Of a DNA stretch of 64,000 nucleotides, positions 1 to 64,000 are shown one piece after another; positions within the stretch are counted from its first letter, which is position 1, and the number at the start of each line of letters is the position of its first letter. Both the position numbers and the translations under genes were made by a program. Location of the stretch: assembly GCA_020444475.1 (NCBI GenBank), contig JAHLKV010000002.1, positions 789,947 through 853,946 on the forward strand, given 5' to 3'. The notes beneath the pieces were generated by a model that saw only the letters and a program-made list of their open reading frames with translations, was not told the DNA's origin and did no database searches. Source of the stretch: a bacterium (GTDB taxonomy: Bacteria > Zixibacteria > MSB-5A5 > GN15 > FEB-12).

Positions 1-1
1 C

Positions 2-955
2 GAAGAAGCGATCGAGTGTCGCGACGCCGGCTGGCCGCGCAGGATAATGATCCTCGGTCCGATCCCGACCGATCAGGCCGACGCCGTCTGCGAGTACGAT
101 CTGGAGCCGGTCGTGTTTGACACCGCAGCACTAACCGCTCTTGGCCGGGCGGGGAGGAAGGCCGGCAAGCAGGTGCTGACCCACCTCAAGCTCGAAACCG
201 GTACCAACCGTCAGGGCATAACCGAGAAAGACATCTCTCGCTTTGCGGCCATATACAAAAAGTATCCGCAGCTGAAGCGCCCCTACGGCGCCAGTATGCA
301 TTTCGCGAATATCGAAGACACCACCAGTCACAACTACGCCGATCAGCAGTTGCGCGAATTCAAGCGCCTGGTCGGCCTGCTCGGCAAAGCCGGGATCAAA
401 CCGGAAATATTGCACACGGCCAGTTCGGCGGCACTGATCCTGTTCGACAAGACGAGGTACGACCTGGTCCGGCCGGGCATCTCCCTCTACGGCTACTGGC
501 CGTCGAAAGAAACCTACCTGTCCTACCGACTGCTTGGTGGCGACAACGAGATTTTCGAGCCGGTCCTCTCCTGGCGGACCACCGTCACGCAGGTCAAAAA
601 ACTGCCGGCCGACAGCTTTATCGGCTATGGCTGCACCTACCGGACTACTGCTCCGACCACCCTGGCGGTGCTGCCGGTGGGGTACTACGACGGTTACCCG
701 AGGGCGCTGTCGAATCAGGCCTATGTGCTGATAAACGGCCGCCGGGCGCCGGTGCGGGGGAGGATCTGTATGAATCTGATGATGGTCGATGTTACCGATA
801 TCACGGGCGTGTCGGTGGGGACGAGAGTGACTCTGCTGGGGGCTGACGGTTCCGAGCAACTCACCGCCGGTGGGCTGGCGGCCTGGGGACAGACTATACA
901 CTATGAGATTCTAAGCCGCATATCACCCGCCATCAGCCGGGCCATAGTAGAGTAA
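2..955 (+). CDS. alr: Alanine racemase, 5' end cut off by window edge
   Basis: This gene makes the PLP enzyme that interconverts L- and D-alanine for peptidoglycan. The reading frame is open from base 2, so the ORF-track start at 47 is internal: upstream codons read EEAIECRDAGWP, a normal family sequence. About 317 residues are present and roughly 60, including the PLP-lysine region, lie outside the window. The C-terminal domain is clear: GYGCTYRT, then LPVGYYDGYPRAL carrying the second catalytic tyrosine, then RICMNLMMVDVTD. The usual family motif is CMD; here it is CMN, a mild oddity. It ends just before the rex promoter. Confidence 0.95.
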   Translation, partial: EEAIECRDAGWPRRIMILGPIPTDQADAVCEYDLEPVVFDTAALTALGRAGRKAGKQVLTHLKLETGTNRQGITEKDISRFAAIYKKYPQLKRPYGASMHFANIEDTTSHNYADQQLREFKRLVGLLGKAGIKPEILHTASSAALILFDKTRYDLVRPGISLYGYWPSKETYLSYRLLGGDNEIFEPVLSWRTTVTQVKKLPADSFIGYGCTYRTTAPTTLAVLPVGYYDGYPRALSNQAYVLINGRRAPVRGRICMNLMMVDVTDITGVSVGTRVTLLGADGSEQLTAGGLAAWGQTIHYEILSRISPAISRAIVE

Positions 956-1047
956 AAAAACCCACGTAGATGAGGAAAATCATCTTCGTAACTGTAAATC
1001 ATTGGCGGGCATGGCCGACTTTGTGAATGTATGGTACAAAATTCACC

Positions 1048-1076
1048 TTGACAGTAATTGCGCAGGCGCATAATAT
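1048..1076 (+). promoter_or_regulatory. Sigma-70 promoter of rex
   Basis: A consensus -35 TTGACA (1048-1053) is followed after exactly 17 bases by TAATAT (1071-1076). It points at rex, whose start codon lies about 85 bases downstream. This is one of the best promoter matches in the window. Confidence 0.8.
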
Positions 1077-1078
1077 TC

Positions 1079-1098
1079 TTGTGAAGCTTTTCACATAA
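1079..1098 (+). promoter_or_regulatory. Rex operator (Rex box) at the rex promoter
   Basis: The sequence TTGTGAAGCTTTTCACATAA contains TTGTGAA-N4-TTCACA, matching the known Rex consensus TTGTGAA-N4-TTCACAA at all but the last base. It begins two bases after the -10 element, so bound Rex would cover the transcription start. Negative autoregulation by NADH/NAD+ ratio is the natural inference. Confidence 0.85.
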
Positions 1099-1160
1099 GC
1101 TGGGGTTGTGGGCTGTTTGGAAATAACGCCTTTTTCGGCACAAGTTGATCTGCGGAGACG

Positions 1161-1808
1161 ATGACCAAAAAGCGAATATCCGAATCGACGATTCACCGGC
1201 TTTCTCTCTACTACCGGGCGCTGTCGTTGCTCGAAAAAGAGAACTACGACACTGTCTCATCCAAAGAGCTGGCCAAGCGCGAAAAACTAACCCCGGCACA
1301 GGTCCGCAAAGACCTCTCGTTTTTCGGGACCTTCGGCACCCGTGGACTCGGCTACCCGGTACGCGAACTCAAACACCAGATTTCATCGATTCTCGGTATT
1401 GACCGTGTCTGGCGCGTGGCGCTGGTCGGTGTGGGTAATATCGGCTCCGCACTGGTCAGCTACAAGGAATTCGCCAAACAGGGCTTCCAGATAGTCAAGC
1501 TGTTCGACAACGACCAACGCAAGATCGGCTCCAACCACAAAGGGATCGTCATCGCGGATATCGCCAATCTCGAAAACGAACTTCGCGAATCGAATATCGA
1601 AATCGTCGTCCTGGCGGTCCCGGCCACGGTCGCCCAGTATATCACGGATGATGTTGTCAGGGCCGGAATCAAAGCGATCCTGAATTTCGCTCCGGTGAAT
1701 CTCAAGGTGCCGCCCGATGTTTACCTTCGGCATGAAAACATGTCGATGGAGCTGGAATATTTGTCGTTTGCGCTGGTGAACAACCACGCGCCCAAACGGT
1801 CGAAGTAA
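1161..1808 (+). CDS. rex: Redox-sensing transcriptional repressor Rex
   Basis: Rex is a dimeric repressor that leaves DNA when NADH binds, so it couples transcription to the NADH/NAD+ ratio. The 215-residue length is normal. Residues 1-75 form the winged helix, with the family signature TPAQVRKDLSFFGTFGTRG. A Rossmann domain follows with GVGNIG at about 90-95 and the aspartate-rich LFDND after the second strand. The start ATG matches the usual Rex N-terminus (ISESTIHRLSLYYR). A Rex box sits in its own promoter and a strong terminator follows, so it is probably monocistronic. Confidence 0.97.
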   Translation: MTKKRISESTIHRLSLYYRALSLLEKENYDTVSSKELAKREKLTPAQVRKDLSFFGTFGTRGLGYPVRELKHQISSILGIDRVWRVALVGVGNIGSALVSYKEFAKQGFQIVKLFDNDQRKIGSNHKGIVIADIANLENELRESNIEIVVLAVPATVAQYITDDVVRAGIKAILNFAPVNLKVPPDVYLRHENMSMELEYLSFALVNNHAPKRSK

Positions 1809-1870
1809 TACAGATACCTGTCCAGGGATGGACAGGGTGCTACTACTTTTTGTAAGCGTCCTTTTACGCG

Positions 1871-1903
1871 CGCGGTCCGGCCGCCAACCGGACCGCGTAT
1901 TTT
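1871..1903 (+). terminator. Rho-independent terminator after rex
   Basis: A perfect 10-bp stem, CGCGGTCCGG and CCGGACCGCG, closes a 7-base loop and is followed by TATTTTG. It lies 60 bases after the rex stop codon. Confidence 0.85.
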
Positions 1904-1929
1904 GTGTGTGGTACGGGTCGACGCATCAT

Positions 1930-1986
1930 GTGGTGCACGGGGACGTACTCCACACACATGTAGGCCGTGGCTGCTTGCAGCCCGGC
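1930..1986. repeat. Dispersed palindromes: type B repeat plus GTAGGCC REP-like hairpin
   Basis: Bases 1930-1956 are a copy of the type B repeat (GTGGTGCACGGGGACGTAC, with inverted ends), found again near 15.4, 15.6, 31.8 and 32.1 kb. Bases 1960-1986 start with GTAG and contain GGCTGCTTGCAGCC flanked by CCG/CGG; near-identical copies are at 29028 and 63801. The rest of the rex-TPR gap shows nothing else convincing. Confidence 0.8.
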
Positions 1987-2103
1987 TATTGCTGTCGAGG
2001 ACTCAGACTGGTTGTGAAGAACCCACAGCAAGCTGTGGGCGACCCGACTCCCCCTCAACTTCCCTTGTCTTCTTCCGATCCAGTGTGTATAAAGCACATA
2101 CCT

Positions 2104-3096
2104 ATGAAGAAACTTACAGTTACCATACTCGTGCTGCTGTTTTTCTGTGCCCCGCTCGTCACGGCTCAGACATTGTCCGGGCCGGACTCGCTCAAACACT
2201 ACCAGCTGCAGGGCCGTCGCGCCATCAAGGGCGGCGATCTCGAAACCGCCCGCACTGCCTGGACCCGCGTCCTGCAGATGTCGCCGGACAATTTCGAAGC
2301 GCTTCTCAATCTCGGCACCGCGTATACCGGCACCGGCCGCAACGAGCAGGCTTTGGTCTATTTCCGGAAAGCGTACGAGGTTGACTCCTCGGTCGCCGAA
2401 GTCAGCAACAACCTGGGCGCCGTCTACGCCAACCTTGGTCGCCCCGATGAATCGATCCTCGCCTACCGGCGGGCGATTCGGCTCGACTCCACCGAAGCGC
2501 GCTACTACGCCAATCTCGGCCTGGCCTATATCGAATTCGGCCGTCCGTACGACGCCCTCACGCCGCTTCGCACGGCTAACTCGCTTCAGCCCGGCACCGC
2601 GCTGGTTTTGTATTCGATGGCTAACGCTTTCGCTTCGCAGCGTGTGCTCGACAGCGCCGAGATCTACTACACGAAAGCTGCCAACGCCGGCAACGCCACT
2701 TCCGAGTTGCTCTTTTTCCTGGGCACGGTTCAACGCAACCGGGGCAACTACCCTGCCGCCGATACCAGTTTCCGCGCCGCACTGGTGAAAACTCCCGACT
2801 ACAAAGAGTGCCGCCAGGCGCTCGGGCTGCTTCTGTTGCAGGGCGGTCGATACGAAGAAGCTACCGAGCAGTTCGAACAGGTCGTACAGCTCGACAATGA
2901 ATTTTATCCCGGCGTGATCGCTCTTGGTGTCGGCTGCTCTATGACCGGCCGGTTCGCCGAAGCGGACTCTATCCTTCAGACCCTTTACGCGGTTGACACC
3001 GCCAAGGCCTTCCAGATGCTGAACCTGATCGACGCCGAGTCCGCCCGCCGCCGCTCCCGGGAGAAGGAACAGAGCCTGCAGCAGGGCGGAAACTAG
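2104..3096 (+). CDS. Exported tetratricopeptide-repeat protein
   Basis: The ORF track starts this at 1828, but that extension crosses a terminator and repeats. The real start is the ATG of MKKLTVTILVLLFFCAPLVTAQ, a clean signal peptide cut after TAQ. The mature part is about seven TPR units in a row from residue 30 on, with typical lines such as NFEALLNLGTAYTGTGRNEQAL and AEVSNNLGAVYANLGRPDES. TPR arrays bind protein partners, here presumably in the periplasm. The partner cannot be named from sequence, and the neighbours do not suggest one. Confidence 0.85.
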   Translation: MKKLTVTILVLLFFCAPLVTAQTLSGPDSLKHYQLQGRRAIKGGDLETARTAWTRVLQMSPDNFEALLNLGTAYTGTGRNEQALVYFRKAYEVDSSVAEVSNNLGAVYANLGRPDESILAYRRAIRLDSTEARYYANLGLAYIEFGRPYDALTPLRTANSLQPGTALVLYSMANAFASQRVLDSAEIYYTKAANAGNATSELLFFLGTVQRNRGNYPAADTSFRAALVKTPDYKECRQALGLLLLQGGRYEEATEQFEQVVQLDNEFYPGVIALGVGCSMTGRFAEADSILQTLYAVDTAKAFQMLNLIDAESARRRSREKEQSLQQGGN

Positions 3097-3131
3097 CCGC
3101 GCGCGGCCCGCATTCGACCCGACAGTTCAAG

Positions 3132-3172
3132 GCAATTGATTCCACCACAAGTGGTTGCGGCCACACAATTGC
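3132..3172. repeat. Intergenic palindrome after the TPR gene
   Basis: GCAATTG (3132-3138) pairs with CAATTGC (3166-3172), with an inner CCAC/GTGG pairing. There is no T-run, so it is not a standard terminator. Confidence 0.5.
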
Positions 3173-3268
3173 TTACCTAAAATCAACCGGAAACTAACTG
3201 GTTTTCCGCCTTCAACTGGGCGATACTCCCGGCATCACCCGATCACTCTGTACCCACAGGAGAACGTG

Positions 3269-3442
3269 ATGCCGAAACTCTTTGAGCCCGTCAAACGGTC
3301 CACCACCCCGGACATCCGGCACTGGCATTCCTGCAAGCTCCAGAACCTGAACACAACCCGCTTCGAGGAAGCCGTCAACAACATTCTCAACGGTCGCTGC
3401 CGACTGGTCACACCCAAACGCGAGGTCTCCGTTCGGAGCTGA
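3269..3442 (+). CDS. Small hypothetical protein, 57 aa
   Basis: The ORF track extends this to 3155, but a good ribosome binding site (CAGGAG, 6 bases before) supports the internal ATG and the product MPKLFEPVKR.... The protein is basic, with no signal peptide or membrane segment. I do not recognise it. The gene sits alone between the TPR gene and the serine hydrolase. The RBS is the main argument that it is real; it could be a chance ORF. Confidence 0.45.
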   Translation: MPKLFEPVKRSTTPDIRHWHSCKLQNLNTTRFEEAVNNILNGRCRLVTPKREVSVRS

Positions 3443-3494
3443 CCGGGCACACTAAAATTCATCCGGCGTGCGAGGCCGACGCTGTAACATTTCG

Positions 3495-3524
3495 TTGAAT
3501 TGCGCTGTCTCATCGAGGTATATA
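3495..3524 (+). promoter_or_regulatory. Candidate promoter of the serine hydrolase gene
   Basis: TTGAAT (3495-3500) and TATATA (3519-3524) are separated by 18 bases, about 40 bases before the start codon. Confidence 0.5.
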
Positions 3525-3562
3525 TCTTCACAAACCAGCACGATTTACACGAAGGAGCCTCC

Positions 3563-5263
3563 ATGTCCGCAGCACATCCCCGGACAACCGTCCGCCGCCA
3601 TCCGATCGTCGTCCTCTGTCTGCTTGCCCTGACATTTCTGCTTTCGGCCACTGTCAGTGCTAAGACGCTGCCGGAGAAGTTTGATGAGTACTGCCGGGGA
3701 GCAAACGACGTCCTCCGCTTCCACGGCGCCGTCCTGGTTGCCAAAGACGGCAAGGTGATTTTCGAGAACGGCTACGGCTGGGCGTCGGTGCAGTTCGATG
3801 TCCCCAACACCGCCCAGACCAGATACCTGATTGGATCGGTCACCAAGAACTTCACCGCCGCCGCGATTCTGCAACTCGAAGAGCAGGGGAAACTGAGTGT
3901 CGACGATCCGATTTCGAAGTACCTGGATCAGTTCCCGCCCGAGATCGGCGACAAAGTTACCATCCACCACTTGCTGACCCACACCTCGGGCGTGCACAGC
4001 TTTACCGATATCGCCGATGTCATGGCGCGACGCTCGATGGCGATGACGCCCGAAGAAATCCTCGGTACGTTCTCGCATCTCCCACTCGATTTCGAACCGG
4101 GCAGCGACTGGAAATACAGCAACTCCGGCTACTTCCTGCTTGGACTGATAATCGAGAAGGTCAGCGACCAGAGCTACGAAGACTATCTGCAGGAACACAT
4201 TCTCGGACCGGCAGGTATGACCAACTCCGGCTACTATCACGGTGACCGTATCGTCGATAAGATGGCGAACGGCTACTCGATCGATCCGGACAGAAACCTG
4301 ATTAACGCTCCCTGCATCGACATGTCCCTGCCGTTTTCCGCCGGCGCGCTCTATTCCACGGTCGGCGATCTCTATCTCTGGGATCGCGCCCTCACCACCG
4401 ACCGCATCTTGAGCGAAGCGTCGAAGAAGAAGATGTTTACTCCGGTGAAAAACGAGTACGGTTATGGCTGGGGCATCACCACGGCGGTCGATCATCCGGT
4501 CATCCAGCACACCGGCGGGATCGACGGCTACAGTTCGATCCTACAGCGCTTTTACGAAGACGATGCCTGTATTGTGGTACTGACCAACACCGATGAAGGC
4601 ACTGCGGGTCGGGTAGCGATGGCCCTGGCCGCTATCCTGTTCGACAAGCCGTACGATGTCCCTGTGCATAAAGAACCAGTGGCTTCGGACGAATCCGTGT
4701 GGCCGGACTATGTCGGTCTCTACCGGATCGACACCAACGACTATCGCATGGTCAGCTTGACCGACGGCAAGCTCTTCTCGCAGCGCACCGGCACTGGAAG
4801 AATCCAGATCCTCCCCGAAGCCACCGACAAGTTCTTTTTCGACCATGACAACAGCGTCACCCTGACGTTCGTGCGCGACGACAACGGCACGGTCGTGAAG
4901 CACATTATCCACCAGCAGGGAGAAGACAACACGGCAGTGAAACTGCCCGACAACGAGGCTGCCGAGATCATGGCGGAGTTATTCCCGGTTGAGAAGGCGG
5001 TCGATGCGGCCGTGTTTCAGGATTATGTCGGGGAATACCAGCTCGCACCGGGCTTTATTCTCACGGTTCGTACCCGCGACGACCGCCTGTTTACTCAGGC
5101 CACCGGCCAGGGCGAGTTTGAGTTGTATGCCAGTGACACGGATGAGTACTTCCTGCGCGTCGTCGAGGCACAGATATCGTTTGTGCGCGATGATGCCGGC
5201 AAGGTGACGTCGCTGATTCTGCATCAGAACGGCCGCGACATGCCGGCGGAGAAAATTCGCTAG
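3563..5263 (+). CDS. Exported serine hydrolase, class C beta-lactamase/DD-peptidase family
   Basis: Start chosen at the ATG preceded by GAAGGAG; the upstream extension is not needed. A signal peptide (VVLCLLALTFLLSATVSA) precedes a beta-lactamase-fold domain. The catalytic set is visible: SVTK (Ser92, Lys95), YSN (Tyr185) and HTGG (316). Such proteins act on D-amino peptides or esters in the periplasm; true beta-lactamase activity should not be assumed. After residue 380 there are two consecutive copies of a DUF3471-like beta module, beginning YVGLYRID and YVGEYQLA. Total 566 residues. No partner gene is adjacent on the same strand. Confidence 0.9.
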   Translation: MSAAHPRTTVRRHPIVVLCLLALTFLLSATVSAKTLPEKFDEYCRGANDVLRFHGAVLVAKDGKVIFENGYGWASVQFDVPNTAQTRYLIGSVTKNFTAAAILQLEEQGKLSVDDPISKYLDQFPPEIGDKVTIHHLLTHTSGVHSFTDIADVMARRSMAMTPEEILGTFSHLPLDFEPGSDWKYSNSGYFLLGLIIEKVSDQSYEDYLQEHILGPAGMTNSGYYHGDRIVDKMANGYSIDPDRNLINAPCIDMSLPFSAGALYSTVGDLYLWDRALTTDRILSEASKKKMFTPVKNEYGYGWGITTAVDHPVIQHTGGIDGYSSILQRFYEDDACIVVLTNTDEGTAGRVAMALAAILFDKPYDVPVHKEPVASDESVWPDYVGLYRIDTNDYRMVSLTDGKLFSQRTGTGRIQILPEATDKFFFDHDNSVTLTFVRDDNGTVVKHIIHQQGEDNTAVKLPDNEAAEIMAELFPVEKAVDAAVFQDYVGEYQLAPGFILTVRTRDDRLFTQATGQGEFELYASDTDEYFLRVVEAQISFVRDDAGKVTSLILHQNGRDMPAEKIR

Positions 5264-5294
5264 CCCACGCTCTTGTCGGTTAGCGATTTAGCGG

Positions 5295-5343
5295 AACGGC
5301 GCCGTCGGATCTGCTCGTCCGGCGGCCCGTTTCGTCTTTTTTA
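5295..5343 (+). terminator. Probable terminator after serine hydrolase
   Basis: An imperfect GC-rich stem (AACGG...GCCG with CGGC...CCGTT) is followed by TTCGTCTTTTTTA. It lies between convergent genes. Confidence 0.5.
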
Positions 5344-5350
5344 TGGGGGG

Positions 5351-5878
5351 TCAATAACGGCTGCGAGCGCTTTTGCGCTTTACGGCAGTCACGATGACGG
5401 GCACTATCACCAACTGCAGCACCAGACCGGGCAAACTGGCGGTCAGCACGCCGGTCGTGAAGTACTCAGCGGCCGTATAGGGCAGAGCGATGAAACTCGC
5501 CAGCACCAGCAGCGCAATCACGAACATCAACCGCCCCAGCACCATCGCGGTTAGCAACGATGCATACACGTTCCATTTGAACCGCATGTATGTCAAACCC
5601 GCCACCAGCCCATAGACGGGAAGCTCCAGCGTCATCAGCGGCACCGCATAGGCCGGCGGCAGTCCCGTAATCAGCGCCGACAGACCCGGTGCCAGCAGTC
5701 CCACCAGCAGCCCCGAAGCCGGACCGACCAGCATCCCGGCCAACAGCACCGGAAGGTGCATGGGGAGCAACACACGCGCGAACAGCGGATTGACGTAGTG
5801 CACGCCGAGCGGTAACAGAACCGCGAGCGCTAAGAGAAGCGAAGTGTGAGCGATGAATCTCGTGCCGGAGGCAGCCAT
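5351..5878 (-). CDS. ECF transporter S component-like membrane protein
   Basis: The protein is almost wholly hydrophobic with five to six membrane segments. The run MHLPVLLAGMLVGPASGLLVGLLAPGLSALITGLPP is typical of the substrate-binding S component of energy-coupling-factor vitamin importers. The ATG after GGCAGGTG was preferred to the GTG two codons earlier. It follows the methyltransferase gene by about 16 bases, so the two are one operon. No EcfA/EcfT genes are in the window, so it would need a shared module elsewhere. The substrate is unknown. Confidence 0.75.
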   Translation of the reverse strand: MAASGTRFIAHTSLLLALAVLLPLGVHYVNPLFARVLLPMHLPVLLAGMLVGPASGLLVGLLAPGLSALITGLPPAYAVPLMTLELPVYGLVAGLTYMRFKWNVYASLLTAMVLGRLMFVIALLVLASFIALPYTAAEYFTTGVLTASLPGLVLQLVIVPVIVTAVKRKSARSRY

Positions 5879-5894
5879 GTGCACCTGCCGAGGC

Positions 5895-6500
5895 TTACTT
5901 GTTGGTTACCGCACAGGCCAAATAGAGGCCGGGATGATCCTCGATCCGAACGGTCTTAAAGTTGGAAAGACTGAACAGTTCGGCCATTTTCTCCCGGGGA
6001 GGCAGGTGATCGTCGGCAAGCAGTCCGCCGGCCCGCTTGTGCTCTTCGGAAAGCTCTTTCGATGACGCGAGATAGATGATGCACAGCTGGGCGCCGGATC
6101 TGAGCACCCGATGCGCCTCGGCGAGCGCCTTTTTCGGGTCGGAGAAGTTGTCGAACGATGAAAACGACACCGCCATATCAAACGTATCGGGCTTGAACGG
6201 AAGGTTGGTAGCGTCGGCATCAACCACATTTACGTTCTCGAACGGGAAATTGCGGTGCGCCCGGGTGGCCATGCGGAGCGAGAAATCGACACCGGTGATA
6301 GTCCCGTCCGGACCGATCTTTCGCCGGAGGAGGTCAAACAGAACTCCGGTCCCGCATCCGATATCGAGAATATGCCACCCCTTGTCAATTCCCATCCCCT
6401 CAACAAGGTGTGAAAGACGCTCGAAATCCTCGGCGGTGAACATCAGATCCCACTCGGCGGCGAGGGAATCGTAAAACGCTTGGTGTTTGTCGTGCGACAT
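5895..6500 (-). CDS. Class I SAM-dependent methyltransferase
   Basis: The 201-residue protein has the Rossmann methyltransferase motifs in order: ILDIGCGTGVLFDLL (motif I, about 45-58), TGVDFSLRM (acidic end of strand 2), DADATNLPF and then FDMAVSFSSFDNF, followed by EAHRVLRSGAQL. This is the Methyltransf_11 type found in small-molecule methylases (quinone, lipid and others). The acceptor cannot be told. It is the first gene of a two-gene operon with an ECF S component, which hints at a vitamin or cofactor-like substrate, but that is inference. Confidence 0.88.
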   Translation of the reverse strand: MSHDKHQAFYDSLAAEWDLMFTAEDFERLSHLVEGMGIDKGWHILDIGCGTGVLFDLLRRKIGPDGTITGVDFSLRMATRAHRNFPFENVNVVDADATNLPFKPDTFDMAVSFSSFDNFSDPKKALAEAHRVLRSGAQLCIIYLASSKELSEEHKRAGGLLADDHLPPREKMAELFSLSNFKTVRIEDHPGLYLACAVTNK

Positions 6501-6747
6501 CGGCCTAATCTACGACCGATGTCCAAGGTGGTCAAGACCTTTCGGCCCCGAGCGCCGCGCTCCTCCACAAAGTGATACTGCATTACCGGAAATCTCTTTT
6601 GAGCCGGAAACAGCGGCCGTATATTGCGGGTTACCTTTGATGTTGCCCCTGCCAGAACTGACAGGCGGCTCCGGATTGTATAACCGTTCCAGGATCGCCT
6701 TTCACGATGTTCGGCGATCTGTCCTTCTCGGGAGGTAGGACCCGACT

Positions 6748-9609
6748 ATGGCTCGCACCAGCCGCTCCAAAAACGGACAGGATTTTCTCTATATTAAAGG
6801 GGCACGCGAACATAACCTGAAGAATATCGATGTTCGCATTCCCCGCGATACACTGACTGTTATCACCGGCCTCTCCGGCTCCGGCAAAAGCTCGCTGGCG
6901 TTTGACACTATCTACGCCGAAGGACAGCGCCGCTATGTCGAGTCACTTTCGGCCTACGCCCGGCAGTTTCTGGGGCTGATGGAGAAGCCCGATGTCGACT
7001 TTATCGAAGGGCTTTCGCCGGCCATCTCGATCGAACAGAAGGGAGCGGCCAAGAATCCGCGCTCGACGGTTGGCACGGTCACCGAAATCTACGACTACCT
7101 GAGGCTCCTGTTCGCCCGCGTCGGTGTCCAGCACTGCCTCAAGTGCGGGCAGCCGATCACCCAGCAGACGGTCGAGCAGATCGTTGATTCCGTGCTCAGT
7201 TTCGAAGAGGGCTCGCGCCTGATGGTCCTCGCGCCGCTCGTGCGCGGCAAGAAGGGGGAGCACAAGGAAATCATCGACGAGGCCCGCAAAGAGGGATTCG
7301 TGCGGTTGCGGATCGACGGTGAGTTGATTGAATCAGACAGCGATATCAATCTCGACAAGAAGAAGAAGCACACTATCGAAGCGGTCGTTGACCGTTTGGT
7401 CGTCAAGGCCAAGTCCAAGCGACGACTGGCCGACTCGGTCGAGACGGCGCTCAAGATGGGGCAGGGGACGGTTCTCATCAATATCAAAAACGACGATTTG
7501 CTCTACTCCGAGAAATACGCCTGTCTGGACTGCAATATCAGCTACGATGAACTCAGCCCGCGGCTGTTCTCGTTCAACTCCCCGCACGGGGCGTGTAAGT
7601 CGTGCGACGGGCTCGGGCAGACGATGGAGATCGATCCCGATCTGGTCGTGCCGGACAAGTCGCTTTCCATCTCCGATGGCGCTATCCGTCCCTGGGGCGG
7701 CGCCGACATGTCCAACTGGTACCGTTATATGCTGCGCGGGGTCGCCAACCACTACGGTTTCAAATTCGGCACCGCCTTCAACAAGCTGCCCCAGAAAATA
7801 CAGGATGTGCTGCTGTACGGCTCCGGCAAGGAAGAAATCACCTTCGAGTACGAACGCACCAGCGGCAAGGGACGGGGGTCGGGAGTTTACAACGCCCCGT
7901 TCGAAGGTGTCATCCCGCATCTCGGACGCCGCTACAAACAGACCGAATCATCGGGCGTCCGCCAGTGGATCGAAAACTATATGGCCATTCGTCCCTGCCC
8001 GGTCTGTAAGGGGGCCCGCCTTCGCCCCGAAGCGCTGGCGGTGATTATCGATCGCGAGACGATCGACTCGGTTGCCGCCATGTCGATCAAACAAGCGTCG
8101 GACTACTTCACCCACATCACGCTCAACAGCCGCCAGGCGACCATCGCCAAACAGATTCTCAAGGAGATCCGCGAGCGGCTCGATTTTCTTACCAATGTTG
8201 GACTGGACTATCTGACCCTCGACCGGGCCGCCTCGACTCTCTCCGGCGGCGAAGCCCAGCGCATCAGGCTGGCCACCCAGATCGGTTCGCGGCTGGTCGG
8301 CGTGTTGTATATCCTCGATGAACCCTCGATCGGCCTCCACCAGCGGGATAACCAGCGCCTGCTCAGCACCCTGATCGAACTTCGCGATCTCGGCAACACC
8401 GTGCTGGTCGTCGAGCACGACCGCGAGACCATCGAACAAGCCGACTACGTGATCGATCTCGGCCCCGGCGCCGGCGTGCACGGGGGACTGATTGTCGCCG
8501 AAGGGACTCCCGCGGACATTCTCAAGAGCGAGAAGTCGATCACCGGGCAATACCTCTGCGACAAACGCACCATCTCCATTCCACGAGAACGCCGCGAGTC
8601 GAACGGCTCGATGATCACGCTCGCCGGTGCGCGCGGCAACAACCTCAAGGATGTCGAGACCACCATCCCGCTCGGTTTGCTTGTCTGTGTGACCGGGGTT
8701 TCGGGATCGGGCAAATCGACTCTTATCAATGAGACACTCTACCGCATTCTCTCGCGGCACTTCTTCGCCTCCCGGCAGGCGCCGCTGCCGTATGAAAACA
8801 TCACCGGGCTGGAGCATATCGACAAAGTGATTGATATCGACCAGTCGCCGATCGGCCGCACGCCGCGCTCGAACCCGGCCACCTACACCGGCGTCTTTAC
8901 CTACATCCGCGATTTGTTCTCCACCCTGCCGGAGTCCAAGGCGCGCGGCTATATGCCGGGACGGTTTTCGTTCAATGTCAAGGGGGGGCGGTGCGAAGCG
9001 TGCGAAGGGGATGGGGTCAACAAGATCGAGATGCACTTCCTGCCCGATGTCTACGTAACCTGCGATGTCTGCAAAGGCAAACGCTACAACCGCGAGACAC
9101 TCGAAGTCACCTACAAAGGGCGCAACATCGCCGACATTCTGAACATGACGGTCGAAGAGGCCCTCGCCTTTTTCGAAAACATCCCGCGCGTCAAAAACAA
9201 ATTGCTCACCCTCATGCAGGTCGGGCTTGGCTATATCCGGCTCGGCCAGCAGGCGACGACCTTATCCGGCGGCGAGGCCCAGCGCGTGAAGCTGGCCACC
9301 GAGCTGTCCAAGATCGCCACCGGCAAGACGATGTACATTCTCGATGAACCGACCACCGGCCTGCATTTCGAAGACATCCGCATGCTGCTCGGCGTGCTCA
9401 ACGAACTGGTCGACCGTGGCAACACCGTGCTGGTGATTGAGCATAATCTCGATGTCATCAAAACCGCCGACTGGATTATCGATATCGGTCCCGAAGGGGG
9501 CGATGAGGGCGGCCGGATTATCGCCGCCGGGACACCGGAGGAGGTCACCAAAGTTAAAGAGAGCCACACCGGCCGGTTTCTGAAAGATGTGCTGAAGAAC
9601 GGGCGGTGA
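6748..9609 (+). CDS. uvrA: Excinuclease ABC subunit A
   Basis: UvrA finds bulky DNA lesions and loads UvrB in nucleotide excision repair. At 953 residues it is full length. Both ABC ATPase halves are visible: Walker [10 protein letters not shown] near residue 42 and GVSGSGKST near 650, with the two signatures [14 protein letters not shown] and [14 protein letters not shown] and the Walker B sequences [11 protein letters not shown] and [11 protein letters not shown]. Zinc-binding CxxC pairs ([29 protein letters not shown]) are intact. A GGAGG sits 12 bases before the start. No uvrB or uvrC is nearby. Confidence 0.98.
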
Positions 9610-9690
9610 GACAGGCGGAGCCTGACTTCCTGACAATCTAGTTGAACTCCCCGGCGGCAAGCCGTATCATCGGTGCGGAGGCACACTGCT

Positions 9691-10863
9691 ATGAACATCG
9701 AACAGATCCAGGCGTACCTGAACGAACATAACCTCGACGGCTGGCTTATGGCCGATTTCCACGGCCGCAACGATATCGCCATGCGCATGCTCGGGATCAC
9801 CGGCATGGTCACCCGCCGCTCCTTCTATTTCATTCCGTCCGAAGGCGAACCGACCGCACTGGTGCACAATATCGAAGCGGCCAAATTCACCGCTGTTCCC
9901 GGCACCGTCAAGCTCTACTCCGGCTACAAACAGCTCGAGTCGGAACTGCATACCCTGCTTCACAATGTTAACCGCATTGCGATGGAGTACTCGCCGATGG
10001 GGCGTCTGCCGTATGTCGGGCTGGTCGAAGCCGGTACGATCGAGTTGATCCGCGATCTCGGCCCGGAAATCGTCTCGTCGGCTGACATGGTGGCGCTGTT
10101 CATGGCCGCCCTCACGCCCGAACAGATGGCCATGGCGCGCATGGCCGCCCGCAACCTGATCGAAATCAAAGACCAGACGTTCGAATTCATCCGCACGTCC
10201 CTGACAGACCACAAGTCTGTCACCGAACACGATGTTTGCCAGTTCATCCGAGGCAAGTTCGATGAGTACGACATGGAAACCGGCAGCGGACCAAACTGCT
10301 CGGTCGACTCGCACGCTGGCGATCCGCACTACGAACCGTCCGAGGAGAGTTCCGCGGTCATCAAGAAGGGCCAGCTGATCCTCGTAGACATGTGGGCCAA
10401 AATCAAGCACGATGACGCCGTCTATGGCGACATCACCTGGATGGCGTTCGCCGGGTCGAAAGAGGAGATCCCAGCGAAGTATGTCGAGATGTTCGCCGTC
10501 CTCGTCAAAGCGCGCGACCGCGCGATTGCTTTTCTCCGCGAAAACATCGACAGCCGCCCGGTCTATGGCTACGAAGTCGACGACGCCTGCCGCGAGGTGA
10601 TCGAGAAAGCCGGCTACGGCAAGTACTTCGTCCACCGCACCGGTCACTCCATCACCACCAGCGAGCACGGCAGCGGCCCGAATATCGACAACCTCGAAAC
10701 GGAAGACCGCCGCAAGCTGCAGAAGGGACATTTGTTCTCGATCGAGCCCGGCATCTACATGGCCGATTGCGGCTTCCGAACCGAAATCGACGTTTTGATC
10801 GGACACGACGGTGTCGAAATTGTTTCCCTGCCGCTCCAGACAGAGATCGTTGCACTTTTCTGA
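9691..10863 (+). CDS. M24 family metallopeptidase (Xaa-Pro aminopeptidase type)
   Basis: Start at the ATG of MNIEQIQAYL, preceded by GGAGG. The N-terminal half is a creatinase-N-like domain (LDGWLMADFHGRNDIAMRML). The C-terminal pita-bread domain carries the metal ligands: LVDMWAKIKHDDAVYGDITW with the two aspartates, HRTGHSI with the histidine, and IEPGIYM and RTEIDVLI with the two glutamates. Substrate is probably X-Pro peptides, but the family also includes other hydrolases. The stop codon overlaps the start of the Nudix gene (TGATG), so the two are translationally coupled. Confidence 0.9.
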   Translation: MNIEQIQAYLNEHNLDGWLMADFHGRNDIAMRMLGITGMVTRRSFYFIPSEGEPTALVHNIEAAKFTAVPGTVKLYSGYKQLESELHTLLHNVNRIAMEYSPMGRLPYVGLVEAGTIELIRDLGPEIVSSADMVALFMAALTPEQMAMARMAARNLIEIKDQTFEFIRTSLTDHKSVTEHDVCQFIRGKFDEYDMETGSGPNCSVDSHAGDPHYEPSEESSAVIKKGQLILVDMWAKIKHDDAVYGDITWMAFAGSKEEIPAKYVEMFAVLVKARDRAIAFLRENIDSRPVYGYEVDDACREVIEKAGYGKYFVHRTGHSITTSEHGSGPNIDNLETEDRRKLQKGHLFSIEPGIYMADCGFRTEIDVLIGHDGVEIVSLPLQTEIVALF

Positions 10864-11444
10864 TGTTTGTCACCGATGACATGCTGGCGGAGATGGAGCG
10901 CCTCTACGGCGTTCCCGATGAGCGTACGTTTGGTATCGCGGTCAACGAAACCGAGTTCAAGCGCATCCGCGATTCGCAGATCGACGGCCGCAACCACGAT
11001 GTGACCATCTACATCCGTAAAGAAAACCAGGTCGCTGTCATCGCCAAGCACATCTATCCGCCCGATCTCTATCGCGCCCCTTCGGGCGGCCTGAAACCCG
11101 GCGAAGACTTCCACGTCGGCGCTTATCGCGAGGTCGCCGAAGAGACCGGCTGCGAGGTCAAGCTGACCGATTACGTCCTTCGTACCTCGGTTGCGTTTAC
11201 GCTCGGTTCGCAGATGATCTTCTGGCGCTCATTTGTCTTCCTTGCCGACTACCTCAAGGGCAACTTCCAGTTCACCGACCATAATGAAATCCGGTCGGTC
11301 CGCTGGGCTGACTGGTTGGAATTCGCCCACTTCGGTCGCATCATGCGGCAGACATCGATGGGCGGTCTGCACTACCGCGCCGTCATGCACGAGGAACTCG
11401 AAAGCATTCTCCGCGAACGCGAACTGCTTCCGACCGAGAAATAA
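10863..11444 (+). CDS. Nudix hydrolase
   Basis: The start used here is the ATG overlapping the preceding stop codon, giving 193 residues; the longer ORF in the track runs through the peptidase gene. The Nudix box is exact: GGLKPGED...REVAEETG fits Gx5Ex7REUxEExGU, so it should hydrolyse a nucleoside diphosphate linked to another moiety with Mg2+. The N-terminal 60 residues and the acidic/aromatic C-terminus do not reveal the substrate. Coupling to an M24 peptidase is unusual and does not by itself suggest a pathway. Confidence 0.92.
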   Translation: MFVTDDMLAEMERLYGVPDERTFGIAVNETEFKRIRDSQIDGRNHDVTIYIRKENQVAVIAKHIYPPDLYRAPSGGLKPGEDFHVGAYREVAEETGCEVKLTDYVLRTSVAFTLGSQMIFWRSFVFLADYLKGNFQFTDHNEIRSVRWADWLEFAHFGRIMRQTSMGGLHYRAVMHEELESILRERELLPTEK

Positions 11445-11630
11445 TCGCCCACATTGCAATTTCCGGAACTTTGTTATCCCTATCATCATTTAAGGCACAT
11501 GTCGTCGCTCATGCTGGGAGCGGTGAGCCCCTGCTATCCAATCTCGCACCGTCGTGCTTACCCCCAACGCTGAGACTTCGCTAACTGGTATAGACCGCAC
11601 GGAGAAAGGCGGTCAGGGAAGGAAAAGGAA

Positions 11631-12125
11631 ATGAAGACATTTGCTATCGGATTGCTTGTCGGCCTGCTCGTGGTCGGCGCTAACGCTACGGCCGGTGACT
11701 CGCCCAACAAAAGCTATGGGCTCCGCGCCGGTTTTGGCCTCACACCTGACCAGGCCGTGGTTGGTGTTCAGTCGGAGCTGGGCAGGGTCAAAATGGCTCG
11801 CTTTGCGCCCAGCGTTGATTTCGGTTTCGGCGACAACGTGACCACCATTGCGCTCAACGCCGACGTTCGCCTGCATCTAAGCCCGCCCAAGTCCGGTGCA
11901 GCTTTCTATGTCGGCGGCGGTCCAACGCTGGTCGTGTTGGAACCCAAAGGACCGATCGGAAGCGACACTGAAATCGGCCTCTCGCTCACCGGCGGTCTTA
12001 AAGTACCGATGGGTGCGAACAACGCGTACACGCTCGAAGGCCGTCTCGGCCTCGGCGACATTCCGGACTTCCGACTGCTGATCGGTGTGTTGTTCGGCGG
12101 CCAGGGCCGCACGAGCGAGAAATAG
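11631..12125 (+). CDS. Exported small beta-barrel-like protein
   Basis: A signal peptide (MKTFAIGLLVGLLVVGANATAG) is followed by alternating strand-like segments: YGLRAGFGLTPDQAVVGVQSEL, MARFAPSVDFGFGDNVTTIALNADVRLHL, AFYVGGGPTLVVLEP, FRLLIGVLFGG. This is the pattern of a small outer-membrane beta barrel (OmpA/OmpX-like size, 164 aa). GGAAAAGGAA before the ATG is a plausible RBS. Function unknown. A strong terminator follows. Confidence 0.75.
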   Translation: MKTFAIGLLVGLLVVGANATAGDSPNKSYGLRAGFGLTPDQAVVGVQSELGRVKMARFAPSVDFGFGDNVTTIALNADVRLHLSPPKSGAAFYVGGGPTLVVLEPKGPIGSDTEIGLSLTGGLKVPMGANNAYTLEGRLGLGDIPDFRLLIGVLFGGQGRTSEK

Positions 12126-12157
12126 CCTCGCCTCTCAGAGCAAGCAGCAAATCACAG

Positions 12158-12198
12158 CCCGCGTCACCCCGAGTTCGTCAAGGGTGACGCGGGTTTTT
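12158..12198 (+). terminator. Rho-independent terminator after the barrel gene
   Basis: CCCGCGTCACCC pairs with GGGTGACGCGGG (12 bp) and is followed directly by TTTTT. The stem sequence resembles the short GTCACCC palindromes seen elsewhere in the window. Confidence 0.9.
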
Positions 12199-12288
12199 AC
12201 ATCCCCGTTGTTATCTTGACATTCCCCCCCCGGCCCGATATACCTGACTCAGCACAGGGGATACCAAACACGTCTGGATCGGGTGATC

Positions 12289-13362
12289 ATGAACCTTATC
12301 GAACAATATTTCGAAAACGCCGTAACCTTCATTCCGGCAGTGGTGGCAATTGCCGGCGTTATCCTCGTACTGGCTTTGGCGCGGTTCATTCTGGACAAGC
12401 GCTACGCCGGTCGGCCCAACTCCCGCTTCCAGATGCAGCTCATCCTGCTGGTCCTGTCGTTTATCGGGCTGCTGGTTATCATCATGTCGCTGCCGCTGTC
12501 CGATACCCGCACCGGACAGATACTCAGCCTGATCGGAATCCTGCTCTCGGCGGCGATCGCGCTGTCGTCGACGACCTTCGTCGGCAACATCATGGCCGGT
12601 CTTATGCTCCGTGCGGTCAGGTCCTTCCGACCGGGAGATTTCGTCCGCATCGGCGATTACTTCGGACGCGTTTCCGAACAGGGTCTCTTTCACACCGAAA
12701 TCCAGACTGTCGACCGCGACCTGACCTCCATGCCCAACCTCTATCTCGTCACCAACCCGGTCAAGGTAATCCGGTCCTCGGGCACCCTTGTCACGGCGGA
12801 GGTCTCGCTGGGCTACGACATCTCCCGTCGGAAAATCGAGAAGGCACTTCGGCAGGCGGCCGCCGACGCCGGTCTCACCGAGCCGTTTGTCCATGTCATG
12901 GAGCTCGGCGATTTCTCCATCACCTACCGGGTGGCGGGTCTGCTCACCGAGGTCAAGCAACTGCTCTCCTGTCGCTCGATGCTTCGTGAGAAGATGCTCG
13001 ACCGACTGCACGAAGCCGGTATCGAGATTGTCTCGCCGACCTTCATGAACACCCGCGCTTTCGATACATCGAAAAACTTCATCCCTCGGGCAGAGCCCCG
13101 AGAGAGCGAGGAAAGCGATACTCGCACGACGCCCGAAGCGGTCGTGTTCGACAAGGCCGAAGAGGCCGAGTCGTTGGAGAAACTTCAGGAGCGATTTGAT
13201 GCTCTCGGCGGTGAGCTCGATGAAGCGCGGGCGGCTCTGAAAGAGGCCGCCGAAGACCGGGCAAAACAGGACCTTCAGGCCCGGATTGACCGACTCGAAA
13301 CCAGTCGCACACGACTGGCCGACTTCATCAAACGCCGCGCCGAGTCACCACGCAAAGAATAA
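12289..13362 (+). CDS. MscS family mechanosensitive channel-like protein
   Basis: Three to four membrane segments fill residues 10-110, followed by the pore-lining helix LLSAAIALSSTTFVGNIMAGLMLRAVRSFRPGDFVRIGDYFGRV, which is the MscS signature with its beta domain. The alpha/beta C-terminal domain follows (VSLGYDISRRKIEKALRQAA). Residues 260-357 are an added charged coiled-coil tail that standard MscS lacks. ATG was chosen over the GTG two codons upstream; neither has a clear RBS. Role: pressure relief at low osmolarity, or signalling through the tail (inference). Confidence 0.9.
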   Translation: MNLIEQYFENAVTFIPAVVAIAGVILVLALARFILDKRYAGRPNSRFQMQLILLVLSFIGLLVIIMSLPLSDTRTGQILSLIGILLSAAIALSSTTFVGNIMAGLMLRAVRSFRPGDFVRIGDYFGRVSEQGLFHTEIQTVDRDLTSMPNLYLVTNPVKVIRSSGTLVTAEVSLGYDISRRKIEKALRQAAADAGLTEPFVHVMELGDFSITYRVAGLLTEVKQLLSCRSMLREKMLDRLHEAGIEIVSPTFMNTRAFDTSKNFIPRAEPRESEESDTRTTPEAVVFDKAEEAESLEKLQERFDALGGELDEARAALKEAAEDRAKQDLQARIDRLETSRTRLADFIKRRAESPRKE

Positions 13363-13404
13363 CGACCAAATCCTCATAGCTTGCATGCTGTCGAAAGGAA
13401 CGAT

Positions 13405-15237
13405 ATGGGTATCAGCCGACGGTTTCCGTCCTATCAGCACGTGGCCGGCAGTGCCGCGGCGACTCTCAAGCGCTTTCCGCTGACCCTGCTTGCGGCCGTG
13501 GTGGCATCGGCCGCCGCAGTCGCCCTGATCGAATCCGACGGTGGCGAGCACGCGTCGCTGATCAATCGCATTCTCTCGACCGCCGCGCTTGGTATTCCGC
13601 TGTTTATCGCCCTGACGGCGTTCGCCGAACGTCTGTTTAACCGCTACAGCCGCCGCCTGCTTTTTCAACTCGGCGGAGTCGTACTGCTGATGATCTACTA
13701 TATCTCCCTTCCCGACGACCCGTTCGATCTATATACCGATACTCTCCGGTTTGTCCTGCTCTTCGCCGGACTGCATTTTCTCGTGGCATTTGTGCCGTAT
13801 ATCGGCGGAGCGCAGATACAGGGATTCTGGCAGTACAACAAATCGCTCTTCCTGCGTATCCTCATCAGCGCCCTCTACACGGGTGTGCTCTATGTCGGAC
13901 TGGCGATCGCCCTCGCTGCCCTCGACTACCTGTTTGGGGTCGATATCAACGAAGACTACTACGCGAAGATGTGGATGATCATGGTGGGATGTTTCAATAC
14001 TATCTTCTTCCTGGCCGGCTTCCCTCGGGATCTCCCCGCCCTCAATGGGGAGATGTCGTATCCAAAAGGGCTGAAAATCTTCACGCAGTTCGTGCTCCTG
14101 CCGCTGGTGGCGCTGTACTTCATCATACTGTTTGCCTATGAACTCAAGATCATCGTCCAGTGGGAATTGCCCAAAGGCTGGGTGTCGCAGTTGGTGCTCT
14201 GGTATGCGGTAGTCGGCACCCTGTCGCTGCTGCTGCTGCACCCGCTTCGCGAAATCGCCGAGAACAAGTGGATCAAGACCTTCATGACCTGGTTCTTCCG
14301 CGCTCTCGTTCCCCTGATTGTCCTGCTCTTTTTCGCCATCCTGACCCGCATCGCCGACTACGGCATCACCGCCAACCGGTATCTGGTGGTGGCGCTCGCG
14401 ATCGGGCTGGCAGTCGTAACGTTGTACTTCATGTTTGCCCGCGCCAAAGATATTCGCATCATACCGATCGTCCTCGCCGTCCTTGCGTTTGTCGCCGCCT
14501 ATGGTCCGTGGTCGGCCTTCTCGATATCCGAGAGCAGCCAGAAAAGCAGGCTGGAAGAGATCCTTGAGCGCAACGACATGCTGGTCGATGGTCACATGGT
14601 GGCCGCCGACGGGGAGTTGTCGTTCGAAGACCGTCGGGAGATGAGCAGCATTATCGACTACCTCAACGACTGGCACGGGATCGACGCCCTGTCGCCGTAC
14701 CTGTCCGACAGCATGCTTCTCGCTCTCGACACGCTCCCCAAATACAGCCGCTCGACCGAGGTGGTGGCGATGCTCGGTTTCCAGTATGTCGCGCCGTGGC
14801 GGACACCGGAAGAAGGGGCGTACTACTCCCTTAACACCGCCGACTGGGGAAGCCTGAAGGTAGACGGGTTCGACTACATGATTCGACTGCAGGGGGTGCC
14901 GATGCCGGATGCGAGCATGGCGTATGGGTTTGGCGATGACACGGTCTTTGTCGCGCTCGATACGATCACGACCACCATGTTTCTCTCACTGACCCGCGAG
15001 CTCGAAGATTCCACCCGCACGGCTGTACTTCCGCTTGCCGACACGCTTGGCGTGCTGGCGCTGAAGCCGATGCGTGGCTGGGCGCAGCCATCGGAAGAGA
15101 TGATGTTTGATATTGCATGCGGAGACTTTGTCGCTCGTCTGGTGCTCACGAATGTCGGTGGGTACATTCGCGACGACGGTCCGCATGTCGACACGTTCAG
15201 CGGCATACTGCTGATCCGCAAAACCAAAACCGAGTAG
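13405..15237 (+). CDS. DUF4153 multi-pass membrane protein
   Basis: Start at the ATG after GAAAGGAACG, in preference to the TTG eight codons earlier. The first 390 residues contain about eleven membrane segments with the DUF4153 pattern (FRALVPLIVLLFFAILTRIADYGITANRYLVVALAIGL). The last 210 residues form a soluble domain with no recognised fold. DUF4153 proteins have no firmly established function. It begins about 40 bases after the mscS-like gene, so the two may be co-transcribed. Confidence 0.85.
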   Translation: MGISRRFPSYQHVAGSAAATLKRFPLTLLAAVVASAAAVALIESDGGEHASLINRILSTAALGIPLFIALTAFAERLFNRYSRRLLFQLGGVVLLMIYYISLPDDPFDLYTDTLRFVLLFAGLHFLVAFVPYIGGAQIQGFWQYNKSLFLRILISALYTGVLYVGLAIALAALDYLFGVDINEDYYAKMWMIMVGCFNTIFFLAGFPRDLPALNGEMSYPKGLKIFTQFVLLPLVALYFIILFAYELKIIVQWELPKGWVSQLVLWYAVVGTLSLLLLHPLREIAENKWIKTFMTWFFRALVPLIVLLFFAILTRIADYGITANRYLVVALAIGLAVVTLYFMFARAKDIRIIPIVLAVLAFVAAYGPWSAFSISESSQKSRLEEILERNDMLVDGHMVAADGELSFEDRREMSSIIDYLNDWHGIDALSPYLSDSMLLALDTLPKYSRSTEVVAMLGFQYVAPWRTPEEGAYYSLNTADWGSLKVDGFDYMIRLQGVPMPDASMAYGFGDDTVFVALDTITTTMFLSLTRELEDSTRTAVLPLADTLGVLALKPMRGWAQPSEEMMFDIACGDFVARLVLTNVGGYIRDDGPHVDTFSGILLIRKTKTE

Positions 15238-15337
15238 CCCATCCGTCCCGGGTGGGCGAAGTAGGCCGCGGCGGCCCTTCTTTGTCATTCCCGGCCGCGA
15301 CCGGGAATCCACTTATGCCAGACCGGGTGGCCCGCGG

Positions 15338-15672
15338 GTGGCCCACCATTTATGGTGGGATGGTGCACGGAGACGTACACCACGCACGGACCCACGCGGG
15401 ACGGGCGTGTTAAAGAAGCCCTGGGTTAAGTTTATTGCTTGCCGAACCTAACGAGCCATGTGAGGGAATCGGCGTACTTGACAGTGAGATGCCGTCGGGT
15501 GTCGTTCGCTGGAGGCGAACTAGCACCCGACGGAACAGTTTTGAACGACCCGTTGCCGCCCACCCGGGACGGATGGGCTACAGGTAACTGGTATCTTCGT
15601 CAGGGTCCGTGGTGCACGGGGACGTACACCACGCACGGACCCACGCGTGACGCCATACGATCGATTCCACCA
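15338..15672. repeat. Cluster of dispersed palindromic repeats (types A, B, C)
   Basis: This gene-free stretch holds a type A palindrome (CCCACCATTTATGGTGGG, 15342-15359), type B repeats at 15361-15386 and 15609-15634 (GGTGCACGGGGACGTACACC), and one 42-base nested palindrome of type C at 15492-15533 (outer arms CCGTCGGGTG / CACCCGACGG, inner arms GTTCGC / GCGAAC). The same three types recur, inverted, at 31.7-32.2 kb. Confidence 0.85.
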
Positions 15673-16302
15673 TCACCACGGCAGAAACATCCGCACCCGC
15701 GTCATATACTCCCGATACTGCTCACCATAGTGCGCCAGCAACATCGCCTCTTCGCGCTTCGCCCGATAGTACCACGCCGGTGCGCTGAACAGAATCGTCA
15801 ACGCCAAAAGCGGCCAGTAGGCGAAAGCCAGCCCAAGCCCCAGCTCCGCCATCAGGTTCCCGGTGTAGATCGGATGACGGGCAAACGTGTACGGTCCGGT
15901 CGTGATGAGGGGATTGTCCTCTCGTACTCGCAGGTCTTTCTCAAGGCCCGTCCCCTGGACCAGCATCGCCCACACCCGGATGATGTTACCGAGCAGAAAC
16001 AACATCACCCCAACCGGACCGGCCAGAGCGGTGGTCTCACTGTCGGCGATATGGTCCGAGCCGGGGAGAATCGGCAGCGGATCGATACCGAACATGAGGA
16101 AGACAACCACGACTGAATGCACCGCCATCAGGAGATGCGGCAGGTGCAGTTTCCAGCCGGAGAACTCGACCAGGATCGGCGGGCGTGCATGCCGGAGCCA
16201 CCGCACAAACCAGGGACCGAGCGCGGCGGCCGTTGCCACTGCGACAAGTACGATCGGCAGCTTGATCCAGAAGAGGTCAATCATGGCTTCTAAAACGTAC
16301 AT
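15673..16302 (-). CDS. Isoprenylcysteine carboxyl methyltransferase-like membrane protein
   Basis: The ORF extends to 16620, but the upstream part overlaps the divergent gene and lacks membrane character. The likely start is MYVLEAMIDLFW (16302) or its inner ATG (16284); neither has a strong RBS. Four to five membrane segments lead to the signature LITTGPYTFARHPIYTGNLMAELGLGLAF and EEAMLLAHYGEQYREYMTRV near the C-terminus, which is the ICMT/PEMT-like SAM-binding region. Bacterial members methylate lipids or unknown thiols/carboxyls; the substrate is open. Confidence 0.8.
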   Translation of the reverse strand: MYVLEAMIDLFWIKLPIVLVAVATAAALGPWFVRWLRHARPPILVEFSGWKLHLPHLLMAVHSVVVVFLMFGIDPLPILPGSDHIADSETTALAGPVGVMLFLLGNIIRVWAMLVQGTGLEKDLRVREDNPLITTGPYTFARHPIYTGNLMAELGLGLAFAYWPLLALTILFSAPAWYYRAKREEAMLLAHYGEQYREYMTRVRMFLPW

Positions 16303-16529
16303 CGGAACCAGAATGTCAATGGCCCGATTGGGCCGACCCACCTTGCACCTGCCGGGCGGCCCCATCCACTGTAGGCAGGAGCCCACATTTTGAGCCGTTG
16401 TGAGGTCGACGCGGATCGGCCGTTTTCTACCTAACCGGCAGTTATCCTGTGGCTTACCTGCTCCGGCACCCGGTTTGTAAGGAACTGTCCGGTACGAATT
16501 GCTGTCACCTGACAGACAAGGGGAATGAC

Positions 16530-17072
16530 ATGACAAGTCGCGATCTGAAATCAAAGCTGATATTGATCTGGATGACCTTCGCGCTGGCGGTCTCCGCCTC
16601 CGGAAGTGATCCGGCGACAACCGAGCAGTCCGGGCTTTCCGAAGATTCCTCCGCGGTCTATGAGCGCCGGGTTGACCTGACAGTCGACGGGCTTTCCCAC
16701 GCGGTCGATCTGTGGCACGATGCTAACCTGCTGGGCAACGAGGATCTGATCGCCCGTTATGAGATCCTGATCGACAACATCCTCCGGGCCGATATCAAGG
16801 CCACCGAGATGGTTCTCAAGACCCTCGAGTCCGAGTGCCATGCCGATGGCTCGGGCGGCGAGCCGAAAATCAAAGCCGAGCTCGAGGACTGCTACCGCAT
16901 CCTGTATGAGAAAGAGAAACTGGCCGGGATGGTCCGACGGGCGGACACCTTCAGCGAGAAATACCGACACCTGGGCGGCTATATCAACGCCCTTCGGCGC
17001 GAACTCGGCATGCCGAGACTTCGGTTGGCCGAAGACAAGGAAGCTATCGACGACAGCCCAAGCCGGCCCTAG
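16530..17072 (+). CDS. Exported alpha-helical protein, unknown function
   Basis: Start at MTSRDLKSKLILIWMTFALAVSASG, which has an RBS (AAGGGG) and a signal peptide; the upstream ORF part does not. The mature 155 residues are charged and predicted helical with no known motif. I do not recognise the family. A clear terminator follows. Its nearest neighbour is the divergent ICMT-like gene. Confidence 0.7.
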   Translation: MTSRDLKSKLILIWMTFALAVSASGSDPATTEQSGLSEDSSAVYERRVDLTVDGLSHAVDLWHDANLLGNEDLIARYEILIDNILRADIKATEMVLKTLESECHADGSGGEPKIKAELEDCYRILYEKEKLAGMVRRADTFSEKYRHLGGYINALRRELGMPRLRLAEDKEAIDDSPSRP

Positions 17073-17193
17073 CACCGCATATCGCCAGAGCCCGGACCGC
17101 GGCGGGGAGAGTTAGTGCCGCGCCGGGGCTCCCGATAGACAATCGACCGACAAGTATCGTGCTCTCCCCTTCTTGTCTGTCTCTTCGCGCGAG

Positions 17194-17228
17194 CCGCCGC
17201 GGTCTCACCGACCGCGGCGGTTCAATTT
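17194..17228 (+). terminator. Rho-independent terminator after exported helical protein gene
   Basis: CCGCCGCGGTC and GACCGCGGCGG form a perfect 11-bp stem with a 5-base loop, followed by TTCAATTT. Confidence 0.8.
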
Positions 17229-18150
17229 GTGACCGGTCATCAGATTGACCGTTTTGCGCTCCTATTTTCGGTCGATTTTGCTATTTTGTCCATTTTCACT
17301 GCCTTTCTCCATTGATCTGCATGGATTAATGCCATCGCATAGCCTGCCAGAAGACCGGGTGCGGTCGTTCAAGGGCGAGCGAGTAAAGCCTGTCGATTTC
17401 CCATCTTGTTGATATATGGCTATATGAGTCATTGTGTTACGTCATGTGGTGACGTTTCAATCTGACCATGGTCGACCAGTGTAACCACGGAAGGACAGTG
17501 ATTTACAATATTTTTTTGATTCACTGCCATAGTATGACATCGTTTTATCCGTTATTGTTCCTGAGGGGGGGAGAGGCATGCCCGACCGATCTCGTTGACC
17601 GAGGGCATGCCCCTCCTTTAGCGATCGACCGCGGTATCCATGGCTGATACCCGGTGACAATACAAGCCGGGGATATTCAGTCGTTTGAAACGACATCAGT
17701 CAACTAAACCGAGGAGTCGAGACGAAGGAGCGGAAGAAGCCGGGCATCAATGGCTGACTGAGACCTAAGGACGGAGGAGGCCAGCTTACGGAGAATGCAG
17801 CGCACCAGCACGACGGGTCCGGAGGGGTGGGAGCCCGGGATGACCGGTGAGCGCCGTTTCAAGGGGGGTGCTTGACAAGAAGCACCATCGCGAAAGGCTT
17901 TGTTGAAGCCACGCGTATTTCGGGTTGATACCAAAGGGGAGAACGAAGACCTAAGCAAAGTTGGGATGGGGGCGACCTTTCGGGGCTGTCCGCGTCCCAT
18001 GTCGAGGCTGGTAGCCGAGTCCGGACCAATCCCCCAGGGTTTGGAGCGGTTGCCACGCGTCCCCTCGAGACGGCGTCAGTCGGCCACCTTGTCGCGCCCA
18101 GTACAAGGCCGGCTGGCGCCTCACTTTTTTTGCCGGCGAAAAGAACACCA
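17229..18150. other. Gene-poor stretch: AT-rich part, then hairpin-rich GC part (possible structured RNA)
   Basis: No ORF here has coding character on either strand. Bases 17229-17560 are clearly more AT-rich than the surroundings. A 9-bp palindrome GGCATGCCC/GGGCATGCC lies at 17575-17611. Bases 17700-18150 are GC-rich and contain adjacent hairpins GGTGCTT/AAGCACC (17867-17886) and GGCTT/AAGCC (17896-17910), plus further pairable segments. This could be a non-coding RNA or a decayed element; no known RNA family was recognised. Confidence 0.35.
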
Positions 18151-18151
18151 A

Positions 18152-18190
18152 AACAAAAGGCCCGCTCCAAATGGGCGGGCTTTTCGTTCA
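18152..18190 (-). terminator. Terminator downstream of the CDGSH gene, possibly bidirectional
   Basis: GCCCGCTC and GGGCGGGC form an 8-bp stem with AAAACAAAA on one side and CTTTTCGTT on the other, so it can work in both directions. It lies just past the CDGSH stop codon. Confidence 0.75.
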
Positions 18191-18206
18191 TTATCGTGCC
18201 TTCAAT

Positions 18207-18401
18207 TCAGCCTTCGAATCCACACGTCTTGTGTGTCCCGTCGCAGTACGGCTTGGTCTTCGATTCTCCACAGCGACAGAGTGAGAACCGACCGGTCTTC
18301 GTCTGGGTGGTGCCGTCGGTCATCACGATCTGGGCCTCATCACATTCGACCTTCGCCGGTCCGTTGGGGATCAGCGTGATTATCACTTTGCCCGGTTCCA
18401 T
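18207..18401 (-). CDS. CDGSH iron-sulfur domain protein
   Basis: The 64-residue protein carries CRCGESKTKPYCDGTH, which is the CxC...CDG(S/T)H motif that binds a 2Fe-2S cluster with three cysteines and one histidine. The N-terminal half is a short beta region (KVIITLIPNGPAKVECDEAQIVM). It is a single-CDGSH bacterial type, probably in redox or iron-sulfur transfer; the partner is unknown. It is followed by its own terminator. Confidence 0.93.
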   Translation of the reverse strand: MEPGKVIITLIPNGPAKVECDEAQIVMTDGTTQTKTGRFSLCRCGESKTKPYCDGTHKTCGFEG

Positions 18402-18508
18402 AGTGCTACCTCATGTTTCATAGCTGATGGTTGGATTCGGTCGATTAACGGCAGGTCGCAGGTGATGGTTCCCCGGGAACGGGCGTCGTAAGGTCGGTGG
18501 CCATGGGC

Positions 18509-18537
18509 AAAAAAAACGCCGCGCAGGGCGGCGTTTG
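18509..18537 (-). terminator. Terminator after the receiver-domain gene
   Basis: Read on the minus strand, AACGCCGC pairs with GCGGCGTT and runs into a tract of eight or more T. It ends the hflX-receiver unit. Confidence 0.88.
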
Positions 18538-18557
18538 AATCCGGGGGCTGATGCGCT

Positions 18558-18917
18558 CTAGCGAAGCAGCGTGTTGAGCATCTTCTCGATATCGGACATC
18601 ATCAGCGGCTTGCCGAGGAAACCGTCGGCTCGATGCGAGCCCGGCTGCGCGTCGATCTCGGAGACCGAGTAGCCGGAGATCAGCACGACCGGCATTTTCG
18701 GGAAACGCGATTTCACCTCGGAAATCAACTCCAGCCCCGACATGTTCGGCATGCGCATGTCGGTAATCACCATCGAGAAATTGCCTTTCTCGAGTTCGCT
18801 GAGGGCCTCAGCGCCATCGCCGGCGCGGACCGACTCATAGTCAAACACCTCCAGCATTTCCTGCAGGAGGGAGGACATGTTCGGGTTGTCGTCTACTATC
18901 AGTATTCTTTTGGCCAT
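18558..18917 (-). CDS. Stand-alone response regulator receiver (CheY-like)
   Basis: The 119 residues are one receiver domain and nothing else. Visible landmarks are ILIVDDNP (acidic pocket), MVITDMRMP (phospho-acceptor Asp), LISGYS (Thr/Ser position) and GFLGKPL (conserved Lys). It lacks an output domain, so it should act by protein-protein contact, like CheY or Spo0F. It starts 41 bases after hflX on the same strand, with a terminator after it, so it is probably co-transcribed with hflX. The kinase is not evident. Confidence 0.93.
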   Translation of the reverse strand: MAKRILIVDDNPNMSSLLQEMLEVFDYESVRAGDGAEALSELEKGNFSMVITDMRMPNMSGLELISEVKSRFPKMPVVLISGYSVSEIDAQPGSHRADGFLGKPLMMSDIEKMLNTLLR

Positions 18918-18958
18918 ATTCGCTCCTACAGAAGCTATCGGCAGATATGGCAGGGAGT

Positions 18959-20068
18959 TTAAGCGGTAAAATGGCCGGCGGGGGCGGAGGCGCGGAGGAT
19001 TATCTCGGCGCGGAGCGGCTCGATACCGATCTTCTCGGCGGCCGAAAGAGCCAGTGAGCTCGAGCCGTTTTCGAATGGCGGGACAAATCCCGGGTTGGCG
19101 TCTATCTTGTTGTACACCATAATGTACGGGATGGAGTCGGCATCGATCTCGGAAAGCACCGAACGGGTCTGCTCGATATGTTCAACCAGGTTGGTGTCGG
19201 CACAGTCAGCGACATGAAGCAGCAGATCCGCTTCGTGGACCTCTTCCAGCGTCGACTTAAACGACTCCACCAGTTGGTGCGGCAGCTTCTTGATAAAACC
19301 AACCGTGTCGGAAAAGACGATCTGACAGGGATAGCCAGCGGACATGACACGGGTGGTGGAGTCCAGAGTCGTAAACAGCTTGTCCGCGGTCGAAACATCG
19401 GACTTGGTCAGCAGATTGAACAGAGTGGACTTGCCGGCGTTGGTGTATCCGACCAGGGCAACCTTGAACAGGCGCTGACGGCGCTTCCGCTGGGTGTGGC
19501 GCTGGATATCGAGTTTCTCGAGCTTGCGTTTGAGGTGGGCGATGCGGTCGCGAACCTGTCGACGGTCGATTTCGAGCTGTGTTTCGCCGGGACCCTTGGC
19601 GCCGATCCCGCCGTACTGCTTGGAGAAATGGACCCAGGCGCCGGTGAGACGCGGCAGCGTGTATTCGAGCTGCGCCAGTTCCACCTGCAGGCGGGCGGCG
19701 GCGGTGCGGGCCTGGCGGGCGAAGATATCCAGAATCAGAATCGACCGATCGATCACCTTCCCTTCGAGTTCCCGTTCGAGGTTTCGCTGCTGGGCCGGTG
19801 TGAGCGGGTCATCGAATATGACACAGTTGGCGTCGCCTGCTGCAAGTTGCGCTTTGAGTTCATCGACCAGTCCGCGGCCGACATAAAACGCGGCGTTGAT
19901 CTTCGGCCGAACCTGGATTCGCTGCGCGACTACCCTGGCGCCGGCGGTCGACGCCAGCCGGGCGAGTTCATCGAGTGAGTCAGCCGCTTTGGCTTTGGCG
20001 AGGGAAGTTTCGGCGATACCGATAAGGATCGCCCGTTCTTTGTCTGTATTACCGTATTCGATTGCCAT
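18959..20068 (-). CDS. hflX: GTPase HflX
   Basis: HflX is a ribosome-associated GTPase that rescues or splits stalled 70S ribosomes, notably in heat stress. The N-terminal domain is typical (NAAFYVGRGLVDEL, VIFDDPLTPAQQRNLE), followed by the family hallmark GAKGPGETQLEIDRR and the G domain: GYTNAGKSTLFN, TTLDSTTR, DTVGFI, YNKID. About 369 residues, full length. The start at MAIEYGN is only about nine bases after the predicted -10 box, so the mRNA may be leaderless; the ORF track start is two codons earlier. Confidence 0.96.
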   Translation of the reverse strand: MAIEYGNTDKERAILIGIAETSLAKAKAADSLDELARLASTAGARVVAQRIQVRPKINAAFYVGRGLVDELKAQLAAGDANCVIFDDPLTPAQQRNLERELEGKVIDRSILILDIFARQARTAAARLQVELAQLEYTLPRLTGAWVHFSKQYGGIGAKGPGETQLEIDRRQVRDRIAHLKRKLEKLDIQRHTQRKRRQRLFKVALVGYTNAGKSTLFNLLTKSDVSTADKLFTTLDSTTRVMSAGYPCQIVFSDTVGFIKKLPHQLVESFKSTLEEVHEADLLLHVADCADTNLVEHIEQTRSVLSEIDADSIPYIMVYNKIDANPGFVPPFENGSSSLALSAAEKIGIEPLRAEIILRASAPAGHFTA

Positions 20069-20076
20069 CCGCATTA

Positions 20077-20105
20077 ATGATACACCAAAATCGGGATTTG
20101 TTCAA
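20077..20105 (-). promoter_or_regulatory. Promoter of hflX
   Basis: On the minus strand TTGAAC and TATCAT are spaced by 17 bases. The expected transcription start falls at about 20070, on the hflX start codon. Confidence 0.6.
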
Positions 20106-20126
20106 TACGGATTCGGTTTCCTGCGA

Positions 20127-20738
20127 CTAATAATTCTCATGGTAGCTGACCGAAAGCCTGGGGCGCCGGATCGGGAATGGGTCCTCGCTGGAACAGAAGT
20201 CCTGTTCCGGTCCCGTCGTGGTGAGCATCACGCCGTAGCTGAGCGGGTCGGTATAGGCGTCGAGTACATCGAAATATACCCAACCCTCGATCAGGACACC
20301 CAGTGACATGTCGGCCGGGTCGAACTGCGGGGCCAGGCGCCAGGTGACGGAATCCTCAAACCACGGTTGCACCACGCGGTGGGCCGTAATGGCGAAGTAC
20401 CAATCCCGGTCTTCGGTGACTCGCAGGCGCAACACAGCGCGGGTAATCCGGTCGGCGGCGACCGAGTCCGGAAGCGGCGGCAGGCCGATCAAAGTCCGGG
20501 TGATGGACAAGGGACCGCCGACAATGTCGACATAGGCGACCCGCACCAGGTTGGCGGTTCCATACCCAACATCGGGCACTGCCGACTGGATCATGGCATC
20601 TTCGGTGATATCGAATTTGACCGTTACGACCGGACCGAGATCGTCATCGGGATCGGCGGACCGCTCGTCGCAGGCGACACACAAGGCGCACAGCGCCATG
20701 AGCGTCGCCGCAAACGACTTGACTGGAATGATCTTCAT
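20127..20738 (-). CDS. DNRLRE-domain lipoprotein
   Basis: The start ATG follows GGGAGGGTTG; the ORF-track M is a TTG one codon earlier. The N-terminus MKIIPVKSFAATLMALCALCVAC is a lipoprotein signal with the cysteine at about 23. The mature part has the DNRLRE layout: a beta region beginning DAMIQSAVPDVGYGTANLVRVAY, then RTLIGLPPLP, AVLRLRVTE and a late WFEDSVTW segment. Such domains occur in surface or exported proteins of uncertain role. It starts about 22 bases after the M1-like gene and is probably in its operon. Confidence 0.8.
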   Translation of the reverse strand: MKIIPVKSFAATLMALCALCVACDERSADPDDDLGPVVTVKFDITEDAMIQSAVPDVGYGTANLVRVAYVDIVGGPLSITRTLIGLPPLPDSVAADRITRAVLRLRVTEDRDWYFAITAHRVVQPWFEDSVTWRLAPQFDPADMSLGVLIEGWVYFDVLDAYTDPLSYGVMLTTTGPEQDFCSSEDPFPIRRPRLSVSYHENY

Positions 20739-20760
20739 CAACCCTCCCCCGGTGTCTCTA

Positions 20761-22977
20761 TTACTTCTTGCTTACGCTGGAGTTGCACAGGACCGAGAAG
20801 AACTCGTTGAAAAAGAGCTCTTTCGGTTCCTGCGGCAGCGGTCCGAAAAGAAACGTATCATTCGGCGCGGCGAGCATCTGACGATAGAACGTATTCTGCC
20901 GTTCCTTCGACTCCACTCGCATGATAACCGGCATCCGGTACTCCGCCGGTACGTCTTCGGTTATCACCGTGCCGTTGACATACCAGCCATCGTCGCGCTG
21001 CTCGATCGTATATTCGACCTTGTACTTGGGGATACCGCGACCGAACAACCAGTGATCGAAAAACCAGTCGAGCGGTTCCCCGTAGTGTTGTTCGGCGAGT
21101 GCGATGATATCGGCGTTGCTGAACGCCTGCGTATTGGCGCGGAGTGAAAGCTCCGCGAGGAAGCGCCTGAAGGTGCTCTCGGAATTGTTTTCGAGATCGA
21201 TCATGGCGAACCGAAGCATATGCAACATCCAGGCGCCTTTGTAGGTGCGAAGAACAGCATTGACCCGGTTGCCGAGGGCCAGCGGCTGGTCACCGTCCTT
21301 GTCGCGAACCGAAAGGACATTGCGCCGGCGATCCTCCAATTCAGAATAGAAAGCATCGGGACCGACCGACCGCTGTGCATACATCAGTCCGAAATAGTCC
21401 GGGACCGCATCGGCCAGCCAGTACTCCCGTTCGGAGCGCGGCTTGAGCGTTGCACCAAACCACTGGCGAGACATCTGCTGGCCGGCCTTCATCTCGATTC
21501 CGCCCGTCCCGGCCGTATAACAATACAACTGCGGGATGTCAACCAGGCCCGGCATGGAGAGGTTGCTGTCCGGGAAGACGGTCAGGGCGAAAACACCACG
21601 CGGAGGACCAAAGGTCGACGTGGCATAGTTGAACGACTGCTGAGCGGCGGATTGGTACTGGTCATCGGGGATGAAACAGTTCTGCTGTTTCTTGATCGCT
21701 TTCGACTTAAGGACATCCATCGTGATGCCCATGGCGGTCGGCAGCGGGTTCGATTCGTAACCGGAGACGTAGCCCTGATACGAGAAGCGCCAGTAGGGCT
21801 GGCTGGTCACGACCGTAAACGTATCGTACCTGCCGTCGCGACCGGTTGGGCCCTTGTCCGGCATGAGATAGGTGTAGTCTTTCGGTACCCGGAAGTGCAG
21901 CGTATGGGGCGTCGGGGACGGATTTTCGACGAACGGGAAGGCGTGCAGGAAGTCTTTGCCGTGATACCAGAGCGTGAAGGTCAACGTGTCGCCTGCATAG
22001 GCATACTCGGGAAGGATGATTCCGATGAACGAGAAGTCCTTACGGCGTTTGTAGTCGACCCGGGCGCCGTGGTAGTAGATAGAGTCTTCGCTCAGGTTGT
22101 AGTTGAGGAAGAGGGTGACGAATTTCATCGAGTCAGTGTCCACACGCACTTTGATGGTTGTCTCGCAACCCTCCATCTTTTTGGCGTCCATGCCGCCCAT
22201 CTCGACCGTGGCCCTGATATCGAGGAGCGTCGTCGGATAGGGAACTTCCGATACTGCCGCATTCGACGATATCCCGTTCTCCTGCCGCTGTGTTGAGACC
22301 GCCTCAACCGCCGAGAAATCACCGCCATACTTCTCGTAGCCGATGGCGGTCTGTTCCGGGCGGTTGGGATCGTAGGAGAAGTTGGTGCGGTTGAAGTCTA
22401 TCCAGAAGTAACCGTCGGGGCCGCGTTCGTAGCAGGAGCGAAGGAGCTGGAAGTAGTGGTCATAGGTGTGGAAAATGCGGGGACGGAAGAAAAACTCGCC
22501 CTGCGCCTGCATGGTCTGGGTATAGTATTTGAAATCGAGCGTGGAGACCTCGAATTCGGCCAGCTTCCCGGCCTCGAGATCGAAATCATCGCTGAACCGG
22601 ATGAAACAGATGCTGAAATCTTCATCGATAGCAGGACTTCCGGTCGCCCATTCGAGATTGGCGCGTTCAACCGGCACAGCGGGAGCGGGGATCGTGGCGT
22701 GTCCGGTGCCGATGAATATGGCCGTGGTGGGGCGGTCGAACACATGGCGGAGCAGGAACAGCTTGCCCTCGGTGAACGTGAAGGTAGCGACGTCTTTTTT
22801 GTAAACGAAGTCCTTGATATCGGCGATCTGACACGGGTTGTTGAGCAGATCGAGATCGAGCCGGCTGTAGTTGGTCTCGAATTCCTTCATGAAATCGGAC
22901 TGGGCGGTGGTGGTCGTGCCAAGCATGCCGGCCAGTGCGAGCGAGACAAGCAGTAGACGAGTTACACGCTGTTTCAT
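20761..22977 (-). CDS. M1 peptidase-like exported protein lacking zinc ligands
   Basis: A signal peptide (cut after TTTTAQ) precedes 715 residues. The C-terminal half aligns by eye with gluzincin aminopeptidases: the segment MKAGQQMSRQWFGATLKP sits where HExxHQWWG is expected and EYWLADAVPDYFGLMYAQ where WLNEGFAxYxE is expected. The histidines and both glutamates of the zinc site are replaced (QQxxR and AD). The later M1-like helices (GAWMLHMLRFAMID, DWFFDHWLFGRGIPKYKVEY) are retained. It is therefore probably a non-catalytic binding or scaffold protein. RBS AGGAAGGGG is clear. It follows the AAA_28 gene by 35 bases. Confidence 0.75.
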   Translation of the reverse strand: MKQRVTRLLLVSLALAGMLGTTTTAQSDFMKEFETNYSRLDLDLLNNPCQIADIKDFVYKKDVATFTFTEGKLFLLRHVFDRPTTAIFIGTGHATIPAPAVPVERANLEWATGSPAIDEDFSICFIRFSDDFDLEAGKLAEFEVSTLDFKYYTQTMQAQGEFFFRPRIFHTYDHYFQLLRSCYERGPDGYFWIDFNRTNFSYDPNRPEQTAIGYEKYGGDFSAVEAVSTQRQENGISSNAAVSEVPYPTTLLDIRATVEMGGMDAKKMEGCETTIKVRVDTDSMKFVTLFLNYNLSEDSIYYHGARVDYKRRKDFSFIGIILPEYAYAGDTLTFTLWYHGKDFLHAFPFVENPSPTPHTLHFRVPKDYTYLMPDKGPTGRDGRYDTFTVVTSQPYWRFSYQGYVSGYESNPLPTAMGITMDVLKSKAIKKQQNCFIPDDQYQSAAQQSFNYATSTFGPPRGVFALTVFPDSNLSMPGLVDIPQLYCYTAGTGGIEMKAGQQMSRQWFGATLKPRSEREYWLADAVPDYFGLMYAQRSVGPDAFYSELEDRRRNVLSVRDKDGDQPLALGNRVNAVLRTYKGAWMLHMLRFAMIDLENNSESTFRRFLAELSLRANTQAFSNADIIALAEQHYGEPLDWFFDHWLFGRGIPKYKVEYTIEQRDDGWYVNGTVITEDVPAEYRMPVIMRVESKERQNTFYRQMLAAPNDTFLFGPLPQEPKELFFNEFFSVLCNSSVSKK

Positions 22978-23012
22978 AGATCCCCTTCCTCTATCGATAC
23001 GCTGCTGACTTT

Positions 23013-23591
23013 CTATACGGACGTACGGGCGTCGCGATTGTCAAGTTCTTCAGTTATACCGGCAAGCCGGGCTACCAGGGCGTTGAATTCCCGGTGTTTC
23101 TGTTCGTAGTTTTCCAAAGCGGGCAGGAAATGGTAGCCCGGATGGTCAGACCAAACCGACTTGATCGCCTTTTCTATAGCCAGGGCCTCATCGATCGTTT
23201 CCTGCCGCACCGAGTCGGTGCGATAGAACGTGTCACCGAGATCCGCGGCGGAGCCGAGATGCACGACCGAATCGTATCGTTTATACTCGTGCGTGATAGT
23301 AGTATTCACCAGTTGAGCGGTCTCGGGATGAAACGCGAAGGCATCGACTGTCCCGCGATCGGTCACGAAATCCCGCCCCCCCAGCTCCTTCTCACGGGCC
23401 ACCTGCCGTCGGTAAATCTCCCGGTGAAACGCCTCACGGTCGGTTCGGAAGCCGGGATTTTCGATCAGCAGTTGTCGTGCCAGTTCCGGCAGGAACGCAA
23501 ATGCGCGGAATCGCCTGTCCGATGCCAGGCGGTCGAACATCTCGGTCTTTCCCGATGCCGGCGCGCCGGTTATGACGATACGATGGGGCAT
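23013..23591 (-). CDS. AAA_28-type P-loop ATPase/kinase-like protein
   Basis: The N-terminus IVITGAPASGKTEMFDRL is a Walker A motif, followed by FLPELARQLL, which matches the pE.aR pattern of AAA_28 (NadR kinase-like) proteins. A later DFVTDRGTVD resembles the substrate or Mg site of these nucleotide kinases. 192 residues, no membrane segment. The family acts as small-molecule kinases or of unknown role. It is the first gene of a minus-strand run with the M1-like protein and the lipoprotein. Confidence 0.82.
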   Translation of the reverse strand: MPHRIVITGAPASGKTEMFDRLASDRRFRAFAFLPELARQLLIENPGFRTDREAFHREIYRRQVAREKELGGRDFVTDRGTVDAFAFHPETAQLVNTTITHEYKRYDSVVHLGSAADLGDTFYRTDSVRQETIDEALAIEKAIKSVWSDHPGYHFLPALENYEQKHREFNALVARLAGITEELDNRDARTSV

Positions 23592-23725
23592 GGGCTAAGT
23601 CGGTCCTCTCCGTGATACGATACGTCTCAATCTACCCGCCCCTGAGTGTGGTGTCAAGGATGGGACAAGATGTCGGGGAACAGAATGTGATGGTGTCGGT
23701 GTACCGATGACCGTATGATTGTATC

Positions 23726-24004
23726 ATGGCAGACAAAAGAAAACTCCGCGACCTGGTCTCGGTCGGCAAGGCGTTTGAGCGTGACCTGGCGCTGCTGGGG
23801 ATCACCGAGGTTGAACAGTTGAAAGGCCGCACGGCCGATGAGCTTTACGAGCGGCTTCAGGATATCACCGGAACACGTCAGGATCCGTGTGTGCATGATA
23901 CGTTCCGCGCCGCGATCGCCCAGGCTGAGAATCCTAACCTTCCCGAAGAGCAGTGCCGCTGGTGGTATTGGTCTAACGTGCGGAAGGGGAAGCAGGGGCG
24001 GTAA
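23726..24004 (+). CDS. Helix-hairpin-helix protein (Cdd1/pathogenicity-locus type)
   Basis: The protein of 92 residues contains LRDLVSVGKAFERDLALLGITEVEQLKGRTADELYERL, a helix-hairpin-helix, then the conserved end TRQDPCVHDTFRAAIAQA...CRWWYWSN. This matches the small Cdd1-like family (PF11731). The function is not established; the fold suggests nucleic acid contact. The start has no strong RBS. Confidence 0.85.
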   Translation: MADKRKLRDLVSVGKAFERDLALLGITEVEQLKGRTADELYERLQDITGTRQDPCVHDTFRAAIAQAENPNLPEEQCRWWYWSNVRKGKQGR

Positions 24005-24019
24005 GTTTGGCGATTGGGG

Positions 24020-24045
24020 TCATCCTTCGACTCCGCTCAGGATGA
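24020..24045. repeat. TCATCCT/AGGATGA palindrome
   Basis: TCATCCT and AGGATGA flank TCGACTCCGCTC. The same loop with GTCACCCT/AGGGTGAC arms recurs at 43442-43471. Confidence 0.7.
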
Positions 24046-24195
24046 CGAAGGGGTGGCGCTCAGGATTGCGTCGGCAGGGATAGTAGGTCAGCTCCGGTCG
24101 CGGTTCGCAAACCCGATGATGATGACCGGCTGTTCGCGCGACCGGTGCTGACATGATCGGCGACGGTCCCGCCCCGTGTTGCTCCCGCCATCCCT

Positions 24196-24411
24196 GTAGC
24201 GCCGGTCCCCTCCACGGACTTCTCGATCGGCTTTCGCTTTCGATTCGACGTGTGTCCGTGGATGAGCGGGCGTTTTTTCAAGGACCTGCGTGTAGCATAC
24301 ACGCCCATGAGAGGCGAATCAGGTCCTCGCCGTGCAGGCGAACGTCGAACGATCTCAATCGAATCCCAGGCAGTCGACCGACGGTGGGAAGGTGACAGGG
24401 ACCTGATCTAC
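24196..24411. repeat. Paired inverted REP-like element (copy 1, 216 nt)
   Basis: The element starts GTAGCGCCGGTCC and ends, on the other strand, GTAGATCAGGTCC. Inside lie the partner arms AGGACCTGCG and GAATCAGGTCCTCG. So two GTAG-footed hairpins with loops of roughly 70 bases face each other around a short linker. The same arrangement, one base longer, occurs at 29109-29325. This is the layout of BIME-type REP pairs. Confidence 0.7.
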
Positions 24412-24450
24412 AGGGGACTGATGAGCTAAATCCCCCTTCGACTCGATCAT

Positions 24451-24478
24451 GGCGGGTTCGAAGACGGACTCGCCCTAC
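24451..24478 (-). repeat. GTAG-footed hairpin (GGCGGGT type)
   Basis: On the minus strand GTAGGGCGAGTCC leads into a loop and AACCCGCC. Related copies are at 26178-26205 and 63899-63926. The rest of the interval up to the subtilase gene (24479-24878) shows no supported gene; it is relatively AT-rich. Confidence 0.7.
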
Positions 24479-24878
24479 AGCTTTCTTTCCTACATCACAC
24501 ACGCCCCGTCGAATCAAGAGTAAACTATCTATATTTCTTGTATTTTTCCGCGTCTCCACCGACTCTCCATACGCAGAGGGAGTGAGAGACGTCTCACTGA
24601 TTTTCATCTTCATGTGCATCGGCCTTACTGGGGACTCCGCACGGAGCTGTGGGAGTTTTACATCGACGTCAACCGTGAAGGAGGTGATGTTCGGGGCGTA
24701 AGGTCGAATCGCAGTTTCGCAATGATTCTCAGCAAGTATAACGGTTAACCCGATCGACAGACGGATAGATCTGTGCGCCGGTCTCAAAAAGCGGCTTCCG
24801 GCGTGGAGGGTGAACTACGCCCGGCAGGGACGGTCGGGTTGGCAGATCCGAGATCGATCACACAAACTGGAGAGTGGT

Positions 24879-26063
24879 ATGCGTAAGGCTTTAGTTCTTC
24901 TTATCGGCGCTTGTGCGCTTCTGCTGTTGGCGGTGGGATGTTCCACCGATTCCCCGACTTCGTCGGCGATAAACGATGACCTGTCGTCGAAACCTGCGAC
25001 CGTGGACGGTACGGTCAACCTGCTGGTTGGTTTTGAAAAAGGCAATCGTCCGGACAACGCGGTCAAGGCCCTCGGCGGCTCCGTAAAGCAGGAATTCAGG
25101 CACGTGCCGATCGTCTATGTGTCGATTCCGGTTTCGGCCCGCGCGGCGCTTGAGAAAAATCCGAATGTGCGGTATGTCGAAGAAGAGATGATGCGTGACT
25201 ATGTCGCCCAGGTACTCGACTGGGGTGTCAATCGAATCGATGCCGAGTATGTGTGGACGAACAGCGTCTATAACGGCGCCGGTGTCAATGTTGGCGTACT
25301 CGACTCAGGTGGCGACATGGACCATCCGGACATCACCTGGGCCGGCGGCTATTCGGCGATCAACAGCGATGTCAACGACTGGGAAGACAAGGTCGGCCAC
25401 GGAACCCACTGTGCGGGGATTATCTCGGCCAACAACAACGATATCGGTGTGGTCGGTGTCGCTCCCAACTGCAATATCTATGCGGTGCAGGTCGGCTCGC
25501 GGCGGCTCTCGACCCTGGATATCATCGAAGGTATCGACTGGGTGATCGCGTCGCACCACGATGCTGACCCGAACAACGATATCATGGTCATCAACATGAG
25601 CTTCGGCGGTCCCGGCTCGACAGCGGAAGAAGACGCGCTGATTGCGGCGTACAACGACGGCATCCTCTGTATCGCGGCTGCCGGTAACGAAAGCGGCGCG
25701 GTGAGCGCGCCGGCCAGCTATAGCTGCGTGATGGCGGTGACAGCATCGACCTCGACCGATGCCTTCGCGACCTATTCGAACTACGGTCCCGAAGTTGAAC
25801 TAATCGCCCCCGGCAGCTCGATCCTGTCCACCTACAAGCGCGGCGGCTATGCGACCATGAGCGGGACGTCGATGGCGTCGCCGATGGTGACCGGTGCGGC
25901 GGTGATCGCCTGGCAGGCCCATCCGACCTACACCAACGTCCAGATGCGGGCGCTCTTGAACGGCACGGCTGAGGATATCGGCCTGGGTGCGTATTATCAG
26001 GGGAATGGACTGGTCGATGTCGAGAATGCGACGTTGGGCACGACGAACGGGAATGACTATTAG
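24879..26063 (+). CDS. Subtilisin-family (S8) serine protease, lipoprotein
   Basis: The start used is the ATG of MRKALVLLIG; a lipobox LAVGC puts the acylated cysteine at 21. An I9-like propeptide fills residues 45-108 (VNLLVGFEKG...VRYVEEE). The catalytic triad is visible: Asp142 (VLDSGGDMDH), His174 (GHGTHCAG) and Ser331 (SGTSMASP), with the oxyanion Asn270 (AAGNESG). It should be an active, membrane-anchored extracytoplasmic protease. It stands alone, followed by hairpin repeats that could serve as terminators. Confidence 0.95.
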   Translation: MRKALVLLIGACALLLLAVGCSTDSPTSSAINDDLSSKPATVDGTVNLLVGFEKGNRPDNAVKALGGSVKQEFRHVPIVYVSIPVSARAALEKNPNVRYVEEEMMRDYVAQVLDWGVNRIDAEYVWTNSVYNGAGVNVGVLDSGGDMDHPDITWAGGYSAINSDVNDWEDKVGHGTHCAGIISANNNDIGVVGVAPNCNIYAVQVGSRRLSTLDIIEGIDWVIASHHDADPNNDIMVINMSFGGPGSTAEEDALIAAYNDGILCIAAAGNESGAVSAPASYSCVMAVTASTSTDAFATYSNYGPEVELIAPGSSILSTYKRGGYATMSGTSMASPMVTGAAVIAWQAHPTYTNVQMRALLNGTAEDIGLGAYYQGNGLVDVENATLGTTNGNDY

Positions 26064-26082
26064 TAGGCTGTGACAAAGTAGT

Positions 26083-26205
26083 GGCAGGACCACTTCGTCC
26101 TGCGGACTCGGGTCCTGCCCTACTTAGGCACTGCATTGTGTCGTCAGGCGACCCCGCCTGACGACATCAAAACGAAGGGCGGGTTCGAGGACGGACCCGC
26201 CCTAC
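26083..26205. repeat. Three successive palindromes, two with GTAG foot
   Basis: Minus-strand GTAGGGCAGGACC...GGTCCTGCC is at 26083-26123 and GTAGGGCGGGTCC...ACCCGCC at 26178-26205. Between them, 26140-26165 is a perfect 11-bp stem GTCGTCAGGCG/CGCCTGACGAC with a 4-base loop. A sister of the last one is at 29395-29420. Confidence 0.8.
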
Positions 26206-26211
26206 AATCTA

Positions 26212-26502
26212 CTACGACGGCATCCAGATCTTCTCGGCGTGGACCTGCTCGACCGTGCCGGGGATATTCAACGGCTCGCTGACTTTCGTATAGAAGCAGA
26301 TGCCCTTGTACGATGTCAGGTACTGGTAGTTGGTCGTGAAGATGCCGCCCTTGGCGACCACCACCAGTCCGTCTTTGTTGCGATGCAGAATCTTGATGAA
26401 ATCATCGGGCGCCATCCGCACCAACGATCCCGAAGCTTTAATCGCGTTGGCGATTGCGGCAGCCGCGGCTGCCGCAGCAGCAGCTCCTCCTCCGTAAGCC
26501 AT
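26212..26502 (-). CDS. Small Ala-rich hypothetical protein
   Basis: The ATG of MAYGGGAAAAAAAAAAIANAI is preceded by AGAAGGG and was chosen over the Cys-rich upstream extension. 96 residues: a poly-Gly/Ala N-terminus, then a folded-looking part (VRMAPDDFIKILHRNKDGLVVVAKGGIF, YQYLTSYKGICFYTK). No signal peptide. It looks like a member of a small conserved family of unknown role, but I cannot name it. Confidence 0.65.
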   Translation of the reverse strand: MAYGGGAAAAAAAAAAIANAIKASGSLVRMAPDDFIKILHRNKDGLVVVAKGGIFTTNYQYLTSYKGICFYTKVSEPLNIPGTVEQVHAEKIWMPS

Positions 26503-26570
26503 GTCTGTACCCTTCTCTTTACAACAGCATACGCACACGCAGCCGCTGTATTCGGAAAAATCGGCCGAAT

Positions 26571-27056
26571 CTACTTCGTCGATTCATCCGGCTTCTTCGG
26601 GACGGCGACAAGCTGGGCGATCCGCCAGTCGTTGTCGGCGATCTTGTGCCAATCGGCGATAAACCGGCCCGACTGCCCGTACGATGCGCCCCCCGGGAAT
26701 GATATTCGGTAGGTGAAATCTCCGGCGTGGAATGCCGAAGAATCATCGAGCCGAAGGATCTCCGTCGCCATCGAAAACGTAACATCGACCAGCCGTGTCG
26801 ACATCAGGTTCAGCAACTGCCGGGCGTTGGCCCTGCCTCGAATAGTCCGCCCTTCGGCGGTAATCACCACACTATCGGCCAGGACACTAACGACACGGTC
26901 GACATCCTTGTTCGCGACCGCTTCGACTACCTGAGCTACCCGGCTCTCGATCTGCGCCCGATCATCGGGCGCCGGAGGTCCATCCTGTGCGAATGGACTC
27001 GCACCAAACGTCACAAGAATGGCAGCGATCAGAATGTATTGCCGGAGCGATCTCAT
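26571..27056 (-). CDS. Exported NTF2-like (SnoaL/DUF4440-type) protein
   Basis: A signal peptide (cut near SPFAQ) precedes a 135-residue cone-shaped NTF2-like domain: VAQVVEAVANKDVDRVVSVLADSVVITAEGRTIRGRANARQLL, then a strand-rich end with DWHKIADNDWRIAQLVAV. The fold binds small ligands or acts as an enzyme; no catalytic set is evident. Its ATG overlaps the pepF stop (ATGA), so it is translationally coupled to the peptidase. Confidence 0.8.
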   Translation of the reverse strand: MRSLRQYILIAAILVTFGASPFAQDGPPAPDDRAQIESRVAQVVEAVANKDVDRVVSVLADSVVITAEGRTIRGRANARQLLNLMSTRLVDVTFSMATEILRLDDSSAFHAGDFTYRISFPGGASYGQSGRFIADWHKIADNDWRIAQLVAVPKKPDESTK

Positions 27057-28870
27057 GTCAGCGAGTCCATCTCTTTGACGAGCGAGTCAAACATCTCGAT
27101 CGTCGCGAGCACCGGCTCCGGGGTGGTCATATCAACACCGCAAATCTTCAGCAGCTCGATCGGATAATCCGAACCGCCCGCCTTGAGCATGTCGAGATAC
27201 TTTTCGATAATCCCCGGCTCGCCGTCGAGGAACTTCTTCAGGATCGCCTGCGACGCTGCAAACGAGGTCGCATATTGATACACATAGAAACTGCGATAGA
27301 AGTGCGGGATGCGCGCCCATTTCAGCGGTGTGTCATCGTCCATCTCGATCTGGGGACCATAGTACTGCAGAGTGAGATCGTGCCAGAGTTTGGTCATGAA
27401 GTCGGGCGAGAGGGCGCCCCCGTTTTCGACATGCTCGTGGATAGCCAGCTCGAACCGGGCGTACATGATCTGGTGGAAGAACGTCCCCATCGTACCGTTA
27501 AGCTGGCGATCGAGAAGATACAGCCGCTCGCCGGTCTCTTTCACGCGCTTGAGCAGGTACTGCAGCAGGAGCCCCTCGTTGAGGGTCGATGCTACTTCGG
27601 CGACAAAAATCGAGTACCGCGCCTTCGGGTACGGCTGAGTCGTATTGGCCAGATAACTGTGCATGGCATGCCCCATCTCGTGGGCGAGCGTAAACATGCT
27701 CTCGGCGGTATCGTTGTAGTTCATCAGCACGAACGGGTGTGTGTCGACATTGTCGCCATAGCTGTAGGCGCCGCCGCCCTTGCCCTGTGTCTCGTAGACA
27801 TCGACCCAGCGCGATTTCATGGCGCCGGTGAGAACCTCGTTGTAGGTCTTGCCGAGCGGCGTGACCGCCTCGAGCAGATGCGAGATCGCCTCATCGTACT
27901 TGACTTCGAGATCGAAATCCGGAAAGAGCGGGCAGAGCATGTCGTACGGGGCGATCGTATCCAGCTTCAGGATTTTTTTTCTCAGTTTCGTATAGCTGTG
28001 CAGCGCCGAGAGATTCTTCTCGGTCGAGTCGAGCAACTGGTGGTAGACCGAGAGCGGGATATTGTCACCGTCAAGCGCACTGTGCAGGCAGTTATCGTAG
28101 TTGCGAACCTTCGCGTAAAACACATCCTGATTCACCGATGCGCTCAACGTCGCACTGATTGTATTAAGATGCGCGCGGTACGTCGAATAAAACGCCTCGT
28201 TGGTGTCGCGGCGCACCCGGCGGTCTTTGGAGTCGAGGAAACGCGCATACCGCTGCTTGGTTAGCTGAACTTCGTTGCCGGTTTCGTCGAGAATCGACGG
28301 ATACGTCAGGTCGGCATCATCGAGCATGGCAAAAATATTGTCCGGGCCACGAGAGATCATGCCCATCATGGCGAGGACCTCTTCGACCTCGCCCGACCGG
28401 ATATGCGCCTTGGAACGAATCAGCTCTTCGATATAGAAATCGTAGACATCGGTCTTCGGGAATCCGGCGGCGAGTTTGCGAAGCTCCGCTTCGTCGAGCG
28501 CCAGCAGCTCCGGCTCCACAAACGAGTACGCCGCCCCGGCCTGCGAACCGGTCATGGCGACCCGTTCGGTCATCTCCTGATATTTCGAGACCCGGTTGTC
28601 GAGATCCTTGTTGAGATAGGCGTACTGGTAGAGCGAAGACAGCACGCGCTGCATGGTGGAACGGCTCTCCAGGCACTGCCAGAGCGTCTCGGCCGACTCG
28701 GCGAGCCGGCCACGGAAACTTTCGGCCTCTTCGATCAGCTTCTTGGCTTTCGCCAGATCGGCTTCCCAGGCGCCGTCGTCCTTGTAGATGTCGGTCAGGT
28801 CCCAGGTGTCTTGGGGAGCGATATCACCCCGCTGGGGAATGGTATTGGTCTGGGTCGCTTCGGTCGCCAT
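27053..28870 (-). CDS. pepF: Oligoendopeptidase F (M3B)
   Basis: The ORF track runs to 29152, but the RBS AAGGACC before MATEATQTN sets the start, giving 605 residues, the normal family length. The zinc motif is AHEMGHAMHS, with the third ligand in VAEVASTLNE downstream. DTWDLTDIYKDD at the N-terminus and YQYATSFAASQAI near the C-terminus are typical of PepF. It cleaves short peptides in the cytoplasm. The downstream NTF2-like gene overlaps it by four bases. Confidence 0.96.
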   Translation of the reverse strand: MATEATQTNTIPQRGDIAPQDTWDLTDIYKDDGAWEADLAKAKKLIEEAESFRGRLAESAETLWQCLESRSTMQRVLSSLYQYAYLNKDLDNRVSKYQEMTERVAMTGSQAGAAYSFVEPELLALDEAELRKLAAGFPKTDVYDFYIEELIRSKAHIRSGEVEEVLAMMGMISRGPDNIFAMLDDADLTYPSILDETGNEVQLTKQRYARFLDSKDRRVRRDTNEAFYSTYRAHLNTISATLSASVNQDVFYAKVRNYDNCLHSALDGDNIPLSVYHQLLDSTEKNLSALHSYTKLRKKILKLDTIAPYDMLCPLFPDFDLEVKYDEAISHLLEAVTPLGKTYNEVLTGAMKSRWVDVYETQGKGGGAYSYGDNVDTHPFVLMNYNDTAESMFTLAHEMGHAMHSYLANTTQPYPKARYSIFVAEVASTLNEGLLLQYLLKRVKETGERLYLLDRQLNGTMGTFFHQIMYARFELAIHEHVENGGALSPDFMTKLWHDLTLQYYGPQIEMDDDTPLKWARIPHFYRSFYVYQYATSFAASQAILKKFLDGEPGIIEKYLDMLKAGGSDYPIELLKICGVDMTTPEPVLATIEMFDSLVKEMDSLT

Positions 28871-29027
28871 AGCGGTCCTTTCGGTCGGTTTGTTCTCTGC
28901 TGCACCAAAATCGCAAACCCGGTGGTCGATGGCAAGCGGCAAGTGGTGTGTATAGATACAGTCGAGAAGGCCGGGTGGTTCCGCCTGCGGGGCAGGTGCC
29001 TTGTCGACCGGAGTCGGTGGGACCCGA

Positions 29028-29054
29028 GTAGGCCGCGGCTGCTTGCAGCCCGGC
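29028..29054 (+). repeat. GTAGGCC REP-like hairpin
   Basis: GTAGGCCGCGGCTGCTTGCA... matches the copies at 1960 and 63801 except for one base. Confidence 0.85.
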
Positions 29055-29108
29055 TCCGGCAAACTGCACCGAGTGGACCACCACCTATGGTCGGATCGTT
29101 CCGGACCT

Positions 29109-29325
29109 GTAGCGCAGGTCCCGTCCGCCGCCGTTTCGGTTGACAGTGACAAAGGATAGGAGCAGTTGCCTTGATGGTTGTTTGATCTTTTCGAGGACCT
29201 GCGTCGAACATCACCCGATGAGAGGTCCGATCAGGTCCTCGCCGGGGTTGCGCCGCTCGCAAACACGTCTTTCGATCTATCAGCGCGATCTAATACGGAA
29301 AATCAGTGAACGGGACCTGATCTAC
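29109..29325. repeat. Paired inverted REP-like element (copy 2, 217 nt)
   Basis: The sequence starts GTAGCGCAGGTCC, has the partner arm GAGGACCTGCG about 80 bases later, then GATCAGGTCCTCG and finally GGGACCTGATCTAC, which on the minus strand reads GTAGATCAGGTCC. Arms match for 9 to 10 bp. Order and spacing equal those of copy 1 at 24196. Confidence 0.75.
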
Positions 29326-29358
29326 AGGGATAAGATACAAGCAGTGCGGTCCGGCAGC

Positions 29359-29420
29359 GCGGCGCACGAGGACGTACGCCGCGCACAGGGGGAAGCTGTC
29401 AGGCGGGGTCGCCTGACAGC
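29359..29420. repeat. Variant type B repeat and a TCAGGCG palindrome downstream of htrA
   Basis: GCGGCGCACGAGGACGTAC (29359-29384) is a diverged type B repeat. GCTGTCAGGCG/CGCCTGACAGC (29395-29420) is a perfect 11-bp stem 27 bases past the htrA stop and could act as its terminator. Confidence 0.65.
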
Positions 29421-29446
29421 ACATCATAGACTGCAATTCGCTTTCG

Positions 29447-30958
29447 TTACCGCAGCGCGAAGGCCAGGAAAAAGGCGTTCCCGCCGCGGTACACGCGAAG
29501 CAGAACGCTGTCGCCACGCTTCTTCTCGTTGACGAGCGTGTAGAACTGGTCGCTGCTCTGCACGCGCTGGCGGTCGACCGAGCGGATCAGGTCGCCCTCG
29601 CGGAGCCCCGAAACGTACGCATCGGACTGTTGATTGATCGATATCACCACCACGCCGGTGGCGCGCTGGTCGATATCGTACCGGCGGGCAAGATCACCGT
29701 TCATGGTCTGGACGCTGAACCCGAGCATCTCTTCGATGTCGGGCGTCACCGCTGACTGGGCCAGCTCCGACGGTAGTTCGCCCAATTTCACCGACAGCGT
29801 TTCCTTTTTGTCGCCACGGACGATGCCGACCTTGACGGTCGAACCGGGCGCCGTGGCCGCGATGTGGTTGCGAAGCTGCGACGAGTTGCGCACGTCGCGA
29901 CCGTCGACCGAGACGATCAGATCTCCGGCCTCGAAACCGGCCTCCGATGCCGGACTGCCTTCGGCAACATCGCCAACCAGGGCGCCGGTGGTCTGCGGCA
30001 GTCTCATGGCGCGCGCGATGGTCTCATCGACATCCTGGATGCTCACCCCGAGATAGCCGCGCACGACACGGCCATCGCTGATCAGCGAGTTCATGACCCG
30101 CATCGCCATGTTCGACGGGACCGCAAATCCTATCCCCTGGAAGCCGCCCGAGCGACTGACGATAGCGGTGTTGAGCCCGACCAGCGCACCGTCGAGATTC
30201 ACCAGTGGTCCGCCCGAGTTGCCCGGATTGATGGCGGCATCGGTCTGAATGAAGTCTTCATAGTCGGCCAGGCCGACATTGGAGCGGCCCTTGGCCGAGA
30301 CGATCCCCTGCGTTACGGTGGCCGCCAGGTTTTCGCTCATCGGCGAGCCGATCGCGAGCACAATCTCACCGACCTGCAGCGAGTCGCTGTCGCCGATTTC
30401 CAGAAACGGCAGCGTAGCCGCGTCGATCTTCAGCACCGCAATATCGGTCTGTGGATCGGTGCCGACGACCGTGGCCGTGTGACGGGTGCCATCGAACAAA
30501 CCGACCAGTATGGTGTCAGCGTTGGCCACGACATGATTGTTGGTGAGTATGTAGCCGTCGTCGCTGACTATCACCCCCGATCCGAGTCCTTCCTGGCGGT
30601 ATTCCCGCTCCTGCGGCTGCTGCTGACGGGAGTCCGGGCCGAAGAAAAAGTCGAAAAACGGGTCGTTGGTGAACGGTGAGCCAAACGGCGAGCGGCTTCG
30701 CGCTTTGAGAATACGCTCGGTGGCTACGGTTACCACCGCCGGTCTGACCTGGGCGGCGAGATCAACAAAGGCGTGATTGAGATCGCGAAGGGTGGTGATC
30801 GGTCTGTCCTGAGTCGCAATCGATCCGGAGACCGATTCCTGGGCGACGCTTGAGCCGGTGATGCCGATAAGCGCAAGAGAGAGTACGCCGGCCACTGCCA
30901 TAACCAGCATCAGGCGCCAGGCCCTGACGGTTTTGTGTTTTGAGTTGTCCATGATCAT
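29447..30958 (-). CDS. Periplasmic serine protease/chaperone HtrA (DegP/DegQ family)
   Basis: The N-terminus has a signal anchor (LMLVMAVAGVLSLALIGITGSSVAQ). The trypsin-like domain shows His142 (TNNHVV), Asp172 (TDIAVLKI) and Ser248 (GNSGGPL). Two PDZ domains follow (RGYLGVSIQDVD... and a second from about 400, with GVVVISINQQSDAYVSGLREGDLI), so it is a DegP/DegQ-like S1C protease that handles misfolded envelope proteins. 503 residues, full length. A second in-frame ATG two codons in is an equal start. hsp20 lies upstream but a terminator separates them. Confidence 0.95.
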   Translation of the reverse strand: MIMDNSKHKTVRAWRLMLVMAVAGVLSLALIGITGSSVAQESVSGSIATQDRPITTLRDLNHAFVDLAAQVRPAVVTVATERILKARSRSPFGSPFTNDPFFDFFFGPDSRQQQPQEREYRQEGLGSGVIVSDDGYILTNNHVVANADTILVGLFDGTRHTATVVGTDPQTDIAVLKIDAATLPFLEIGDSDSLQVGEIVLAIGSPMSENLAATVTQGIVSAKGRSNVGLADYEDFIQTDAAINPGNSGGPLVNLDGALVGLNTAIVSRSGGFQGIGFAVPSNMAMRVMNSLISDGRVVRGYLGVSIQDVDETIARAMRLPQTTGALVGDVAEGSPASEAGFEAGDLIVSVDGRDVRNSSQLRNHIAATAPGSTVKVGIVRGDKKETLSVKLGELPSELAQSAVTPDIEEMLGFSVQTMNGDLARRYDIDQRATGVVVISINQQSDAYVSGLREGDLIRSVDRQRVQSSDQFYTLVNEKKRGDSVLLRVYRGGNAFFLAFALR

Positions 30959-30988
30959 AAGTACACGGCAGAGGTTTGTTCGTTCCGT

Positions 30989-31024
30989 TAAAACAAAACG
31001 GCCGGCCTTGTTCCGGCCGGCCGT
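30989..31024 (-). terminator. Terminator between hsp20 and htrA
   Basis: ACGGCCGGCC and GGCCGGCCGT form a 10-bp stem; on the minus strand TTTTGTTTT follows. It ends hsp20 transcription. Confidence 0.88.
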
Positions 31025-31060
31025 CCTGCTGCGCTTCTGTGCTCTATTTGTGGTGAGAGG

Positions 31061-31492
31061 TTACGACACCTGGATGTCGATTTCTTTCGGTTTGGCCTCT
31101 TCCAGCTTGTCCAGCCGAACTTCGAGTATTCCGTTGGTGTACTCCGCCCTGATCGAGTTGGTGTCGACCGTGCGCGGGAGTGTGAACTGCCGGCAGAACG
31201 AGCCGGTGCGAATCTCACGGCGGATGACGTTCTCGCCGTCATGATCGTTGCGTATCTCGCGGTTGCCGGAGATGCTCAGGACATTGTCTTTGATCTGAAC
31301 CTTAATATCCTTTTTGTCCATCCCCGGAACTTCGAGTGACATGGCCAGGTGGTCTTCGGTCTCGCGGATATCAACCCGCGGTGTGAACTCCGAATCCATC
31401 CGGTTGAAGAGCGAAGGGGCCGAGAAGAAGTCTTCGAAAAACGGATCCAACCAGCGATTGGTCTCGGCCGGGCGTTTCATCAGGCTTTTCAT
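31061..31492 (-). CDS. Small heat shock protein, Hsp20/alpha-crystallin family
   Basis: 143 residues with an N-terminal aromatic arm (WLDPFFEDFFSAP) and the alpha-crystallin domain: PRVDIRETEDHLAMSLEVPGM, LSISGNREI, then FCRQFTLPRTVDTNSIRAEYTNGILEVRLDKL. The A-x-x-x-n-G-v/I-L signature is present. It is an ATP-independent holdase. AAGGAGG before the ATG is a very strong RBS. It is followed by its own terminator. Confidence 0.95.
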   Translation of the reverse strand: MKSLMKRPAETNRWLDPFFEDFFSAPSLFNRMDSEFTPRVDIRETEDHLAMSLEVPGMDKKDIKVQIKDNVLSISGNREIRNDHDGENVIRREIRTGSFCRQFTLPRTVDTNSIRAEYTNGILEVRLDKLEEAKPKEIDIQVS

Positions 31493-31542
31493 GGCGTTAT
31501 CCTCCTTTCTATCTGATTAGTTGTTTGTTCTGCCCGGAAGGA

Positions 31543-31560
31543 AATCAAGCCCTGTGCCAA
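31543..31560 (-). promoter_or_regulatory. Sigma-54-like promoter candidate for hsp20
   Basis: Minus strand reads TTGGCACAGGGCTTGATT. TGGCAC-N5-TTG fits the -24/-12 consensus except that the -12 GC is GA. The start codon lies about 40 bases past the expected start point. Confidence 0.3.
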
Positions 31561-31695
31561 TTCGCGTAACTTATTGACTGGCAATGTCTATGCCGTGTGA
31601 GCAGTCGGTTGAGCAGCTGGTGACTGTCGAAATGACAGGATGTGATTGCCAGGATGACAAATACGAGTTGTCAGGATGGCAGGGGTGTGACAGAC

Positions 31696-32215
31696 GATGG
31701 GTGGCGATGCCGGGTAGCCCACCATTTATGGTGGGTTTGACGAAAGCGCACGGGTGGCCCACCATTTATGGTGGGTTTCACGGAAGCGCGTGCGTGGTGT
31801 ACGTCCCCGTGCACCACGGAACCTCACGTTCCGTCGGGTGCTAGTTCGCCCCCGGCGAACGACACCCGACGGCATACCCCTCCCACACTTTTACCACCAA
31901 CTTTATGGCAACCCCGAGCACGGTCCCCTTTTATGAAAAACTATGTGTGCTGTGAAAAACAAAGATACGCGCCACACGAGGTGTTGCGTGACGAGGTCTA
32001 TGCATCAACACTGCAACGAGTTGGAGGGAAAAAGAGAAAAAACGACCCTGAAAAATGACAAAACAAACCCATTTCGCCGTAATGCGATGCCAAACATGCT
32101 TGTACGACGAAGAAGCCGTTTGACGGAAGCGCGTGCGCAGTGTACGTCCCCGTGCACCAAGCCTCTCAGCGTTCCGTCGGGTGCTAGTTCGCCTCAGGCG
32201 AACGACACCCGACGG
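31696..32215. repeat. Cluster of type A, B and C palindromes, with two ~98-nt direct copies
   Basis: Two type A palindromes (CCCACCATTTATGGTGGG) lie at 31700-31717 and 31757-31774, the first with a GTAG foot. Two direct copies of a B+C unit lie at 31776-31873 and 32119-32216; each ends with the 42-base nested palindrome. Between the copies is about 245 bases of clearly AT-rich sequence without a gene. Confidence 0.85.
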
Positions 32216-32230
32216 CTCAGAACGAAGAAC

Positions 32231-32259
32231 AACCTCCGGGAGGGGTGATCCCGGAGGTT
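32231..32259 (-). terminator. Terminator after the Gcw_chp gene
   Basis: AACCTCCGGGA/TCCCGGAGGTT is a perfect 11-bp stem with a 7-base loop. On the minus strand GTTCTTCGTTC follows. Confidence 0.7.
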
Positions 32260-32327
32260 GCAACACTCGGGCGACAGAAACTTCAGCACGGTCGCACATC
32301 GCCCGAGCAGGGGGCAGGATTTCTCTG

Positions 32328-33077
32328 CTACAGGCTCAGCATAAACACCAGGTACGTAATCTCCTGGCGAGGATTGAGGATGAAAGACACCGACACCGGC
32401 GCCGAGAAGCTTTCCGAAAACTCGATCTCGCGCGAGGCGGTCATACCCATGTTGATCACCGCAAAGGCATCGGCGCCGTAGTAGTCCGGGTTGTCCTTGC
32501 TGCCGCCGGTGGCGCCGACGAAAAAGTTCAGCTCGCCGGAGGCGGTCGCGACCGGATACGACACCTCGAAATAGGTGTTGTTACCCGCTTCGTTGTGGAA
32601 GTTGTAGAAGGCGCTAAACGTCAGGGGGAACTTCTCGCAGCCACTGATAGACAAACCGGCTTCGAGCAGGTGCGCCCCCGGATCAGGCTCGCCCTCGCCG
32701 GTGACATCGTCGTAGTCGTTGAAATTACCGAACTTGATACCGGCGTTTGGATAGTAGTAGTCCGTGACCATGCCGGTGATCGACATGCCGGAGTTGGTAA
32801 CGACCGTATAACTCAGCCAGAAGTCGATCTCATCGGACTCCGACTGCTGGTTCGACATGGTGTAAGCGCCCCAGGCGCCGAGTTCGAATCCGCCATAGCC
32901 CACCGCCAGCGACGGCTGGAAGCTGGGGGTCGACGCTATATCGGCTCCGCGCCAGACATAGCGGCTGGCAATATCGACACCGGCGGAAACATCAACAACC
33001 TCGCCCGCCGTGGCGGGACCGATGCTGATGATCGAAGCGAGAAGGATGATCGCGATGGTTATCAATAGTGTTTTCAT
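32328..33077 (-). CDS. Gcw_chp/TorF-type outer membrane barrel protein
   Basis: A signal peptide (cut after PATAG) precedes the family signature VSAGVDIASRYVWRGADIASTPSFQPSLAVGYGGFELGAWGAY, characteristic of TIGR02001/Gcw_chp proteins. The rest is alternating strands ending in a terminal hydrophobic strand, so an outer-membrane barrel is likely. These proteins are known to sit beside ammonium transporters, as here: amt is 46 bases upstream on the same strand. A role in passage of ammonium or another N source across the outer membrane is inference. Confidence 0.88.
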   Translation of the reverse strand: MKTLLITIAIILLASIISIGPATAGEVVDVSAGVDIASRYVWRGADIASTPSFQPSLAVGYGGFELGAWGAYTMSNQQSESDEIDFWLSYTVVTNSGMSITGMVTDYYYPNAGIKFGNFNDYDDVTGEGEPDPGAHLLEAGLSISGCEKFPLTFSAFYNFHNEAGNNTYFEVSYPVATASGELNFFVGATGGSKDNPDYYGADAFAVINMGMTASREIEFSESFSAPVSVSFILNPRQEITYLVFMLSL

Positions 33078-33123
33078 ATCGTTGACTCTCTCTGTACATC
33101 AGGTTCACGCGTCGTGCTGTCCG

Positions 33124-34338
33124 CTATTCGTGCATGTAGGCGGTTTCGCCGTGCAGCGACGTGTCCAGGGTGGCCTCTTCGACATCACTCGTCCGCACCG
33201 GGGTGATCTTGTTGATGACCCAGAGCATGGCGTAGGTGAAGACGAACGCGTAGATCGACGAGACGACAATTGCGACGAGCTGCTTGACGAAAAAGGCTCC
33301 ACCGCCGTAGATGAGACCGTCGGCGCCGTTCGGATTGACCATCGTGCTGCCCAACAGACCGAGCATGACGATACCGAGCGCGCCACCGACCCCGTGAACA
33401 CCCCACACGTCGAGGGCGTCATCCCATTTCAGTCTGTTTTTCAGGGAAACCGCGCCGTAGCAGATAATACCGGCCAGCAGACCGATCAATGCGGCCGAGC
33501 CGGTGGAGACATAGGCCGCCGCGGGAGTTATCGTGGCGAGACCGGCCACCGCACCGGTGAGCAGACCGACGAATTTCGGCTTTTTCTCGAGGACCCAGGC
33601 AAAGAGCAGCCAGGAGATAGCCGCAAACGAGGCGGCGATATCGGTATTGATGAAGGCCAGCGACGTAAACTGATCGACCTGCAGCTCGCTGCCGGCGTTG
33701 AAGCCGTACCAGCCAAACCAGAGCAGACCGGTGCCGAGTGCGACCAGCGGAATGGAGTGCGGGACGCTGTCCTCGACCCGCCGTCGTCCGACAAAGAGCA
33801 CCGATGCCAGCGCTGCCATGCCGGCGATGTTGTGCACCGCGATACCGCCGGCGAAATCGAGTACGCCCCACTCCGCGAGCAGGCCGCCGCCCCAGATCAT
33901 GTGGACGAACGGGAAGTAGACCAGGACCAGCCAGCCGACCAGGAACAGCAGGTAGGCCTCAAACCGCACGCGGTTGGAGAAGGCGCCCGTGATCAGCGCG
34001 GGGGTGATGATCGCAAACATCATCTGGTAGGCGACAAAGACAAGCATCGGAATCTGACCGTCGCCAAACGCCGTTGTCGGATCGACACCGTTCAGGAATG
34101 CCATGTCGAGATTGCCGATAATGCCTCCCTCACCACCACTAAAACAGAGCGAGAAGCCGACCGCATACCACAGGATCGTGGTCACACCCATCGAGACAAA
34201 GCTCTGGATCATGATGGAGAGGACGTTCTTGCGGCCGACCAGACCGCCGTAGAAAAATGCCAGACCGGGCGTCATGAGCATGACCAGCGAAGTGGCCACC
34301 AGCATGAACCCGGTGTTGCCGGTATCAAACATTTCCAT
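33124..34338 (-). CDS. amt: Ammonium transporter
   Basis: 404 residues with about eleven membrane helices. Family landmarks: TPGLAFFYGGLVGRKNVLS, DFAGGIAVHNIAGMAALA (first pore histidine), GLLWFGWYGFNAGSEL and DVWGVHGVGGALGI (second pore histidine). It moves NH3/NH4+ across the inner membrane. No signal peptide is obvious. Unlike most amt loci there is no glnK next to it; instead a LuxR-type two-component pair lies upstream and a Gcw_chp barrel downstream. Confidence 0.96.
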   Translation of the reverse strand: MEMFDTGNTGFMLVATSLVMLMTPGLAFFYGGLVGRKNVLSIMIQSFVSMGVTTILWYAVGFSLCFSGGEGGIIGNLDMAFLNGVDPTTAFGDGQIPMLVFVAYQMMFAIITPALITGAFSNRVRFEAYLLFLVGWLVLVYFPFVHMIWGGGLLAEWGVLDFAGGIAVHNIAGMAALASVLFVGRRRVEDSVPHSIPLVALGTGLLWFGWYGFNAGSELQVDQFTSLAFINTDIAASFAAISWLLFAWVLEKKPKFVGLLTGAVAGLATITPAAAYVSTGSAALIGLLAGIICYGAVSLKNRLKWDDALDVWGVHGVGGALGIVMLGLLGSTMVNPNGADGLIYGGGAFFVKQLVAIVVSSIYAFVFTYAMLWVINKITPVRTSDVEEATLDTSLHGETAYMHE

Positions 34339-34410
34339 AACCCTCCAGCTTCTAAGGCTGCAGCTACAATGTTAGAGCTGGCTGAAAGGTCGTATCGTGG
34401 TATCCGATTA

Positions 34411-34433
34411 ACAATCGGGGGAACCCTGATTGT
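34411..34433. repeat. Hairpin between response regulator and amt
   Basis: ACAATC-GGGG-GAA-CCC-GATTGT forms a hairpin in the 150-base gap. Without a T-run it may be an operator or weak terminator. Confidence 0.4.
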
Positions 34434-34495
34434 CGACTTCGTTATCCCTGAGGTGACATTTGTCCGGAAGCAGTACGACGCAACAACACAAGGAG

Positions 34496-35146
34496 TTAGC
34501 TCAGGTCGGTAAGGCCCTCGCGGATAGCGTATTTGGTCAGTTCCGCGACCGAGCGGGCCTTGACCTTATCCATGATCTGCTTGCGGTGAGACTCGACCGT
34601 CTTGACCGAGATATGCAGTTGGGCAGCGATTTCCTTGGTCGAGCGACCTTCGGCGACCAACTGAAGCACCTCGCGCTCGCGAGCGGAGAGGATGGTGAAC
34701 GCGGAAGGCTCGCTGTCGCGCGCCAGCGACAGGTAGTCATCGACAACGACATGAGTGATCTGGCTGCTCAGGTAGATCCGGCCGTCGATCACGGCGCGAA
34801 GCATATCGATCACTTCGTTGACCGCCGAGTCCTTGAGCAGATAGCCGCGCGCGCCGGCCTTGAGGGATTCAAGCACGAAACGGCGATCGGAGTGCATCGA
34901 CAGCATGACAACCCTGGTGTTCGGCCGTTCGGCAAGGATGCGACGGGTGGCCTCGATACCGTTCAGGTCGGGCATGGTGATATCCATCAGCACGATATCC
35001 GGGGTGAGCTCGAGCGCCATTTCGACCGCCTGCTGCCCGGTGGCGGCTTCGCCGACGATCGTGACATCGGTGTACTTCGCCATCAACGTCCTAAGACCGT
35101 CGCGGAAGAGCGTGTGATCGTCGGCCAGCAGTGCCGATCGTGCCAT
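34496..35146 (-). CDS. NarL/LuxR-family response regulator
   Basis: The ORF-track start (GTG at 35155) overlaps the kinase; the ATG of MARSALLADDH has a GGAGG nine bases before it and begins one base after the kinase stop, so I prefer it. Receiver: LLADDHTLFRDGL, DIVLMDITMPDLNG (phospho-Asp), MLSMHSD, GYLLKDS. Output: LSAREREVLQLVAEGRSTKEIAAQLHISVKTVESHRKQIMDKV, a LuxR-type helix-turn-helix. Cognate kinase is the adjacent upstream gene. Target may include amt downstream (inference). Confidence 0.95.
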   Translation of the reverse strand: MARSALLADDHTLFRDGLRTLMAKYTDVTIVGEAATGQQAVEMALELTPDIVLMDITMPDLNGIEATRRILAERPNTRVVMLSMHSDRRFVLESLKAGARGYLLKDSAVNEVIDMLRAVIDGRIYLSSQITHVVVDDYLSLARDSEPSAFTILSAREREVLQLVAEGRSTKEIAAQLHISVKTVESHRKQIMDKVKARSVAELTKYAIREGLTDLS

Positions 35147-35147
35147 C

Positions 35148-36404
35148 TCAGTCACCCTCCATCGTACGCGGGGAGAAAAGTGCTATCGTGGTCCCCTCGT
35201 TGGGTACCGAAGAAACCTCCATGCGGCCGCCGATGTACTGCAGACGCTCGCGGATGGAGAAGAGACCGAATGTCGACGAGTCCGGCGAGGCCGACGTGAG
35301 CCGGGCCGGGTCACAGCCGATACCGTCATCGGCAACCGTAATGCCGATCGTATCGCTGGTGTTGCTGACCCTGAGGCGGATCGTATCACATTGAGCGTGC
35401 TTGACTGCATTGGTGAGCAGCTCTTTGGCGGACTTGAACAGCCAGATGGCGACACGATCCGAGACTTTCGGTCCGGAGCCATGCGTGTCGGTAACAATGC
35501 GGATGTCGTGCTGCTTCTCAAACTGCTCGGCCAGCCAGTTGAGGGCCGACTCAAGCCCGAGTTCGTAGAGGACCGGCGGGCTGATTTCGACCGTCAGAGA
35601 GCGGGTGTAGGCGATCGTCTGATCGAGCAGGGTGAGAATCTCATCGAGGTTGGATTCGAAACCGCAGAAGACGGTGTCGCCGCGAAACTGCGAGACACGC
35701 ATCTTTATGAAGGCGAGGGCCTGTCCGAGGTGGTCGTGAACGTCGGTCGCGATCTCCCGCCGCTCCCGCGCCTCGGCGAGCGAGAGCTCCGACGCGAGTT
35801 TGCGAAGCTGCCTCTGGACCTGCTCGATGCGAAGGCGGGCCTTGCGGTGGTCCTCGACTTCGTCGCGAAGCGCCCGGTTGGCCTCTTCGAGCTGCGCGGT
35901 GCGCTGCCGGACCTGGTGTTCCAGTTGGTCGTGAGCGGCCCGCAGTTCGTCTTCGGCGTCCTTGCGCTGGAAATACGACCGGAGCATCTCGGCGAGCGAT
36001 TCGATCAGGTCGCGCTCTTCGGAGAGGAACGGGCCCTCATCGGAGGCCGGTCGAGGCTCGAGATAACAGACTTCGATCGAGCCGCGTTGTCCGGTGCGTG
36101 TGACAAACTGCGACTTCTGCAGGAAGGGTGTCGTTTCAAACGCCGCGGTTGACCAAACGAAGTCGCCGAACCGGATGCGGCCGACCGTAATCTCCGGATA
36201 TTGCCAGGCGGGCGGGATGAGTTCGAGTATGCGGGGGATGATCTCTGCCGGCGGAAGATCATCGCGCTGCAGGACGCGCGCGGTGCGATGCAGCGCCGTC
36301 AACTCCTTAACGCGTTCACCGAGTTTGCGAAGGAGCTCATCCTTGGCCGAGTCGGTTTCGGGCTGGCGGGGCGCCGGAGTGTCTTGTCGATCCAACCTAT
36401 CCAT
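35148..36404 (-). CDS. NarX/DesK-type (HisKA_3) sensor histidine kinase, soluble
   Basis: No membrane helix is visible, so the sensor is cytoplasmic. Residues 30-155 look like a GAF domain (LTALHRTARVLQR...EERDLIESLAEMLRSYF). A long coiled coil (160-230) leads to the phospho-acceptor ERREIATDVHDHLGQALAFIKM and the ATPase domain (ELLTNAVKHAQ, VADDGIGCD, FGLFSIRERLQYIGG). It forms a compact pair with the LuxR-type regulator. The ligand is unknown. Confidence 0.93.
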   Translation of the reverse strand: MDRLDRQDTPAPRQPETDSAKDELLRKLGERVKELTALHRTARVLQRDDLPPAEIIPRILELIPPAWQYPEITVGRIRFGDFVWSTAAFETTPFLQKSQFVTRTGQRGSIEVCYLEPRPASDEGPFLSEERDLIESLAEMLRSYFQRKDAEDELRAAHDQLEHQVRQRTAQLEEANRALRDEVEDHRKARLRIEQVQRQLRKLASELSLAEARERREIATDVHDHLGQALAFIKMRVSQFRGDTVFCGFESNLDEILTLLDQTIAYTRSLTVEISPPVLYELGLESALNWLAEQFEKQHDIRIVTDTHGSGPKVSDRVAIWLFKSAKELLTNAVKHAQCDTIRLRVSNTSDTIGITVADDGIGCDPARLTSASPDSSTFGLFSIRERLQYIGGRMEVSSVPNEGTTIALFSPRTMEGD

Positions 36405-36536
36405 CTGGCAATCAATATACTACCCGATGGATCGGGGAGCAAACAGGGACTCAAAGAGCGATCGGGCGGAAACAATACAATCTTGCGTTTGTTTCTCGGA
36501 CAAGGGGTTGCACTAATACCGAAAAGGAGGCTCACA

Positions 36537-37427
36537 TTGAAAATCGCCGTTACAACACCAACCGGGAATATTGGCAGCAAGCTGGTCGACCACCTTCTTC
36601 AGGATGGCAGTCATGAAGTTATCCTGTTGACCCGAAGCGAAGAGAAGGTTGCCGATGCGGTCAGTCGCGGCGCAGTCGCGAAAGTCGGTGATTTGACCGA
36701 CCAGGCGTACGTCAACGATGCGACGAAAGGCGTCGAGGCGCTTTTCTGGGCGAATCCGGCGTCGTACACGACCGACGATTTCGAAGGCCATCAGCGCAAG
36801 CTCGGCGAGATCGCCGTCAATGCGATAAAAACCAACAAGATCGGCGCCGCGGTGTTTGTGTCGAGTCTCGGCGCGCAGCTCGGCACGGGTGTTGGTCCGA
36901 TCAACGGATTCAAGGATGTCGAGAAGATGTTCCGGGAGAGCGGCGCCTCGGTGACGATCCTTCGCCCGACTTTCTTCATGGAGAACTTCATGATGAGCCT
37001 GCAGGAGATCGCACAGGAAGGGAGCGTCTATCTGCCGATCCGCAGCGAAGCGAGCGTCCCGATGATCGCGACTTCGGATATCGCCACGGTTGCTTATAAC
37101 GTCCTGACCCGACCGGCTCAGGGAGTTCGGGTGATGCCGCTGCATGGACCGAAGGACTACACGTTTGGTGAAGCGGCCGAGACGATCGGCAGGGCGCTGG
37201 GCAAAGAGGTGAAGCTGGTGACGGTGGAGCCGGAGCAGACGAAATCTGCGATGCAGCAGTTCGGCATATCGGCGCACGCCGCCGATGTCATGATTGAGCT
37301 GTACGATGCCATGGACAAAGGTCGCGTGGTGGGTGAAAAGCCGCGCAGCGCGGAGACGACCACGCCGACGACGCTCGATCAGTGGGCGAAAGAGGTCATG
37401 GCGCCGGTTCTGAAGCAGGGATCATAG
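36537..37427 (+). CDS. NmrA-like NAD(P)-binding protein
   Basis: A TTG start is supported by AAGGAGG six bases before it and by the protein sequence, which begins at the Rossmann strand LKIAVTTPTGNIGSKLVDHLL; the longer ORF runs antisense through the kinase gene. 296 residues. The motif is TPTGNIG near the N-terminus, then VGDLTD and VFVSSLGAQLG. The family covers redox-sensing regulators and quinone or NADPH reductases without a strict catalytic triad. A peroxiredoxin gene follows 68 bases later. Confidence 0.88.
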   Translation: MKIAVTTPTGNIGSKLVDHLLQDGSHEVILLTRSEEKVADAVSRGAVAKVGDLTDQAYVNDATKGVEALFWANPASYTTDDFEGHQRKLGEIAVNAIKTNKIGAAVFVSSLGAQLGTGVGPINGFKDVEKMFRESGASVTILRPTFFMENFMMSLQEIAQEGSVYLPIRSEASVPMIATSDIATVAYNVLTRPAQGVRVMPLHGPKDYTFGEAAETIGRALGKEVKLVTVEPEQTKSAMQQFGISAHAADVMIELYDAMDKGRVVGEKPRSAETTTPTTLDQWAKEVMAPVLKQGS

Positions 37428-37495
37428 TACCCGGATTAACTCAGGAAGTGAACCCCCGTCGATCGGACGGACGGGTTTCGGGAAAGGACAACCTT

Positions 37496-38296
37496 ATGGT
37501 CGGCAGACAATCTGTTCGTGCCGTCACATTTGCCGCGGCGACACTCGCCGCAGTAACGAGCTTCGCATTGCTGGCGTCGTGCGGTGGTGACACCCGCGAT
37601 TCAGAAACGAGCGATGCTGATATGCGGCAGCCGCAGGCGGTGAGTAACAGTCTGCAGGCGCAGCTTGATGAGCGGAAAGCGCAGTTTACGGAGAATGCGC
37701 CGCCCGAAATGATAAATGCGTTCGAGCAGGGCGTAGTGGATGTGGCCGAATCGGGCGTGCTGGAAACAGCCCTTCGCGAGGGAGACATGGCGCCGATGTT
37801 CTCGCTTCCGGGCGCGCTCGGCGACACGGTAGCGCTCGCGGACCTGACAGCCGAGGGTCCGGTGGTGCTAATCTGGTATCGCGGCGGCTGGTGTCCGTAC
37901 TGCAATTTGCAGTTAAGCGCCATGCAGGAGGTGCTGCCGCAGATCAAACAGCGGGGCGCGTCGCTGGTGGCGATCAGTCCGCAGGTGCCGGACAGCTCGC
38001 TGAGTACGAAAGAGAAGTCGTCGCTTCAGTTCACCGTCCTGTCGGATCGGGGCAACGCTGTGGCGCGGCAGTTTGGGATTGTCTACAAGCTACCCGAAGG
38101 TGTGAAAGAACAATTCGAGGGACGGCTTGATATCCCGGCGTACGACGGAGACGATTCCTGGGAGCTGCCCCTGGCCGCGACATACATCGTTGGCGCCGAT
38201 GGCGTGATCAGGTATGCCTTTGTCGATCCGGACTATCGCAAGCGTGCAGAACCCGCAGAGATTCTCGGGGAACTCGACAAGCTCCACACGATGTAA
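37496..38296 (+). CDS. Lipoprotein peroxiredoxin (AhpC/TSA family)
   Basis: Start at MVGRQSVRAV after GGAAAGGAC. The signal ends in a lipobox (FALLASC), so the enzyme should be anchored in the envelope. A helical spacer (60-125) precedes the thioredoxin fold: GDMAPMFSLPGALGDTV, then VLIWYRGGWCPYCNLQL with the peroxidatic cysteine in a CPYC motif, and ISPQVPDSS. It should reduce peroxides outside the cytoplasm; its reductant is not evident. It follows an NmrA-like gene and is closed by a strong terminator. Confidence 0.92.
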   Translation: MVGRQSVRAVTFAAATLAAVTSFALLASCGGDTRDSETSDADMRQPQAVSNSLQAQLDERKAQFTENAPPEMINAFEQGVVDVAESGVLETALREGDMAPMFSLPGALGDTVALADLTAEGPVVLIWYRGGWCPYCNLQLSAMQEVLPQIKQRGASLVAISPQVPDSSLSTKEKSSLQFTVLSDRGNAVARQFGIVYKLPEGVKEQFEGRLDIPAYDGDDSWELPLAATYIVGADGVIRYAFVDPDYRKRAEPAEILGELDKLHTM

Positions 38297-38323
38297 GCCC
38301 GGAGACATTGAAAGACACTCGAA

Positions 38324-38361
38324 CGGCGCGGATATGGCGAACCATACCGCGCCGTCCTTTT
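38324..38361 (+). terminator. Terminator after the peroxiredoxin gene
   Basis: CGGCGCGG-A-TATGG pairs with CCATA-CCGCGCCG around a CGAA loop, followed by TCCTTTT. The ATG of a longer GDPD reading frame lies inside this hairpin, which argues against that start. Confidence 0.88.
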
Positions 38362-38417
38362 GGAATCGACCGTCGGTATTGCTGGCGGTCAATCTGGTCT
38401 CCCGGTATCTTGCGTGC

Positions 38418-39155
38418 ATGATTTCATTTCACTCGCTGCAACAACAGACACCGCCGCTCGTCATCGCCCATCGGGGCGCCTCGGAGCAGGCCCATGAAAA
38501 CACGCGCGAGGCGTTCGAGCTGGCGATTGCAATGGAAGCCGATGCGATCGAGTGTGATATTCGCCGCACGGCGTGCGGTGAGTTGATCGTGCATCATGAC
38601 CCGGCTGTTCTCGGATTCACGAGACCGATCGCACTGCTCGATCTTGCCGAAGTCAGACGGCAGGCCACAAGCGCCGGATATTCGATCATGACACTGGCAG
38701 AGACCGTAGAGCTTTGTGCGGGAAGGATAGCGATGGATGTCGAGTTGAAAGAGCCGGGTTATGAAGAGCGGGTGGTCGCCGCAGTGAGAGAGCGGTTTTC
38801 ATCCGACACCGTCCTGTTCAAGTCGTTTCACGATCGATCGGTGGCGAGACTCCACAGAATCGATCCGGCGCTTCACGCCGGGTTACTCATCGGGGCGCCA
38901 CGCACGGTCGCCCTGCGCAGTCGACCGAAAGACATTTCGCTGGAGAGGCGCCTGACGCAGTGCGGGGCGACATTTGTGGCGCCGCACTGGGCGCGACTTC
39001 GATTCGGATTCGTCCGCAAGATGAACGCGATGGGGCTGCCGATCATCGTCTGGACCGTCGATCGACCGGCGATGGCGCGATTGCTTGCCAGGAAGCATGT
39101 GGCCGGGATCGTGACGAACGTCCCCGACAGAATTCTCCCGGTAGTGAGTTCATGA
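38418..39155 (+). CDS. Glycerophosphodiester phosphodiesterase
   Basis: The product of 245 residues has the GDPD TIM-barrel signature: VIAHRGASEQAHENTREAFELAIAMEADAIECDIRRTACGELIVHHDP, containing the catalytic HRG...ExT and the ExDxxxTxDxxxVxxHD metal and acid sites. It should hydrolyse glycerophosphodiesters to glycerol-3-phosphate and an alcohol. The end VDRPAMARLLARKHVAGIVTNVPD is typical. The start (MISFHSL) is chosen because an earlier ATG lies inside a terminator; there is no clear RBS. Confidence 0.93.
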   Translation: MISFHSLQQQTPPLVIAHRGASEQAHENTREAFELAIAMEADAIECDIRRTACGELIVHHDPAVLGFTRPIALLDLAEVRRQATSAGYSIMTLAETVELCAGRIAMDVELKEPGYEERVVAAVRERFSSDTVLFKSFHDRSVARLHRIDPALHAGLLIGAPRTVALRSRPKDISLERRLTQCGATFVAPHWARLRFGFVRKMNAMGLPIIVWTVDRPAMARLLARKHVAGIVTNVPDRILPVVSS

Positions 39156-39252
39156 GCTGGCGGCATGTACCGTTGTGTTCGCGTGCGGTTCTCGGTATAC
39201 TGACTCCCGTCTGACAATCCCAATCACTCACCTGTAACTTCAGGAGGCTGAC

Positions 39253-39666
39253 ATGCGCCAGCTTGTTCTGCTCGTTTGCGTGTTTGCACTGAGTTTCTTC
39301 GCGGTCGAGTCCGTCTCGGCCCAGGCCGGTTTGATCCCATCGTGGGAGGACAGATCGAAGCGATTCGGTTTCTATCCGATTTCGAACGAGGTCTCTTTTT
39401 TCGCCAATGTTGACGATTCCGGTGACAACCGCGGTCACACGCTCCAACTCGTGCTGATAAATTCTTTCAAAATCCTGACCAGCTTCACGTTCGAGTTTAC
39501 GGCCGACTACAACTACGATATGACACCCGGGTTGGACAACGATCACTATGTTGAGTTGTCTCTTGTCAAACAAGTGACACCATTTGTCGCGGTGAATTAC
39601 CAGCGTGTGACTTCCACATTCGAGCCGGAGCCGATCAATCAGATGGGTGTGCGGTTCGTCTTCTGA
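39253..39666 (+). CDS. Exported strand-rich hypothetical protein
   Basis: RBS AGGAGG precedes an ATG with a signal peptide (cut after SVSAQ). The mature 113 residues alternate in strands (HTLQLVLINSFKILTSFTFEFTADYNYDM, HYVELSLVKQVTPFVAVNYQRV, QMGVRFVF) and end in phenylalanine, as outer-membrane barrels often do. Function unknown. Confidence 0.75.
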   Translation: MRQLVLLVCVFALSFFAVESVSAQAGLIPSWEDRSKRFGFYPISNEVSFFANVDDSGDNRGHTLQLVLINSFKILTSFTFEFTADYNYDMTPGLDNDHYVELSLVKQVTPFVAVNYQRVTSTFEPEPINQMGVRFVF

Positions 39667-39930
39667 ATCCGTGATGCACCGCATGTTATTGCAGGAAAGG
39701 GCGTTATGGCCTCGGTCGAGTTTTCGCCCGGTGGCGTGTCCGGCGGCAGCACTCAGATGTGTCTGCGAGAAACGCCCACCGCACGCGGCCTGCGAGCGCT
39801 TGTCCATGGTCTGTTTAATGTTTGCGCAGGCATTGGGGGCGGCATGTGCAGCTGGCGGGCAGATCCGCATCGCTTCAGCCTCAAGGGTGTGGCGGGGAGC
39901 GCGCCGGACGTCTGGCGATACGTGACACAG
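39667..39930. other. Gene-free interval
   Basis: A 77-residue frame at 39706 has no RBS or recognisable content, and I see no hairpin or repeat of note before the promoter at 39931. Confidence 0.5.
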
Positions 39931-39959
39931 TTGACCTGAGTCTTTCACACGCCTATACT
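39931..39959 (+). promoter_or_regulatory. Promoter of the PAS-LuxR gene
   Basis: TTGACC (39931-39936) and TATACT (39954-39959) are exactly 17 bases apart, about 90 bases before the start codon. Confidence 0.7.
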
Positions 39960-40051
39960 GGTGTAGCAGTTAGTCAGTAATAACGCCGCGGGATGTTGTC
40001 ACCGTAGCCGTCCTCGGGCGACGGTTTTCGTGGCGAGGGAGGCATCTGCCC

Positions 40052-41365
40052 ATGTGTTCCGAACGTCGGAAGCCGGGGAACGGTCATCGGCCTGAAACCG
40101 CCGACGAATACCGTCGTCGCGAGGGAGAGGTACGATTCCGCCTGATGGCGGAGAAAGCCATCGACATGATGTCGCATCACACTGCCGATGGCACATATCT
40201 TTATGTCTCACCGGCCGGGAAACTGCTGCTGGGGTGGGAGCCGGAAGAGATGATCGGCGTAAACGCCTACGAGTTCATCCACCCTGATGACCACAAGTTC
40301 GTTCGCACCAGCCACGATACTATTCTCACCAAACCTACGGTGAACACTGTGCAGTATCGCATTCGCCGCAAGGACCGAACATACATCTGGTTTGAGACAA
40401 ACTCGACGGTGATTCGCGATGAAGCGAGCGGAGAGATCAGCGAGATCGTCGCCGTCTCCAGAGACATCACCCGCCGCAAGCAGTATGAACAGGCCCTGCA
40501 GGACAGCGAGACTCGTCTGAAGGCAGCACAGGCACTCGGCAAGCTCGGCAACTGGGAGTTGAACGTTAAGGACAACACCATGATCTGGTCCGACGAGGTG
40601 TACCATCTCTTCGAGCGGTCGAAAAATGGTGGACAACCATCGTTTGAAGAGTCGCTGAAGCTGCTGCATCCCGACGATGCCGTTCTGTTACAGAGACGGC
40701 TGCGGGAAGCGGTCGAGTCGGGTCGGGAGAGTCAGCTCGATGTACGGGTGGTGTTGCCGTCAGGGCAAACCAAGAATTTCTCCGGCATGATTCGGGCTGT
40801 GAAAGACGACGACGGAAAGGTCGTTCGTCTGTTCGGGACCGTGCAGGATATCACCGATCGGAAGCGTGTGGAGCAGGCTCTGGCCGATGCTAACCGGGCG
40901 CTGAAAGAAGATCAGGAGGCTCTCCAGCGCAAGAACACCGCCCTTCGCGAAGTTCTTGACCAGATCGAGTCGGAACGTCAGGTTGTCGCCGAGCAGATCA
41001 GTACCAACGTCGAGCGCATGGTGATGCCTCTTCTGACTCAATTGGAGAACCGGGTGGGGGCGACAAACGGTGACTTGATCGATCTGGTCAGGGATGCTCT
41101 TCGCGAGCTGACGTCGCCGTTCATGCAGCGTTTGCAGGGGTTGGCGATGTCGCTATCGCCGCGTGAGATGGAGATCTGCCAGATGATCAAGAACGGTTTG
41201 TCGTCGAAAGATATCGCCGCCACACTGAGCACCTCGGAGGGTACGGTTCGGAATCAGCGCAAAAGCATCCGCCGCAAGCTGGGAATCGACAGTGAGCAGA
41301 TCAATCTTCGCCTTTATCTGCAGACGTTGGAGGAGATGACCGGGAAGCGCCCCCGCTCGCGTTAG
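40052..41365 (+). CDS. PAS-domain LuxR-type transcriptional regulator
   Basis: 437 residues. Two PAS domains come first: residues 25-145 (FRLMAEKAIDMMSHHTADGTYLYVSPAGKLLLGWEPEEMIG...VAVSRDITRRKQ) and 150-270 (AAQALGKLGNWELNVKDNTMIWSDEVYHLF...GTVQDITDRKR). A coiled coil (270-320) leads to a C-terminal helix-turn-helix: LSPREMEICQMIKNGLSSKDIAATLSTSEGTVRNQRKSIRRKLGI. No receiver or kinase domain is present, so it probably senses a ligand or redox state directly. Target genes are unknown. Confidence 0.9.
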   Translation: MCSERRKPGNGHRPETADEYRRREGEVRFRLMAEKAIDMMSHHTADGTYLYVSPAGKLLLGWEPEEMIGVNAYEFIHPDDHKFVRTSHDTILTKPTVNTVQYRIRRKDRTYIWFETNSTVIRDEASGEISEIVAVSRDITRRKQYEQALQDSETRLKAAQALGKLGNWELNVKDNTMIWSDEVYHLFERSKNGGQPSFEESLKLLHPDDAVLLQRRLREAVESGRESQLDVRVVLPSGQTKNFSGMIRAVKDDDGKVVRLFGTVQDITDRKRVEQALADANRALKEDQEALQRKNTALREVLDQIESERQVVAEQISTNVERMVMPLLTQLENRVGATNGDLIDLVRDALRELTSPFMQRLQGLAMSLSPREMEICQMIKNGLSSKDIAATLSTSEGTVRNQRKSIRRKLGIDSEQINLRLYLQTLEEMTGKRPRSR

Positions 41366-41726
41366 CCACGCCGTCGCGATTATCCTCCTGTCGAAATATG
41401 GTGTTATTGCTCTACGAACATCTATTCCGTATATCCCAACCGTATCTCATCGTCGTCTCTTGCAAAATGGCTCAAGCCGGTCGATCTTCGATCTTAGAGT
41501 TCGCGACGCCGTGCCCGCTCACGCACTCACGCTCACATCTTCGCGCGGCGTCAGCATTCGGCAGAGACAACCTGTCGACATGCCGCCCGGCGACTCTGCG
41601 TCGAGCGAACGGACACCAGGAGCGCGACAGGTTTGCCCCGTTCCCGACTTGACTGAGGGCGCGACAACCACTACGGCCCTGCCCCCCGGCCAGGCCGACC
41701 GGATCAGACATCATTCAGTCTCTTCG
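41366..41726. other. Gene-free interval before a terminator-like hairpin
   Basis: ORFs here (41398, 41460) lack RBS, composition and any family likeness. I see no promoter or repeat that stands out. Confidence 0.5.
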
Positions 41727-41759
41727 AGGCGGGATCCACCAGGTCCCGCCTTCTTTATT
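41727..41759 (+). terminator. Rho-independent terminator
   Basis: AGGCGGGA/TCCCGCCT forms an 8-bp stem followed by TCTTTATT. It lies far downstream of the PAS-LuxR gene and could end a transcript from the preceding interval. Confidence 0.7.
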
Positions 41760-41887
41760 CCGATCGGAAGTATCACAAGAAAGTAACATCTCAGTCTACT
41801 GCCGTTTTTCGCACATCTGTGACGGAACCAGTCGGTCTCTCTGGCGTTGAACCTGTGCACATAAAAGCGTGCAGGGAGTTGAACGGA

Positions 41888-42490
41888 ATGAGAAACCTGA
41901 AGATATCCAATGGATTGCCGGTCGCTGCCATCGTTTCGCTGATTGCGGTGGTCGTGCTGGCGGGAACATTTACCGGCCTTTCATCGTCTACCAGTTACGA
42001 AGCCGGTGACAACGAGGGGGGGCAGTCGGGGGCGCTGTTCGCCGCCGAGACAGGAGACTCGACGATGAGTGATAAGATTGAGAAGACCGACGCCGAGTGG
42101 AAAGAGATACTGACCCCGGAGCAGTATCATGTCCTTCGCGAAAAAGGCACCGAACGCGCCTTCACCGGGGTGTTCGACGACTTGTTCGAGGACGGGGTCT
42201 ATCGCTGCGCCGCCTGCAAAGCGGAGCTGTTTACGTCGAACACGAAATACAACTCGGGCTGCGGCTGGCCGGCGTTTTTTGATGCTGCCGCCGACGGTGC
42301 AATCGAAACGCGCGAGGATACCTCGTTTGGTATGAGCCGCACCGAAATCGTCTGTGCGAAGTGCGGCGGACATTTGGGGCACGTGTTTACCGACGGTCCT
42401 GCCCCCACCGGCCTTCGCTATTGCGTGAACTCAGCCTCCCTGGATTTCGACAGCACCGGCGATGAGAGCTCGACCGAGACGAACAAGTAG
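41888..42490 (+). CDS. msrB: Peptide-methionine (R)-S-oxide reductase MsrB, membrane-anchored or exported
   Basis: An N-terminal hydrophobic segment ([22 protein letters not shown]) anchors or exports an MsrB domain of about 125 residues. Signatures: [15 protein letters not shown], two zinc-binding pairs (CAAC and CAKC), [32 protein letters not shown] with the catalytic cysteine in RYCVNS. It repairs methionine-R-sulfoxide, here probably in envelope proteins. Start chosen at MRNLKIS; the upstream frame is open but adds nothing. Followed by a terminator. Confidence 0.93.
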
Positions 42491-42560
42491 CGCCCACACC
42501 CTGTGCCGGCACGGGCATCTGCAGGAAGGGATGTCCCGGCGCAGTTTACTATAGAGAGAA

Positions 42561-42591
42561 GGCGGGTCCCTGGAGGGCCCGCCTTATTTTT
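42561..42591 (+). terminator. Terminator after msrB
   Basis: GGCGGGTCCC and GGGCCCGCC form a stem with a TGGA loop, followed by TTATTTTTG. Confidence 0.85.
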
Positions 42592-42608
42592 GTCTGCGTG
42601 GGGAGCCG

Positions 42609-42830
42609 CTAGCCCGGTTTCTCCCACTCGGCGGCCTGGTCGGGTTTCATCACCTCAAATACGGTTTCGCCGGTAGCCAGCATTTTGTTGACGTAGGGTC
42701 GGCAGCGTTGGCAGTTGTGGCCGAACTCGACGTACCGCTGCAGCTCTTCGAATGTACGCGCACCGTTCTTGCGGGCGATCTTCTTGAGCGCCGTAAACCG
42801 TTGACCGAAACACACACACCGGGTGACCAT
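42609..42830 (-). CDS. BFD-like [2Fe-2S] protein
   Basis: The 73 residues fit the bacterioferritin-associated ferredoxin fold, with four cysteines in two pairs: TRCVCFGQRF at the N-terminus and HNCQRCRPYV in the middle (CxC...CxxC). Such domains carry electrons, for example to release iron from bacterioferritin, or occur as parts of larger enzymes. It lies 35 bases after the membrane-protein gene on the same strand. Confidence 0.88.
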   Translation of the reverse strand: MVTRCVCFGQRFTALKKIARKNGARTFEELQRYVEFGHNCQRCRPYVNKMLATGETVFEVMKPDQAAEWEKPG

Positions 42831-42865
42831 CAGCCGTTCCGCATCTTCATCATCTCGGCTGCCGT

Positions 42866-43417
42866 TCAGCGAGAGACCGAGGCGATCTCTTCCTGGGTAA
42901 GCTGGCGAAACGAGGTACGGTAGCCGTAGTATGCAGCGAAGGCGTACATCAGCAGGTCGAAGAAGCTGAACAGTTCGACCATGATCTGCCAGGCCATGTC
43001 GGGCGTGAGCTGGCTGATGACCTCCATGATCCCCATGCCGTTCTGATCTGCAATCAACACACAGCCGGTGAGCAGATTGCCGAACGCACAGCCGAGCAGG
43101 GAGAGCAGACCGCCGATTATGCCGAACGACTGGTCCACACCCTTGCCCATGTAGCGGACAGTGATGCCGACGACGAAACCGATACCGATCGCGATGAGGC
43201 CGATCTGGTAGCCGGTGAAGTAGGTAATGGCCGCCCAGACAATCGCTCCGACCAGAGCGGCGACCAGGCCGCCAAAGACCGCCAGCGAGAGATTCTGGTT
43301 GTCTCTAATCTGATTCATCAGCATCTCAAGACGCATCTGATCTACCTGCCTGGTGCCGGGCGGACCGGGCTGATTGGGCAGGTTTGGTTGATTTGGTATG
43401 TTGGGCGGTTGATTCAT
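42866..43417 (-). CDS. Hypothetical membrane protein with Pro/Asn-rich N-terminus
   Basis: The first 25 residues are MNQPPNIPNQPNLPNQPGPP, a flexible leader. Three hydrophobic segments follow (LSLAVFGGLVAALVGAIVWAAITYF, IGLIAIGIGFVVGITVRYMG, FGIIGGLLSLLGCAFGNLLTGCVLIA), then a helical C-terminus ending YGYRTSFRQLTQEEIASV. The layout is seen in bacterial proteins of unknown function. Possibly in one operon with the BFD-like gene. Confidence 0.75.
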   Translation of the reverse strand: MNQPPNIPNQPNLPNQPGPPGTRQVDQMRLEMLMNQIRDNQNLSLAVFGGLVAALVGAIVWAAITYFTGYQIGLIAIGIGFVVGITVRYMGKGVDQSFGIIGGLLSLLGCAFGNLLTGCVLIADQNGMGIMEVISQLTPDMAWQIMVELFSFFDLLMYAFAAYYGYRTSFRQLTQEEIASVSR

Positions 43418-43441
43418 CGGTTACTCCCCGGTTACTGTACG

Positions 43442-43471
43442 CGTCACCCTTCGACTCCGCTCAGGGTGACG
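43442..43471. repeat. CGTCACCCT/AGGGTGACG palindrome
   Basis: A 9-bp stem around TCGACTCCGCTC. It is the same loop as the repeat at 24020-24045 and lies between two minus-strand genes. Confidence 0.75.
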
Positions 43472-43497
43472 TGTCTGGGTTCTCGCGGCTCACGTGG

Positions 43498-43995
43498 TTA
43501 CTCCGGCTCCGAGCCCTGCAACAGGCGTCGAATGTACTCAGTTTCTCGTAGACAGCTTCGATAGTCAAGATAATGCATCCCGGCCAGAACGGCCGCAAAC
43601 ATTAACATCCAGAACCAGCCGGAAAGCGGCATCGATTCAGCGCCAAGCAGCATGATGATCAGGAAAGTCAGCCAGAGGCTCCAGAAGCCGAACCGGATGT
43701 TGGTCGTCCGGGGATGCATGGCGGCCTGGACATGGACCCGCACACCGCCGACCGAGACCGGCAGGGTCGTCACACTGCCGACCATTTCCACCCACCCGTA
43801 GTAGGACGGGTTGACGCGATTGACGAGATGGAACGACTCATGGGACAACTCGCCGTCGTACTGCGCTTTCGCAGCCTGAAGTGGTGATGTATCGACCGTC
43901 CCTTCCTGCCGGGTGACTTCACCCAGCTTCCGGTGGACTTCGATTGGTCCCATCGGCGATGTAAACGTGACCTGACTGCCCGGCAAGAGGCGCAT
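43498..43995 (-). CDS. Hypothetical membrane-associated protein
   Basis: 165 residues: a soluble N-terminal half with strands (SQVTFTSPMGPIEVHRKLGEV) and two closely spaced membrane segments (RFGFWSLWLTFLIIMLLGAES and GWFWMLMFAAVLAGMHYLDY), then a short charged tail. No family recognised. The start ATG has no strong RBS. Confidence 0.6.
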   Translation of the reverse strand: MRLLPGSQVTFTSPMGPIEVHRKLGEVTRQEGTVDTSPLQAAKAQYDGELSHESFHLVNRVNPSYYGWVEMVGSVTTLPVSVGGVRVHVQAAMHPRTTNIRFGFWSLWLTFLIIMLLGAESMPLSGWFWMLMFAAVLAGMHYLDYRSCLRETEYIRRLLQGSEPE

Positions 43996-44138
43996 GGCAA
44001 CTGACTCCCTGTTACCGTCAAGGTTGTGATTTCAGAACGACCGGTCAACGGTGAACTTGTCGACGCAGCCCCGGCTTCGCTTGACACCGGGCACCGTATC
44101 GGCGTTTCTTTGTGTAACCGAGTTTCAGCGGAGAAGTT

Positions 44139-44588
44139 TTGATTGCTACTAGTCTGGCCGTTGTCGACAGCCTGATGCTCATTGCCGCCGGGATCCTGCA
44201 TGTCTACTGGGCATCGGGCGGTATGTGGGGGTTTGAGCACGCGATTCCGCAGCACGAGGCGGAGCCGGGCGACTCACTTATCGGTGAGCCGGCCTTTCGC
44301 CCGAAACGGATCGTTACCCGCGCTGTCGGGATGGTCTGTTTTGTTGCGGCGGGGCTGTTGCTGACCCGGGTCGGGATCGTGGAACTGCCGGTGCAGGGGA
44401 AGTTTGTCGAGTACGGCCTGTGGCTGTTAGCCGGTTTCTTCCTTCTGCGGACGATCGGCGATTTTCGTTTTGCGGGGCTCACGCGGCGGGTCAAAGACAC
44501 GACCTTCGCGCGCTGGGACGCCAGGCTGTTCACGCCGCTTTTTCTGTGGCTCGGTGTTTCGACGGTGATAGTTAACCTTCTCGTCTAA
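44139..44588 (+). CDS. DUF3995 membrane protein
   Basis: A TTG start is supported by GGAGAAG seven bases before it. Four membrane segments are visible, with the family motif AAGILHVYWASGGMWGFEHAIP early and VGMVCFVAAGLLLTRVG in the middle. DUF3995 has no established function. The gene opens a close-packed plus-strand run that continues through the 2'-5' RNA ligase-like, YcxB-like-small and HAD genes. Confidence 0.82.
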   Translation: MIATSLAVVDSLMLIAAGILHVYWASGGMWGFEHAIPQHEAEPGDSLIGEPAFRPKRIVTRAVGMVCFVAAGLLLTRVGIVELPVQGKFVEYGLWLLAGFFLLRTIGDFRFAGLTRRVKDTTFARWDARLFTPLFLWLGVSTVIVNLLV

Positions 44589-44600
44589 CGGATTGACTCC

Positions 44601-45131
44601 ATGGCGCTGCTGGCTCTGACATATCCCGAACTCAAAGATAAGGATTTCGAATGGATCCAGTCGATCCGGGAGAAGTACGACCAGCCGGAGTATCAGATAA
44701 TCGGACCGCACTTCACGCTGGTTTTTCCGGTCGACGGTGTCGACAAAGCGATATTTGTGGAGCACGTACGGAAGATATCTCGCACCGGCAAGGAGTTCCC
44801 CTTCCAGCTTCGCTGCGCGGTGGTGGTGTTCGGCAAGTGGAATGATAAATGGTACCTGTTTCTGGCGCCGGACCAGGGGTACAGCAATCTGGTCGCGCTG
44901 CACACCGCCTTGTATACCGGGCCGTTGGAGGATAAGGGGCGGTTCGATGAACCGTACGTGCCGCATATAACAGTCGGGAAGTTCGCCACCCGTGAAGAGT
45001 GCCGCGACGTGGCGGAGTCGTTGAACACGCAGCATTTTCGTCTCGAAGGGAAAGTCAGGACGATAGAGATAGTCGATTACACCAACGGCGCCACCTCTTC
45101 GGTGGATCGATTTGAACTGCGTCCGGACTGA
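44601..45131 (+). CDS. 2'-5' RNA ligase-like (LigT/2H phosphoesterase) protein
   Basis: 176 residues with the two H-x-T/S motifs of the 2H superfamily: GPHFTLVFPV at about 36 and VPHITVGKFA at about 126. These form the catalytic pair for cyclic phosphodiester or 2'-5' RNA chemistry. The substrate in bacteria is mostly unclear. It begins 12 bases after the DUF3995 gene, so they are co-transcribed. Confidence 0.88.
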   Translation: MALLALTYPELKDKDFEWIQSIREKYDQPEYQIIGPHFTLVFPVDGVDKAIFVEHVRKISRTGKEFPFQLRCAVVVFGKWNDKWYLFLAPDQGYSNLVALHTALYTGPLEDKGRFDEPYVPHITVGKFATREECRDVAESLNTQHFRLEGKVRTIEIVDYTNGATSSVDRFELRPD

Positions 45132-45151
45132 CATCAGCATAGGGACCTGTC

Positions 45152-45502
45152 ATGAGCAAGTTTGACTTCAACAGACGTCGTTTCCGAGGTATCGAGAATT
45201 ACGACGACGGCGACCTCACTGGTGAGGTGCTGTTCACGTATCATCAGGATGGTAAGTTCGTATGGGGGGAGTTTTCGGGAGGGCGAGTAGCCCGAGGCAA
45301 TCTGGTTGCGCGCATGCGTGAGGATGGTGTGATCGACATGCTCTGGCAGTATGTCAATATCGACGCCAATCTCGTCGGCGGGATATGCCTGTCGAAACCC
45401 GAAGTGCTTCCTGACGGCCGCTATCGCGTGCACGAGTCGTGGAGCATTACGGTCGGCGGCGACGGCATGGGCACTTCGGTTATCGAAGAGGTGAACGAGT
45501 AG
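45152..45502 (+). CDS. Small conserved protein often labelled 'N-acetylglutamate synthase'
   Basis: The 116 residues match a family of small beta proteins: FRGIENYDDGDLTGEVLFTYHQDGKFVWGEFSGGRVARGNLVARM, then CLSKPEVLPDGRYRVHESWSI. Databases often name it N-acetylglutamate synthase, but no GNAT or kinase-like site is visible, so that name is doubtful. MORN-like repeats of the YxxG type are a better description. It is 20 bases after the previous gene. Confidence 0.8.
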   Translation: MSKFDFNRRRFRGIENYDDGDLTGEVLFTYHQDGKFVWGEFSGGRVARGNLVARMREDGVIDMLWQYVNIDANLVGGICLSKPEVLPDGRYRVHESWSITVGGDGMGTSVIEEVNE

Positions 45503-45522
45503 ATGCACTCGGAGGGGCAAGC

Positions 45523-46167
45523 GTGATCGAAGCGGTCATTTTCGATCTCGATGGTCTGCTGGCCGATACCGAGAAACTGCATATTGAGGCCTACCGCCAG
45601 GTGTTCGCTTCGTTCGGTCTGGAAATCGACGAGCGCGTCTACGCCGAGCACTGGATTCGCGACGGCAAGGGGATCGGGGAGTATATCGCCGAACATAAGC
45701 TGCCGCTCGATCCGAACGACGTTCGCTCACGCAAGACCGAACGGTATCATCATCTCGTGAGAACAACCGCGCAGCCGATGCCGGGAGCTGTTGAGTTGGT
45801 CGAACAGCTTCGGGGCAGGAAGCACCTCGGGCTGGCGTCGTCGTCGTACCGTCGCGATGTCCACTGCGTGCTGGAATCCCTTGGGTTGAGAGAGGCCTTC
45901 TCGGTTATCGCAGCCAAGGAAGACGCCAAACGACTCAAGCCCGCCCCCGATGTTTTTCTGTTCGTGGCCGCCAGGCTGGGGGTTGCGCCCGAGAGATGTC
46001 TGGTGCTGGAGGACGCCGAGAAGGGAATCCGGGCGGCTTCGGCGGCGGGCATGAAATCGGTCGCAGTCCCGAACCGGTTCACCCGAGATAATGATTTCTC
46101 TGCCGCGACGTGCGTGGTATCTTCGCTGACAGACATCACGCCGACCTTCCTGGAGTCTCTCGCCTGA
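45523..46167 (+). CDS. HAD-family hydrolase (beta-phosphoglucomutase-like)
   Basis: A GTG start with GGAGG seven bases before it is preferred to the ORF-track start inside the previous gene. The HAD motifs are present: VIFDLDGLLADTE (motif I, nucleophile and acid Asp), LASSSYR (motif II), and RLKPAPDVFLF with LEDAEKGIRAA (motifs III and IV). 214 residues with a helical cap, as in sugar-phosphate phosphatases or mutases. Substrate not known. Confidence 0.93.
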   Translation: MIEAVIFDLDGLLADTEKLHIEAYRQVFASFGLEIDERVYAEHWIRDGKGIGEYIAEHKLPLDPNDVRSRKTERYHHLVRTTAQPMPGAVELVEQLRGRKHLGLASSSYRRDVHCVLESLGLREAFSVIAAKEDAKRLKPAPDVFLFVAARLGVAPERCLVLEDAEKGIRAASAAGMKSVAVPNRFTRDNDFSAATCVVSSLTDITPTFLESLA

Positions 46168-46212
46168 TCGGGAGCGTCCTCGGGCCGACTCGAACATGCA
46201 CCCTGTAACGAA

Positions 46213-47001
46213 GTGGGTAACGGTGTGGACTGGTACATCTATCCGCTGGTAATAGCCGCCGGCTTCGCCTGCGGTTTCATCAACACGCTCGCCGGCAGTG
46301 GTTCACTGATCACGCTGCCTCTTCTGATTTTCCTCGGCCTTCCGGCCAATGTCGCCAACGGAACCAATCGGGTCGCGATCCTGCTGCAGAACGTCGTTGG
46401 GGTAACCCGTTTTCATCAGCAGGGCGTGCTCAACTGGAAGCGGGGACTGATCCTTGCCGCGCCGGCGATAGTCGGTGCGATAATCGGCGCCCAGATCGCG
46501 GTCAATCTCGATGAAGAGATGATGCGGCGGACTATCGGCGCATTGATGGTCATCATGTTTTTCATTCTGCTGATCCGACCCAAGCGATGGCTGCAGGGGC
46601 GGCCGGAGCTGACGGATAAACCGGTCGATGTCATGCAGATACTTATCTTCTTTGCGATCGGCGTCTACGGCGGGTTCATCCAGGCGGGAGTCGGGCTGTT
46701 CCTGTTGGCGGGGCTGGTACTCGGAGCGGGGTTTGACCTGGTGAAAGGGAACGCCGTCAAGGTGTTGATCATCCTCGCCTTCACGATCTTCGCACTGGCC
46801 GTGTTCGTGATCAACGGACAGGTCAACTGGTTCGTCGGTTTGATACTCGCTATCGGCAATATGCTCGGGGCGTGGATCGCCGCGAAAATGGCCGTACAGA
46901 AAGGGGCGGGATTTGTGCGATGGCTGCTGATCGCGGTGGTACTCGTCTCGGCGGCGGTGTTGCTCGGTGTGCCTGATCTGATCAAGAAGATGTTGTCATA
47001 G
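46213..47001 (+). CDS. TauE/SafE-family membrane transporter
   Basis: 262 residues with about eight membrane segments. The two half-repeats start GFACGFINTLAGSGSLITLPLLIFLGLPANVANGTNRVAILLQN and IGVYGGFIQAGVGLFLLAGLVLGAGFDLVKGNAVKVLII, which is the TauE/SafE (DUF81) pattern for export of sulfur-containing or organic anions. A GTG start is used (another GTG lies three codons in). Substrate unknown. Confidence 0.92.
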   Translation: MGNGVDWYIYPLVIAAGFACGFINTLAGSGSLITLPLLIFLGLPANVANGTNRVAILLQNVVGVTRFHQQGVLNWKRGLILAAPAIVGAIIGAQIAVNLDEEMMRRTIGALMVIMFFILLIRPKRWLQGRPELTDKPVDVMQILIFFAIGVYGGFIQAGVGLFLLAGLVLGAGFDLVKGNAVKVLIILAFTIFALAVFVINGQVNWFVGLILAIGNMLGAWIAAKMAVQKGAGFVRWLLIAVVLVSAAVLLGVPDLIKKMLS

Positions 47002-47024
47002 GGTTCGCGCAGTGGGGTGTGAGT

Positions 47025-47507
47025 ATGAAATCTGCCAAAATGATAGTACTGATATCGCTCGCGGCAGCGGCGATTGTACTGACGGGGTGTCGACCGATGA
47101 TTGATACCGAGAAGCTGAAGCAGGAGTTGATGGATACCGATCGGGCGTTCTCGGCGCTGTCGGTAGAGCAAGGCATGCGCGCGGCGTTTGGCGCGTACAT
47201 GGCTGACGATGTCGTGATCTATCGCGGCGGTGTGGCGCCGATCGAGGGACGCGAGACGGCGCTCCCGCTGTATCCCGACAATCCGGAGATCGTTCTGCAG
47301 TGGGAGCCGTGGAAGGCCGAAGTGGCCGCCTCGGGTGAATTGGGTTATACGCTCGGTTCGTATACGCTGACCAGCGTAGGCGCCGACGGCGCTGAGCAGA
47401 AGTCTACCGGCAGCTACGTGTCGATCTGGCGCCGATCTCCCGACGGCGACTGGAAGTTTGTGTTTGATACGGGGCATCCCGGACCGCAGCGGGGTGAGAA
47501 AGAATAG
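47025..47507 (+). CDS. NTF2-like (DUF4440/SnoaL) lipoprotein
   Basis: The start ATG (MKSAKMIV) follows AGTGGGGTG. The signal ends VLTGC, a lipobox. The mature domain has the pattern ELMDTDRAFSALSVEQGMRAAFGAYMADDVVIYRGG and SYVSIWRRSPDGDWKFVFDTG, typical of DUF4440 proteins. No catalytic role is known. Its stop overlaps the GTG start of the next gene (TAGTG), so the pair is coupled. Confidence 0.85.
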   Translation: MKSAKMIVLISLAAAAIVLTGCRPMIDTEKLKQELMDTDRAFSALSVEQGMRAAFGAYMADDVVIYRGGVAPIEGRETALPLYPDNPEIVLQWEPWKAEVAASGELGYTLGSYTLTSVGADGAEQKSTGSYVSIWRRSPDGDWKFVFDTGHPGPQRGEKE

Positions 47508-48019
47508 TGGCGCTGCCGATTCTCGACGCCGGCGAGACGTTTCTTCGCGCATACGAGCGGGAGGATTTCGAAGACTTCGCGGCGCTGATGTCCGACCCAC
47601 AGGCGACGCTGCACACCGATGGCCCGATGCCGGTGGCTGCTGTCGCCCGGTTGTTCGAGCAACTGCTGGTGTGCGATGATACCGGCCCGATACAGGCATG
47701 GGCGGTGGTGCACCGCGCGCGACAGGAGTTTCTCGGTCACTGCGGTCTTCGCCGAGGGGAACGCGAAGGAGAGGTGGAGCTGCTGCTGATGTTGTCTCCC
47801 CGGCATTGGCGGAAAGGGTATGGTCTGGCGGCCGCCAGGCGGCTGATCGAATACGCAACCACCGCAACCCCTTACACCAAAGTAATAGGGACAGTTGACC
47901 CCGACCATGAAGCCTCGATTGCCCTGATGACCCGACTGGGCATGTCACTGGAGCGCTGGGAGGAGGATACCAAAGGGAAGTATTTGGTCTACGCCGGTTC
48001 ATTGGAGCGCGGCAAGTAA
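47507..48019 (+). CDS. GNAT-family acetyltransferase
   Basis: 170 residues resembling ribosomal-protein-type N-acetyltransferases (RimJ/RimL-like): LRAYEREDFEDFAALMSD at the N-terminus, VELLLMLSPRHWRKGYGLAAARRLIEYA as the acetyl-CoA-binding motif A, and DPDHEASIALMTRLGM as motif B. The acceptor is not known. GTG start overlapping the preceding stop by one base. Confidence 0.88.
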   Translation: MALPILDAGETFLRAYEREDFEDFAALMSDPQATLHTDGPMPVAAVARLFEQLLVCDDTGPIQAWAVVHRARQEFLGHCGLRRGEREGEVELLLMLSPRHWRKGYGLAAARRLIEYATTATPYTKVIGTVDPDHEASIALMTRLGMSLERWEEDTKGKYLVYAGSLERGK

Positions 48020-48123
48020 TCGGTAAGGGAATGTCGGGGAAGAAGTTACTGAGCGTGTCGTGGAGTTTGTGATCGTCGCTGACTACTTTTGCCCGTGAGG
48101 CACGGGGCGGCCTGCATCGGACT

Positions 48124-48143
48124 GGGTACGCCACTGCGTACCC
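48124..48143 (+). terminator. Hairpin downstream of the GNAT gene
   Basis: GGGTACGC/GCGTACCC forms an 8-bp stem with CACT loop, without a T-run. A terminator role is possible but unproven. Confidence 0.4.
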
Positions 48144-48210
48144 GGCCTGGCGCGAGGCTCAGTGCTGATTTCGCAGGCTCCCATCGCTCATGCGGTTACG
48201 CAAAAAACTA

Positions 48211-48239
48211 TTGACTTCGGCGGCGCCGACCGATATCAT
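48211..48239 (+). promoter_or_regulatory. Promoter of the first RRM gene
   Basis: TTGACT (48211-48216) and TATCAT (48234-48239) are spaced by 17 bases. The start codon lies about 190 bases further on, leaving a long leader. Confidence 0.65.
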
Positions 48240-48245
48240 ATACCA

Positions 48246-48431
48246 TGATCGTAACCCGTCTTTATTAGGCCAATTGTCAGGACAATTTTTCTGCCAGTAT
48301 CTTTCTTTTCGCCATGTTAATCCAATCATATAGGCGCAATGGTGCGCACAGTTCGCTGTATTCTGCATTTCGCATTCGCAGGGGGTACGTCTGCCGTGCA
48401 GAGGAATCTGTTTCTGTTAGTGGAGAGTCAG
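48246..48431 (+). promoter_or_regulatory. Long 5' leader of the RRM gene with a small hairpin
   Basis: The leader is about 185 nt and AT-richer than its surroundings. AATTGT-CAGG-ACAATT followed by TTTTC (about 48272-48292) looks like a weak terminator or attenuator. Long structured leaders are usual for cold-induced RNA-binding protein genes. Confidence 0.45.
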
Positions 48432-48785
48432 ATGAATATCTACGTGGGTAATCTGTCGTACAATGCGACGGAAGACGAACTTCGCCAGGCGTTCGAGGCC
48501 TTCGGGACGGTGACGCGGGTCAACCTCATTACCGATCGTATGACGGGCAAACCGCGCGGATTCGGTTTCGTCGAAATGGCCAACGATGATGAAGGACGGG
48601 CGGCACTGGAAGGTCTGCACGGCACCAACATGGGCGGTCGCACGCTGACGGTCAACGAAGCGCGTCCGCGGCCCGAACGCGGCGGCGGCGGCGCTGGTGG
48701 CCGCCGGGGCGGTGGCGGCTACGGAGGCGGTGGCGGTGGCTATCGCGGTGGAGACGGCGGTGGTCGCGACCGCGACAGCTGGTAA
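48432..48785 (+). CDS. Glycine-rich RRM RNA-binding protein 1
   Basis: 117 residues. One RRM domain (1-80) with RNP2 NIYVGNLSY and RNP1 [10 protein letters not shown], then an RG/GY-rich tail ([20 protein letters not shown]). Such proteins in cyanobacteria and other bacteria bind RNA and are often cold-induced chaperones. The ORF track starts at 48339, but the alignment-consistent start is the ATG at MNIYVGN. A paralogue lies immediately downstream. Confidence 0.95.
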
Positions 48786-49023
48786 ACCGACCGGCCGAAA
48801 CAAGAAAACCGGAACTAAGAAGCGGTGACAACACCGCCACACGATATAACGATATCCAGCCGCTCGGTCGACAGCGAGGTTCAAGATCTATCCCGGCGAC
48901 CCCGCCTGATCCGAAAGCCGGATATGCAAACGCGCCACAAGGCGCACAGACCGTTTATCTTGTCCGATTATATGTCAGATGCACATAGGGGTCGCGAAGG
49001 GATAAACAGAACGGGAGTCTCTC

Positions 49024-49353
49024 ATGAATATCTACGTTGGCAACCTGGCGTATGGTACCGGCGAAGAAGAACTTCGTAACGCTTTCTCCGAGTACGGCGA
49101 AGTGTCAAGCGCAGCGGTGATCAAAGACAAGTTCACCGGCGAATCACGCGGTTTCGGCTTTGTCGAAATGCCGGGTGATGACGAGGCCCGCGCGGCCATT
49201 GAAGCCCTCAACGGCAAAGACCTGGGCGGCCGGACGCTTCGCGTCTCCGAAGCCCGTCCGCGCGACGATCGTGGCGGCGGCGGCGGCGGTGGTCGTGGTG
49301 GCGATCGCGGTGGCCGCGGTGGCGATCGCGGCGGACGTCGCGACAACTGGTAA
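49024..49353 (+). CDS. Glycine-rich RRM RNA-binding protein 2
   Basis: 109 residues, a clear paralogue of the preceding gene: RNP2 NIYVGNLAY, RNP1 [10 protein letters not shown], and a shorter RGG-type tail (RGGDRGGRGGDRGG). The RGG repeats differ from the GY-rich tail of the first copy, so the two may have separate RNA partners. It has its own 240-base upstream region and a strong terminator after it. Confidence 0.95.
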   Translation: MNIYVGNLAYGTGEEELRNAFSEYGEVSSAAVIKDKFTGESRGFGFVEMPGDDEARAAIEALNGKDLGGRTLRVSEARPRDDRGGGGGGGRGGDRGGRGGDRGGRRDNW

Positions 49354-49388
49354 GCCTCGGCTTAGCAGAACAGACAAGCACCTTACAA

Positions 49389-49420
49389 CGGGGATCGACA
49401 GCACAGTCGATCCCCGTTTT
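49389..49420 (+). terminator. Terminator after RRM protein 2
   Basis: GGGGATCGAC/GTCGATCCCC is a 10-bp stem followed by GTTTT. Confidence 0.9.
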
Positions 49421-49467
49421 CTGTTTGGATGCGGTTTCCTGAAGACGGCAGAAGAGGAGGTGGCACA

Positions 49468-49734
49468 ATGAAATTGAACGTGAGAGCGTTTGCGCTCACC
49501 TGCGGACTGGGTTGGGGAGTGACGATCCTGATCGTGACGGTGTGGATTATGTTGCTTGACGGGGCGACCCACGAACCGACGTTCATCGGGACGATCTATC
49601 GCGGCTACAACATCAGCATCCCCGGGGCGTTGATCGGGATGGTCTGGGGACTTTTCGATGGCCTCGTGGGTGGAGCGATTTTCGCCTGGTTTTACAACAT
49701 GCTTGCGGGCAAGTTGAGGACCTCGCCGGCCTGA
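49468..49734 (+). CDS. Small two-helix membrane protein (annotated elsewhere as 'bacteriophage holin')
   Basis: Start at MKLNVRAFAL, preceded by GAGGAGG. 88 residues with two membrane segments (LTCGLGWGVTILIVTVWIMLL and GALIGMVWGLFDGLVGGAIFAWFYNML) and an intervening YRGYNISIPG loop. The family is widespread on bacterial chromosomes and no phage gene is near, so the holin label is doubtful. The stop overlaps the ATG of a longer PerR frame, but the PerR start is further on. Confidence 0.8.
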   Translation: MKLNVRAFALTCGLGWGVTILIVTVWIMLLDGATHEPTFIGTIYRGYNISIPGALIGMVWGLFDGLVGGAIFAWFYNMLAGKLRTSPA

Positions 49735-49781
49735 TGGCAGGCGTCCGGGCTGGATCTATCAGAGCAGAATCTCTGTCTCGG

Positions 49782-49804
49782 AACCATTCCTACGTAATAT
49801 TGTT
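49782..49804. promoter_or_regulatory. Operator-like sequence upstream of the PerR-like gene
   Basis: AACCATTCCTACGTAATATT followed by GTT resembles the dps operator-like palindrome (AACAATTC-N8-GAATTGTT) in length and arms, though it is less symmetric. Both are preceded by GG. Autoregulation is the natural inference. Confidence 0.45.
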
Positions 49805-49829
49805 GCACAGGTCGAGAGATGGTGATACT

Positions 49830-50264
49830 ATGCAGACGATGAAAGAAAACATGCTCCAGTTCGAAAACGCCTGCCGCGAGCAGGGGTTGAAGATCACCCA
49901 CCAGCGGGTCGAGGTCTTCAAAGCCATCCATAAGGCCAAAGACCACCCCTCGGTCGAGGAGATCTACGCCATTGTCAACCGACGGATCCCGTCGATCTCG
50001 CTCGATACGGTATACCGGACAGTTGATACATTCGAGAAGCTGGGGCTGGTCTCGCGGTTCCAGGCCCCCGACGGCCGGTTCCGGTTCGACACCAATATCG
50101 ATATCCACCAGCACCTCGTCTGTACCAAATGCGGCAGGATCGAGGATATCCACTGGGACGGACTCGACCGTTTGAAAGTCCCTTCGGTCGGCGGCTGGAG
50201 CGATCTGGTGCTGGCCAGTGTCGAGATCAAGGGCTTGTGCGAAGCCTGCCGGAAGAAGAACTAA
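49830..50264 (+). CDS. Fur-family regulator, PerR-like
   Basis: 144 residues from the ATG of MQTMKENML. The winged helix (KITHQRVEVFKAIHKAKDHPSVEEIYAIV, SLDTVYRTVDTFEKLGLVSRF) precedes the metal domain: FRFDTNIDIHQHLVCTKCGRIEDI and a C-terminal CEACRKKN. Two CxxC pairs give the structural zinc site. The RFD aspartate and H-x-H match the regulatory-site ligands of PerR, where Fur usually has glutamate, so peroxide sensing is likely. dps lies directly downstream. Confidence 0.9.
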   Translation: MQTMKENMLQFENACREQGLKITHQRVEVFKAIHKAKDHPSVEEIYAIVNRRIPSISLDTVYRTVDTFEKLGLVSRFQAPDGRFRFDTNIDIHQHLVCTKCGRIEDIHWDGLDRLKVPSVGGWSDLVLASVEIKGLCEACRKKN

Positions 50265-50286
50265 AAAAATTTGGGAATTTATTAGG

Positions 50287-50310
50287 AACAATTCTTATTA
50301 CCGAATTGTT
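50287..50310. promoter_or_regulatory. Operator-like inverted repeat upstream of dps
   Basis: AACAATTC-TTATTACC-GAATTGTT is a perfect 8-bp inverted repeat with an 8-base spacer, 56 bases before the dps start. A PerR or Fur-type site is a good guess; it departs from the B. subtilis PerR box, TTATAATNATTATAA. Confidence 0.65.
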
Positions 50311-50365
50311 ACTATGAGCAGAACGAGACAACACCACATTGAGACGAAAAGAAAAGGAGTCAGTC

Positions 50366-50842
50366 ATGTCGAATAACAACGTCATCAACGGACTTAACGC
50401 TACTCTCGCCAACGCGATCGTCACCTATCAGAAGCTGCACCACTATCACTGGCAGGTCAACGGTGAGCAGTTTTTCAAGCTGCACGAGAAGTTCGAGGGT
50501 TACTACGACAAGTTCGCCGGGATTATCGACGATGTCGCGGAGCGGATCCTGACAGTCGGCGGCTCGCCGATCGGGACTTTGTCCGAGGCGCTCAAGACCG
50601 CAACCGTCGCCGAAGAACCCGAGGTTCCGCAGGCGCACGAGATGGTCAACCGTGTCCTGGCTGATTTCGGCGTCCAGCACCTGCAGATCGGGAAGGTAAT
50701 CGAAGAGGCCGAGAAGGCCGGTGATCGCGGGACGGTCAATCTGCTCGACGGTATCTCCGATGGTCTGGAGAAAGACATGTGGATGCTTCGCGCTTACCTG
50801 AAAAAGACCGACGCGTCGCAGAAGGCCAGGTCCGCCGCCTAG
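50366..50842 (+). CDS. dps: Dps/ferritin-like DNA-binding protein
   Basis: 158 residues of the ferritin-like four-helix family: LANAIVTYQKLHHYHWQVNGEQFFKLHEKFEGYYDKFAGIIDDVAERILTVGGSPIGTL contains the ferroxidase ligands (HHYHW, D and E of the second helix). The start at MSNNNVING has AAAAGGAG before it. Dps stores iron and protects DNA from peroxide. It lies behind the PerR-like gene with an operator-like palindrome between them. A strong terminator follows. Confidence 0.95.
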   Translation: MSNNNVINGLNATLANAIVTYQKLHHYHWQVNGEQFFKLHEKFEGYYDKFAGIIDDVAERILTVGGSPIGTLSEALKTATVAEEPEVPQAHEMVNRVLADFGVQHLQIGKVIEEAEKAGDRGTVNLLDGISDGLEKDMWMLRAYLKKTDASQKARSAA

Positions 50843-50875
50843 AGACGACGTCGATTCCGCCAATATACACGACAG

Positions 50876-50906
50876 CCGTCCGGCCCCATGCCGGGCGGTT
50901 TTTTTT
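50876..50906 (+). terminator. Terminator after dps
   Basis: CCGTCCGGC pairs with GCCGGGCGG (one T-G wobble) around CCCAT and runs into eight T. Confidence 0.9.
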
Positions 50907-51019
50907 CTGCCGTACAGCCCGATCTCCCTGATGTGCGATTTCATTTGTAACCGTCGGGCAGAGGCTTTACCTTGGCAATCGAGCGACTTCAAAAAGCCCC
51001 GATCGGCTGAGGTGGTATT

Positions 51020-52183
51020 TTGCGTTCATTGCGAATCGGCTATTGTCTGTGTCTGCTGCTGTGTCTGTCAGGTTTGACCGGCCCGACTGCGCTGGCTGAG
51101 GATGCCGACGACGTCAACATATTCGGTTACTTCCAGACTGAGTTTCAGCACGAACGGCCGGACGACTACGCCAAGAGAAGCTCGTTTCTTCTCCAGCACC
51201 TCAATGTCTTCCTGCAAAAAGACCTGACCCGGTCCTGGACGTCGTTCATTAATTTCGAGTTCACCAACTCCTTCTCGGCGAACAAGAACTGGGGAACGCT
51301 CGATGTTCAGGAGGCATGGGTACGCTATCGGTACGACAACCGGTTCAATCTGAAGCTGGGACTTCAGATTCCCATTTTTAATGGTCTTAACGAGATCAAA
51401 AACCGCACGCCGATCCTTCCCTATATCATCCGACCGATTGTCTACGAATCTTCGCTCGAAGAAATTATCCCGATCGATCAGTACGTCCCCAACCGGGCAT
51501 ACGTGCAGGCGTACGGCTTCCTGCCGTACGAAGGATTCAAGTTCGACTACGCGCTGTACATGGGCAACTCTCCCAACATCAACAGCGATCCGGAAGAGGG
51601 GCAGACCGGGGTAGATACAACCGACACGTTTCTGTTTGGCGGGCGGGTGGGATTCCGGCAGGAGGAGTTCAAGTTCGGGTTCTCTATGACCTACGACCGC
51701 TCCAACCTGTTGTCCGATATCCTACGCGAGAATTTCGGGGAGATCGGCGTGGGGCGCGAGCTGGGCCGATATCGACTGGGAGGCGATCTGTCGTATCATT
51801 CCGGTGGGCTGTTTCTCGAGGGGGAGTTGATCTCGGTCCGGTACGACAACGAGGGGCCGACGGTTGATCTCGATCTGGACTTCTACTATGCGACCGTCGG
51901 CTATGAGTTCGACGAGCGCTGGTCCGCTTATGTCAGCTACTGGAAGACGCGAGAGCGCAGTTTCGTGAATCTCGAGGACGCCCAGACGTTCAATCCGATC
52001 TCGCTCGACCAGGTTTTGGAGTTGGAGATACCGACGGTCGGTCTGTCCTGCCGGATCAACGACCGCGTGACGGTGAAGGCGCAGTGGGCCAGGGTCTGGC
52101 AGGAAATCGAATCGACCGGTCTGGCGTATGACATCACCTCGTCAAGTCACTATTTCGCACTCGCCATCTCGGCGTTCTTTTAG
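51020..52183 (+). CDS. Porin-like outer-membrane protein
   Basis: A TTG start after GAGGTGG gives a signal peptide (LCLLLCLSGLTGPTALAED). The 360 mature residues are beta strands with turns: FGYFQTEFQHE, SFLLQHLNVFLQKDLTRSWTSFINFEF, RYDNRFNLKLGLQIPIFNGL, and a last strand ending HYFALAISAFF with terminal Phe. This is the pattern of a 14-16-stranded porin. It is the first of three tightly packed genes with a PstS-like protein and a sensor kinase, so it probably delivers the signal or nutrient they detect. Confidence 0.85.
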   Translation: MRSLRIGYCLCLLLCLSGLTGPTALAEDADDVNIFGYFQTEFQHERPDDYAKRSSFLLQHLNVFLQKDLTRSWTSFINFEFTNSFSANKNWGTLDVQEAWVRYRYDNRFNLKLGLQIPIFNGLNEIKNRTPILPYIIRPIVYESSLEEIIPIDQYVPNRAYVQAYGFLPYEGFKFDYALYMGNSPNINSDPEEGQTGVDTTDTFLFGGRVGFRQEEFKFGFSMTYDRSNLLSDILRENFGEIGVGRELGRYRLGGDLSYHSGGLFLEGELISVRYDNEGPTVDLDLDFYYATVGYEFDERWSAYVSYWKTRERSFVNLEDAQTFNPISLDQVLELEIPTVGLSCRINDRVTVKAQWARVWQEIESTGLAYDITSSSHYFALAISAFF

Positions 52184-52192
52184 GCACGTGAT

Positions 52193-52627
52193 ATGAGACG
52201 GCTGTTGCTGACATTCCTGATCCTTATCGCGCCGCTCTTCGCGGTGTCGGGAGACGATTCGGACACGACTATCGTGGTAATCGCCAACCGGGCAGCCCCG
52301 GATACGGCCCTCGATCGCGGTGCCCTGCTCGACTTCTACACCGGCGACATTCAGGCGTGGAGTGACGGCACGCGCGTCAGGCTGTTCGATCTGGAAGGTC
52401 ACAAGGATGTTCGCGACCGGTTTTTCGACTACCTCGGCAAGACCTCCTCGCGCATGCGCTCGATCTGGCTGAAAAACATGCTGTCGGGTGAGGGACATCC
52501 GCCGGATGCACTCAGCGACGAAGAAGCGGTCGTCAGACAAGTTGCCGCGACGCCCGGTGCGATCGGATTCGTTACCCGTGCTCATGTCGGCGACAGTGTG
52601 AAAGTGCTGCTTACGATCAGCGAATAA
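52193..52627 (+). CDS. PstS-like periplasmic binding protein (half-length)
   Basis: 144 residues with a signal peptide (LLLTFLILIAPLFAVSG). The domain begins DTTIVVIANRAAPDTALDRGALLDFYTGDIQAWSDGTRVRLFDLE and ends VVRQVAATPGAIGFVTRAH, matching the short phosphate ABC-type substrate-binding-like proteins that lack a transporter. It starts nine bases after the porin gene and ends two bases before the kinase gene. Its likely role is to sense or present an anion to the kinase (inference). Confidence 0.85.
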   Translation: MRRLLLTFLILIAPLFAVSGDDSDTTIVVIANRAAPDTALDRGALLDFYTGDIQAWSDGTRVRLFDLEGHKDVRDRFFDYLGKTSSRMRSIWLKNMLSGEGHPPDALSDEEAVVRQVAATPGAIGFVTRAHVGDSVKVLLTISE

Positions 52628-52629
52628 CC

Positions 52630-54336
52630 ATGGGCTTCCGACGTTTCAAAGACGCCCGGATCATCACCAAGCAGATGATCGGCTTCGGCATGATCCTGTT
52701 TATCATGGTGTTGCTGAACGGCTTCTTTATAACGCGAGTGGGGGAGTTCAAGGCCGAGATAGACCACCTGACGGTGGCACGTATCCCGCGTGTCATAGCC
52801 ATCTCTGAGATCAACACCATCACGACCGAACTGCGCATGACCCAGCTCCAGCTCGCGGTGGTCAGCGACAGCACCGAACGTTACCAGCTTCAGGAGCGGA
52901 TGATTGCGATTCTCGATCGGATAAACACCAACCGGGACAGCTACGAAGAGCTTCGCGCCGAATTCGGCGAAAACGACGCCTACGCGTCGGAGGAAGCGAA
53001 GCTGTACGATGAATACGATCATCTGTGGGATGAATACCAGCTCAGCACGATGGAGTTCCTGGCCCTGACGGAGTACGGTGCGACCGACAGCGCCGTGGCG
53101 CTGCTGAACGGGTCGGCACGCGGCGTTTACTCGTCGCTCAGCAGCGGCCTGGTCGAGCTGGTGCGGGTCAACCGGCAGGCGTCCGATCTGGCGAGCAGTC
53201 GCTCCGCCGAAGCGTATCATCGGATTCGCGGTTTCTCGCTTTTGTTGCTGATCATCTCGCTGCTGCTGTCGGGCGGGTGGATCGCGGCGTTCATTCGGCT
53301 GATGACCCGTCCGGTGCGACGGCTGGCATCGGCCGCCGAACAGGTAGCCTCGGGGAATCTCGATGTCCACCTTTCGGTCGATACAGGCGATGAAATCGGG
53401 CAACTGGCCGGATCGTTTAACGACATGACCGATTCCCTGCGCCGAGCCCGGCAGAAGACCGAAGAGCAGGCCGAGCAGATCCGCCTGCGCCATGAAGAAC
53501 TTCGCAAGACGTACCAGGAATTGGAGTTGAAGTCGGAGCATCTGGTCCAGCAAAAAAGCGAAATCGAGCAGGCCAACCGCGATCTCGAAGATGCCCTGAA
53601 GCAGCTTCGGGAGACCCAGGAGCAGCTACTTATGAAAGAGAAGATGGCATCGCTGGGCGATCTGGTGGCGGCCGTGGCGCACGAAATAAACAACCCGGTG
53701 GGGGCGATTCTCAGCTCTACGGATATCGCCCGGCGCTGTCTGAAGCGCCTGGAGGATGACAGCTTTGTGGGTGAGGCGCGGATCAAGACGCGTACGGTCC
53801 TCTCCGAGAACTTTCGGGTCATCACTGATGCTTCCGAGCGAGTAGCGACCCTGGTGCGCAGTTTGAAGAATTTCGCGCGCCTCGACGAGGCTCAGTACCA
53901 GAAGGTGGATATTCACGAGGGGATCGAGGCCAGTCTGCATCTGCTCGGCTCCGATCGCATGCAGCGCATCACGGTCAACCGAAACTACGCCGCGCTGCCG
54001 CCGATCGGCTGCTATCCGGGCCGGCTCAACCAGGTCTTTTTGAACCTGCTCAAAAACGCCGCGGAATCCATCGATGGCAAAGGGGAGATCACGATTACGA
54101 CAGTCGAGGATTCCGGAACCGTGCGTATCACGATCGCCGACACGGGTCGGGGTATTCCGCAGGCGAGGCTCCAGCGTGTCTTCGATATCAGCATCCGCGC
54201 GTCGGGAGAGCGCGTCCGCATGGGCTCCGGGCTGGGCACGGCCTATCGTGTGATTCAGGAGCACGGCGGCCAGATTACGATCGACTCCGAGCTCGGCCAG
54301 GGAACGACCGTCACGATCGTCCTGCCAATCCGCTAG
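52630..54336 (+). CDS. Sensor histidine kinase with 4HB-like sensor, HAMP and coiled coil
   Basis: 568 residues. First membrane helix at 16-33, a helical periplasmic domain to about 195 resembling the four-helix-bundle MCP sensor, second helix at 199-218, HAMP (FIRLMTRPVRRLASAAEQVASGNLDV), coiled coil to 340, then HisKA with SLGDLVAAVAHEINNPVGAILSS, and the ATPase domain (VFLNLLKNAAESI, IADTGRGIP, GSGLGTAYRVI). No response regulator is adjacent. Overlaps operonically with the porin and PstS-like genes. A small degraded copy of its end is at 58733. Confidence 0.93.
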   Translation: MGFRRFKDARIITKQMIGFGMILFIMVLLNGFFITRVGEFKAEIDHLTVARIPRVIAISEINTITTELRMTQLQLAVVSDSTERYQLQERMIAILDRINTNRDSYEELRAEFGENDAYASEEAKLYDEYDHLWDEYQLSTMEFLALTEYGATDSAVALLNGSARGVYSSLSSGLVELVRVNRQASDLASSRSAEAYHRIRGFSLLLLIISLLLSGGWIAAFIRLMTRPVRRLASAAEQVASGNLDVHLSVDTGDEIGQLAGSFNDMTDSLRRARQKTEEQAEQIRLRHEELRKTYQELELKSEHLVQQKSEIEQANRDLEDALKQLRETQEQLLMKEKMASLGDLVAAVAHEINNPVGAILSSTDIARRCLKRLEDDSFVGEARIKTRTVLSENFRVITDASERVATLVRSLKNFARLDEAQYQKVDIHEGIEASLHLLGSDRMQRITVNRNYAALPPIGCYPGRLNQVFLNLLKNAAESIDGKGEITITTVEDSGTVRITIADTGRGIPQARLQRVFDISIRASGERVRMGSGLGTAYRVIQEHGGQITIDSELGQGTTVTIVLPIR

Positions 54337-54366
54337 TCGCCGTTATCCGACGGAAGTTCTCTCAAG

Positions 54367-56451
54367 CTATAGTCCCGTCTCTTCGCCCTCGGTCCCGGAT
54401 GTCGCCGGTGTGGCCCCCGGTGTCGGTACTACATCCACCTCATCGTCCGAGCCTTCGGTGAGCACTACCACCTGCCCGGAGAGATCCTTCCGAGCCTGGA
54501 AGAGCGCCTGCACGTCGGGATAGTCCGTCACTCCCCAGAATGGTCGGTTCAACACGAAAAACCGCTGAGCGAGGATCTTGTCTCCCATGTTCTGGAAGCC
54601 GATCGTGCAACTTCCGATCCTGTTGGCAAAGCTTGTGTCATTCGGCAACGCCTCGACCGTGTAACCTTCAGGCAGAACGATAAAGGCCGACTCTTCCAGT
54701 TTGTGCGCATAGTCGAAAAGAACCGCCGTCTTTCGCTCGGGTGCGTAAAAGGGATTCTCGACCGAGGTGCAGAAGGCGAACGGTTTGAGCAACACCCGGC
54801 TGCCGGCGGTGGTGAGATCGGGATACGTGAGATGGCAGTGCATGAGCACCGGCTGCGATATGTCGTCCCATTGCTCTACCGAAAGAGAGTCGAGCACGGC
54901 ATCGGGGTAGAGCGCCTCCGCATTTTCAGAGAGCATATCGGCGAAGTCGGCCGTGTCTTCATCGAGAAGCTCCATCCGCACGCCGCGCGCGTCGTGTCCG
55001 GTCATCCGCGACGATGCGGTCGCGAATGCTTCGAGGTCCTCCGTGATCTCGACTTCGTACGTGGTCTGGGTGATACTGAAGTCGGCGGGTGAGAACGGGA
55101 TGGAGACCATCAGCTCGTTGCCGCCGCCGATCAGCGTCTGAACGCCTTCCAGAAACCACGGAACGGTTTCGATCGGGGTACAGGCGTGCCCGACCGTATA
55201 GAACTTGTACTCGCCGGGAGCCTGTGGAACGGCAACCAGACTGCGATCGAGTTGCCAGTACTTCGCTTCCATCACAAACAGATCGTCGAAACGGTCTTTG
55301 GCATAGCAATATCTGGCATCGATGTTCATCTCTCGCAGCATATCCACAAATGCTGCATCGATGTCTATACTGTAGCCATAGCGGTACTTGAAGAGATCAT
55401 CGATGTCCTCGATCTTCTTCGGATCGATCTTCACCCGGCGATGTCCCTCCCACTCCCAGAGATCGAAATGCGTCAGGTTCAGCAAGCTGTCGCGAAGCCA
55501 GTTGTAGGCGGCAGCGATCTTGGCGTCCGCATTCGGAAGTTCGTTGAATCGCTGGACGACCTTCTTGACGCGCTTGTTTTTCCTGCAGTACTCGGAAAGA
55601 ATCCGCACAAGGCCGCGTCCTTGTTCCCCCCAGTAGGTCTCGGGAGGCACGCGAGAGCCATAGTAGGTGTAGAGCTTTGTTTTCAGTGCCTTGTCGGGGA
55701 CAGTGAACGGTTCGCCCTCGAATGCAGGCACAAAACCGCACGACAGTTCCAACCACTTCGGCTTCTTGAGATCCGGCAGCTGCTTGACGTCGATATCGGA
55801 GAACGTATTCAGCCACAGGTAATTAGGGGTGATTCTATCGGCTGCGAAATCAAGGAACCCGCCCAGCGTGTTGAGGTGCATTTCCGGAATTACCCACTTC
55901 ATTTCAAATCGCATCAGCGGGATATCCTTCTGAATGATCCACTCTCCGGCGTATGTTTTGAGTTCATACCGGATCATGTACTCGACAATGCAGTCATCCG
56001 TGACGCCCGGCAGCGAGAATGTGTGCAGGGTATATTTCTCGCCTTGCGCCTTGAACACCTGCTCTTCAATTATCTTGTCTTTGTCAAGCGGGACGACGGT
56101 GCCGTCACGCAAGATCGTGCGGCCCTGGATCTCTTTGATGTCCTGGTCGGGGGCCAAGAACGGAGCTTCCACATCTGCCCACTTCCGACCTTCCGTGCCG
56201 AGTATCCTGATACGTCTGTACATCGTGCGTTTGAAACGGCCACCTTCAAAATCCTTATGATCGACAGCAAGTTTCTCGAACAGCATGACGGCATCGAAGA
56301 TCCCCTGTGCGGAATCCTGTGAAACCGACCAGTCATCTTCGGTGATCTCATCCCATTCGAACTTGTCGGCCAGCGCGGTGCCGGTCGCCAGGGTCACGAC
56401 CAGGCCTGCCGACAGTACCAGGCGGATAAGGTTCTGAAACACGGTGGGCAC
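54367..56451 (-). CDS. DUF3857/transglutaminase-like exported protein, catalytic site lost
   Basis: Signal peptide (cut near ATGTALA), then a DUF3857 domain (40-270) and a transglutaminase-like core. Where the sister protein has YGDCKDKATL, this one reads YGYSIDIDAA, so the catalytic cysteine is serine. Where the sister has FNHVIV, this reads DDLFVM, so the histidine is gone. The C-terminus is an Ala/Thr/Pro tail (VVPTPGATPATSG). It probably binds rather than cleaves or crosslinks. The active-looking sister gene is three bases upstream. Confidence 0.8.
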   Translation of the reverse strand: MPTVFQNLIRLVLSAGLVVTLATGTALADKFEWDEITEDDWSVSQDSAQGIFDAVMLFEKLAVDHKDFEGGRFKRTMYRRIRILGTEGRKWADVEAPFLAPDQDIKEIQGRTILRDGTVVPLDKDKIIEEQVFKAQGEKYTLHTFSLPGVTDDCIVEYMIRYELKTYAGEWIIQKDIPLMRFEMKWVIPEMHLNTLGGFLDFAADRITPNYLWLNTFSDIDVKQLPDLKKPKWLELSCGFVPAFEGEPFTVPDKALKTKLYTYYGSRVPPETYWGEQGRGLVRILSEYCRKNKRVKKVVQRFNELPNADAKIAAAYNWLRDSLLNLTHFDLWEWEGHRRVKIDPKKIEDIDDLFKYRYGYSIDIDAAFVDMLREMNIDARYCYAKDRFDDLFVMEAKYWQLDRSLVAVPQAPGEYKFYTVGHACTPIETVPWFLEGVQTLIGGGNELMVSIPFSPADFSITQTTYEVEITEDLEAFATASSRMTGHDARGVRMELLDEDTADFADMLSENAEALYPDAVLDSLSVEQWDDISQPVLMHCHLTYPDLTTAGSRVLLKPFAFCTSVENPFYAPERKTAVLFDYAHKLEESAFIVLPEGYTVEALPNDTSFANRIGSCTIGFQNMGDKILAQRFFVLNRPFWGVTDYPDVQALFQARKDLSGQVVVLTEGSDDEVDVVPTPGATPATSGTEGEETGL

Positions 56452-56454
56452 CCC

Positions 56455-58413
56455 TTATGGCAAAGTGAGCATTATTGTCATATCCGCCGATTTCTTGTGT
56501 GTGCGAACGAAGCGGCGGGCCGAAGCATAGTTCTCGGAATCGAGCAACCAGCCCTTCCGGGTCTGGGTTGATACGACGCTGATGTGAGAGCCGGTTCCTT
56601 CACAGACGCAGTGCACGCTGCCCGGATCACCATCGAACCAGATCGTATCCGGTATCTCGGCGACACGCCACCCATCCGGCAGTATCCAGTCGATCTCACT
56701 TTCCACTGTCCTGGCGGCGCCAAACCAGATCGGATGAACGCGTTCACCTTTCGGAAGGTTCTCGAAGCTGTCGGTCTCGAATACGTTCACGCTCAGCAGC
56801 GTCATATCGCCGGCGCAAGTGACCGGGGCATCGCCGACAAGCGTGAAAGCTGCCCAGGTCGAGTCGGAATCGGACGCGAAAGAGTAGTCCGAGATGACCG
56901 CGTTGGGAATGGTCGTGCTGAAGCGTCGGTGGAGTTCCTCAAGCTGATCCGAGACGGGCGTGGTCGCCCGGTGGTAGGCAATCGAGGCGGCGTTGGCGCC
57001 GATGTCGGTGACGGTCATCTGCGCAGTCACCGTCATGTCCGGCGCCAGCGTGATTGTGGCGTGGTTGCGGCACATGCGATCAGTCGGTTCGAGGCGGGGG
57101 AGCCTGGTCAATCCCGAAGTCGAGTCGGCTGCCCGCAGGACATAACCGCCGTAGAGCACGGGAGGGAGGTCTCCGAGGCTTATCGCAGGATCGGTCGGAT
57201 CGAAATAGAGCCAGCCGTCGATCACCGCGTGTGATTCCGAAGGCCAGTCGGTAATGCTGGAAGTCGGCACAGCGACTATCACGTGATTGAACTGAAACGG
57301 CGAAGGGAAGTCCTTGTCGACGGTGCTGCCGACCGATGCCAGCGCCGGGCTGCTGGGAATATCAAGGACGGACAACATCGCTCGCATCAGCGTCGCCTTG
57401 TCTTTGCAGTCGCCATAGCTGTTGGCAAACGTCTCCGAGGCGGCGCGGGGCTCGAACCGACCGTCACCGATTTCAACGGCAACATACCGAATTCTGTCCC
57501 GAACATAGGTCGCCACCGCCTGGAGGCGATCGGAAGGTGTGGCGGCCTGACCGACAATCGACATCACTTCGGCCGCCAGAACCGAATCGCAGACCATCGG
57601 TTCGCGGTACAACAGCGACGTCCAGGAGCCGCAGGCATCCCAGTCGACGAAATGCGAGCGGCCGCTTGTCGACGGATCATAGCAACTCAGCAGTATTTGT
57701 CGCAGGACATAGCGCCACGGCGGCATGTACGGTTCTTCGGGGCAGTAGGCCATATATCCCGCCTCCCATATGTAGCGACCGTCCTCGACACGTGATGTGA
57801 CCGGATCGAGGTTCTGCTCGGAGGCATGAAGCTCCCAGTTGTCGGGAAGCGTGACGGTGAGTCGGGCGGACAACACGGGAAGATCCTTCTGGAACAGAAA
57901 CCGCTGGAAGAAGCCGTCGAATTGCTCTTTCTCATCCAGCTCGTATTCATATGCGAACACATCGCCGGTCTTGATGTCGGGCCACAGTACCGAGACCAGT
58001 TTCATGTCGATGTAATACCCCGCCGACTGGAGCGGTGCGACTTCGACAATATACTCATCATCAAGTTTCTCTTCGGCGCCGCCACTCTCGATCCGCCAGC
58101 CCTTCAGCCCCTTGACTTTGGAATAAGACGATGTCGGCACGGAGAGATACGCGTCATCGGCACCCTGAGGACTCAGGACTTTGACGGCGCGTCGTACTTT
58201 GGTGGTTGAGCTGCCGTTCTTGCTGATCTCGATTTCAGCGGTGTGTGCGATTATCAGAGCGATGGCGTCGGCCTGCGGTGTGACCCCCTCCGCCGCCTCG
58301 ATAGCTTCTTTCACCCAGTCCGGCGAGGCTGTCAGGTTCGACGTGAGACAAAGGACAAGCAGGGCGATGCAAAGCGCGATCGCTCGAGTTGCGGAAACGC
58401 GGCTGTCCGGCAT
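56455..58413 (-). CDS. DUF3857 transglutaminase-like exported protein with intact catalytic triad
   Basis: Signal peptide (CIALLVLCLTSNLTAS), DUF3857 domain (75-250: RRAVKVLSPQGADDAYLSV), then a transglutaminase core with YGDCKDKATLMRAML (Cys), FQFNHVIVAV (His) and LYFDPTDP (Asp). The C-terminal 250 residues are beta-rich. Envelope transglutaminase-like proteins of this type have protease, amidase or crosslinking potential; the substrate is not known. 652 residues. It is the first gene of a two-gene operon with the defective sister. Confidence 0.88.
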   Translation of the reverse strand: MPDSRVSATRAIALCIALLVLCLTSNLTASPDWVKEAIEAAEGVTPQADAIALIIAHTAEIEISKNGSSTTKVRRAVKVLSPQGADDAYLSVPTSSYSKVKGLKGWRIESGGAEEKLDDEYIVEVAPLQSAGYYIDMKLVSVLWPDIKTGDVFAYEYELDEKEQFDGFFQRFLFQKDLPVLSARLTVTLPDNWELHASEQNLDPVTSRVEDGRYIWEAGYMAYCPEEPYMPPWRYVLRQILLSCYDPSTSGRSHFVDWDACGSWTSLLYREPMVCDSVLAAEVMSIVGQAATPSDRLQAVATYVRDRIRYVAVEIGDGRFEPRAASETFANSYGDCKDKATLMRAMLSVLDIPSSPALASVGSTVDKDFPSPFQFNHVIVAVPTSSITDWPSESHAVIDGWLYFDPTDPAISLGDLPPVLYGGYVLRAADSTSGLTRLPRLEPTDRMCRNHATITLAPDMTVTAQMTVTDIGANAASIAYHRATTPVSDQLEELHRRFSTTIPNAVISDYSFASDSDSTWAAFTLVGDAPVTCAGDMTLLSVNVFETDSFENLPKGERVHPIWFGAARTVESEIDWILPDGWRVAEIPDTIWFDGDPGSVHCVCEGTGSHISVVSTQTRKGWLLDSENYASARRFVRTHKKSADMTIMLTLP

Positions 58414-58732
58414 GGGGAGTCTCCCCCGCAGTCACCCCGGCAATATCCAGCGACGGTTGCGGCCAGCGGACTTCTGCAACGTGCAACCCGACGCCGATCC
58501 GGACCGGCGTATCACACGGGGCGAGTTTCGGGATTCCAACCACTGACCTGCGCCAATCTACTGAATGCGGGTCGTTTTGTCAACATTCCGCGGGGGGGGA
58601 ACTGGATGGTGTGTGATCAGGCTTCCGCGAGATGTGTGCGTCGACTCCGCCAGGCGGCGTTGAGGGCGAAGATGAAGCTCATCAGATAGCCGCTCTGCTC
58701 CCTTCGCCGGAAACAGCGTATCGGCATGGTGG

Positions 58733-58850
58733 CATGGGTCCGGATCCGGGGTCGGTCCACCGAGTGATTCAGGAGCTCGGCGGCCAGATTACGATCGACT
58801 CCGAACTCGGTCAGGGAACGACCATCACGATCACCCCGCTCATCCGCTAA
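58733..58850 (+). pseudogene. Fragment of a histidine kinase C-terminus
   Basis: The reading frame RVIQELGGQITIDSELGQGTTITITPLIR matches the last 30 residues of the kinase gene at 52630 (RVIQEHGGQITIDSELGQGTTVTIVLPIR). The DNA is about 90 % identical over about 85 bases, and similarity extends a little upstream with a frame slip. There is no start, HAMP or HisKA. It is a leftover of a duplicated or rearranged kinase gene. Confidence 0.75.
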
Positions 58851-58920
58851 CTGCGGCCATAACACTACTCCGCCGTTCTGTTCATTGACCGATCCAACGT
58901 AAGCACGTATCTTTGGCGGT

Positions 58921-60375
58921 ATGAGGACCGAGGATCTGTCAGTTGAGCCTGATCACACTATTGCCCCGTCGCGGATTGGGCTGTTGGTGCTGATGGCGGT
59001 GTTCGTGTTTATCCTGGCCGCAGTTCTGCTCTGGATGAACAACCGCGCGTCGCTGGCTATCGCCCTGGTGGCGGCGCCGGTCGGCCTTGTCCTGGTGACA
59101 AATCCGCGATGGGCACTCTATCAGTTTGTCTTCTGCTGCTATCTGCTGTTTGTGGTCGTCGAATCAGTGCCGCTCATTCTGCTCGATCTCAGCGCGCTGG
59201 TCCTGATTGCGGCGGCATTCCTTGATGTGGTACTTTCGGATCGGCTCCCGCGCAGGATGCCTGCGATCGGCTGGTGGTATCTCGCCTTTGCGGTCGTCCT
59301 CTGCATATCCGGCGTCTTCGGGTATGCACCCGAGCGAGCTGTCCGACCAGTCGCCCGCGTGGTGTTCCTGCTGGGCACCTTTATCGGTGTCTACCGGCTC
59401 TCTCGTCATCTGTCACCCACGCATCTGTTGCAGGCATTTTTCTGGTTCGCGGTGGTTCATTCACTGATAGCGCTGGTACCGTTTATCGCCAGCGGCGGTG
59501 TCGCCCGTTCGTTCGGATTCAGCCTGCGCATTCTCGACGAACTGACCATGCTTGCTTTGCCCATCGGAGTCAGCTTCGCCGTCTGGTCACCCCGCCGACG
59601 GCTTGGCTTTCTGCTGGGCAGTCTCGTCGTGCTCGGCGCTCTTGTCGGTACCCAGAGCCGGGCTCCGATCGGATTCGGCGTGCTGGCGGCCGGGTTTGTA
59701 CTGCTCATCGGGTGGTGGCGTACTCGCACGCACCGCTCACTGCGATCTGCGGCGTTCGAGAACAGGACGGCCGGCCATGCAGCGGCCCGCCGAATCTGGT
59801 CGGTCGTGGCGTTGGCCGCCATGGTCCCTGTCGTGCTGATAGTGTTGAAGCCGACCCTGCTGCTCGCTGTTTACGAGCGATTCGATTCGCTCGTGCGGTT
59901 CGAACCAAGCGGCACTCTGCTGCTCCGCCTGCAGTTGTGGGAACGAGCGATAGGGGCCTTTCTGGATCATCCTCTGCTGGGGATGGGACCGGGGATGTTC
60001 CAGCATTATGGTGAGGTCTATCCGGGAGCCAGATTCAACCCATTCACCCTGTATATATCCGGATTGTCAGCCCACAATATGACGCTGCACTATCTGGCCG
60101 AAACGGGACTGATCGGCGCCGGAACCGCCGTCGGCTTGTTTGCGACGCAGTTCCGTATCAGCAGGCGCGTATGGCGACAGACCGCCGATATGACACCGGC
60201 AGCAACCGCGTCCGCTCTTTACGCGATCGGGTTTGTCTTGTTGGTATCAACGCTGATTGAGGGAGGGTGGTTGTTCGGCGGACAGGTTGGTTTCCTGGCC
60301 GCCTTCTTCATGGCGCTCATTACACGGGCGAGTGAGACACTCCGCTGTACACCGGGCGCCTCTCAAACGACTTAA
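58921..60375 (+). CDS. O-antigen ligase/polymerase family (Wzy_C) membrane protein
   Basis: 484 residues with eleven to twelve membrane segments. The central part has the Wzy_C signature: LVGTQSRAPIGFGVLAAGFVLLI, then a large periplasmic loop with LLRLQLWERAIGAFLDHPLLGMGPGMFQHY and SAHNMTLHYLAETGLIGA, including the conserved HN. It should polymerise or ligate a lipid-linked glycan at the outer face of the inner membrane. Its stop overlaps by four bases the stop of the convergent wzz-type gene. Confidence 0.9.
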   Translation: MRTEDLSVEPDHTIAPSRIGLLVLMAVFVFILAAVLLWMNNRASLAIALVAAPVGLVLVTNPRWALYQFVFCCYLLFVVVESVPLILLDLSALVLIAAAFLDVVLSDRLPRRMPAIGWWYLAFAVVLCISGVFGYAPERAVRPVARVVFLLGTFIGVYRLSRHLSPTHLLQAFFWFAVVHSLIALVPFIASGGVARSFGFSLRILDELTMLALPIGVSFAVWSPRRRLGFLLGSLVVLGALVGTQSRAPIGFGVLAAGFVLLIGWWRTRTHRSLRSAAFENRTAGHAAARRIWSVVALAAMVPVVLIVLKPTLLLAVYERFDSLVRFEPSGTLLLRLQLWERAIGAFLDHPLLGMGPGMFQHYGEVYPGARFNPFTLYISGLSAHNMTLHYLAETGLIGAGTAVGLFATQFRISRRVWRQTADMTPAATASALYAIGFVLLVSTLIEGGWLFGGQVGFLAAFFMALITRASETLRCTPGASQTT

Positions 60376-61892
60376 GACGGCATTTTCTTCAGGAAGTCGA
60401 TACGCGGTGTGACGCCGAAAACCGGCAAATCCAGCGCCTCCTCGACATCCTCAACCTTCTTGAACGAGTTGTCCAGCAGCTCGACCAGGATTGCCACGGC
60501 TCCGCCGACTACCAGGCCAAGCATAATCCCCATCATGAGGATCTGCTTGCGGTCCGGCTTGAATGGTCCCAGCGGCGCTTTGGCCGGTTCGACCACCCGG
60601 TACTTCGATGACGACATGTCCTGCACCAGCGCCTGCGAGATGGTAGAGCTTTCCTGCTGGCGCTTGAAGCGGTCGCGAAGATCGGTCTTGGCGGCAACAT
60701 CGCGATCGAGCTGCGCCAGACGGGCTTCGTACTCGGGGATCAGGTTCATTTTCGTGGTCAACTCATCGAGCGCCGACTGAAGATACGGTTTCTTCGAGTA
60801 CAGGTAGTCCAGCGAAGTACGTATGTTGAACAACTGGGCGAGCTGGTCCTTGACTTCCTGGTTCTGACTGCCGAACTGCTCGTTGACGAGACGCCGGTTC
60901 TCCGACTCCAACGACGAGATCAGGTTGTTCTGCTTCAGCTTGAAATTGATGACCTGCGGGTCGGACCAGGTATAGCGAATCATCAAATCTCCCACCTGAC
61001 GCAGCTGCTGTTTGAGATCCTGCTCCAGGCCGGCCTTGGTGTCCGAACCCTCCAATTCGACCTTGGAACTCGACAGTCCCGCCGCGTTCAAGCGAGCGAG
61101 GATTTGTTTTTCTTCCTCTCGCAGGTTTTCGATCTCCCGGGTAGACCGGTCGATCTCGGCGGTGATTTCCTGTCGGTTGGACTCGGACGTGATAGACTCA
61201 TCGAGCTGGATCGCCAGGTATTCCTTTTCGACATTGGTCCGCTCGGCGAGCACGTCGCGGAGTTGCTGCTCGTATTTTTCGAGCTGGATATCGGAGAAGT
61301 CCTGTGACGAGCGGATCTGGTAGAGCTCCTGTTTGACCTTTTCACCGATATAGATTTCGCCGAGGGTGTTGGCGATATCGCGGGCCATGAGCGGATCGGT
61401 CGTTTCGACCCGGATCATGATCTGGTCGCCGGCTGCCCAGTCGACCACCACCGATTCCTTCAACATCGACTGCACCGCGCGGATCTGCGCCTGGTCGACC
61501 GGCATGGCCGGACGTCCGGCGATGATCTTGCGGGCCTCGGCGGCAATCTGCGGAACGCGCTCGAGGCGGAGGCGATCGTTCAGGAGAACAGTGTAGGCGC
61601 GCGAGGTGATTTCGTTATGAATAGCCTGTAGTTTCTCACGACGTTCAGAGGTGCCCATGCGTCGAAGGCCGCTTTGCTCCCCGACGATAGCTTCGAGCTC
61701 GCGAGTGAGGGATACTTCGGCATCAATCTGAATGATCGTAGCCGACTCGTACTCGGGCGTGATCAGATACGAGGAGCCGAAGGCGATGGCTGACACGAGA
61801 ATGAGGGGAAGGACGATCAGCCATTTGCGCTTCCAAGCCATCCCGATAAGCTCGCGAATATCAAGCTGCTTGTCGATTTTGCTCAGGTTCAT
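60372..61892 (-). CDS. Wzz/chain-length determinant-type polysaccharide co-polymerase
   Basis: 506 residues. Membrane segment 1 at 25-47 (WLIVLPLILVSAIAFGSSYLI), a long coiled-coil periplasmic part (80-450), and segment 2 near 455-478 (ILMMGIMLGLVVGGAVAILVELL), preceded by the proline-rich APLGPFKPDRK. A short tail (FKKVEDVEEALDLPVFGVTPRI) follows without a tyrosine kinase domain. This is the GNVR/Wzz layout for length control or export of a polysaccharide. Its stop overlaps the O-antigen ligase stop. Confidence 0.92.
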   Translation of the reverse strand: MNLSKIDKQLDIRELIGMAWKRKWLIVLPLILVSAIAFGSSYLITPEYESATIIQIDAEVSLTRELEAIVGEQSGLRRMGTSERREKLQAIHNEITSRAYTVLLNDRLRLERVPQIAAEARKIIAGRPAMPVDQAQIRAVQSMLKESVVVDWAAGDQIMIRVETTDPLMARDIANTLGEIYIGEKVKQELYQIRSSQDFSDIQLEKYEQQLRDVLAERTNVEKEYLAIQLDESITSESNRQEITAEIDRSTREIENLREEEKQILARLNAAGLSSSKVELEGSDTKAGLEQDLKQQLRQVGDLMIRYTWSDPQVINFKLKQNNLISSLESENRRLVNEQFGSQNQEVKDQLAQLFNIRTSLDYLYSKKPYLQSALDELTTKMNLIPEYEARLAQLDRDVAAKTDLRDRFKRQQESSTISQALVQDMSSSKYRVVEPAKAPLGPFKPDRKQILMMGIMLGLVVGGAVAILVELLDNSFKKVEDVEEALDLPVFGVTPRIDFLKKMPS

Positions 61893-62420
61893 AGACGATT
61901 ATTCCTGTCGATCGTGAGAAAAACGCTGTTTTTCGGGCACATCCAGCCGTCCCGGTCGGTTTGTCTCTTGTAACAGCCGGAATCGTGGAAGTTCCCGTTC
62001 CGGCGGCTGTTGCGGCCGAATTGCCCTCGAAAATATAGGCTTTTTGAAGACCTGATCCAACGTCAAAACGATCCGGGTCGGTTGTGGGGTCCCTCTGGGA
62101 TGTTATGTCGGCAGGCAGGGGAGAAAAGTATTGCTTTTTTGGCCGGTCGGCGTACTATTGGCTTGCCTGTCGGCCCCTATTCAAAGAGCAAAATAGTACA
62201 TGATTGAGCGGCGCGACGGCGCCTGCCGGCGGGTCGCTCGGCGAAGCAAACTCTTTGTGTCACAGTGGCTCAGGGGATTCACTCGACTGCCGATATATTC
62301 GACAAGCGCTTGATTTTCGAACCTGGATCGAGACCGGCGCCATCCCGGGCCGATTGCCTCAGCCCAGCCGTGCACAACCGAACGTGATGAGATGATAACT
62401 GCATATAAGGAGCTAACACG
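61893..62420. other. Divergent upstream region of wzz-type and nadE genes
   Basis: A strong hairpin AACAGCCGGAA/TTCCGGCGGCTGTT (about 61974-62011, with a bulge) lies upstream of the wzz-type gene. For nadE, TTGCTT (62131) and TACTAT (62153) with a 16-base spacer are a candidate promoter, leaving a leader of about 260 nt. No ORF here is convincing. Confidence 0.5.
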
Positions 62421-63383
62421 TTGGCCTTCACAAAAGACAGTCTGAAAATCGACGCCGAGAAAGTCGTCGATGAACTCTGCCAGACGATGCGGAATCAGAT
62501 CCGCAAAGACCTCAAAAAAACCGGCGCCGTGATTGGTATTTCGGGCGGGATCGACTCCTCGGTCTGCGCCGCCCTTGCCGCGCGCGCCCTGGGACCGAAA
62601 CGCGTGGTCGGCATCATGATGCCCGAAACGGACTCCTCGCCGGAAAGCGAACAGCTCGCCCGTGAGCTGGCCGGGACGTTTGGTTTCGAGACAATCAAGG
62701 AAAACATCTCCGCCGGTCTGGCCGGACTAGGCTGTTATGAACGCCGCGACGAAGCGGTTAAAAGCGTTTTTCCGGAGTTCGACAGCAGCTATACCTCGAA
62801 GATTACGATTCCGTCGAATATCCTCGAAAAAGACAGTTTCAACTTCTTCAACCTGACGATCGCCAACAAGGACGGCGAGAAGGTGAAGCGCCTTCCGCTC
62901 GACGCCTACCTGCAGATCGTGGCTGCGTCGAACCTCAAGCAGCGCCTTCGCATGACCACCCTGTATTTCCACGCCGAAAAGCGCAACTGGGCGGTGGTTG
63001 GAACCGGCAACAAAGACGAGCACATGCAGGGCTTTTTCGTGAAGTATGGCGACGGCGGCGCGGACCTCAAGCCGATCGCCCACCTGTTCAAGATTCAGGT
63101 CTACCAGATCGCCGAGTTCCTCGGGGTCCCGAAAGAGATTATCAAACGCACACCGACCACCGATACGTATAGCGCCGAGGTGACCCAGGAGGAGTTCTTC
63201 TTCGGCCTCGATTTCTATACTATGGATATGCTCTGGCATGCCATGGAGACCGGGGTGCCGGCGGCCGAAGCGGCCAAAGTGCTGGGGATCAGCACCGAGC
63301 AGGCCGAAAAGGGCTACGCCAACATTCAGCGCAAGATAACGGCGACCGAGTACCTTCGGATGCTGCCGCTCGAAGCAGAATAA
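62421..63383 (+). CDS. nadE: NAD(+) synthase, ammonia-dependent type
   Basis: A TTG start follows AAGGAGC. The PP-loop is GISGGIDSSVCAALAARALG at about 39. Other landmarks: VGTGNKDEHMQGFF, KYGDGGADLKPIAHLFKIQVYQIAEFLGVP and KRTPTTDTY. There is no N-terminal nitrilase domain, so it uses ammonia or a separate amidotransferase. It makes NAD from deamido-NAD. 320 residues, a little longer than usual because of an insert around 100-160. The gene is next to an acyl carrier protein gene, so a special role in a glycan or lipid cluster is possible. Confidence 0.93.
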   Translation: MAFTKDSLKIDAEKVVDELCQTMRNQIRKDLKKTGAVIGISGGIDSSVCAALAARALGPKRVVGIMMPETDSSPESEQLARELAGTFGFETIKENISAGLAGLGCYERRDEAVKSVFPEFDSSYTSKITIPSNILEKDSFNFFNLTIANKDGEKVKRLPLDAYLQIVAASNLKQRLRMTTLYFHAEKRNWAVVGTGNKDEHMQGFFVKYGDGGADLKPIAHLFKIQVYQIAEFLGVPKEIIKRTPTTDTYSAEVTQEEFFFGLDFYTMDMLWHAMETGVPAAEAAKVLGISTEQAEKGYANIQRKITATEYLRMLPLEAE

Positions 63384-63447
63384 CGACTCACCGTCGACAG
63401 GTGATTGAACAGATAACGATTCAGACCAGGAAACAACGGAAACGACC

Positions 63448-63711
63448 ATGGCAGCAATAGACCAGGCTACGGTGCGACAGGAAATCCGCGCCTTCATCTA
63501 CGAGACGTACTTTTTCGGCGATGAGTCCGAGCAGTTCGAAGACACCGATTCCTTTATGGAGCAGGGCATTATCGACTCCACCGGCGTGCTGGAGTTGACG
63601 TCGTTCCTCGAAGAGAAGTACGGCGTGACGGTTGAGGATGACGAGATGGTTCCGGCCAATCTCGATTCGGTCGCCAACCTGATCTCATTTATAGAACGCA
63701 AAAAAAGCTAG
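63448..63711 (+). CDS. Acyl carrier protein (phosphopantetheine-binding)
   Basis: 87 residues with the helix-bundle pattern and the attachment site FMEQGIIDSTGVLELTSFLEEKYG; the serine is in DST rather than the usual DSL. Acidic C-terminal helices follow (VEDDEMVPANLDSVANLISFIERK). It is not the fatty-acid synthase ACP by context; such carrier proteins occur next to NAD synthase-like and AMP-ligase genes in glycan clusters. It starts 64 bases after nadE. The next gene lies outside the window. Confidence 0.92.
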   Translation: MAAIDQATVRQEIRAFIYETYFFGDESEQFEDTDSFMEQGIIDSTGVLELTSFLEEKYGVTVEDDEMVPANLDSVANLISFIERKKS

Positions 63712-63728
63712 CTTGTGGGCCGAGCCTC

Positions 63729-63993
63729 GTAGGGCATGTCTGTCCGCAGACGTGCCATGACGTTCTTGTAGGGCATGTCTGTCCGCAGACGTGCCGTCAC
63801 GTAGGCCGAGGCTGCTTGCAGCCCGGCGCTTGTAGGGCAGAACCCGAGACCGCAGGACGAAGCGGTTCTGCCATCGCCTTTGAGGAAGTTGACGGCATGG
63901 CGGGTTCGAAGACGGACCCGCCCTACCAGCTGATAAGGATTTGAAGGCGCTTGTAGGGCAGAACCCGAGACCGCAGGACGAAGCGGTTCTGCC
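63729..63993. repeat. Cluster of six GTAG-footed palindromic repeats
   Basis: In order: GTAGGGCATGTCTG type twice (63729-63756, 63768-63795), GTAGGCCGAGGCTGC (63801-63827), GTAGGGCAGAACCC (63832-63872), an inverted GTAGGGCGGGTCC (63899-63926) and an exact repeat of GTAGGGCAGAACCC (63953-63993). Each is GTAG followed by arms such as GGCAGAACC/GGTTCTGCC. The two copies of the last type are identical over about 50 bases including flanks. Confidence 0.9.
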
Positions 63994-64000
63994 ATCGCCT

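Follow-up and report, generated by a model that had tools for sequence, protein, structure and literature searches.

What are W1 and W2, two similarly built elements in the 64,000-nucleotide stretch of DNA analyzed here (the window)? The initial annotation had located both elements and described the order and spacing of their parts, all of which was borne out (Table 1). Each element consists of two inverted units that form facing hairpins, and the first arm of W1 carries one mismatch (GTAGCGCCGGTCC). Judging from sequence comparison, we propose that W1 and W2 probably belong to a family of dispersed, non-autonomous mobile repeats of the REP/BIME (REPIN-like) type, in which two GTAG hairpins with very long loops constitute a heterodimer.

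Table 1. Positions of W1, W2 and the adjacent family-2 unit in the window
Feature	Position	Strand	Description
W1 whole element	24196-24411		Two inverted units, facing hairpins
W1 left unit	24190-24293	+	CTGTAG-CG-CAGGTCCC-type arm, 73-nt loop, GGACCTGCG; model R1, G000:C4:814136-814239, E 8e-15
W1 left-unit tag	24196-24199	+	GTAG; CT precedes at 24194-24195
W1 arm 1	24200-24208	+	CGCCGGTCC; single mismatch versus arm 2
W1 left loop	24209-24281	+	73 nt
W1 arm 2	24282-24290	+	GGACCTGCG
W1 inter-unit linker	24291-24317	unstranded	27 nt, includes CCATGAGAGGCG
W1 right unit	24315-24417	-	Inverted copy, NN = AT; model R1, G000:C4:814261-814363, E 5e-13
W1 arm 3	24318-24326	+	ATCAGGTCC
W1 right loop	24327-24398	-	72 nt
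W1 arm 4	24399-24407	+	GGACCTGAT
W1 right-unit tag	24408-24411	-	GTAG (CTAC on +), then AG on + (CT on -)
W2 whole element	29109-29325		Two inverted units, facing hairpins
W2 left unit	29103-29206	+	Model R1, G000:C4:819049-819152, E 5e-15
W2 left-unit parts			GTAG 29109; stem 29113-29121/29195-29203; loop 29122-29194, 73 nt
W2 linker	29204-29229	unstranded	26 nt, includes GATGAGAGG
W2 right unit	29227-29331	-	Model R1, G000:C4:819173-819277, E 1e-15
W2 right-unit parts			Stem 29230-29238/29313-29321; loop 29239-29312, 74 nt; CTAC 29322-29325
Single family-2 unit	24083-24152	+	GTAGGTCAGCTCCGGTCGCG, ~33-nt loop, CGCGACCGGTGCTGAC; 43 nt upstream of W1

The two halves of the element are inverted copies of a single unit, as an alignment of 23 half-units from the genomic copies, a comparison proposed in the initial annotation, makes evident. 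The unit follows the plan CTGTAG-NN-CAGGTCCC, ~73 nt, GAGGACCTG-N'N' and is ~95 nt long, and a complete element comprises one unit, a linker of 18-27 nt and an inverted unit. A search of the host genome (G000; 3.41 Mb, six contigs, 79% complete) with W1 as the query returned more copies in both orientations. The initial annotation had held that a lack of further copies would speak against its reading; a covariance model of the half-unit (R1) identified 25 units in G000 at E ≤ 1e-10, a modest copy number, arranged as 10 full inverted pairs and five singles. Beyond these units, G000 holds a decayed pair on contig C5 and two remnants, and some of its units are single or truncated. Strong long-loop matches among the 98 other genomes searched were confined to two congeners, G001 with one full pair and G002 with at least 12 units. 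The covariance model detected no clear long-loop unit in the 96 relatives outside the genus, where weak matches (E above 1e-4) mostly come from REPs that share the stem foot and have short loops; two of the weak matches (L071 and L074) are ~100 nt long. The number of units in G000 and the restriction of strong matches to the genus indicate that the W1/W2 pattern is not due to chance. Both G001 units and, apart from L004R (TTAG), all of the aligned G000 units carry the tag GTAG, whereas G002 departs from it with GGAG, and the CT immediately before GTAG is nearly invariant among the aligned half-units. All 15 elements or units checked lie outside open reading frames of at least 180 aa, the gene layout around the copies varies and no Rfam family scored above its gathering score for the elements.

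Does each half fold by itself, or do the arms pair across the halves? In G000, the NN dinucleotide is CG in the left units and mostly AT in the right units; it is CG or GT in G001, and GG, GT or CG in G002. Its complementarity to N'N' is kept via double changes (CG/CG, AT/AT, GT/AC and GG/CC), with 98.5% of cells paired and 8 double-change cells versus 2.7 in shuffles, and RNAalifold recovers the same stem unaided. Because NN and N'N' change together, a fold with a separate hairpin in each half is supported. The initial annotation had called for a covariation analysis of arms versus loops and had regarded arms that drift without compensation as evidence against its reading; the stems show compensatory changes, and the loops contain no conserved pairs. 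Its alternative folds across the halves found no such backing. In the cross-half helix, one NN pair is mismatched in all 15 aligned elements and the second in 10-11, so that this helix is interrupted at NN in every element, with no sign of selection. The NN-mismatched halves correspond to the heterodimer arrangement of GTAG REPs, whose suggested role is protection from enzymes removing long hairpins (PMC3733652).

Why are the arms conserved? Among left units or among right units, arm identity is 93-95%, and the two internal arms (2 and 3) match the end arms in conservation. The loops are 72-76 nt long in all 23 aligned half-units and retain weak homology, with an aligned identity of 0.39-0.43 versus 0.31-0.33 for shuffled loops. 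Thus, the conservation of the arms noted in the initial annotation stands, whereas the loops are not unrelated as it had implied. Structured loops were rejected, since individual loops showed no gain in folding over shuffled sequences (mean z +0.36). L004, L017 and L054 are segmental duplicates with flanking homology that extends for hundreds of bases; they diverge by 0.10-0.19 in the loops, 0.15-0.19 in the flanks and 0.10-0.16 in the arms, and hypermutable loops were also rejected because these loops diverge no faster than the flanks. The family-wide arm/loop distance ratio is 0.036-0.059; between L004 and L017, 6 of 58 arm positions and 20 of 123 loop positions differ in the conserved columns. 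The arms are therefore preserved across the history of the family but not evidently in copies that stay in place, as judged from small counts in one duplicate group with one disrupted member. Given that the arms decay nearly like the loops in the duplicates, arm conservation looks tied to mobility, and the small counts from this one group suggest that the arms may have been purified through being needed for movement. Outside the group, loops are never closely similar between two G000 pairs, and thus recent copying is not apparent in G000. A tension remains between arm purification by movement and this lack of recent copying. The only sign of recent amplification is provided by tandem, near-identical long-loop pairs with a period of about 263 nt on the G002 contigs L079 (1-481) and L067 (1198-1680).

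Are the sites of the elements shared between congeners? The interval that contains W1 (23973-26209) spans 2.2 kb in G000 and about 130 bp between the flanking genes in G001, and W1 is absent from the corresponding G001 site. Besides W1, the G000 interval contains a unit of family 2, further REPs and a subtilase-like gene. The gene (24810-26063), which owes its putative name to its sequence, is bracketed by W1 and REP clusters. The family-2 unit (Table 1) has dozens of matches in G000 and G001. Conversely, the G000 site orthologous to that of the single G001 element is present but is occupied by a 172-bp inverted pair of sister family 2, the linker of which shares CCATGAGAGGCG with W1, and an orthologous G000 copy of the G001 element was accordingly rejected. 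L003 and the G002 locus L086 were dropped as an orthologous pair since their similarity covers only 35 bp at one end. These locations bear on the alternative that the elements are sites maintained by the host, with the arms as binding or processing sites (for a duplex-DNA protein or as an RNA double hairpin) and the loops as neutral spacers of fixed length. Host maintenance would fit arms that are ~94% identical beside loops near saturation, the loop length held at 72-76 nt and the lack of recently copied G000 pairs beyond one segmental duplication, but it is unlikely given that the locations are not common with G001, that some units are single or truncated, that the neighboring gene layout is variable and that the L004/L017 arms are hardly protected in place.

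The element boundaries address a further alternative, in which the elements are MITEs of an ordinary DDE insertion sequence with CTGTAGNNCAGGTCCC as terminal inverted repeats. No target-site duplication was found at boundary offsets of 0-7 and lengths of 2-9, the internal arms are as conserved as the ends, lone half-units exist, and no larger element in G000 carries these ends except a RAYT-disrupted copy. Such an origin is thus very unlikely despite the MITE-like size (~216 bp) and terminal inverted repeats. An integron attC-like site, which conserved ends and a variable middle might suggest, was dropped, judging from the sequence, because the ends are GTAG...CTAC and half-units occur alone.

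Which enzyme could mobilize the family? RAYT genes number five in G000 (NCBIfam NF047646, above cut-off) and three in G001, and none of them is flanked by intact long-loop units in these incomplete genomes. Each G000 RAYT has its own REPs nearby, and one has only a single near database relative, in a Candidatus Zixiibacteriota MAG, from which we place the host in this phylum. A cognate RAYT is adjacent only in the case of sister family 2, in G001. The family-2 unit consists of GTAGGTCAGCTCCGCTTGC, a loop of about 35 nt and GCAAGCGGTGCTGAC, with an inverted partner of the same plan, and three tandem family-2 GTAGGTCAGCTCC units with loops lie just upstream of the G001 RAYT L115. L115 is 44% identical to the G000 RAYT L032 (G000:C2:66124), whose REPs begin with GTAGGGCGGGTCC, and the foot GTAGNNCRGSTCC is common to the long-loop family, family 2 and the L032 REPs. 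Both proteins contain W-Q, D-H and R within the motif WQHRYWDHVIR, which match, by motif and not by structural alignment, the GTAG-contact residues of E. coli TnpA-REP (PMC6006769). Based on the likeness of L115 to L032, the shared foot and the GTAG-contact residues, we regard RAYTs of the L032/L115 subgroup as candidate enzymes for the long-loop family. Short GTAGGGCGGGTCC REPs like those of L032 also occur in the window at 24448-24478, 26175-26205 and 63896-63926, and short-loop GTAG-NN-CAGG repeats are present in G000 and in relatives.

Another G000 RAYT, L035 (G000:C4:329984-330571), is the only one that lies between two units, with a complete left unit at 329846-329948 on one side and the remnant of a right unit at 330571-330672 on the other. 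L035 is bracketed by its own CCCACCAT repeats and is therefore read as an insertion into a long-loop pair. The unit and the remnant retain a pair-like order and orientation, and L035 could alternatively be the RAYT of an autonomous parent (unit, RAYT gene and inverted unit) from which the pairs derive by internal deletion. Such a parent is very unlikely because arm 3 is missing, the L035 flanks are a segmental duplicate of L004/L017, the bracketing CCCACCATTTATGGTGGG repeats also occur without a RAYT (window 15335, 31711 and 31751) and the CCCACCAT repeat also truncates unit L062, suggestive of insertion into a pair. The truncation of long-loop units at both L035 and L062 suggests that repeats of the CCCACCATTTATGGTGGG/CCCACCAT type insert into other REPs. 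The window contains CCCACCATTTATGGTGGG repeats at 15335-15374 and 31711-31790, and CGTCGGGTG...CACCCGACG palindromes at 15489-15536, 31828-31875 and 32171-32216 that resemble the repeats around RAYT L034. A perfect 55-nt direct repeat, GTAGGGCAGAACC...GGTTCTGCC, at 63825-63879 and 63946-64000 (121 nt apart) represents a further GTAG-type REP.

How might an element with such long loops move? In single-stranded DNA, such as the lagging strand, each unit would fold into a hairpin with GTAG and a 9-bp stem that closes the ~73-nt loop. A REP-associated tyrosine (HUH) transposase would recognize the stem together with the GTAG tag and the foot NNCAGGTCC and would cut at the CT that precedes GTAG, and the element would move without target duplication. 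The loop would act only as a spacer of kept length, its sequence being unread, and the differing NN in the halves may prevent the whole element from forming a single long perfect palindrome. In the E. coli system, the upper half of the hairpin plays only a non-specific role and cleavage occurs at CT (PMC8266576). Since TnpA-REP reads the lower stem and the tag, a long unread loop is plausible. We infer from these parallels that a RAYT moves the long-loop family, as well as the cut site and the spacer role of the loop. Several observations weigh against the REP/BIME reading: no RAYT is flanked by intact family units; the fragmented G002 assembly is rich in units, some of them nearly identical, yet yielded no PF01797 match and no RAYT; the ~95-nt units are well beyond the 20-40 nt of the REP definition; and the G002 tag is GGAG instead of GTAG. 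The family may alternatively form a distinct HUH-linked class, a tentative and rather doubtful option, in which only the foot and the 9-bp stem are recognized and a single-stranded spacer of ~73 nt, constrained in length and unconstrained in sequence, serves as a ruler between two co-bound or co-cut sites.

The REP/BIME reading would extend the RAYT/REP system to hairpin loops more than 10 times longer than usual, in the uncultured phylum Zixiibacteriota, with loop sizes graded from about 5 through about 35 to about 73 nt on one stem foot within one genus. Because the loops amount to natural randomizations, they could be used to test what RAYTs read, and the family likewise offers a test of whether arm conservation in such repeats stems from mobility or host function.

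How does the family compare with known systems? Our literature search turned up nothing on RAYT repeats from Zixibacteria or on REPs with long loops. GTAG REPs and BIMEs share with the family a 5' GTAG tag at the foot of a 6-13 bp stem, an intergenic location, inverted dimers with spacers of 20-100 bp and heterodimers that differ at stem residues, whereas their loops are mostly 2-3 nt and their units 20-40 nt long, in contrast to 72-76 nt and ~95 nt here (PMC3733652). The tag GT[AG]G at the hairpin foot is also present in the family, except for GGAG in one species (G002). The published GTAG survey discarded repeats with an unusual loop length (PMC3733652), which may explain why long-loop forms went unreported. 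Short GTAG-NN-CAGG REPs of the same bacterial family (L068, L072, L154 and L156) have the tag, stem foot and facing pairs in common with the long-loop family but have loops of about 4-8 nt. Like TnpA-REP REPtrons (PMC8266576, PMC6006769), the host genome encodes RAYTs with the GTAG-contact motif and the elements carry CT directly 5' of GTAG; family 2 adjoins a RAYT in G001, whereas the long-loop family has no flanking RAYT.

REPINs of Pseudomonas fluorescens resemble the family in that their ends are conserved, the spacer keeps its length but not its sequence, the organization is inverted, singles coexist with doublets and mobilization by RAYTs has been proposed (PMC3116915). However, REPIN spacers fold into a hairpin with compensatory changes, whereas the loops of the family exhibit no excess folding and each half is itself one long-loop hairpin. 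The initial annotation had interpreted the elements as a BIME with unusually long loops. This interpretation is partly supported and is the best-supported reading: inverted GTAG pairs, intergenic copies, compensatory stems and the presence of RAYTs favor it, and membership is incomplete because of the ~95-nt units and the lack of a RAYT flanked by intact units. Although the family falls outside a strict REP in length and adjacent RAYT and outside a REPIN in spacer folding, the element works like a REP dimer or a REPIN.
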